Below are positions 1 to 26,414 of a stretch of DNA of 26,414 nt, piece by piece. The stretch is from a virus, in IMG/VR virus record IMGVR_UViG_3300046791_000205, positions 1 through 26,414 of that record, one strand, 5' to 3'. The first letter of the stretch is position 1. Every line of letters starts with the position of its first letter. The notes below the pieces were generated by a model. That model did not search any database. It saw only the letters and a program-made list of their open reading frames with translations, and was not told the DNA's origin. Both the position numbers and the translations under genes were made by a program.

Positions 1-172
1 GCCCATTGGATCGCGTCGAGAGGCGCGGTGGCATCGCGTCCGCAGTCGAGTAGCAATGCGCTCTCGGTTTCCACGCGTGAGTTGTGTCCAGATTTTTCAC
101 CGATGGTCAAGTAGGGATGTGGTATCCTGTTACCGCATTGCGCGGACGTCGAGGGTGAGGGATCACTGAACG

Positions 173-664
173 ATGACCGTTTCCCTTCAACGGATCGCGG
201 AACGCTATGGCGCGATGTTCCAGGCATCTCCCGCCACTACCACCCATACAGCCAGGTTTCTGAGCCAGGCGGATCTCTGGCCCAGGCCCGGTTCGGGAAA
301 ACGCTCCGCCGAGATCACCATATCGCCATCCCAGGCGGTGAATATGGCGCTTGCGCTCGCCGTCGATGATCCTGTCCGTGCCACCAATCTCGTCACCGCC
401 TTTCGCGGCTTGCGTGGTGGCGGGAGCAACCTCGGCAATGCATTGGATGCCATGATCGAAACGCCGCCGGCCGAGCATGCGGAGCTTGTTCTGACAGTGC
501 GACCATGCCTGGCGGCGACGATCGTACTATCGGTTGTCGAGGGGGCAACCACACGCAGAATGCTAACCGATTATGGCGAGCAGCCGAAAAGCACGTGCTT
601 ATATTTGCGCATATTCGATATTGGAGTGCTCGCCGCGATCTGGTCGGGAGCGCCCAAAAAATAA
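173..664 (+). CDS. Hypothetical protein, 163 aa
   Basis: Function not recognised. The protein is soluble in appearance, with no signal peptide or obvious membrane segment. The middle (about residues 45-110) looks helical, with a glycine patch RGLRGGGSNLG around residue 80-90. The ATG at 173 follows a purine-rich GAGGGTGAGGG stretch about 11 bases upstream, a loosely spaced ribosome site. I saw no strong promoter in the 172 bases before it. It is the first gene of a small + strand group that is separated from the leftward early operon by a terminator at 1583-1619. It could be a phage accessory gene or a bacterial gene at a prophage edge. Its codon use looks normal for the window. Confidence 0.55.
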   Translation: MTVSLQRIAERYGAMFQASPATTTHTARFLSQADLWPRPGSGKRSAEITISPSQAVNMALALAVDDPVRATNLVTAFRGLRGGGSNLGNALDAMIETPPAEHAELVLTVRPCLAATIVLSVVEGATTRRMLTDYGEQPKSTCLYLRIFDIGVLAAIWSGAPKK

Positions 665-670
665 ATCGCA

Positions 671-717
671 TCTGTCCGCATTTTGTCGTTGACTGTCCGC
701 GAAACGCGCTGTATGGT
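671..717 (+). promoter_or_regulatory. Sigma70-type promoter with two CTGTCCGC repeats
   Basis: A TTGACT -35 box (689-694) and a TATGGT -10 box (712-717) are separated by exactly 17 bases, about 26 bases ahead of the ATG at 744. The octamer CTGTCCGC occurs at 672-679 and 693-700, the second copy overlapping the end of the -35 box. ATTTTGTC lies between them. The same TTTTGTCCG vocabulary fills the repeat cluster at 2058-2227, so a shared DNA-binding protein is possible (inference). Confidence 0.6.
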
Positions 718-743
718 GTCTTCATCAACAAGGAGACTCGGAC

Positions 744-1043
744 ATGACCACTCACCAGCCGATCACATCCGACATGACGATTGACCAGCGCGCCGCCGCC
801 CGCGCCGCCAATTACGCGCGTTTCGCCTCCAACCTGCGGGCCTTCGCGGCCCATCAGGAGGCTCGGGCACCGGGTCGCATGGACCACATCACCGGCGACA
901 TTCTGAAGGCGGCGGCGGTCTGCGAGACGATTTCGGCGGCTTACGCGGCGGGCGACAAGGAGACGGTCGCCGCCAATCGCGAGGCTTTCGGGTTGTTGTC
1001 GATGAACGCCACGGTCAGCAGCGGAATGGAGTTCGCCGCCTGA
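744..1043 (+). CDS. Hypothetical protein, 99 aa
   Basis: A small alanine-rich, mostly helical soluble protein of unknown function. The ATG at 744 has a good AGGAG ribosome site at about 731-735 and lies directly downstream of a well-formed promoter (689-717). A GC-rich hairpin (1050-1070) follows the stop codon. No catalytic motif, cysteine pair or membrane segment is visible. The dedicated promoter and the TGTCCG repeats over it suggest regulated expression, perhaps by the factor that reads the repeats beside the ATPase gene. It could be a small regulator or accessory protein, but nothing in the sequence decides this. Confidence 0.7.
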   Translation: MTTHQPITSDMTIDQRAAARAANYARFASNLRAFAAHQEARAPGRMDHITGDILKAAAVCETISAAYAAGDKETVAANREAFGLLSMNATVSSGMEFAA

Positions 1044-1049
1044 CGCTCC

Positions 1050-1070
1050 GGCGGGGCCTCGTGCCCCGCC
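1050..1070 (+). terminator. GC-rich hairpin after the 99-aa gene
   Basis: An 8-bp perfect stem (GGCGGGGC at 1050-1057, GCCCCGCC at 1063-1070) with a 5-base loop begins 7 bases after the stop codon. It is followed by CCTTCATTTC, not a clean T run, so it may be a weak or partial terminator or an mRNA-end stabiliser. Confidence 0.45.
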
Positions 1071-1095
1071 CCTTCATTTCAGCGGGAGACATGAC

Positions 1096-1305
1096 ATGAG
1101 CGCGACCACGGCGGTACCGACGCCCGAGCAGATGCAACGGGCGAAATGGGATCTCATTTTGGCTGACATCGAGTACCGACAGGAGCAACTACGGGGGTTG
1201 CGCCAGGACATCGCCTGGAAGCCCTGGCAGATCGTGGCGACCGTGGTAACGGCGGCGGCGGCGTTCATGGGCGCCGGGTTCGCGTTGGCGAAGCTGCTCG
1301 CATGA
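1096..1305 (+). CDS. Small membrane protein with one C-terminal TM segment
   Basis: 69 aa. Residues 1-40 form a charged, probably helical segment rich in Q, R and E. Residues about 45-68 are a hydrophobic stretch (VATVVTAAAAFMGAGFALAKL) that reads as one transmembrane helix near the C terminus. A GGGAGA ribosome site precedes the ATG. The stop overlaps the next start (ATGA, 1302-1305), so the two are translationally coupled. Small tail-anchored proteins like this are common in alphaproteobacterial phages and are sometimes linked to lysis or superinfection exclusion. Neither role can be shown here. Confidence 0.65.
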   Translation: MSATTAVPTPEQMQRAKWDLILADIEYRQEQLRGLRQDIAWKPWQIVATVVTAAAAFMGAGFALAKLLA

Positions 1306-1529
1306 CCCCCACCGAGTTCACCGCCGCCCTGGAAGCCCTGGGGTGGTCGCACAGGCACCTTGCGCGGCTGCTGCGGTGTGACAGCGGGCTACCCACCAGG
1401 TGGGCCAGGGGAACCGCTCCAGTGCCCCTCCCGCTGGCGCGGTGGCTGGTGAGCGCATGGGACTGGCACGAGCTGCACCCGGCGCCGGACGACTGGCGGG
1501 TCTGGCGGGCGGAGGAGATGCGGCGCTAA
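1302..1529 (+). CDS. Small HTH-like protein, 75 aa
   Basis: Residues 3-40 (TEFTAALEALGWSHRHLARLL, then a basic RWARG segment) have the spacing of an XRE-type helix-turn-helix. The C-terminal part is tryptophan-rich (SAWDWHELHPAPDDWRVW). Short HTH proteins of this style (MTPxEFxxALxxLGW...) are familiar from Acetobacteraceae and Rhodospirillales accessory regions. The start overlaps the previous stop (ATGA), and the gene ends about 50 bases before a strong intrinsic terminator. It is likely a DNA-binding accessory regulator, with its target unknown. Confidence 0.65.
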   Translation: MTPTEFTAALEALGWSHRHLARLLRCDSGLPTRWARGTAPVPLPLARWLVSAWDWHELHPAPDDWRVWRAEEMRR

Positions 1530-1582
1530 TCTGCGTCCGTCGCGGGGACGCCTCGCGACTGTCACCATGACGTCACCTTGGA

Positions 1583-1619
1583 CCGCCGCCGCCCTTCCCC
1601 CGTAGGCGGCGGTTTTTTT
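1583..1619 (+). terminator. Intrinsic terminator of the left + strand gene group
   Basis: Perfect 8-bp stem, CCGCCGCC (1583-1590) with GGCGGCGG (1605-1612), 14-base loop, followed immediately by seven Ts (1613-1619). It ends + strand transcription from the 173-1529 group. There is no matching T run for the opposite strand, so it does not terminate the leftward operon. Confidence 0.85.
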
Positions 1620-1639
1620 GTGGCTTGCAGCCCGATTGG

Positions 1640-2026
1640 TCATGTCGCGGTTTCACGCCGCTCCGCCTCGACGGCTGCCCGCAGTCGCGTGGTCCGTTCG
1701 CTGGGGGCGATCGCCTCGCACCATCGCACCAGGGCGAGTTCATCATCGAAGTCGTTCAGGACGATTGGCCGGCGTTGGATCAGTTCGAAATACAGGGCGC
1801 TCCGACACTGTTCTGCCAGTTCGTGGTCATCGGTGCCGATCTTGAACTGGTCGATGCGGATCTCGCCATCATCACCCCTGCCGCAACAAACGAAGTACCA
1901 GTGGCGTCCATCCTTGCCGGGTTGGGTTCCCCAGAGGACGGGTCCGATCGCGAGCATTGGGGGCTGGTCCGCGCCCGCGAGGGCGTTGTCGGCGAAGGCG
2001 ATGATGGCGTCGTGGATGGTGGCCAT
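1640..2026 (-). CDS. Hypothetical protein, 128 aa, end of the leftward operon
   Basis: A soluble mixed alpha/beta protein of unknown function. The centre (ALAGADQPPMLAIGPVLWG, then HWYFVCCG) looks like a small beta-sheet domain, and the C terminus is helical and charged. The ATG at 2026 has an AGGGAG ribosome site 7-10 bases upstream, so the start is well supported. The gene lies downstream of the ATTTTGTCCG repeat cluster and is the last - strand gene before convergent + strand genes. It may be co-transcribed with the ATPase gene or driven from within the repeat cluster. Confidence 0.65.
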   Translation of the reverse strand: MATIHDAIIAFADNALAGADQPPMLAIGPVLWGTQPGKDGRHWYFVCCGRGDDGEIRIDQFKIGTDDHELAEQCRSALYFELIQRRPIVLNDFDDELALVRWCEAIAPSERTTRLRAAVEAERRETAT

Positions 2027-2057
2027 GCGGATCTCCCTTTCCGATGCCGCGCCTAAC

Positions 2058-2227
2058 CGGACAGAATTGAATTTTGTCCGTTTGCTATTTTGTCCGCTAA
2101 GCGCCGGCCAGCCGTTGGAATGGTCCGGACAAAATAGGGGGGGGTTCGGACATAATACGTAGTATTATGTCCGCCCCCATTTTGTCCGGCCATGACGGCC
2201 GGACTGAATTTTGTCCGATTTTGTCCG
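2058..2227. repeat. ATTTTGTCCG repeat cluster with nested palindromes: candidate replication origin or operator cluster
   Basis: The decamer ATTTTGTCCG occurs exactly at 2071-2080, 2087-2096, 2179-2188, 2208-2217 and 2218-2227, and inverted at 2126-2135. CGGACAGAATT (2058-2068) mirrors 2070-2080 with one mismatch. A perfect 12-bp inverted repeat (CGGACATAATAC 2147-2158, GTATTATGTCCG 2162-2173, 3-base spacer) is nested inside the outer inverted pair 2126-2135 / 2179-2188. GTCCGGCC (2184-2191) and GGCCGGAC (2197-2204) form another perfect pair. The last two direct copies abut, one helical turn apart. The cluster lies in the non-coding gap between the RepA-like ATPase gene and the 128-aa gene. 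Iterons beside a replicative ATPase suggest an origin; an operator cluster is the alternative. Confidence 0.75.
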
Positions 2228-2235
2228 GCCTTGGT

Positions 2236-3342
2236 TCATGGCACCGTCACCATGCCATCGGTGGCCATGACGCGGCCTTGGGCGATCAGGTTATCGCGGT
2301 CGCGGCGGAACGATTTTCCTTTGGTATCGGGGGCATCGTCGGGGGCGGTTTCACGGAACACGGCATCCCTCCATCGTCCGACCGGGACGGGTTGGAGGGC
2401 GTTCTCGTTAATGAGCCGGGCGAGGATTTCCAGCACTTTATCGATCCGTTTCGCGTTGGATTTTCGGCCTGCGTTGCTTTTTGGCATAGGCGTATCGTCG
2501 GGTGCGAGCGGGATCAGAACGCAGGAGGTTACCCGTTCGCCACTGGCGTCGATGATGTCGTTGACGACTTCCAGGCGGAACGGGAAGGGTTCGCTGGCGG
2601 CGTCGTCCTTGGCTTCCTCGATGGCCCATGTGTGGGATCCGTCCTCCATCTTCTGGACCATGACCAGGGTATCGGCGGCGCCCATGAGGCTGACGGAGCC
2701 CGCCGGGGAGGTTCCGTTCTTGGTGGTATGGTGAACCAGGGCGACGGCGCATCGTCCGTCAGCGATGGCCTGGGCGGCTCCCACGTAGGCGTTCATGTGC
2801 GAGCTGTCGTTGACGTTGCCGCCGCCGAATGATCGGAACACGGTATCGATGATGACCAGTAGTGGGGCCTGGCCGTAGTGTTGTTCGGTTTCGGTGATGG
2901 CCTGCTGGATATCATCCGGGTTTGGCACCCAGGAGTAGCCGCGTCCGTCGTCGTTACGGATCAACATGGGCCGTCCGGTAGCCAGGGCGAAGTGGATTGG
3001 CACGTTGCCGGCGGCCTGTAGACGTTTCCAGAATCCGCCGTGTCCCTCGCACGCGACGTAGAGCACCGGGCCGTGTTGCAGGATGCGTTGTCCCATCCAG
3101 TAATCGACGTTTGGGTCGGCGACCGCGAGCGCGGCGGAGGTGACGAGGAACGATTTTCCGCTTTTCGGTAGTCCGTAGAACAGCGTGATGGAGCCTTTGT
3201 GGAACAGGCCTCGGACGACGGTTGTCTGATCCGGTGACGGGATCGCCGCGTCGGCGCCGAACGCGAGCGTGAGCCTGACCGGCGTCCGTTTCGAGGCTTT
3301 GTCCCCGGCGATGCCGTAGGCTCTGTCTGAATAGAGATCCAC
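2236..3342 (-). CDS. RepA-like AAA ATPase (AAA_25 family), probable replicative helicase
   Basis: A RecA-fold ATPase of the RepA / AAA_25 type found in phages and plasmids, expected to act as a hexameric replicative helicase or helicase-like ATPase. Numbered from a GTG at 3372, the Walker A motif is GLPKSGKS at 67-74, the Walker B LLVIIDTV at 171-178, and the ALVHHTTK segment at 211-218 matches the family's sensor region. A basic linker and a small winged-helix-like C-terminal domain (about 310-378) follow. I prefer the GTG at 3342, which lies 10 bases after a strong GGAGGG site. The upstream GTG at 3372 has no ribosome site and would overlap the previous gene by 25 bases. The adjoining iteron cluster fits a role in replication initiation. 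Confidence 0.85.
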   Translation of the reverse strand: MDLYSDRAYGIAGDKASKRTPVRLTLAFGADAAIPSPDQTTVVRGLFHKGSITLFYGLPKSGKSFLVTSAALAVADPNVDYWMGQRILQHGPVLYVACEGHGGFWKRLQAAGNVPIHFALATGRPMLIRNDDGRGYSWVPNPDDIQQAITETEQHYGQAPLLVIIDTVFRSFGGGNVNDSSHMNAYVGAAQAIADGRCAVALVHHTTKNGTSPAGSVSLMGAADTLVMVQKMEDGSHTWAIEEAKDDAASEPFPFRLEVVNDIIDASGERVTSCVLIPLAPDDTPMPKSNAGRKSNAKRIDKVLEILARLINENALQPVPVGRWRDAVFRETAPDDAPDTKGKSFRRDRDNLIAQGRVMATDGMVTVP

Positions 3343-3347
3343 GGCAT

Positions 3348-3812
3348 TCAGGCCCTCCTTTTTGCGCGCCACAGCGCGATGTTATAGGCGGCGTCGATCA
3401 TCTCTGGCGGCGCGTTTGCCGCTCGGGCGATATCGGCCGCGGCGAGGGCCGCGGCGAGGGCGGCGGCCACGTGGTCGTCTGGATCGATGGCGAGTCGGCG
3501 GGTCGCGGCCTCGATCATGTCCTGTCGGACTGCGTGATAGTGCCAGTCGAGGGCGGTGATTTCGTCGTCCAGCATGGCGGCGGCGAGTTCGCGGCAGCTG
3601 ACCAGACGTATACCGGCGCGTTGCGCGTGTCCGGCCAGCGTGGCGGCCAGTTCGGCGTGCGCGTCATCGAGGCCGTAGATGTTCCAGGCGATGGCGATGG
3701 CGAGCCGTTTGGCGTCGTGCGCGCCCCATTGGCGCAGCGCGGCGGCCTCGGCCCGGTGCGGCGTGAACAGCGGGGCGCTGCTCATGACGCGATGGGCGGC
3801 TGATATGAGCAC
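3348..3812 (-). CDS. Hypothetical protein, 154 aa
   Basis: An alanine-rich, mostly helical protein of unknown function. It has three or four amphipathic helices and several histidines and acidic residues but no clear catalytic signature. The GTG at 3812 is chosen because GGGGAGAGG lies directly upstream. An ATG at 3785 lacks a ribosome site. Its stop lies among the ribosome site and start codons of the ATPase gene, so the two are likely coupled. Position between RecT and the ATPase implies a replication or recombination accessory role, by context only. Confidence 0.65.
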   Translation of the reverse strand: MLISAAHRVMSSAPLFTPHRAEAAALRQWGAHDAKRLAIAIAWNIYGLDDAHAELAATLAGHAQRAGIRLVSCRELAAAMLDDEITALDWHYHAVRQDMIEAATRRLAIDPDDHVAAALAAALAAADIARAANAPPEMIDAAYNIALWRAKRRA

Positions 3813-3907
3813 GCCTCTCCCCTTGCACGCCGGAACATGATCGGGCAGAAAGGGATAGCGACGTCCCCATCTTCCCGGTCACAACCCGGCGAGTTGAACA
3901 AGTTACA

Positions 3908-3937
3908 GGCCCGAAGCGACTCCAATCGCTCCGGGCC
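3908..3937. other. Strong hairpin in the RecT-154 aa intergenic gap
   Basis: The arms 3908-3919 (GGCCCGAAGCGA) and 3926-3937 (TCGCTCCGGGCC) pair over 12 positions with one mismatch and a 6-base loop. On the + strand it is followed by TTTGCTTTTG, which resembles a terminator, but no + strand gene lies just upstream. On the transcribed - strand it has no T run and could be a processing or stabilising stem-loop between recT and the next gene. Confidence 0.5.
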
Positions 3938-3975
3938 TTTGCTTTTGCGCCCCGTCCGTTGGTTTGTCCACACGC

Positions 3976-4875
3976 TCACCCGGCGGCGGCCGGCTCACGA
4001 AATGGATCTGAGGCGGGGTCGGCGTACAGTCCGTCATCCTCCGGCGCGGAAGTCTCGGTGGCGGCGGTGCGCGCGATCGCGGCGTGGATCATATGGTTGA
4101 GCCGATCGGCGGCGCCGTTGCGGAGCCTGTCCTGGGCCTGCTGGACATCCTCTCTCGCCAATATCGCGTCCACTTCCTCGCCCCCCTCGCAGGCGGCCAG
4201 TTCCAGCGCGAGGGCATCGAGCCATGCGCCGACGGTCTTTTTCCTGGGGTGGTCGATGGTTGGGGTTGCCCCGGTTACCCCCTGCTCGGCCACCTGGTTG
4301 GGTATGGTCGAGGCGGTGTGTTCGAGGGTTGGTCCGGCGAAGGTGTCGCGGGCGCCATCCGCCGGGAACTCCTCCGGGCTATACACGCCCAGCATGACCT
4401 CGGGGGCGTGACGGCGTGCCCAGACCCGCGCCGCGTGGTATGTCAGCATCTGATCCGGGCTTTTCTTCCAGTGCTCGTTGTCGGTCTTCGCGCTCGCCAG
4501 GGTGACGACGACCTCTCGCGGCTTGTCCTCCCCACGTAGGGTGCCGCGCGCCGTGACTGCCCTGGCCGCGCCCTCGCCGCTGAACTCGTAATCGAGCCGC
4601 CCCTGGAGGATGCCACTGGCATTGATGGCCGCTGACACCAGTTTGCCCTCGTAGGAGATGCGCCCGCGCACGATCGCCGTGCATTGCGCCACGGCGAAAG
4701 GACTCATGCCCCACCTACATGCTTGTTCGATCACCATCAGCATGTCGGACGGATTGCGGAGATGCTCCGGCACCATCTTGCCCTTCGCCATCATCTCAGC
4801 GAGGCGCATGGCGTCGGTGATGTTTTGCGGGATCAGGCCAGAGCCGTTGCCGCTGGTTGTCGTGATCGCGTTCAT
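3976..4875 (-). CDS. recT: RecT-family single-strand annealing protein
   Basis: A phage RecT/Bet-type recombinase that anneals complementary single strands during recombination-dependent replication. About 299 aa. Residues 10-190 carry the family's typical features: a helical start (ITDAMRLAEMMAKGKMVPEHL), the conserved IEQACRWGMSPFAVAQ block, GRISYEGKLVSAAINASG, a beta region ending in VVVTLASAKTDN, and the PDQMLTYHAARVWARRHAPEVMLGVYSPEE block. The tail is a variable acidic and alanine-rich region. The ATG at 4875 is favoured: it overlaps the HNH stop (ATGA, 4872-4875) and has GGAG upstream. An ATG at 4890 would add five residues. No exonuclease partner is visible; Gp157 and RusA lie in the same operon. 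Confidence 0.88.
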   Translation of the reverse strand: MNAITTTSGNGSGLIPQNITDAMRLAEMMAKGKMVPEHLRNPSDMLMVIEQACRWGMSPFAVAQCTAIVRGRISYEGKLVSAAINASGILQGRLDYEFSGEGAARAVTARGTLRGEDKPREVVVTLASAKTDNEHWKKSPDQMLTYHAARVWARRHAPEVMLGVYSPEEFPADGARDTFAGPTLEHTASTIPNQVAEQGVTGATPTIDHPRKKTVGAWLDALALELAACEGGEEVDAILAREDVQQAQDRLRNGAADRLNHMIHAAIARTAATETSAPEDDGLYADPASDPFREPAAAG

Positions 4876-5348
4876 TGGATGTGGCTCCATGTCCGGCCGT
4901 GCCGGATCAAATAAATTACGCGTGGAGTGACGTTCAGTTGACGAGCCAGGACGACGCCTGTTTCAGCGCTGGCCTTGATCATTCTCACGTCGTCCTCAGT
5001 TAATTTGGCGTTGTGATTGGCCGCGCCATGGTTTGGATTTGTCCTGTGCCTGCCTTTACTGAGCATGTCCTTGGTGTTGTCGTCAGCGGTCCCGAGAAAC
5101 AGATGGTCTGGATTGACACAAAGCCTGACATCACAACGGTGCAGCACCATCGTGTCATCGGGAATTGGGCCAACATGGAGGCGGTAAGAAACGCGGTGCG
5201 CGGATGCTTTGGTCTGTCCGAACGCATAGAGTTTCCCATACCCAACGTCGGACATGGTTCCGAGCCAAAGCCAACAACCTGAGTTTGGCTCAGGCATCCA
5301 TTGCATGGCGAACCGCTGTTCCACCGGTAAATGAGTGCGAGCCGCCAT
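4872..5348 (-). CDS. HNH homing-type endonuclease, 158 aa
   Basis: A free-standing HNH_3-type endonuclease. An N-terminal GCWLWLG...GYGKLYAFG...AHRVSYRLHVGPI block leads into the HNH core VLHRCDVRLCVNPDHLFLGT (His70, Asn79, His82). A C-terminal DNA-recognition region (NHNAKLTEDDVRMIKASAE, then an HTH ending GRTWSHI) follows. It sits exactly between gp157 and recT: its ATG at 5348 shares a base with the gp157 TGA (TGATG), and its TGA overlaps the recT ATG. A GTG one codon earlier (5351) is also possible. It was probably acquired by homing and is translated by coupling, since it has no strong ribosome site. It is clearly related to the HNH protein at 24704-25288. Confidence 0.85.
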   Translation of the reverse strand: MAARTHLPVEQRFAMQWMPEPNSGCWLWLGTMSDVGYGKLYAFGQTKASAHRVSYRLHVGPIPDDTMVLHRCDVRLCVNPDHLFLGTADDNTKDMLSKGRHRTNPNHGAANHNAKLTEDDVRMIKASAETGVVLARQLNVTPRVIYLIRHGRTWSHIQ

Positions 5349-5881
5349 CACCGGGTCCGGAGCGACAAAGTCGGGAGACTGTTCGAAAGCGCGGCGCCGG
5401 GCACTTCGCCGCCGCTCTTGAGGACGGACGCGATGGTCTGCTTGTCGATGCGCCGCTCCATGTGGACGTAGAGATCGGGGATTTCTTCTTCATTAACAAT
5501 CTGGACGGAGGGCTGTCCGGCGCGGATCGAGGCGGTGAGATCGGGCATCTCGACCTTTGACCGTTCCAGCGCCGTCATGATGGCGAACGCGGTGGCGCGG
5601 AACGCCTCGTTGCGGCGGGCGAAGCGGGCTTTGCGGGCCTGCATGTCCTCGATCAACCCGGCGGATGCCTCGGCCATGGCCTTTGCGTCACGGGCAGCGC
5701 GCAGCAGGCGGGCCAACACCTGTTCCACGTCCGCCTCGGCGGCGCCCAACAACTCGTCGAGGGCGGCTTCGTCGTGTTCGAGGCCGCTGTCGTCGGCCAG
5801 CAGGCGAGCGCGCGCGGCCGTCCAGACCGACATCGCCTGCTCTACGCGATAGCCGCTTGGGGGCCGTGAGGTTTCGTTCAT
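5348..5881 (-). CDS. Siphovirus Gp157 family protein
   Basis: Matches the Gp157 family (named after a Streptococcus phage protein; often next to annealing proteins in phage recombination modules; biochemical role not firmly established). The first two-thirds form a long helical or coiled-coil region (about residues 10-115). The diagnostic C-terminal beta part follows: MPDLTASIRAGQPSVQIVNE, then EIPDLYV, ERRIDKQTIASVLKSGGEVPGAALSN. The ATG at 5881 faces the divergent ribbon-helix-helix gene across a 75-base gap. Its stop overlaps the HNH start. The context with recT is the usual one for the family. Confidence 0.82.
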   Translation of the reverse strand: MNETSRPPSGYRVEQAMSVWTAARARLLADDSGLEHDEAALDELLGAAEADVEQVLARLLRAARDAKAMAEASAGLIEDMQARKARFARRNEAFRATAFAIMTALERSKVEMPDLTASIRAGQPSVQIVNEEEIPDLYVHMERRIDKQTIASVLKSGGEVPGAALSNSLPTLSLRTR

Positions 5882-5892
5882 GTGTATGTTCC

Positions 5893-5950
5893 TTGACTAA
5901 AGTACCCGGTCTGTGTATCATCTGGCATACGATAATACAAGAGGGTATAC
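5893..5950 (+). promoter_or_regulatory. Promoter and ATAC/GTAT repeats before the RHH gene
   Basis: TTGACT (5893-5898), a 17-base spacer, and TATCAT (5916-5921) form a good sigma70-type promoter reading right into the Arc-like gene. Repeated ATAC words at 5927-5930, 5935-5938 and 5947-5950, with GTAT at 5915-5918 and 5945-5948, fill the gap to the start codon. Ribbon-helix-helix proteins often bind such short clustered repeats, so autoregulation is likely (inference). The gp157 gene starts on the opposite side of the gap. Confidence 0.55.
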
Positions 5951-5956
5951 GCTGTC

Positions 5957-6157
5957 ATGGCCAAAAAGTCGTTTAGTCTCATGCTTGACGAGGAAATCCG
6001 GGCGAGGGCGGAGCGATTCGCCAAGGCGCAGGACCGGTCCCTCGGTTGGTGGATCAACAACCTGATGGAGCGCGAGGTGCGGTCGTTGGAGGACCAACAG
6101 CCGTCACGGTCACGCAAGGGGCGAGAGCACGTCACGGATCGATCCCAGGCAGCCTGA
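5957..6157 (+). CDS. Arc-like ribbon-helix-helix DNA-binding protein
   Basis: 66 aa. Residues 1-38 (MAKKSFSLMLDEEIRARAER, then FAKAQDRSLGWWINNLMER) are a classic ribbon-helix-helix fold: a beta strand KSFSLMLD that contacts DNA, helix A, a short turn at DRSLG, and helix B. The tail is basic and polar. Such proteins are dimeric repressors (Arc, Mnt, antitoxins). The gene runs against the leftward operon, with its own promoter (5893-5921), and its end overlaps the 79-aa - strand gene by 26 bases. It is probably a local regulator of itself and perhaps of the gp157-recT segment. An antitoxin role is possible, but no toxin neighbour is seen. Confidence 0.78.
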   Translation: MAKKSFSLMLDEEIRARAERFAKAQDRSLGWWINNLMEREVRSLEDQQPSRSRKGREHVTDRSQAA

Positions 6158-6371
6158 GCCACTCCGGCGCTGGCACGTCCGGTTGAGGCACGGCGCGCGG
6201 GTCGAGAGCGATGGCGGCGGCGAAATCGAAGTCGAACGGCTCGGGAGCGTGTCGCGATGGGCGAAGGCTGGACGTGTTTGGCGGCGATCGTCCTGTCGCT
6301 GCTGGCGTTGGTGCTGTCCGCGCTGAGCGTGTGGGTGCGGCGCCGCTGAATAATTCCAGTTGCCGGCTCAT
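6132..6371 (-). CDS. Hypothetical protein, 79 aa
   Basis: A short proline- and alanine-rich protein with no fold that I recognise, beginning MSRQLELFSG and ending in PEWLRLPGIDP. It is likely partly disordered. It is accepted as real because its ATG overlaps the stop of the GcrA-like gene (ATGA, 6368-6371), continuing the coupled chain of the leftward operon. Its 3' end runs 26 bases into the convergent ribbon-helix-helix gene. The conserved-looking ends suggest a peptide-mediated interaction, but that is speculation. Confidence 0.55.
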   Translation of the reverse strand: MSRQLELFSGAAPTRSARTAPTPAATGRSPPNTSSLRPSRHAPEPFDFDFAAAIALDPRAVPQPDVPAPEWLRLPGIDP

Positions 6372-6766
6372 GGCTCCTGCTCCGCCGCGCGCCGGATCGG
6401 TGACGGTCGCTTCGGCAACTTCATGCGTTGGCGTTGCCCGGCGATGGCGTTGACCGTCGATTTCATCTCGCGCGCCATCTCGACCAATGTCAGCCCGCGC
6501 GCCGACAACTCCGCCAGCTTCCCGCGCGCTTCTTCCGACCAGACCGGATATCGCGTGAAACCGTCCAGTTTCGGCGTCTCGACAATCCGATATCGCCCAC
6601 GCTCAATGCGGATCAGGCAACCCTCGTCGCACCACGCTTCGATGATGGTGCGGACCCACTCCAGCCCGATGCCCGTAGCCGCCGCGATCTGGCGCGGCGA
6701 GGCATGCAGGACGGCACCCCCGCGCTCGGCCTCGATCCACGCCCAGATTTTCTCCCGCGCGTTCAT
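6368..6766 (-). CDS. GcrA-like / winged-helix DNA-binding protein
   Basis: 132 aa with two putative DNA-binding parts. Residues 5-62 resemble a winged helix (SPRQIAAATGIGLEWVRTII, then CLIRIERGRYRIVE). Residues 72-120 (RYPVWSEEARGKLAELSARG, LTLVEMAREM, TVNAIAGQRQRMKLPKRPSP) resemble the GcrA N-terminal helix-turn-helix, where NAVIGKVHRLGLP is the usual recognition region. GcrA is an alphaproteobacterial cell-cycle transcription factor that works with sigma70 at methylated sites; phage relatives exist. This copy lacks GcrA's long C-terminal sigma-binding region. Coupled by ATGA to both neighbours. It may redirect host transcription (inference). Confidence 0.6.
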   Translation of the reverse strand: MNAREKIWAWIEAERGGAVLHASPRQIAAATGIGLEWVRTIIEAWCDEGCLIRIERGRYRIVETPKLDGFTRYPVWSEEARGKLAELSARGLTLVEMAREMKSTVNAIAGQRQRMKLPKRPSPIRRAAEQEP

Positions 6767-6957
6767 GCCGGCATCTTTCGCCGGGGCAAGCCACGATTAA
6801 CGCGAAGCCATGCCCCGACCTCTTCCAGCGCGATCTCAAGGCATGCCTTGGTCGCCTCGGGATTGTCGCGCACCGCGGCCATCAGCGCAGCCTGTATCGC
6901 GACGGCAGTATTCTTCGCGTTATCCCCGGTGAACCCATGAAATCCCTGATCAGTCAT
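6763..6957 (-). CDS. Hypothetical protein, 64 aa
   Basis: A small helical protein of unknown function starting MTDQGFHGFTGDNAKNTAVA and ending with a basic RGLPRRKMPA tail. The ATG at 6957 is chosen because it overlaps the RusA stop as ATGA (6954-6957), and the gene ends in the same way on the GcrA-like gene. Longer in-frame starts would lie inside rusA. No cysteines, membrane segment or catalytic motif. Confidence 0.6.
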   Translation of the reverse strand: MTDQGFHGFTGDNAKNTAVAIQAALMAAVRDNPEATKACLEIALEEVGAWLRVNRGLPRRKMPA

Positions 6958-7406
6958 GCCGGCATTTTCCATGTCAGCGCCCGCCGCTTCGGAGCATGCC
7001 GCCGCTTCACCGGCCGCGCGCATGCCGCCGCCGGCTTCCGCACCGCGCCCATCTCGGGCAGCGGCGTGAACACAAGCAGGCAGTCCGTCCGTTCCGTTGG
7101 CGTCACGCTGATGCGATGAGCGTTGCCATCATTCGTTACGACTCCGCAAGTTTCGCACAAATCGCACAGCGCCTTTTCATGGTTGCCCGTGTCGCGGCGC
7201 GAGATCGGCACTTCAATATCGAGATTGAAACGGCAATCCAGTGGCGCCATCCCGACGATCTGCATCTTGAGCAGCCACCCCGCGCGCTCCGCCCACGCGC
7301 GATACTCGGACGAGCGGGCGCGCGGCTTGCCAGGAGCGGTGACCCAAAGTTTGTTAAGACTGGGCGGCGTCGGGATGGTGACGATGACGGCGGGTTGTTC
7401 GCTCAT
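6954..7406 (-). CDS. rusA: RusA-family Holliday junction resolvase with an altered acidic motif
   Basis: A 150-aa RusA-type endodeoxyribonuclease, which normally cuts four-way junctions late in recombination and replication. The start IPTPPSLNKLW, the RSSEYRAWAE helix, and the core SRRDTGNHEKALCDLCETCG with VVTNDGNAHRIS fit the family. Aligning by eye to E. coli RusA, Asp72 matches D70, Lys78 matches K76 and Asp93 matches D91, but the residue matching catalytic D72 is Gly74 and D90 is Asn92. The tail (about 120-150) is Arg/Pro-rich. Activity may be altered. The ATG at 7406 overlaps the end of the interrupted open frame above it. Confidence 0.78.
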   Translation of the reverse strand: MSEQPAVIVTIPTPPSLNKLWVTAPGKPRARSSEYRAWAERAGWLLKMQIVGMAPLDCRFNLDIEVPISRRDTGNHEKALCDLCETCGVVTNDGNAHRISVTPTERTDCLLVFTPLPEMGAVRKPAAACARPVKRRHAPKRRALTWKMPA

Positions 7407-7425
7407 GGCGAACCGCCGTTTCCCG

Positions 7426-7454
7426 TTGCGGGAACCGCGCCATCTATGTAAAAT
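7426..7454 (+). promoter_or_regulatory. Promoter for the antisense HNH gene
   Basis: TTGCGG (7426-7431), a 17-base spacer, and TAAAAT (7449-7454) read toward the HNH gene, leaving a leader of about 58 bases before the TTG start at 7520. This lies in the rusA-proximal junction, facing away from rusA. Confidence 0.5.
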
Positions 7455-7519
7455 GACGAGGCATGGCAGCGTTCCAGCGCCACCACGCCTCTGACCTTTC
7501 GAGCGATAGGAGCACCCGA

Positions 7520-8134
7520 TTGGCTTTCACAAGTTTGCCTTTTCTTGGCCCGCTTGTCACACGCGAAGACGCCAGCACCAATGGGCGAAAGCGGTATTTC
7601 ACGGGCAGACCATGCATCCACGGGCACGTCGCGGAGCGATTTGTCCGCACAATGATCTGCGTGGAATGCAGCCTGATCTACCGCCGTCGCGGGTATTCCA
7701 GAACCAGAGAAGAGTCCATTAAGAAGACAATAGCCTGGGCGAAGGCTAATCCAGAACGCGAAAAAGTGCGCGTCGCGGAATGGAGAAAACAGAATCCTGA
7801 CCGCACGAGAGCGCATAACGCGGCCTGGACCTCCAGAAACAAGGACTATACCAGAACGAATACGGCTAACCGTAGAGCGCGGCGAAAAAAAGCAGAAGGT
7901 AAGCACACACTCGCGGAGATCAAAGGCCTGCTGGTTAAGCAGAGGGACAAATGCGCTAATCCCGCCTGTCGCCAAAAGTTGGGAGATGGATATCACCGAG
8001 ACCATATAGTCCCGCTGATAAAGGGTGGAACGAACTACATTCGAAACATCCAACTCATGTGTAAGGGGTGCAACCTCAGTAAGGGGTCGAAGGACTCCAT
8101 AACCTGGGTCCAGCAGAACGGGCTGCTGCTTTGA
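7520..8134 (+). CDS. HNH endonuclease with N-terminal zinc finger, antisense in the early operon
   Basis: A homing-type HNH protein. The N-terminal KRYFTGRPCIHGHVAERF with MICVEC supplies a Cys/His zinc-binding module. A long basic helical region (about residues 55-135) probably wraps DNA. The HNH core has CANPAC (145-150), YHRDHIVPL (His159, Asp161, His162), NYIRNIQLMC with Asn175, and C181-K-G-C184-N185. The TTG at 7520 is favoured, since AGGAG stands 8 bases ahead. An ATG at 7463 in the same frame lacks a ribosome site. It has its own promoter and visibly lower GC than its neighbours, and is transcribed against the operon, all pointing to recent insertion. Confidence 0.8.
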   Translation: MAFTSLPFLGPLVTREDASTNGRKRYFTGRPCIHGHVAERFVRTMICVECSLIYRRRGYSRTREESIKKTIAWAKANPEREKVRVAEWRKQNPDRTRAHNAAWTSRNKDYTRTNTANRRARRKKAEGKHTLAEIKGLLVKQRDKCANPACRQKLGDGYHRDHIVPLIKGGTNYIRNIQLMCKGCNLSKGSKDSITWVQQNGLLL

Positions 8135-8185
8135 GCACGGCGGCATCGTGACGATGCGATCCGGCGGCGCGTCGGACCAATGCCC

Positions 8186-8211
8186 GCTCATTCGGCCAGC
8201 GTCCAGTTCTC
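8186..8211. repeat. Direct repeat, copy 1 (ENWTLA tail)
   Basis: The block CCAGCGTCCAGTTCTC at 8196-8211 is identical to 8491-8506. The flanks GCTCATTCGG here and GCTCACTTCG there differ by small shifts. On the - strand each copy encodes a C-terminal ENWTLA followed by E or K, a stop, and an overlapping new start. Here the reading frame is an 18-aa ORF (8190-8244, MRALARATIQQENWTLAE) coupled to the 81-aa gene upstream and to the interrupted frame downstream. It is probably the leftover end of a duplicated gene. Confidence 0.6.
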
Positions 8212-8240
8212 CTGCTGTATTGTAGCCCTCGCCAGCGCTC

Positions 8241-8486
8241 TCATTTTAGCTCCTCGCCGAACAGGCGGCATATTTCGTTAGCCGCTTCAAATTCGATACG
8301 CCGCACATCGATCACGCCTGGCTTAACGCCTTGTCGATATGCTTCCGCGATCCTGGCCTCCGCCGATGCCATGATGATCCGCACACGGTTAATCGCCAGA
8401 TTTGTTCTGGTAAGTTCGCGGATGTCGCCATCTGACAGGCTGGTGACCTTATTGATCCAGACGGGAATGGGTTTTAATTCGCTCAC
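8241..8486 (-). CDS. Hypothetical protein, 81 aa
   Basis: A helical protein of unknown function: a short start (MSELKPIPVWINKVTSLSDG) leads into a long amphipathic helix NLAINRVRIIMASAEARIAE and ends ANEICRLFGEELK. The start is a GTG at 8486 whose last two bases fall in the previous TGA (GTGA), so it depends on coupling. The whole gene lies between two copies of a direct repeat 295 bases apart, so it looks like the cargo of an insertion or duplication. Confidence 0.6.
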   Translation of the reverse strand: MSELKPIPVWINKVTSLSDGDIRELTRTNLAINRVRIIMASAEARIAEAYRQGVKPGVIDVRRIEFEAANEICRLFGEELK

Positions 8487-8719
8487 TTCGCCAGCGTCCA
8501 GTTCTCATTAAAGCGCGGAGCCTCGCCGTCGAGCCTGGGTTTTTGTCGCCGACGCCGGACCGCCAGCGGCGTCACGCAGGCCACGACGCCACACGATTGC
8601 AACTCGGTCTTTCGCCAGTCGGCCGCCTCCCGCGTGTCGAACGTATCCCGTTGAACAATCGGCTTCGGGTCGCCGAACTCATGACGGCGAAAGTCCTGCC
8701 ACGATACTGTCCACTGCAT
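8483..8719 (-). CDS. Hypothetical protein, 78 aa
   Basis: A small protein with a likely beta-alpha-beta fold (MQWTVSWQDFRRHEFG, then DTFDTREAADWRKTELQSCG, then VVACVTPLAV) and a basic tail ending NENWTLAK. It resembles small proteins that put a sequence or surface strand next to a helix with W-R-K, but no family is assigned. The ATG at 8719 is preferred, with GGGAG 7-11 bases upstream; ATGs further up lie before that site. Its last codons are duplicated at 8186-8211. Confidence 0.6.
   Translation of the reverse strand: MQWTVSWQDFRRHEFGDPKPIVQRDTFDTREAADWRKTELQSCGVVACVTPLAVRRRRQKPRLDGEAPRFNENWTLAK
8491..8506. repeat. Direct repeat, copy 2 (ENWTLA tail)
   Basis: Sixteen bases identical to 8196-8211, spanning the ENWT codons at the end of the 78-aa gene. 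The copies lie 295 bases apart and bracket the 81-aa gene, as left by a tandem duplication or insertion. Confidence 0.6.
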
Positions 8720-8732
8720 ATCCCCATCTCCC

Positions 8733-8897
8733 TTAGTGCCGCAGTTCATTGGCCGCCTTGCCCAACGCGGCCCGGTAGCGTGCGATTTCGTTGCTGACCG
8801 ATCCCGGTGCCCACCACAGCGTCACCCAGCCGAGGCGCAGTTCATGATGGTCGATCCGTACGTCACGCCAGCCCGTGAACTCGACCGCCAGGGTCAT
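8733..8897 (-). CDS. Hypothetical protein, 54 aa
   Basis: A very short protein (MTLAVEFTGWRDVRIDHHEL, then RLGWVTLWWAPGSVSNEIAR, RYRAALGKAANELRH) with an N-terminal beta hairpin and a C-terminal helix. Function unknown. The ATG at 8897 overlaps the upstream gene's stop as ATGA (8894-8897), which sets the start; a longer frame would run inside that gene. It ends 13 bases before the next start. Confidence 0.55.
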   Translation of the reverse strand: MTLAVEFTGWRDVRIDHHELRLGWVTLWWAPGSVSNEIARYRAALGKAANELRH

Positions 8898-9148
8898 TTT
8901 TCTCCGCGCGCCGAACGGCGCTCTTCGACGAGACGGTTGATCTCCTCGGCAAGCTCGGCGCACGCGGCCATCAGTTCCACGAGGTTCTCGCCGTTCGGCG
9001 CGCGGACGCCGGCCAGCCAGTTCTCCGCGTTGCGGGGTGTGGTGCCCGAGGCGCGAGCCAGCAGTTTCGCGGCGTGCTTCAGGGGACCGAAACGGCGCCG
9101 GATGTAGTTCAGCACTACGTCGTTGTAGGTGGTGGCGGTCATCGCCAT
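8894..9148 (-). CDS. HTH-like phage regulatory protein, 84 aa
   Basis: Residues 10-60 (DVVLNYIRRRFGPLKHAAKL, LARASGTTPRNAENWLAG) look like a helix-turn-helix whose recognition helix is PRNAENWLAGVRAP. A glutamate-rich coiled-coil tail (LMAACAELAEEINRLVEERR) could mediate dimerisation. Proteins of this kind are common in alphaproteobacterial prophages just downstream of a Cro-like gene. The ATG at 9148 has GGGAG 7-10 bases upstream. It is the second gene of the leftward operon and is likely an early regulator. Confidence 0.65.
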   Translation of the reverse strand: MAMTATTYNDVVLNYIRRRFGPLKHAAKLLARASGTTPRNAENWLAGVRAPNGENLVELMAACAELAEEINRLVEERRSARGEK

Positions 9149-9188
9149 TGGGCGGCTCCCTGAACCTTTCGGAGTCTTTCCTCGCTTG

Positions 9189-9419
9189 TCATGCGGGCAC
9201 CGTCTCGGGCTTGGTCGCGGCCAGTTCTTCCGCCGTCACCAGGACCGGTTCGGGCAACGCCGCGCCGAACCTGACGACCTGATGCCAGTACTTCGAAGGG
9301 ATGCCGCGCTCATGCCACCGCGTTACCGAACCCCGGTCCAGGCCAAGGGCCTCAGCCAGTTTCGTCTTGCCGCCAAGGCGACGGATCAGGGCGGCGTGGA
9401 ATTGGGCCTTGTCGCTCAT
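9189..9419 (-). CDS. Cro/YdaS-like DNA-binding protein, first gene of the leftward operon
   Basis: 76 aa from the ATG at 9419. Residues 1-52 (MSDKAQFHAALIRRLGGKTK, LAEALGLDRGSVTRWHERGI, then PSKYWHQVV) match the YdaS/Cro-like HTH pattern, in which GSVTRWHERGIP is the recognition region. It is expected to act as the lytic-side switch protein opposing the repressor encoded divergently at 9526. The predicted -10 box (9426-9431) lies only 6 bases before the ATG, so the mRNA may be leaderless, like lambda cI mRNA from PRM. An ATG at 9455 lies in the -35 box and is unlikely. Confidence 0.75.
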   Translation of the reverse strand: MSDKAQFHAALIRRLGGKTKLAEALGLDRGSVTRWHERGIPSKYWHQVVRFGAALPEPVLVTAEELAATKPETVPA

Positions 9420-9425
9420 GCCCAC

Positions 9426-9455
9426 ATGATTGATGGCAAGTAGCCATCTTGTCAA
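9426..9455 (-). promoter_or_regulatory. Leftward early promoter (PL-like) with operator in the spacer
   Basis: On the - strand, TTGACA (9455-9450), an 18-base spacer, and AATCAT (9431-9426) form a promoter. The palindromic operator at 9432-9448 fills the spacer, so repressor and polymerase cannot bind together. Predicted transcription starts near the A of the 9419 ATG. Confidence 0.65.
9432..9448. promoter_or_regulatory. Operator O1, GATGGC-N5-GCCATC
   Basis: A perfect 6-bp inverted repeat, GATGGC (9432-9437) and GCCATC (9443-9448), with a 5-base centre. The same arms recur exactly at 9986-10002 and with one change at 9942-9958. The three flank the repressor gene, as expected for CI-type operators. 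Confidence 0.75.
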
Positions 9456-9486
9456 TGCGGATACCCGCCATCACCGGGATTTTTCG

Positions 9487-9511
9487 TGCCGTGCCAGATT
9501 GCGGCACGGCA
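9487..9511. promoter_or_regulatory. Inverted repeat in the repressor leader
   Basis: Perfect 9-bp arms, TGCCGTGCC (9487-9495) and GGCACGGCA (9503-9511), with a 7-base centre, ending 14 bases before the repressor GTG. The arms differ from the GATGGC operators, so this is either a site for another protein or an mRNA hairpin near the ribosome site. Confidence 0.6.
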
Positions 9512-9525
9512 AACGAGAGTGGAAC

Positions 9526-9891
9526 GTGGCGAAGGAAAAACGACCAGCGGCATACTCGGCCATGCAAAAAATGATCGGTAAGCGCATCCAGTGGGCGCGG
9601 CTCCTGGTGGAGCCCAACCGAGCGGCGTTTTGCCGGGATCTGCGCGTGGATCGCACGACCCTTCAGAAAATCGAGGACGGCGACCGCTCACCCACGGTTT
9701 TCCTGGTGGTTGAGCTATCCCACCGCCTGTGTGTGTCGACCGACTATATACTGAAGGGGTCGCTCATGGGCGTGGACGGGGAGTTGGCGGCGCGTCTGAT
9801 CGAAGCCCACCCGGAGCTCCTCGATCACAATCGCACGGCCATGGGCGGCGGCACCGATCCTTCGCCCAGGAGACGAGCGGGGAAGAAGTAG
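9526..9891 (+). CDS. CI-like XRE-family repressor without a cleavage domain
   Basis: 121 aa from a GTG at 9526. Residues about 15-75 are an XRE-type helix-turn-helix (MIGKRIQWARLLVEPNRAAF, CRDLRVDRTTLQKIEDGDRS, then TVFLVVELSHRLCVSTDYIL). The rest is a short tail ending basic (RRRAGKK). It lies between the leftward and rightward early promoters and between three matching operators, so it should be the lysogeny repressor. It is roughly half the length of lambda CI and has no S24/LexA-like peptidase domain, so RecA-triggered self-cleavage is not expected. The GTG has a weak GAGAG site. An in-frame ATG at 9430 would begin inside the opposite promoter. Confidence 0.75.
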   Translation: MAKEKRPAAYSAMQKMIGKRIQWARLLVEPNRAAFCRDLRVDRTTLQKIEDGDRSPTVFLVVELSHRLCVSTDYILKGSLMGVDGELAARLIEAHPELLDHNRTAMGGGTDPSPRRRAGKK

Positions 9892-9941
9892 CGACTCGGC
9901 CGGCTGATTTCCGCGGCTTCCGAAACGGGATAATTTGTGCC

Positions 9942-9958
9942 GATGGCATTTTGCCACT
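9942..9958. promoter_or_regulatory. Operator O2, GATGGC-N5-GCCACT
   Basis: GATGGC (9942-9947) and GCCACT (9953-9958) with a 5-base centre differ at one arm position from O1 and O3 (T where C follows, read as 5 of 6 allowing the shift). It lies just upstream of the rightward -35 box, 44 bases from O3 centre to centre. Confidence 0.6.
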
Positions 9959-9967
9959 GGTTTTCCC

Positions 9968-9996
9968 TTGACCGTCGCGTTTGGAGATGGCAATCT
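9968..9996 (+). promoter_or_regulatory. Rightward early promoter (PR-like)
   Basis: TTGACC (9968-9973), a 17-base spacer, and CAATCT (9991-9996). The -10 box lies in the centre of operator O3. It feeds the rightward operon starting at 10031 with a leader of about 28 bases. The -10 match is only moderate. Confidence 0.55.
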
Positions 9997-10002
9997 GCCA
10001 TC
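9986..10002. promoter_or_regulatory. Operator O3, GATGGC-N5-GCCATC
   Basis: Perfect arms, GATGGC (9986-9991) and GCCATC (9997-10002), identical to O1 apart from the 5-base centre. It covers the -10 region of the rightward promoter, so bound repressor would block it. Confidence 0.75.
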
Positions 10003-10030
10003 CAGACGCACGACCGAAGGGAATCAATTG

Positions 10031-10507
10031 ATGCCGCGCAGCATTCTTCATTGTTCAAAGCTCCCCGTGTCCACCAAGTATTTCACTGACGGTGAATGTG
10101 GCAGTCCAGGCGCGAGTGGTGTATTTTATCTGTCATCACAATCGAAGCAAGAGGTAAATCGCCTTTCGACTCGATTTGATAGCGCGGTAATACTTGACGC
10201 TGGGCGTGACTATTCGGCGCCAGGCACGGCGTCATACGGTTGTCACAGTTTGAAACTGTGCGACAACCTGGGATTGCCGTCAACACGACCCTGCTACCGC
10301 TGCGAGGATGGCGTGGCGTTCCACGGCAACCATCCCTGCGGCGGCACGCAATGCGATGTTTGCGACGGCGCGGGCGTGTTGAAGCCTGTCTGCGACCTGT
10401 GCGGCGAACACGGCGCCACCGACTGGATTGGCCGCGAGGTGTTCCACCTGGACTGCGCCGAGGAGGTGTTGGCCGACATGCACCACGTGATCGAGAGGGG
10501 GGCATGA
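10031..10507 (+). CDS. Cysteine-rich putative zinc-binding protein, 158 aa
   Basis: First gene of the rightward operon. Residues 1-80 are an unassigned domain in DNA of visibly lower GC. Residues 86-130 carry CYRC (88-91), CGGTQCDVCDGAG (103-115) and CDLC (121-124), plus Cys142, arranged like paired DnaJ-type CxxCxGxG zinc knuckles. Such modules bind zinc and mediate protein or nucleic-acid contact. The ATG at 10031 has AAGGGA upstream, which decides against an earlier in-frame ATG at 9935 inside the operator region. A hairpin lies inside the gene at 10239-10267. Its stop overlaps the next start. It might be an early regulator, given its place behind the PR-like promoter. Confidence 0.65.
   Translation: MPRSILHCSKLPVSTKYFTDGECGSPGASGVFYLSSQSKQEVNRLSTRFDSAVILDAGRDYSAPGTASYGCHSLKLCDNLGLPSTRPCYRCEDGVAFHGNHPCGGTQCDVCDGAGVLKPVCDLCGEHGATDWIGREVFHLDCAEEVLADMHHVIERGA
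10239..10267. other. Intragenic palindrome in the zinc-protein gene
   Basis: CACAGTTT (10244-10251) and AAACTGTG (10253-10260) form a perfect 8-bp inverted repeat with a 1-base centre, extended by GTTGT (10239-10243) and ACAAC (10263-10267) past a 2-base bulge. It separates the low-GC N-terminal part of the gene from the Cys-rich part. Confidence 0.5.
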
Positions 10508-10722
10508 GCGCAGATCGTTCAATGCGCGTTGAGGGCGCCGCCGGGCGTTACGACGTCACAGACCCCTGGGACCGCCGCGCCGACGATATACTGCGCGTGG
10601 AGAGGCTCGCGTCGTGGTGCCGGCGACACATCGAGCCGCCGCCAGCTGACGTCCTCTACGACGCCACGGCCGCGATCGAGCGGCTGAAGCAGGAGGCGCG
10701 CGATGACACCGTGCATCGGTAA
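10504..10722 (+). CDS. Hypothetical protein, 72 aa
   Basis: A charged, helical protein (DPWDRRADDILRVERLASWC, then ADVLYDATAAIERLKQEARD) of unknown function. The ATG at 10504 overlaps the previous stop (ATGA). The last 20 bases overlap the next gene and contain its AGGAGG ribosome site. Confidence 0.6.
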   Translation: MSADRSMRVEGAAGRYDVTDPWDRRADDILRVERLASWCRRHIEPPPADVLYDATAAIERLKQEARDDTVHR

Positions 10723-11023
10723 CGATCCGTATTGTCCTTGCCAGGACGGTGATGCTTGCCACTACCGAGACATACCCGGGTCGCCCGGATGGCCCCTGCC
10801 AACCGTCAACAGGAGGCGCGGGATGCGTGAACCCGACTGGAATCAACTGGCAGCCGACGTCAACGAGGGTATCGCGACACTGCGGGCATGTTGGATGCGA
10901 ACGGCGGCCGATAGGCCGAACCTGCATAAGAGGCTCGTCCGCGATCTCTATATGCCAACGCTGCGACTGCTTTCTGATTTCTGCGCGGCTGTTGAGATTG
11001 GGGAGGCGCGCGATGCTGAGTGA
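10703..11023 (+). CDS. Hypothetical protein, 106 aa, with possible internal start
   Basis: Residues 1-40 contain a small Cys-rich motif (CIGNDPYCPCQDGDACHYRD). Residues 41-106 form a helical domain (EPDWNQLAADVNEGIATLRA, later MPTLRLLSDFCAAVE). The ATG at 10703 has AGGAGG 7 bases upstream. A second, near-identical initiation module (AGGAGGCGCGGG before ATG at 10823) lies in frame, so a 66-aa C-terminal product may also be made. Function unknown. The 3' end overlaps the next gene by 11 bases. Confidence 0.62.
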   Translation: MTPCIGNDPYCPCQDGDACHYRDIPGSPGWPLPTVNRRRGMREPDWNQLAADVNEGIATLRACWMRTAADRPNLHKRLVRDLYMPTLRLLSDFCAAVEIGEARDAE

Positions 11024-11228
11024 GGAACTGCGTAATCTGGCGCTGTGGATCAGCACGCGGCGGCGGTATAGCGCGATGCTGGGGGTGCCGTGCGACACGG
11101 CGGGCGAAGCGATCGTCTCCAACGTGCTGGAGGGCCTGGCCGACCAGGCGGAACGCCTGGAAGCCGGCACACGGATGCTGAGCGGTGCTGAGGTTGCCGA
11201 GCGGATCGCCCTGGAAGGGTTTAGGTAA
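11013..11228 (+). CDS. Hypothetical protein, 71 aa
   Basis: A helical protein (MLSEELRNLALWISTRRRYS, then AGEAIVSNVLEGLADQAERL, SGAEVAERIALEGFR) of unknown function, in the same style as the 72-aa protein. Its ATG carries the third copy of the GGAGGCGCG ribosome-site module. The stop overlaps the next ATG as TAATG. Confidence 0.6.
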   Translation: MLSEELRNLALWISTRRRYSAMLGVPCDTAGEAIVSNVLEGLADQAERLEAGTRMLSGAEVAERIALEGFR

Positions 11229-11884
11229 TGCCGTCGCACGTCTCTCTTATCGGCCGTCGTTTTGGACGCCTTAAAGTCTTGTCGCGCGTTGAAAAGGTCG
11301 CGAACGAAGATAAATACAAGTGGCTGTGTCAGTGCGATTGCGGTGTCGAAAAGCAGATACTTGGCGATAGCCTGACGTCCGGAAAAACGTCATCGTGTGG
11401 ATGCTTTTCGCGTGAGTCACATACCCGGCACGACATGTCCAGAACGCTATACTATAAACTATGGCAAGGTATGATCCGGCGATGCCAAAAACCCAATACT
11501 GCGGGATATGATCTTTATGGTGGACGTGGCATCCGCGTATGTGAGCGATGGCTCGATTTCAATGCGTTCCGTGAGGACATGGGGGAGCGGCCGGGGTTAG
11601 AATATTCACTGGAGCGAGTAGACAACAACCGCGACTATGAGGCGGAAAATTGCCGTTGGGCGACCGCGACTGAGCAGCAACGGCACAAAAGACGTCAGAG
11701 AAATAACACGAGTGGCGTGACCGGTGTCTCCTGGAACATCACCGAGAGAAAGTGGATGGCATTTATCGTTGTGAACCACAGATTGATTAATCTCGGCAGG
11801 TTTTCGAACGTCGATGATGCCGCGACCGCTCGCAAAGTTGCTGAACAGCAACACGGATTTCATCCTTCGCATGGAGAAGTCTGA
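11228..11884 (+). CDS. AP2/HNH homing-type endonuclease
   Basis: 218 aa, recognisable in three parts. Residues 8-60 (GRRFGRLKVLSR, WLCQCDCG, SGKTSSCGCF) are the zinc-binding N-terminal module. Residues 72-150 (LYYKLWQGMIRRCQKPN, YGGRGIRVCERW, LERVDNNRDYEAENCRWATA) are the HNH-like nuclease core. Residues 160-210 (NNTSGVTGVSWNITERKWMA, RLINLGRFSNVDDAATARKV) are an AP2 DNA-binding domain. It is inserted between two small phage genes with TAATG and TGATG junctions, and its GC looks lower than that of the neighbours. Probably a mobile homing gene in the rightward operon. Confidence 0.85.
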   Translation: MPSHVSLIGRRFGRLKVLSRVEKVANEDKYKWLCQCDCGVEKQILGDSLTSGKTSSCGCFSRESHTRHDMSRTLYYKLWQGMIRRCQKPNTAGYDLYGGRGIRVCERWLDFNAFREDMGERPGLEYSLERVDNNRDYEAENCRWATATEQQRHKRRQRNNTSGVTGVSWNITERKWMAFIVVNHRLINLGRFSNVDDAATARKVAEQQHGFHPSHGEV

Positions 11885-12036
11885 TGACCGGCCCGCCGCT
11901 CCAGCGTCTGCTGGCCTCGCTGGCGATCGGCCTCGTGCTCGCCGGGGCGTATTGGTGGGGGATGGATCAGATCCCCGCCGCGATGCTGGCGGAGGCTGAC
12001 GCGGCGGCTAAGATTGTCGTGGTGGGGGGAAGGTGA
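11884..12036 (+). CDS. Small single-pass membrane protein, 50 aa
   Basis: Begins MTGPPLQRLLASLAIGLVLA with a hydrophobic segment at about residues 8-26, followed by WWGMDQIPAAMLAEADAAAK and a short tail. It is probably an inner-membrane peptide of unknown role. Small size and position late in an early operon would fit a spanin-, holin- or exclusion-like protein, but nothing proves it. ATG shares a base with the HNH stop (TGATG), and its own TGA shares a base with the next ATG. Confidence 0.6.
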   Translation: MTGPPLQRLLASLAIGLVLAGAYWWGMDQIPAAMLAEADAAAKIVVVGGR

Positions 12037-12239
12037 TGGCGAAAAGGCTCGTCATTCACGATCCGGCCTGCCGTGAGCTTGTGTTACGCCGTGCCAAAAA
12101 CATTGCGCGTGGGCACAACTCGGTGGAGGTCTGGACAGAGGAGGGAGTCCACGTCGCGACCGCCAGGCCTGACGGGCACATCGACGCCACCTGGGAGGGC
12201 AGTCGCTACGTCAGCATCGTGCCGACGGAGCCGTCGTGA
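12036..12239 (+). CDS. Hypothetical protein, 67 aa
   Basis: A small, beta-rich soluble protein (RLVIHDPACRELVLRRAKNI, then SVEVWTEEGVHVATARPDGH, IDATWEGSRYVSIV). Function unknown. The ATG at 12036 follows GGAAGG closely and shares a base with the previous stop (TGATG). A GTG one codon earlier is also possible. Confidence 0.6.
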   Translation: MAKRLVIHDPACRELVLRRAKNIARGHNSVEVWTEEGVHVATARPDGHIDATWEGSRYVSIVPTEPS

Positions 12240-12292
12240 CATCATGATAGGCAGATGCGCCGCCGCCTCGCGCGGATAGTGGGGATATCATT

Positions 12293-12538
12293 ATGACGAC
12301 GATTCTGTATCACGGCTTTCGGATCATGTTCGCGACGTTTGTTCTGACGCTCTCAGGATGCGCGACCCTGCTGATTTTGGTCGGCGCTGCCGCGCTTATT
12401 CGCGAAATAACCTCGCATCCCGGAAAGGTTGTTCCCCAGATCACGACCGTTACCGAATGTCGTCCGCTAGTCCATCCTCCCGACCCGAAGTTGTCAGAGG
12501 GCGAGCAAATCTTAGAGGCGTATAGATGCTGGCCCTGA
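12293..12538 (+). CDS. Membrane protein with possible lipobox, 81 aa
   Basis: Residues 8-38 are strongly hydrophobic (RIMFATFVLTLSGCATLLIL, then VGAAALI), with LSGC resembling a lipoprotein signal box. A polar domain follows that carries two further cysteines (TECRPL and AYRCWP). Either a lipoprotein or a single-pass protein. An o-spanin-like role is conceivable but unsupported. GGGGAT precedes the ATG. It is the last rightward gene; its stop lies 5 bases from the stop of the convergent late operon, with no terminator between. Confidence 0.6.
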   Translation: MTTILYHGFRIMFATFVLTLSGCATLLILVGAAALIREITSHPGKVVPQITTVTECRPLVHPPDPKLSEGEQILEAYRCWP

Positions 12539-12543
12539 GTTGC

Positions 12544-14511
12544 TCACGGCGGGCGCTCGAATGCGCTTCTGGCTTTCTCTGGGTTGAGCAACTTATCCCG
12601 CAACGCATCCATGACCATCCGCTGCCCCTTGAGGCTCTGTCCCTTGAGAAGATAACTTACCCCACCTAATGCCATGCCAAGCACAGGGTTGACTCCGGCG
12701 GCAAGTGCGCCTCCGGTCCCAACCGCGCCAGCTAACAGCGGATGGCCCATTACACCCATGCTCCCACTGACGCCGAATTTTTGGACTGTCGGTGAACCTA
12801 AGGATGTGCCAAGACGCTGCTTGGCATCGTTTTGATAGTCCACGCGCAACTCCTTCAACCTCGCCAACTGCTCGTCAGTCACGCCGTCAGCCAGGCGTGC
12901 GCCTGGTAGCCGCTGCTGGGTCTCGGCTGCCTTGATCGTTGCGTCCAACGTGCCGAGGTTAACATTGCCATTCCGATCGAGGATGTTCCGCGCCTGCAAG
13001 AACCGTTGCCCATCGATCGCAGACCGCTCCGCCGCCTGCTGCGCCAGGAAATCTTGATAACCCGGAGCGCCCTGCTCGATCGCATCGCGCAGGTTGGCGC
13101 GCACCTCCATGAGTTGGTGGGCGGCCATTCGACCATCGTGCGCGGTGCCGGCCGCTTTGGGTCCGATCATGTCGCCGATCGAAAGATCCACGCCACGCAG
13201 TAACGCGGGATCGGTTTTCAGATTACCGTCTTTATCCACCAACTTGTCGCGAATGTGTTGGAGGCTGGCTTTCACCACGTCCCGCTCCCCTTGTGGGCCG
13301 TTCAGCACGCGATCAATTCCGGCAATCGCATCGGACGGATCAACCGGTTTCGTCCGCGCCGGATCGAAGATCGCCTTTTCTTGTGGCGCCGTTCTGGCGT
13401 TCAGTTGTGCTTCTACAACATCCGTCGCCCGTGAGTCGCCAATTACATCGCCGACCGCTTTGTTGCGGACAGTCGTATTGCCGGTTTCACGGGTGACGAA
13501 GTGCTGGGTTTGCTCTGGTACATCGCGCACGCCGCGCTCCAACCCGGCCAGGCCCCCATGACCGCCCTCGATCGATTGGGATAGCGTTGGCTGAGCGCCG
13601 CTGGCCAAGGGGGCAGAATTGATGACGGGCGTCTGGTCGCCGGCAAAATGTCGGAGGATTCGATCGGCTTCGGCCTCGGCCTGCGCCTGGGTGATAATCG
13701 GGGCAATCCGCGCGGATGGCGCGGATGTCGGGGAGACCGGCGGTGTGACGCCCGCTCGCGTACCTGCCGGCGGCGTCGCATTCAGGTCGAGCGCGTTCAC
13801 AAGCGATGGATCTGGCACGCCCATCATCGTGAGGCCGGTGACGGGAGGCGTGGCCCCTGGCGGCATGAAACCAGGACCAGGTGGCGCTCCCGGCGGCGCA
13901 TAGCCAGGGGCAGCCGGGTTGTTCCACTGTTCATCGTGGCGGATGAGGGCGTTGATCCGACCGAGCGTGGATTGCCCCTCGATCGGCGGAGGTGCCGCGC
14001 GTTCCATGACGGTTCTCGGCTGTAGCTGATTGACCTCCGGGGCCTTCCCCATGCCTCTGGGATATATCGCGGCGTCTGGCCCCAAAAGGGCCGCCAGCCA
14101 CCCCAGGGCGTCTCTGCCGCCTCTCTCGCCAAACATCTCCACGGCGCCCTGCGCGAGACCCGCCGTCGTCGCGCCCAGGAGGCCCCCGCCTTGTCGCATA
14201 AGCCCCGTGAGAATGGGTTGACCCTGGATGTCCGTGCCGGCGGCGGCTCCCTCCCTGAACCCTTTATCAACGGCGCCCAGCCAGCGCGCCGCGCTCGGCC
14301 CCTGCGCGGCCATGGCGTCGAGTTCGCCCTGGTTGGGGTTCAGATCCCACACACTCGGCTTCGTGATCGGCGCCGCCGCATCAACAGGCGTTCGGTATGC
14401 GTCCGCTATCGACGCGCCATCCGATGGCGGCGGTGGCGCCGCCACGGTCGTGTCGTCTGTCCAGACTCGATAGGCGTCGGCGATTGATTTGCCGCTCTTA
14501 TCGTCTGCCAT
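12544..14511 (-). CDS. Large virion/ejection protein, 655 aa (gp16-like position)
   Basis: Last gene of the late operon. It occupies the place of the P22 gp16-type ejection protein, which enters the cell with the DNA. The N terminus has two copies of a SIADAYR motif (residues about 9-15 and 34-40). A proline-rich linker (about 195-240) follows, then a long helical region with charged blocks. The C-terminal 100 residues include a glycine/alanine-rich, hydrophobic stretch (HPLLAGAVGTGGALAAGVNP, VLGMALGGVSYLL) that could insert in membranes. No catalytic motif found. Assignment rests on position, length and composition rather than on sequence match. Start overlaps the hydrolase stop. Confidence 0.65.
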   Translation of the reverse strand: MADDKSGKSIADAYRVWTDDTTVAAPPPPSDGASIADAYRTPVDAAAPITKPSVWDLNPNQGELDAMAAQGPSAARWLGAVDKGFREGAAAGTDIQGQPILTGLMRQGGGLLGATTAGLAQGAVEMFGERGGRDALGWLAALLGPDAAIYPRGMGKAPEVNQLQPRTVMERAAPPPIEGQSTLGRINALIRHDEQWNNPAAPGYAPPGAPPGPGFMPPGATPPVTGLTMMGVPDPSLVNALDLNATPPAGTRAGVTPPVSPTSAPSARIAPIITQAQAEAEADRILRHFAGDQTPVINSAPLASGAQPTLSQSIEGGHGGLAGLERGVRDVPEQTQHFVTRETGNTTVRNKAVGDVIGDSRATDVVEAQLNARTAPQEKAIFDPARTKPVDPSDAIAGIDRVLNGPQGERDVVKASLQHIRDKLVDKDGNLKTDPALLRGVDLSIGDMIGPKAAGTAHDGRMAAHQLMEVRANLRDAIEQGAPGYQDFLAQQAAERSAIDGQRFLQARNILDRNGNVNLGTLDATIKAAETQQRLPGARLADGVTDEQLARLKELRVDYQNDAKQRLGTSLGSPTVQKFGVSGSMGVMGHPLLAGAVGTGGALAAGVNPVLGMALGGVSYLLKGQSLKGQRMVMDALRDKLLNPEKARSAFERPP

Positions 14512-15035
14512 CAGCGTGTCGCCTGTTGCGGAGGTTGCGGAACGGGAGCACGCCGCACCACGAGGCTTTGCGCCGGCTCCCAGCTATATTCCACCCGGCC
14601 GCCGTGATTCCCTGATTGCATGAGCACGTACGTCTTTCCGTCGCCCTCGCTGATGTGGCCGGTCGCGATCCCGACATGGCCGCCGAGACCGCCGGCCGGG
14701 TGACCTTTCGGCTGCACCAGCACGTCACCGGGCTGTAGGTCGCCGCTCGCCGGCTCGCCCCAGTTCATGAACCCGGTCGCGATGTTCTTCCCCCCGCCCG
14801 TCGTGCCCTGGACACCATTGGCGGCGAGAACCCCGTTAACGAACGCCGCGCACCAGTTCATCTTGGTAGAGTCGAGATCCTGTCCGGTCTGTTGCAGGAA
14901 CGGACGGATCGTCGCGCCGTTGGCGCCGGTCAACTTCGCCGCCGTGGCCGCGATGGCGTCACCGACCGAGGGCGCCGGAGGCGCGGGAGCGGTCTGATCG
15001 GGATCGAGTGTGCTGGTTTCGTCAATATTCGACAT
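14511..15035 (-). CDS. Virion-associated peptidoglycan hydrolase, NlpC/P60- or CHAP-like (TIGR02594 type)
   Basis: 174 aa. A proline-rich N terminus is followed by the papain-like core: MNWCAAFVNGVLAANG with the nucleophile Cys62, GDLQPGDVLV, and GGHVGIATG with His120. Asn143/His144 in QSGNHGG may complete the active site. This order (NWCAAFVN, then GDVxV, then GHVGI) is the TIGR02594 signature. Being encoded between ejection-protein genes, it is likely packaged and used to open the cell wall during DNA entry, not only for lysis. The ATG at 15035 shares a base with the upstream TGA. Confidence 0.78.
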   Translation of the reverse strand: MSNIDETSTLDPDQTAPAPPAPSVGDAIAATAAKLTGANGATIRPFLQQTGQDLDSTKMNWCAAFVNGVLAANGVQGTTGGGKNIATGFMNWGEPASGDLQPGDVLVQPKGHPAGGLGGHVGIATGHISEGDGKTYVLMQSGNHGGRVEYSWEPAQSLVVRRAPVPQPPQQATR

Positions 15036-16684
15036 CAGGGAGGCGCTGCCGGCGGCATCAACGCATTAGGTGCGGGCCGTGGAACAACAGCGGCGGGCGG
15101 AGGAGGAGGAGCCGCCTTCCTCGGATCGGGAATGGCGCCACGCTTCACCGCCAGGGCCAGCGAGTCGTGCAGCCGCTCCGTTTGTCCCTTGTCTTTGTAT
15201 TCCTTCTCAATCGCATCGCGCTCGGGTTGTGTGTAATGGTTCCACATAAACGCTTCCGGCGCGGTGTTGGCCGGGAAGCTGCCGATATGCTTGACGACAG
15301 CGCCAGTAGGGGACGGTTCCGGCATTTCCTGCGTCTGAGTAATATCCCGTTTCAGAATGCCCATATCCTGAATAAGAACATGGCGGTTGGCCCCGGCCAG
15401 CATCTCGTCGGCGTTGGCATTTGAATGCAGCTTCGTTTCCAGACCAAGATCGGTTCCGGCTTTGGATCCGTTGTCCTGCGCGAATCGCAACAGGTTCTTT
15501 TGCAGGAGTTGGCGATAATCCGTGTCGCTAAGCTGCCCACGCTCAACAGTTGTGATGCCCTGAGCCTTCAGGAAAGCATATGCGCGCGCGAAGAATCCCG
15601 TCGAAGGTCCGGTGTCCGCCAGCTTGAGCGCGTCCAGTGCCGACTGGCCGGCTATGAGTCGCTTTTGTTGTTCCCCCATGGCGGTATTCGCCACCGTACG
15701 GGCTTCAACATCCTTTCGCAGTGAGTCTTCAGTCGTCTGTGCCGTCCCTGTCGGCAGCCCCGTGACGACACCGCCTCCGGCTGGTGCTGACGATGGGGAC
15801 GGTGCGGCCGCTGGAGGTTGCGCCGGAGCAGCGGAAGCGGGAGGCGGTGTTGGTGAGGGCGTGGCCGCATTCGCTGGTGGAGGCGTGACGGCGGGAGGCG
15901 TTACGAATTTGCCCCCGACCAGGCGTTGTCCCGGCGGCGGAGGTGGGGCGCCAGGAGGCAGACCGGGCGCCCCACTGGTCGCGTCAGACGGGATGAAGGG
16001 TGGCTTCGGGGGGAACTGCGGGCCGCTAACGCTACCAGGAGCCGGCGCCCCCATAGCCGGCCCGCGCGCAACATCGCGAGGTACTGACCTGACTGCCTTG
16101 GATGGATCGTTCGTCGGTTGATCATTTGCATCAAGCAGGATCGGGGCGGACTGCGGGGTGAAATAAGTCTCCGGACTTACCGTGTGCGCGATACCACCGC
16201 CAACGACAGCGCCGCCCGGTGACGACGCGGTGGGTTGGAATGTTGTCACTGGTGCCGTCGTTCCGCCAAAGGTTTGCAACGTGGTCTGGCCGATGACCTG
16301 ATGCAGTTGGTCGAGATGCAATATGCCGATCCTGACCGCGTTATCCTGACGTTCCTTCTCCGACATGGCCTTCCAACGCGCGTATTCCTGATCGACCAGT
16401 TGCGGGGGGAACGCGCCCGACGCCCTCAGATTGGCGAACGAGGCGGCCAGATTGGCGTCGGACCCGTCTCGCGCGACCGTCATGGCCTGGGATGCGATCA
16501 TCGCCGAGCGCATCGCGCCGGTTTGCATCTGCGCCTGGTCTGTTTGGAATGCCTGTTGCGCCGCCTGATTGCCCGCCGTGATCGCCGCCAAAGGGTTGAT
16601 TTGTGGCGGGTTGGCGATGCCTTGCAAGACCGAGGCCGAGCGGTTGGAGGTCTGGAGGGCGTTGATCAGATCACTATCGGCCAT
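15035..16684 (-). CDS. Virion/ejection protein with proline-rich middle, 549 aa
   Basis: Occupies the position of the P22 gp20-like ejection protein. Residues 1-150 are helical and glutamine/alanine-rich. Residues about 215-310 are a long, probably disordered proline/alanine region (PPGAPPPPPGQ and TPPPASAAPAQPPAAA). Residues 330-500 are again helical (EDSLRKDVEARTVANTAMGE, QLSDTDYRQLLQKNLLRFAQ). The tail is proline-rich. No enzyme motif seen. A role as internal virion protein is inferred from neighbours. The start lies 6 bases from the end of the upstream ejection gene. Confidence 0.65.
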   Translation of the reverse strand: MADSDLINALQTSNRSASVLQGIANPPQINPLAAITAGNQAAQQAFQTDQAQMQTGAMRSAMIASQAMTVARDGSDANLAASFANLRASGAFPPQLVDQEYARWKAMSEKERQDNAVRIGILHLDQLHQVIGQTTLQTFGGTTAPVTTFQPTASSPGGAVVGGGIAHTVSPETYFTPQSAPILLDANDQPTNDPSKAVRSVPRDVARGPAMGAPAPGSVSGPQFPPKPPFIPSDATSGAPGLPPGAPPPPPGQRLVGGKFVTPPAVTPPPANAATPSPTPPPASAAPAQPPAAAPSPSSAPAGGGVVTGLPTGTAQTTEDSLRKDVEARTVANTAMGEQQKRLIAGQSALDALKLADTGPSTGFFARAYAFLKAQGITTVERGQLSDTDYRQLLQKNLLRFAQDNGSKAGTDLGLETKLHSNANADEMLAGANRHVLIQDMGILKRDITQTQEMPEPSPTGAVVKHIGSFPANTAPEAFMWNHYTQPERDAIEKEYKDKGQTERLHDSLALAVKRGAIPDPRKAAPPPPPAAVVPRPAPNALMPPAAPP

Positions 16685-16690
16685 GGCGGA

Positions 16691-17476
16691 TCAACCTGTC
16701 GCAGTGGTTTGTGGTCCGTAATTCTGGCCGCTCGCGCCAGGATACCCGGTCAACCCCGCCGGAGTGGCCGCCGTTCGCCGGTTGTACGTGTCATACGCGA
16801 GGTAGTTGTTCGCGGCCCCCGTCAGTGCGCTGGTGACGCCCTGCGCCCCCGCCGCCGACGCGAGGCCCGCCTGATTGAGGTAGTTCCCGGCCGTGGAGGC
16901 CGCCGACGTGCCTTGCGTGCCGAGACCGGCCGCCGCGTTCGCCCCGATCGTGGCCACGTCCTTGTAGCGGCCAAACTGCGCGGCGAGATTGCCCTGCTGC
17001 ATGGTATTCAAATTGATATAATCGGTGAATCGTTGCTGTGCGACATTGAACTGATCGAGGTAGGTCTTGTTCGCCAGTCCGGTCGCGTATTCCGCCGCCC
17101 CTTTCATCGCCGCCCCGGACACGCCCAGACCGCGCGCCGCGGCGGCCGACTGCGTGGCCTTGAGGCCCTGCGCCCTGGCGAACTGGTAACCGGGCGTTTG
17201 CTCCAGATCGGCCTGATTCATCTGAAGTGGGATGTTATTGGCGGCCAGCGCGTTGTAGTCCGGCCCGCCGCCCGTGGCTGATTTCGCCAGCGTGTTGGCA
17301 TTGCCGAACGCTTCGACCCCCGGCGTAAAATACGGCGACAGATCGCCCCGCGTCTGTTGGTATTGCTGTTGCTGGAGACCGGCGGCGTTCTTCGCCGAGC
17401 CGGCCGCCGTGCTGGAACCGTAAAGCGAGGCTCCCGCGCCAACAACGGCGGAGGCGGCGATGGCTGCTGCTACCAT
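16691..17476 (-). CDS. DNA ejection/transfer protein, 261 aa (gp7-like)
   Basis: Starts with a hydrophobic, glycine-zipper-like helix MVAAAIAASAVVGAGASLYG, then a helical region QQQQYQQTRGDLSPYFTPGV. The pattern ASxxxGAxxSLxGS...QQQxYxxTRxDLxPYxxxG is familiar from phage DNA transfer/ejection proteins. The C-terminal half is Ala/Gly/Gln-rich, including an AQQRFTDYINLNTMQQG block. Such proteins leave the virion to form part of the channel across the cell envelope. First of the three ejection genes; it starts immediately after the GNAT gene. Confidence 0.72.
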   Translation of the reverse strand: MVAAAIAASAVVGAGASLYGSSTAAGSAKNAAGLQQQQYQQTRGDLSPYFTPGVEAFGNANTLAKSATGGGPDYNALAANNIPLQMNQADLEQTPGYQFARAQGLKATQSAAAARGLGVSGAAMKGAAEYATGLANKTYLDQFNVAQQRFTDYINLNTMQQGNLAAQFGRYKDVATIGANAAAGLGTQGTSAASTAGNYLNQAGLASAAGAQGVTSALTGAANNYLAYDTYNRRTAATPAGLTGYPGASGQNYGPQTTATG

Positions 17477-17477
17477 G

Positions 17478-17930
17478 TCAGGTTCCTAGCCATTTTGAAT
17501 GATAAATCTCGATCGGCACGAAGCCGAGACGTTTGAACAACGGCGATGCGTCCCGGTGCAGCTTGGCGCCGACGAACCAACGCTGAACGCCGCGACGGCG
17601 CAATTCACGTTCTACCGCCTGAAACAGGATCATGCCGCCGCGCCCATCCCTGTGTTCCGGATGCACATAGAAGATGTCCATCTGTGCCGTGAGACACGTC
17701 GCGTAGTGCAATCCTGGCGCTACGAAGCCCCAGTAATAGCCAACGGCTTTGCCATCCTCTCGCAACACGACCAGCAACAACTCTCCGGCCGCGTCACGAG
17801 AGTCGTAAACATCCCACCGGGGCACCAGCGGTACGCGGTCCTTGTCGAGCGCGAGTTCCTCCCAGTGCATGGGCAGCATCGGCATCAGTTCATCGATGGT
17901 CGGGTGCCACGGTTCGGGTGACGCCGTCAT
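17478..17930 (-). CDS. GNAT-family N-acetyltransferase
   Basis: 150 aa. The fold elements read in order: a beta strand LLLVVLREDG, VGYYWGFVAPG, the strand QMDIFYVHPEHRDGRGGMIL with the acetyl-CoA loop RDGRGG (94-99), helix FQAVERELRRRG, WFVGAK, and the final ASPLFKRLGFVPIEIYHSKW typical of GNATs. Substrate unknown. It sits between the fibre/dioxygenase genes and the ejection genes. The ATG at 17930 shares a base with the dioxygenase stop (TGATG). Its place in the late operon suggests modification of a virion or host surface component (inference). Confidence 0.8.
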   Translation of the reverse strand: MTASPEPWHPTIDELMPMLPMHWEELALDKDRVPLVPRWDVYDSRDAAGELLLVVLREDGKAVGYYWGFVAPGLHYATCLTAQMDIFYVHPEHRDGRGGMILFQAVERELRRRGVQRWFVGAKLHRDASPLFKRLGFVPIEIYHSKWLGT

Positions 17931-18493
17931 CACGTCCTGACATCCACCAACAGATGGATGCGGTCATCGACCGAATTATTTTCCACGGCATGGACCTCGC
18001 GGTGCTGAAACCACCAGGCGGTTCCGGTCAACATCTGCACCGTTTCATTTCCGCAGTGATATAGGCTGCCGGGCAGGCCGGCGATGACGACGTGGAATCG
18101 CATGCCGTCATCCCGCGCGACATATTCGCCATCAACATCGGCGTGAGGTGCTATGCGCGCCCCCGGCCGCAGACGAGTGATGATGACACGGCCCAGGCTC
18201 ACCGCCTCCACGCGGCGCATCAGATCGAACACGAGTGGGCGCACCTGGGGCAGTTCGCTCCATGCCGGGTAGAACACCGGATCGGTGTCTTCCAGCACAT
18301 CGGTCAGATGGTCGGGGTCCGTCGTCTTTTCCGGCGCGGAGAACCGCAACAGGATGTCGTCCACGTCTCGGTGAGGCGTGCCGGTGTAGGTGGTTCGGAA
18401 GTCGTGGGCGTTCCATAGCATCGGTCGCGCCTGGATCGCCATGACCAGCGGCACGACATCGATATCCCGAGCGATCAGTTGGAAGTTTCTCAT
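17930..18493 (-). CDS. Aspartyl/asparaginyl beta-hydroxylase-like 2OG-Fe(II) dioxygenase
   Basis: 187 aa from the ATG at 18493, which overlaps the fibre stop (ATGA). The C-terminal half carries the double-stranded beta-helix signature: PGARIAPHADVDG (His117, Asp119), RFHVVIAGLPGS, then AWWFQHREVHAVENN with His168 and RIHLLVDVR with Arg178 for 2-oxoglutarate. These match the iron triad and cosubstrate residues of the Asp_Arg_Hydrox family. It would hydroxylate a protein side chain, perhaps a phage fibre protein or a host target, but the substrate cannot be told. It is paired with a GNAT gene. Confidence 0.78.
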   Translation of the reverse strand: MRNFQLIARDIDVVPLVMAIQARPMLWNAHDFRTTYTGTPHRDVDDILLRFSAPEKTTDPDHLTDVLEDTDPVFYPAWSELPQVRPLVFDLMRRVEAVSLGRVIITRLRPGARIAPHADVDGEYVARDDGMRFHVVIAGLPGSLYHCGNETVQMLTGTAWWFQHREVHAVENNSVDDRIHLLVDVRT

Positions 18494-19104
18494 ACGCCCG
18501 CGACCGGGAGCCAACTCCCCGCCCCCCGGCTCACGTACAGCGTAGCACCAACCGCGCCCGAGGTCCGCGAGTAGAGCGAGCCGATCGGCTGCGTGCTCGT
18601 GGGCGCCGCCGCGCCCGAGGTCCACGTCACCCCGCCGCCCGGTTTCGGCAACAGCGCCGCGTTCAGCGCGTTGTCGGCGGCGATGCGCGCACTCACCTCC
18701 GCCGCATCCGCCGTGATACGGGCGCTGGTCTCCGCCGTGTCCGCCGCCGTGCGGGCATTCGCCTCGGCGGTATCATCCGCCGCCCGTGTGGCCGCCTCGG
18801 CGTCCAGACCCCCCTGGAGCGCCGTATCGGCCGCGATGCGCGCCGCTTCCTCCGCCGCGACCTGGGCCGCGTTGTCCGCGCTGGATACCCCGACCGCGTC
18901 CCCGGTGCGGCGATGGAGCGCCCCGATGCACGCCAGCCACGCGGCGCTCAGCGAGCCCGTCGGATCGACGAATGCCTCCGGCGGCGGCAGGGCGCAGAAG
19001 ATGTCGCCGTCCGTGGATGTCCCCGGAGGCGAGCTTCCGGGCCCGGAAGACGGTCCTCCGTGCCGGGCGTGGCGTAACCGCGCCATGTTTCGATTCGATA
19101 TCAC
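18490..19104 (-). CDS. Fibre-like protein with alanine-rich coiled coil
   Basis: 204 aa. After a Gly/Pro/Ser-rich start and a short helical region, residues about 78-150 are a run of seven-residue repeats (EEAARIAADTALQGG, ADDTAEANARTAADTAETSA, RITADAAEVSARIAADNALN) typical of trimeric phage fibre stalks. A C-terminal tip domain follows: LYSRTSGAVGATLYVSRGAG with SWLPV. It likely forms a thin appendage or a fibre extension. Its repeat unit is shared with the upstream 267-aa protein. Start: GTG at 19104 with AGG upstream, or ATG at 19086. Confidence 0.68.
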   Translation of the reverse strand: MISNRNMARLRHARHGGPSSGPGSSPPGTSTDGDIFCALPPPEAFVDPTGSLSAAWLACIGALHRRTGDAVGVSSADNAAQVAAEEAARIAADTALQGGLDAEAATRAADDTAEANARTAADTAETSARITADAAEVSARIAADNALNAALLPKPGGGVTWTSGAAAPTSTQPIGSLYSRTSGAVGATLYVSRGAGSWLPVAGV

Positions 19105-19107
19105 AAC

Positions 19108-19911
19108 CTAATTTCCAAGTGCCAACCAGGTGAAATCGACCACACTCGTGGCCGGCAGTCCCGCCTGCAACGCGTAGACATCGGCGCCCAGCGGGTCGGT
19201 CGTGGCCTGCAACGTGAAGTCGGCCGGGCCGGGTAAGGTGTTGCCGTAGACGGAGCACACGAACGAGACGAGGCCGGTTGGCCACGGTGACGGGAAGGTG
19301 ACCCGGACATGACCGGACAGATCGGTGGCAGCGTAGCCGCCCTGCATGACCGTTGTCGCTACGTGCGTGGACAGGCTCGTGATCTGGGTTTGCAGATTGG
19401 TCTCGGCGTTCGTGGCCCTGGTCACCTCGGCGGCCACGTTGGCGTTGGTCGCGGCGAGGTTGCTGTTGGTGGTGGCGAGGTTCGTCGTCAACGTGTTGTC
19501 GGCGGCGATCCGCGCCGCCTGCTCCGTGCTGTCGGCGTTCGAGCGCGCCGTCGCCTCGGCTGATATCAGCGCGTTGACGCCCAGCAGGTTCAGGGCGTCG
19601 GGGACGGTCGGCGCTGACACGATGGGATACATGGCCGCCGACACGATGCTGGTGGCCGGAAAATCGGCGATCAGGTTGTTGGCGGCGTCATGCAAGACGA
19701 GCCTGTAGGCGCCGTCTCCGAACATCTGAGAGCGGCCGGCGGCGTCGAGCACGATCGGGTTGCTGTTAAGGGATGTCTGATTCAGGTCGGTCCAGGTCTG
19801 CTTGGGCGTGCCGGTGCCGACGATGTAAGTGGTTATCGTGCCGCCGGCATACGGAACACCGTCCGCGTCGGACCATTGCAGCAGCGGCGTGACGATCGGG
19901 GGAATGGTCAC
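19108..19911 (-). CDS. Tail appendage/fibre protein with head-binding-like N terminus
   Basis: 267 aa. Residues 5-90 (VTPLLQWSDADGVPYAGGTI, TTYIVGTGTPKQTWTDLNQT, NPIVLDAAGR, FGDGAYRLVLHDAANNLI) match the beta-rich virion-attachment domain found at the start of many podovirus fibre and spike proteins. Residues about 118-180 are a coiled coil (ARIAADNTL, TNSNLAATNANVAAEVTRAT). The C-terminal part (GYAATDLSGHVRVTFPSPWP, later SVVDFTWLALGN) resembles a small fibre tip domain. It attaches to the tail and carries a short stalk. The start overlaps the gp10-like gene's stop (ATGA). Confidence 0.75.
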   Translation of the reverse strand: MTIPPIVTPLLQWSDADGVPYAGGTITTYIVGTGTPKQTWTDLNQTSLNSNPIVLDAAGRSQMFGDGAYRLVLHDAANNLIADFPATSIVSAAMYPIVSAPTVPDALNLLGVNALISAEATARSNADSTEQAARIAADNTLTTNLATTNSNLAATNANVAAEVTRATNAETNLQTQITSLSTHVATTVMQGGYAATDLSGHVRVTFPSPWPTGLVSFVCSVYGNTLPGPADFTLQATTDPLGADVYALQAGLPATSVVDFTWLALGN

Positions 19912-21851
19912 GCGGGCTGCTCTTGCTGTTGTTGCTGTTGCGCGGCCGGCGGTTGATCACCTCGTATCGCGTCAACCCGACATCCCTGGAGAACAGTAGG
20001 CATTGGAACAGACCATTGTAGCATCCATACGCGATCACGGCTCATTCCGAGGCGTTGCCATTGCAAAACTGTTTTGTATTCGCCGGTTTCCCCGATCGAC
20101 TGGGTGACCGGATTGCCGAACGTGTGCCCGCGATCGTTGGACCAACGCAGCGAAATCAGGTTGGCCGGTCCAGGCATCACACCGGGATTGGGTGACGTGC
20201 CCGTCTCAAAGTCCGCCACGAACTCTCGAAAGAAAAGTCTGTCCCCATCCGCGACCATATGTGGGAACGACCTCGTCCGCTTGATCGGCCCGCCGAAATC
20301 GGTGAACACGGCCAGATCCAATGCATACAGGTTGCCATTCTGCCAGTCACCGATAACCGGTGTTCCATTGCACGACCAGTAGCAATTCGCCCGATGCCGG
20401 TGTTCCACACCATTGATGTCGAGCCACGACCACTCGTGCCAATGTTCGGTCGTGATGTCATACGACCACGTCTTGTCGGCTGTTGGGAACACCAACACGT
20501 AGAACGCATGCCCCGCGATCTGATACGTGAATCCGATCGCATCATCGATGCGCGCATAACCCGCGATCTCCGCCTCGATGGCATAGGTGGACACGCGTTT
20601 GGTCTGATACCCACTGCCCTGAATGACGATACCCTGGCCCTGCCGGTCGCGTGAGAGCCAGTACACCCCGTTGTCATAGTTGGCGGCTGAGTATTTGGCG
20701 ACGATCCCGTGATCGATGAACACCTCCGGCTGGCTCTGGAACGGAAAGTCCGCCGCGCCGACGTTGGCGAATATCTCGGTCGTGCGATCACCCAGCAACC
20801 AGATGTCCCGCTTCGCCACCACCAAAGTCCGCAACAGGTCGCTGTAACTTTCCTTGTTCGCGAACCACAGCGGATCGAACGACACCGCCAGACTGTCGGA
20901 GGAGTAAAATTGCGGCGTGTTCGGTTTGTTGAACAACAGGAACGTATCGAGGTAGTCAACCCTGTCCGCGCCGACGAACACTCCGCCGGGGTCGGTCTGG
21001 ATCAGAATGGTGCAAATTAAGGGGCTGGCTGGCGTGGGATTGGGAGACGCGACGGGGAAGCTGGCATAACTCGTGTTGGAGGTGGCTCCCGGCGTCGTGC
21101 TGCCCCGGTTCCAGGCGCCCGCGCTCTGATCGCAGCAAAATCCGATCCAGTATTCGCTTCCCTTGTCCACGGCGATCGAAGGCGGCGTGCTATCGGTGCC
21201 GGTGAACAGGAACGTGTTGACGCCCGTCACCGGGCTGGTCTCGGGAACCGCCGATCCAAGCACCTCACCCAGACCAGCCGAGAAGATCGCGCACTTCATG
21301 TGGCCGGCGAACCCGGCGCCGAGCGAAACGGTAATGCGGGTGACCCGGCCGCTGGAGGTGGGCACGAACGGCGTATAACGGGCATTGTCGCGCACGATCG
21401 GATCGGTGCCGGTGATGGCGGTGACGGGACTGAGCGTGCCGCTCTGGACGATGGGGCCGAAGGTATTGTCGGCCAGCGTGATTTTCCAGCCGTTCGCTGA
21501 CCCATCGACGATGACCATATCGAGGCCGTTATCGACCATCGAGACCGGCGTCGTCAGCCCCACGGTGATGTCGCCGAGATGCGTGCCCGCCCATGTCACG
21601 GGGTCTACGAGGTAAACACCCGAGCCGCTGACGCAGTAGATACTCCCCGTGGCGGCCTGCCGGATACCCCGGATGGGGCCGGTGCCGATCGTGTTGAGCA
21701 CCCTGCTGCCCGGCGTGGGGTAATGGCTCGCCGGCATCGGCTCGCCCTGTGCCTGGGGGAGAGGTTCCACGTAAAGGTTCCGACAGGTCTGCGCCGCCGC
21801 GACCACGCTACGCGCCATATACGCCCCGCCCGTGAGCGCGACCCTGGTCAC
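19908..21851 (-). CDS. P22 gp10-like packaged DNA stabilisation protein with inserted domain
   Basis: A tail hub protein that keeps DNA in the head and connects to gp4-type adaptor and needle. Family parts: residues 1-130 (AAAQTCRNLYVEPLP, PGSRVLNTIGTGPIRGIRQA, DGLDMVIVDGSANGW), then after a gap DRVDYLDTFLLFNKPNTPQF, DLLRTLVVAKRDIWLLGDRT, TEIFANVGAADFPFQSQPEV, IVAKYSAANYDNGVYWLSRD, and the end of the beta-propeller-like region. At 647 aa it is longer than P22 gp10 (about 470 aa). The extra, roughly 137-288, reads as a beta-sandwich (RVTRITVSLGAGFAGHMKCA, later YWIGFCCDQSAGAWNRG). The C terminus is a run of glutamines. Start coupled to the S74 gene by ATGA. Confidence 0.85.
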   Translation of the reverse strand: MTRVALTGGAYMARSVVAAAQTCRNLYVEPLPQAQGEPMPASHYPTPGSRVLNTIGTGPIRGIRQAATGSIYCVSGSGVYLVDPVTWAGTHLGDITVGLTTPVSMVDNGLDMVIVDGSANGWKITLADNTFGPIVQSGTLSPVTAITGTDPIVRDNARYTPFVPTSSGRVTRITVSLGAGFAGHMKCAIFSAGLGEVLGSAVPETSPVTGVNTFLFTGTDSTPPSIAVDKGSEYWIGFCCDQSAGAWNRGSTTPGATSNTSYASFPVASPNPTPASPLICTILIQTDPGGVFVGADRVDYLDTFLLFNKPNTPQFYSSDSLAVSFDPLWFANKESYSDLLRTLVVAKRDIWLLGDRTTEIFANVGAADFPFQSQPEVFIDHGIVAKYSAANYDNGVYWLSRDRQGQGIVIQGSGYQTKRVSTYAIEAEIAGYARIDDAIGFTYQIAGHAFYVLVFPTADKTWSYDITTEHWHEWSWLDINGVEHRHRANCYWSCNGTPVIGDWQNGNLYALDLAVFTDFGGPIKRTRSFPHMVADGDRLFFREFVADFETGTSPNPGVMPGPANLISLRWSNDRGHTFGNPVTQSIGETGEYKTVLQWQRLGMSRDRVWMLQWSVPMPTVLQGCRVDAIRGDQPPAAQQQQQQEQPA

Positions 21852-22624
21852 GCCTCGGTCGCCGCTTTCAGGGGCTCGCCCTCCAGCACCGCGATCCGCG
21901 CGGTCAGTGCCTTCACGGCATTCACCAAGGCCGCGACGATCGTGTCGGAAGTGACGCCGAGCATGTCGTCACGACCCAGTTCGACCACAGCCTCGGGCAG
22001 CACCGACGCCACTTGTTGCGCCGAGAAGCCGACCTCGATGCGCTGCCCCGCCCCGTTTCGGCGAAATCGGATTGGCGTGATGCCCAGAACCTCCACGAGG
22101 CCCACCGTGGCATCCTCGATGTCGCTCTTCATCCGCTCGTCGGAGGTCGCGATATACGCACCGTTGCCCTGCCACGGGCCAAGCCAGTTGACGCCACGAT
22201 AGTTTGGCGCGGGCGAGTCAGCCTTCAACGTAATGAAGGCCCCCGAACCGGACGCGTCCCAGGTCAGGTTCCCCGTCGCGTTTTCCCAGTTCCATAGCCA
22301 TTGGTCGGAGAATGCGAAGACGCGGTTGGTGGTGCCCAGTTCATACATCTGAAGCGCGCCGTCGCCGACCTGGACAGCGTTCGTCGCCTTTACGGTCGCA
22401 CCCGTGATGTTCCCCGTCGCATCGATGTTGCCGCCGACGGCGAGATGCCCCGAGACATTGAGATCACCCAGGATCGTCCCGCCGCCAGCGGGCACGAACG
22501 CCGCGTTGAGATCGGCCGCATAGAGTACGTCCCCATCGACCCACGGATAGCCCGATGGGCTGCTGGTCGGGGTGCCGATCAGCGGCGGGATGCTCGCCAA
22601 TGTAGCCATGGGTCTCCGGCTCAT
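21848..22624 (-). CDS. Tail fibre/appendage protein with C-terminal S74 chaperone domain
   Basis: 258 aa. Residues 20-100 form a repeat-rich shaft (GGTILGDLNVSGHLAVGGNI, ATGNITGATVKATN). Residues 100-150 are a beta region. From about 158 on comes the Peptidase_S74 intramolecular chaperone: ATSDERMKSDIEDATVGLVE, TPIRFRRN, VGFSAQQVASVLPEAV, then a coiled-coil end VNAVKALTARIAVLEGE. Ser161 and Lys166 fit the self-cleaving Ser-Lys pair of endosialidase-type chaperones, so the shaft may trimerise and then shed this domain. The ATG at 22624 has GGAGG 7 bases upstream; the ATG at 22609 also has a site. Confidence 0.82.
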   Translation of the reverse strand: MSRRPMATLASIPPLIGTPTSSPSGYPWVDGDVLYAADLNAAFVPAGGGTILGDLNVSGHLAVGGNIDATGNITGATVKATNAVQVGDGALQMYELGTTNRVFAFSDQWLWNWENATGNLTWDASGSGAFITLKADSPAPNYRGVNWLGPWQGNGAYIATSDERMKSDIEDATVGLVEVLGITPIRFRRNGAGQRIEVGFSAQQVASVLPEAVVELGRDDMLGVTSDTIVAALVNAVKALTARIAVLEGEPLKAATEA

Positions 22625-22637
22625 GTCATGTCCTCCG

Positions 22638-24215
22638 TTAACTCAGCACCGAGCCGCCGCCCGTGATCCACGCCTGATTGAGCCCGCTGCCAGACCACGA
22701 GCTTACGTCGCCCCGGTGATGCGTGAGGGCGGCTGGCATGCCGAGGAGGGGTATCTGGCTGTTGGCCTGCCGTATCGTCTCCAGCGCCGCCCTGGCCTGC
22801 CCGGCGAGGAACGGACTGATCTGGCCGCCCGATGCTATGACGATCCGACACGCCAGATTGGAGACGATGGCGTCGGTATATTCCGGCGGCGTATCGAGCG
22901 TGTTGTCCAGCCGGTCGTAATCCGGCAGCGAAGCCTTGGTCAGCAGGTGCATCTCATAGAGGCCCGCCGGCGCCACCGGATAAAAATACACCCGCGCCTG
23001 AGGCCACCCGCTGTCGTAGAACACCGCCGAGGGAATGGACTTCAAATCCTTGATCGTGATCCGCGACCAGTCTTCTTTCGCCTCGATGATCGACAGCGGG
23101 ATATCGACCATGTTCGGCGTGCGCGGCGTGCCGGAAGCCCCGAGGGGGAACGGGAGCACCTCCGACAGCACCGCGCCGCCGTCCCCGAACGAACCGGGTC
23201 CGATCGTCACCCACGCCGCGTGTATCTTGTCCGGCCGCGCGACGTTGAAATCGAGGCCCCGGCCGATGGTGTAGAAGTTGGCGCCCGTGGAGACGACGCT
23301 GGTCTCCACTTCGTTCCAGATCAGCCAGCGTTTGCGTTGCCACTGGCCCAGCATCATGACCAGCATGCCGAAGGCGTCGTAGACGTCCTTACTGCTGTTC
23401 GCCACGCTCTGGTTGTCATTGATACGCCCCGCCATCCGCAGCGCCATGAAGATGGCCTGCTCGACCGTCTCCACGAGCGCGGGAAGCAACGGCGCGGTCT
23501 GCTGCTGGTTGATCGCCTGAATCAATTCCAGCGCGGTCGCCGCCCGGTCGAGCAATTGCTTCGGCACCTCGGCGCCGAACGCGTCACGTAGCCGCACCGC
23601 GAGGTTGAGAACGATGGCGTTGCGAACGCCGGGGTCGAGCGTCACCGGGGCCCCGAGGTTGGAGAACGTCGGCAGCATGCCGGGGATGACGCGAACCGTC
23701 CGCATGCGTTGCCATTCATCCAGCATCTCGTTCAACAGGCTGTGCGCGTCGGATACGTCCTGCGAGGTCTCCAGCACGCCCTGTTTGTCGGCCACGCGCC
23801 CCGCCGCGCGCAGGGCGAGGAAGATGATGCCGTAGCCAGTGCCGTCATCCGCCGCGATCGATGGCGCCGGCGTCTTTTGCAGATTGATGGCGCTGAACGC
23901 GGCCAGCGCGGAGACGGCCAGTTGCACATCGAGCGGAACGGGCGGCAGCGAATAGATTTGCCGCAGCCGCACCGCCATGGTCGTGAGCAGGACATGTTCG
24001 TAGTTGTCCCAATACGGGACATCCGTTGTCAGATCCGGGAACGTCGGGACTGGCTCCCGATTGACCTGGACAAGACGCTCCAGGTTCCACTCGTTGATCA
24101 TCGCGTTCAGGATCTTGAAGCTGTCGTTGACGTCATCCGGCATCGGGGTCTGGCCGACGCCATTAATCGATCCGTTACGAAGTGACAAGAATATTATATC
24201 ATTGGCTATTGTCAT
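22638..24215 (-). CDS. P22 gp4-like tail accessory factor with a triplicated domain
   Basis: 525 aa, against about 166 aa for P22 gp4, the adaptor that joins portal to tail. The gp4-type helical module occurs three times: residues 5-48 (NDIIFLSLRNGSING, KILNAMINEWNLER), 128-172 (YGIIFLALRAAGRVADKQGV, SLLNEMLDEWQRMR) and 252-296 (EQAIFMALRMAGRINDNQSV, MLVMMLGQWQRKRW). Each is followed by a second helix block (TMAVRLRQIY, NLAVRLRDAF, NLACRIVIAS). A beta domain (about 300-440) separates the two halves of the third copy only. It should sit under the portal. GAGGTGAACT precedes the ATG at 24215. Confidence 0.8.
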   Translation of the reverse strand: MTIANDIIFLSLRNGSINGVGQTPMPDDVNDSFKILNAMINEWNLERLVQVNREPVPTFPDLTTDVPYWDNYEHVLLTTMAVRLRQIYSLPPVPLDVQLAVSALAAFSAINLQKTPAPSIAADDGTGYGIIFLALRAAGRVADKQGVLETSQDVSDAHSLLNEMLDEWQRMRTVRVIPGMLPTFSNLGAPVTLDPGVRNAIVLNLAVRLRDAFGAEVPKQLLDRAATALELIQAINQQQTAPLLPALVETVEQAIFMALRMAGRINDNQSVANSSKDVYDAFGMLVMMLGQWQRKRWLIWNEVETSVVSTGANFYTIGRGLDFNVARPDKIHAAWVTIGPGSFGDGGAVLSEVLPFPLGASGTPRTPNMVDIPLSIIEAKEDWSRITIKDLKSIPSAVFYDSGWPQARVYFYPVAPAGLYEMHLLTKASLPDYDRLDNTLDTPPEYTDAIVSNLACRIVIASGGQISPFLAGQARAALETIRQANSQIPLLGMPAALTHHRGDVSSWSGSGLNQAWITGGGSVLS

Positions 24216-24286
24216 AGTTCACCTCGTAGAGGTTGCCCCGATCTCTGCTGATGCCGTACTCGGGGCCACATACTGCAACGCCGCAT
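24212..24286 (-). CDS. Possible 24-aa leader ORF coupled to the gp4-like gene
   Basis: An ATG at 24286 has a GAGGAAACTGAC ribosome site directly upstream, and the frame (starts MRRCSMWPRVRHQQ) closes with a TGA that overlaps the gp4-like ATG (ATGA). Good initiation signals and exact coupling support it. The Arg-rich peptide itself has no protein-like character, so it may act in translation control or be chance. Confidence 0.25.
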   Translation of the reverse strand: MRRCSMWPRVRHQQRSGQPLRGEL

Positions 24287-24331
24287 GTCAGTTTCCTCGC
24301 GCTCGGAATGACATAACGCCCAACAGAGAAC

Positions 24332-24691
24332 TCACGCGGACAGAATAGAGAACCACACGCCCACATCGGGACTGACGAACTGGGCTTTACCGGCTGCCGC
24401 GAGGCTGATGCCAGTGGCCGCCGCCACGTTGTTGATGGTGTCGGCTGTCCCAGGTGCGGCGAACACCTGGGTGGCCGCCGCCCCCGAGTTGATGATCGTC
24501 ACCTCCTGCCCGCCGGTAGCAGGCGGTAAGGAGACGCTATCGGCGGCGGTCGCACACACGCTGATACGGTTGAACGCCGCCACGAGAGGACGCGCGGCGG
24601 CCCGCGTGCCTCCCGCCGTCGCCGTGATGTTGTTCTGGAAACTGGCGATCCCCGTTGGATCGAACAGTTGCGGGCCGCGATCGTATGCCAT
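24332..24691 (-). CDS. Small beta-rich virion protein, 119 aa
   Basis: A compact beta-rich protein (SLPPATGGQEVTIINSGAAA, TQVFAAPGTADTINNVAAAT, then GKAQFVSPDVGVWFSILSA). The repeated strand-and-turn pattern and its position right after coat suggest a head decoration or head-tail protein. This is an inference from position; no signature decides it. AAGGAG precedes the ATG, and it sits 12 bases after the HNH stop. Confidence 0.6.
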   Translation of the reverse strand: MAYDRGPQLFDPTGIASFQNNITATAGGTRAAARPLVAAFNRISVCATAADSVSLPPATGGQEVTIINSGAAATQVFAAPGTADTINNVAAATGISLAAAGKAQFVSPDVGVWFSILSA

Positions 24692-24703
24692 TGGTGAGGC
24701 TCC

Positions 24704-25288
24704 TTACTCGATGTGGGTCCAGGCACGACGCTGCCTGATGGCGTAAATCTGAGCCGCCGACACACCATATCGTTTCGCGAGGATCTTGGCGGTCGTTGGC
24801 GATGCGCGAATCTCTCGCACGATTGCCTCGGTGATTAACGCACGGTGGTTTTCTGATCCTGGTAGGCCTCGCTTATTATCGCGACCTTTGTTGATCATAT
24901 CATCGACATTCGCTTGCTGGGTGCCACAGAACAAATGTCGAGGATTGACGCATGATCTGTTGTCGCAATGGTGCAGCACGAATTGGCCTTCCGGAATTGG
25001 CCCTCGATGCTGTTCATAGGAATAGCGGTGCGCGAGTATCGACTGCTTGGGCAGGGGGTGAAACATCCCGTATCCGGTATTGATTTTACCTCCCGTCCAT
25101 TCCCAGCAAGCCTTCGGCCCAACCCCCTTCTCAACATAGGCTTTGAACCGCTCTTCCGCCGGCATGTCCTTATGGTAGCGCCGCTTCATCAGCAACGGAT
25201 CACCGTGTCGCCGCCACTGCGTGTAGTGCCGCGAGCAATAGCCGTGCCCTCGCGCTGTTCCGGCGCATCCATCGATCGTGCAAATCAT
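24704..25288 (-). CDS. HNH homing-type endonuclease in the late operon
   Basis: 194 aa from the ATG at 25288, with AGGAGG just upstream. Residues 1-25 hold a Cys/His zinc-like motif (CTIDGCAG, GYCSRH). Residues 55-125 carry the HNH_3 core: CWEWTGGKINTGYGMFH, AHRYSYEQHRGPI, VLHHCDNRSCVNPRHLFCGT with His106/107, Asn115 and His118. The C-terminal part (ENHRALITEAIVREIRAS, AKRYGVSAAQIYAIRQRRAW) is a DNA-recognition HTH. It is clearly related to the HNH protein at 4872-5348. It lies between coat and the 119-aa gene, and its ribosome site lies in a 12-bp hairpin. Confidence 0.85.
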   Translation of the reverse strand: MICTIDGCAGTARGHGYCSRHYTQWRRHGDPLLMKRRYHKDMPAEERFKAYVEKGVGPKACWEWTGGKINTGYGMFHPLPKQSILAHRYSYEQHRGPIPEGQFVLHHCDNRSCVNPRHLFCGTQQANVDDMINKGRDNKRGLPGSENHRALITEAIVREIRASPTTAKILAKRYGVSAAQIYAIRQRRAWTHIE

Positions 25289-25324
25289 ATCATACCCCCT
25301 CCTGTTCAAGGCGGGGGTATGATA
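25286..25324 (-). promoter_or_regulatory. Hairpin sequestering the HNH ribosome binding site
   Basis: A perfect 12-bp inverted repeat, TATCATACCCCC (25288-25299 on the + strand) and GGGGGTATGATA (25313-25324), has a 13-base loop. In the - strand mRNA the second arm contains most of the AGGAGGGGG ribosome site and ends on the A of the start codon at 25288. When folded, ribosomes cannot bind. An upstream-truncated transcript or bound factor could free it. Confidence 0.75.
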
Positions 25325-25356
25325 ACTACTCTCGTAGCAAACAGCAAACATATGCT

Positions 25357-26414
25357 CTAATTCGCTGCGAGGCGGACCGCGAGTTGGGGCCGCAATGCAA
25401 CCGCTCCCCACAAAACATCCAGGCGGATCGGCATGGTGTCGTCTGAAATACTATACTGGCGTACCGCTCTCATACTAATTCCATCTTTTACGACACGTGA
25501 CGCCATGTCCACGCCTCCGGGCATGACAAGATCGGCTGTGGCGAAGGTAAAAGCGTCTGGTGAGTAAGCGAGGCTCAACCCGGTCGCGGTGCTCGCCGTC
25601 CCCATGAACGTCAACCCCGCCGTCGCGTTCGCCACGGGGATGGCGACATTCTGCTGCGGGCTGCCAACCACGGCGTTGATGGCCGGCGCGATTGCCATGT
25701 TGCCACCGCCGCCCGCGTAGGCCCCCGTCAGCACGAACTGCTGAAGCACGCCGCTGTTGGCCTTGGTTTCAGGGTGGACACGGAACACACCGGCGATGGT
25801 GAACACATCCCCGGCGTTGCCCGCGCCGGTTCCGGTGATGACCGCGAGGGTGGCGCCAGTGTTCTGGTTGAGGACGATGGCCGTGGTGTAGGTCGCGCTC
25901 TCCGCGCCGCGCGTCTGGGTCGTGAGGTGGGTGTTCTCGGCCCACTCGAAGCCGCCGGCGAGGCCCATGACGCCATCGGTGTATTGGCGGGCAATCTGGG
26001 TGCTCTGTTGGAACAAGCCCTTAAGCGAGTCGACAAGATCGACGTTCGTTTGGGTATTGATACGAAGTTGCCACTGCTTGCTTTGCGGCGTCAGGTTGTC
26101 GAGCAGCATCTTGCGGGCGACCAGAACGTCCTTGAACGTCTGCGCGACCCCTGGCGTGCCGGTCTGGTTCCAGACGGTCGGCCACATCATGCCGATAACC
26201 GCCGCCTCGATCTGCGCCGCGAGAACCGCGATAGCGGGCTCGATGTAGCGAGCCGTGAAGTCATCGATCGACAGCGTGAGTTCGGCGGAGGAGAAGCTGA
26301 AGTCCACGTGATACTGATTGGTGATCGGCAGGCTGATCTGGGTCTCAACCGTGTTCTGCAACGACAGCGCGGGCGTGGTGCTGACGGTATATTGCACCGG
26401 CAGGCGGATGCGGA
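25357..26414 (-). CDS. P22-like major coat protein (5' end cut by window edge)
   Basis: The frame is open to the window edge, so the N terminus is missing. The visible part starts IRLPVQYTVSTTPALSLQNT, then VETQISLPITNQYHVDFSFS and SAELTLSIDDFTARYIEPAI, the pattern of P22 gp5-type coat proteins (a long strand, then the 'spine' helix). The rest is an HK97-type fold with a beta insertion (GATLAVITGTGAGNAGDVFT, NMAIAPAINAVVG) and the closing DTMPIRLDVLWGAVALRPQL. It forms the icosahedral shell around the scaffold and DNA. An internal GTG at 26397 is not the real start. Scaffold, portal and terminase should lie further right. Confidence 0.82.
   Translation of the reverse strand, partial: RIRLPVQYTVSTTPALSLQNTVETQISLPITNQYHVDFSFSSAELTLSIDDFTARYIEPAIAVLAAQIEAAVIGMMWPTVWNQTGTPGVAQTFKDVLVARKMLLDNLTPQSKQWQLRINTQTNVDLVDSLKGLFQQSTQIARQYTDGVMGLAGGFEWAENTHLTTQTRGAESATYTTAIVLNQNTGATLAVITGTGAGNAGDVFTIAGVFRVHPETKANSGVLQQFVLTGAYAGGGGNMAIAPAINAVVGSPQQNVAIPVANATAGLTFMGTASTATGLSLAYSPDAFTFATADLVMPGGVDMASRVVKDGISMRAVRQYSISDDTMPIRLDVLWGAVALRPQLAVRLAAN

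Follow-up and report, generated by a model that had tools for sequence, protein, structure and literature searches.

A candidate phage replication origin with lineage-specific iterons directly 3′ of an RSF1010 RepA-like helicase gene

Using a 26,414-bp linear virus contig from IMG/VR (the whole stretch that we analyzed, referred to here as the window), which encodes a P22-like coat gene (PF11651) and a RecT gene, we infer that the 170-bp repeat cluster located at positions 2058-2227 is a phage replication origin, and that its iterons are the sites for a winged helix (wH) in the adjoining RepA-like helicase. We put the probability of this reading at about 0.86. Our computational analysis demonstrates the iteron array itself, its position, its conservation, the presence of lineage-specific repeat words, the covariation of these words with the wH, and the exchange of the two as a cassette. 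The steps that we only infer are physical binding, melting, origin activity and priming, and there is no binding or replication experiment for the AAA_25-wH family. The first-pass annotation of this DNA had offered either an origin or an operator for an unknown protein, and comparison supports the former, in that the array stays with the ATPase gene, its word covaries with the wH, and its layout is like that of the PICI and SaPI elements.

An ordered iteron array beside a helicase gene

The gene next to the cluster (2236..3372, minus strand) encodes a 378-aa protein that we propose to be a self-loading initiator. This protein is a member of AAA_25 (PF13481; E=2.5e-27, 96.2 bits against a cut-off of 27) with a Walker A motif, GLPKSGKS, and its AF2 model (mean pLDDT 76; built on 37 sequences from the window and the loci) shows a RecA-type core whose top fold match in the PDB is RSF1010 RepA (1nlf/1olo/1g8y; TM (target) 0.70). 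The sequence profile of the ATPase also matches RSF1010 RepA (1g8y, E=3.6e-15), and hexamer formation and DNA unwinding would be expected by analogy. We found no primase domain in the 378-aa protein, only the RecA-fold AAA_25. The C-terminal domain (aa 301-378; 2239..2472, minus strand), our proposed iteron reader, is predicted to fold as H-H-H-strand-strand at a pLDDT of about 80-93, i.e., as a wH, with the recognition helix placed at aa 348-364 (2281..2331, minus strand) by the model and by covariation. This domain matched no Pfam family, and a search of PDB sequences with a wH profile gave no significant match, so the wH assignment rests on predicted secondary structure and the model. Fold prediction from the single sequence was poor outside the C-terminal domain, and its PDB matches were meaningless.

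The array starts 8 bp past the ATPase stop, i.e., 3′ (downstream) of the gene, and since the gene reads on the minus strand, the natural reading of the repeated word is CGGACAAAAT. On the plus strand this is ATTTTGTCCG, of which the cluster contains six exact copies, five direct (2071, 2087, 2179, 2208 and 2218, plus strand) and one inverted (2126, minus strand), as claimed earlier, together with three copies with one mismatch, at 2058 (minus), 2147 (minus) and 2164 (plus). When one mismatch is allowed, the window contains 11 matches, whereas shuffled sequence averages 1.65, and 0 of 100 dinucleotide shuffles reach 11, in agreement with the view that the order is beyond chance. A search of the whole 26,414-bp record found no exact copy outside the cluster, so the word is not common elsewhere. 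The gap, previously given as 170 bases, is 209 bp when measured from the ATPase stop (2236) to the next ORF start (2026).

Read in the orientation of the gene, the array begins with the iteron at 2218..2227 (plus strand), 8 bp beyond the stop, and continues with an abutting copy at 2208..2217 (plus strand), which confirms the 10-bp step noted in the first pass. The second of these two iterons pairs with a damaged inverted iteron at 2200..2209 (minus strand), a tenth copy that is intact in the close relative L007, the window being without 5 bp there. An iteron at 2179..2188 (plus strand) is then followed by GGGGG on the gene strand. At the center is a 27-bp AT-rich palindrome (2147..2173), CGGACATAATAC-N3-GTATTATGTCCG, which consists of two inverted variant iterons and which we propose as the site of melting or nucleation. 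Its arms are perfect over 12 bp (CGGACATAATAC at 2147-2158, GTATTATGTCCG at 2162-2173; 0/50 shuffles), 14 of its inner 19 bp are A+T, and it is flanked by an outer inverted pair (2125-2143/2171-2189) that is 89% complementary, so that the inverted repeats are nested as first described. Beyond the palindrome come CCCCCCCC and an inverted iteron that lies after a C8 tract (2126..2135, minus strand), an iteron at 2087..2096 (plus strand), and a 23-bp iteron pair in inverted orientation (2058..2080, in which 2071-2080 is exact and 2058-2067 has one mismatch). This order shows two similar iteron sets (2179-2227 and 2058-2135) on either side of the AT-rich palindrome, and the whole (2058..2227) is the origin that we propose from counts, shuffles and relatives. 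Two features count against this reading: the window array does not contain the CCC-TATA-GGG hairpin common in relatives, and its G5 and C8 tracts are in the opposite order. A GC-skew switch is not clearly visible at the cluster either, but in a linear fragment of 26 kb its absence says little.

Conservation of the array and covariation of its word

An exact-pattern scan of IMG/VR for the palindrome core identified only L007 and a second relative, L008, which suggested that the array was a private feature, an idea overturned by a wider, protein-based search. The ATPase of L007 is 99% identical to that of the window and is followed by the same array. The ATPase of L008 is 89% identical, with an array in the same place and a conserved palindrome core; its copies read GGGACAAAA where the window has CGGACAAAA, and the gene after the array is unrelated to the next gene of the window. 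The persistence of the L008 array beside an unrelated gene indicates that the array travels with the ATPase, and that the word can change in all copies together.

For the wider search, homologs at 24-35% identity were taken from phages, plasmids and genomes; the first profile scan of genome contigs gave no match, and a later profile gave 44 loci. The resulting 70 ATPase loci, nearly all of them homologs, are from phages, prophages, plasmids and satellites of alpha-, beta- and gammaproteobacteria, and include one PICI control with a non-AAA_25 initiator (L077). At least five copies of one 7-mer are present within about 350 bp of the gene 3′ end in 53 of the 70 loci, versus 4 of 1,037 background windows; because several loci are closely related, these 53 cases are not all independent. 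Conservation beside the ATPase, which the first-pass annotation had proposed as a check, is therefore seen in most relatives, including very distant homologs, with different words, and neither of the two refuting conditions that it named and that we could examine by sequence, repeats spread over the genome and loss in relatives, is fulfilled. In most of the homologs at 24-35% identity an array of another 7-mer, in both orientations, lies directly 3′ of the ATPase gene, and the arrays of distant relatives were matched by 0/200 or 0/100 shuffles, with the exception of L032 (CGTCACA; 1/100). For example, we identified CGTGACA in Rhizobium phage 16-3, CGGGACA in a Xanthobacter plasmid and Azospirillum, CGCAACA in a Methylobacterium phage-plasmid, GTATAAA in Roseobacter phage CRP-831, AGGAACA in Sinorhizobium, CGTCACA, CGTTCCC and CGTTACC in Rhodobacterales, TGCGGAA and GCGGAAG in Sphingomonadales, CGGTACA and TGGTTCA in Idiomarinaceae and Alteromonas phages, GATTGTC or GAAGTCT in beta- and gammaproteobacterial elements, AAGTGGG in E. 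coli, and CGCGACA in Halomonas. Many arrays also contain a GC-armed palindrome with a TATA, TTAA or TTTA center. The helicase ORF of Paracoccus-type relatives is extended at its 3′ end and contains the array there, just after the wH part; in 12 such prophages (L038, L040, L041, L043-L045, L047-L051 and L069), the array is translated as a tail at the C-terminus of the protein.

Strong arrays are missing from about a quarter of the loci, which counts against the origin reading. No array was found at the locus in BFK20, Baee, Mae-JY30, Caulobacter GB2A or Polaromonas, and L030, L031 and L042 have only weak GGACA-type sites and a hairpin. In a Vibrio phage (L078), a PAPS-reductase-like gene separates the helicase gene from the downstream array, which consists of four copies of TCGGACA and a CCCCCCCTATATATAGGGGG hairpin (3311-3669). 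As an out-of-sample check we added six further homologs, and five of them have strong arrays. One of these homologs, RHph_X2_25, has a helix that matches that of phage 16-3 and shares its word in 16 copies; in the sixth, Methylobacterium FF17, no more than GGACA-like sites can be seen.

Two observations concern the mobility and make-up of individual loci. Helicase-array segments with GATTGTC are closely similar in eight loci (L053, L054, L056, L057, L059, L061, L065 and L068), with Azospira, Azonexus, Thauera, Luteimonas, Lysobacter, Xanthomonas and Stenotrophomonas as hosts, which suggests that this segment may be a mobile element spread between genera. In E. coli satellites and prophages (L021, L074-L076 and L077), the first 120 or so initiator residues are common (1,864 E. 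coli records match), and behind this common part is either an AAA_25 helicase or a P4/DUF927-type one, i.e., judged by sequence, this locus holds modular initiators.

For 29 loci whose C-terminal domains are of one type, we compared word similarity with helix and ATPase-core identity. The word correlates with the recognition helix at r=0.76 and with the ATPase at r=0.24; the partial Mantel correlation of word and helix given the ATPase is 0.753, which 0 of 5,000 permutations reach (largest 0.407), while that for the ATPase given the helix is -0.17. Analysis of the Rhodobacterales alone (n=19) gave a partial r of 0.861 (0/5,000). Among pairs matched for ATPase conservation (0.70 and 0.68), the identity of the helices is 0.73 if they share a word and 0.31 if they do not. 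Computationally, this is an unusually clear sign that reader and sites covary. In these tests ATPase similarity stands in for ancestry, and shared ancestry is not fully removed. The window, with the word CGGACA and the helix DTKGKSFRRDRDNL, shares word and helix style with the Paracoccus prophages L051, L038 and L045 (helices QTKGRTFRRHRDAL, in L051, and DTKARTFRRHRDAL), the ATPases of which are only 28-29% identical to that of the window. In the beta- and gammaproteobacterial elements, where the pattern is like that of the phage swap described below, two types of C-terminal domain pair with two words, GATTGTC and GAAGTCT. The columns of the helix that are most tied to the word include those of K353, R356, D358 and D360 (window numbering), a list that is only a lead given many columns and few classes. 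At aa 352, G or A occurs with CGGACA (window, L051, L038, L040 and L045) and R with GGGACA (L008, L014 and L019); L030, which has R yet GGACA sites, is an exception that counts against the origin reading.

A natural swap is present in two Roseobacter phages, CRP-831 (L016, 5074-5240) and CRP-823 (L081, 1950-2150). Over the 240 aa compared, their ATPase parts are 97-100% identical, versus 65-75% for the C-terminal domain, and every iteron differs, GTATAAA in CRP-831 and CTACAAA in CRP-823, with the hairpin core ACCCTTTAGGGT kept and the flanking DNA near-identical again. As far as a comparison of sequences can establish, this computation demonstrates that the wH end and the iteron word were exchanged as a cassette between two near-identical phages.

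Comparison with known systems and alternative explanations

Classical iteron plasmids (P1/F/R6K type) contain iterons of about 17-22 bp read by a non-helicase Rep, whereas the window has a 10-bp word and a helicase as its candidate reader. Lambda O-type origins contain iterons within the initiator gene. The window does not share this layout, its iterons being outside the ORF; the Paracoccus-type relatives do, as does L024, whose own helicase gene carries ACGTTCA seven times (1250-1650), ahead of the part that encodes the ATPase and not 3′ of the gene.

The closest parallels that we compared are the rep-ori segments of SaPIs and PICIs (SaPIbov1, SaPI1, EfCIV583 and EcCICFT073), where, as proposed for the window, the origin is directly 3′ of the initiator-helicase gene (PMC6092414, PMC7581432), two iteron sets with element-specific words surround an AT-rich stretch, the DNA-binding domain is C-terminal (predicted in the window, with binding inferred), and self-loading is proposed. 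The rep-ori segment of EcCICFT073, the PICI of E. coli CFT073, maintains a plasmid and needs its ori for maintenance; this ori comes directly after rep, on its 3′ side, and has an AT-rich region between two iteron sets (PMC6092414). As a positive control, our array detector picks up this ori (AGGTAGA, six copies). SaPI Rep and SCCmec Cch2 are helicases of the self-loading type that bind iterons just 3′ of their own genes, and the C-terminal domain of Cch2 suffices for binding (PMC7581432). In E. coli, the neighborhood of the array-bearing AAA_25 rep in L021 and L074 matches that of the CFT073 PICI (Icd-like, DUF4222, rep, gap, hypothetical, SSB). The window differs in that its helicase is AAA_25 (RSF1010 RepA-like), not DUF927/P4-type as in the characterized SaPI/SCC and CFT073 elements, in that its iterons have 6-8 bp cores with GC tracts, and in that its carrier is a tailed phage with a P22 coat, not a satellite, i.e., it has a PICI-like module without being a PICI.

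Other systems share single features. The RSF1010/IncQ oriV (RepA, RepB′, RepC) has the same hexameric helicase fold and origin iterons with hairpins, but these are read by a separate RepC (PMC4234260), whereas in the window the wH is fused to the helicase. P4 alpha is also a helicase with a C-terminal winged helix that reads short repeats (PMC4234260), but is a Toprim and SF3 helicase protein, in contrast to the RecA-fold helicase of the window, which has no fused primase. In pRN1 (ORF904) and phage BIP-1, a stem-loop cis element is located just 3′ of a helicase gene with a wH end; here the helicase is SF3, and there is only a large stem-loop, with no iterons reported and specific binding not seen (PMC4234260). 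In the Vibrio cholerae PLE, the DNA-binding domain of RepA and the iterons covary and have repeatedly been swapped together, with only cognate pairs replicating; unlike the window protein, this RepA is a RepA_N initiator and not a helicase, its binding domain is N-terminal, its iterons are about 30 bp, and the end of its gene that encodes DNA binding does not directly adjoin the origin (PMC8263062). It is by analogy with the SaPI/PICI, SCCmec, pRN1/BIP-1 and PLE systems that we read the window array as an origin recognized by the tail of the helicase itself.

The alternative that survives best, although we consider it unlikely, is an operator cluster through which a phage repressor, or the ATPase acting as a regulator only, controls the 128-aa gene (2026..1640) or the replication operon. 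The palindromic sites look operator-like, an ORF on the same strand comes after the cluster, and a related block, CTGTCCGC-ATTTTGTC-GTTGA-CTGTCCGC (672-700), which is conserved in L007, overlaps the promoter-like TTGACT/TATGGT that lies before ORF 744. However, the region 1900-2320 gave no sigma-70-like promoter, some relatives have a convergent next gene, with the array between convergent genes in two of them (L014 and L028), and it is with the helicase's own wH that the word covaries. We rejected an operator as the main function, since the array survives replacement of the next gene by an unrelated one in L008; the operator option of the first-pass annotation is thus disfavored, although regulation driven by the initiator could coexist with origin function. 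The block at 672-700 itself holds GCGGACA twice and is fully conserved at L007 9589-9615 though the genes behind it differ, and could possibly be an operator, with the same winged helix or a phage regulator as its reader.

A partition (centromere-like) or packaging site that adjoins the helicase gene by chance is very improbable: iteron-like arrays do also act as parS, including beside a phage repA (PMC7157519), but the word tracks the wH of the helicase and not ParB or terminase, and integrated prophages and satellites, elements that are built very differently, also have arrays. Least credible is that the replication operon is followed by a transcription terminator or an RNA structure, with the repeats a by-product of hairpin maintenance, since, despite strong predicted hairpins and three terminator-like matches, all of these matches are on the plus strand, opposite to the genes, a hairpin needs no direct repeats of one word at many spacings, and the covariation with the protein helix would be unexplained.

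Proposed mechanism and implications

Under the origin reading, the wH of several helicase subunits would dock on the two iteron sets that flank the AT-rich palindrome, and the RecA-type motor domains would close as rings around this palindrome, melt it and load. The helicase would thus load itself without a separate loader of the DnaC/RepC type, and a phage or host primase would then prime. Because the specificity domain is at the C-terminus of the protein and its sites come immediately after the gene, reader and word make up a single cassette; this short piece of DNA could be exchanged in a single recombination, giving each lineage a private origin.

In the open-access literature we found no description of an AAA_25 helicase with such an iteron layout, subscription papers being outside our search. 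We consider it probable, with less confidence than for the window itself, that these loci represent a widespread and apparently undescribed class of mobile-element origin, in which an RSF1010-RepA-type helicase with a fused wH uses short iterons 3′ of its own gene, with cassette exchange and private types, and in which the pairs of helix and word constitute a readable recognition code. Origins are unknown for most phages and, if this is true, a rule would locate the origin in a phage, prophage, phage-plasmid or satellite with an AAA_25-wH helicase. The origin word would be roughly predictable from about 20 residues, and the helix-word code could predict from protein sequence the origin word of a phage and possibly cross-replication or interference. 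The natural matched and mismatched pairs (CRP-831/CRP-823, the window/L008 and GATTGTC/GAAGTCT) are useful for the study of initiator specificity, origin incompatibility and competition between satellites and phages. The exchange of specificity domain and sites together would explain why such origins are located 3′ of the initiator gene, and this class of origin would link the RSF1010 RepA helicases to PICI-style origins.
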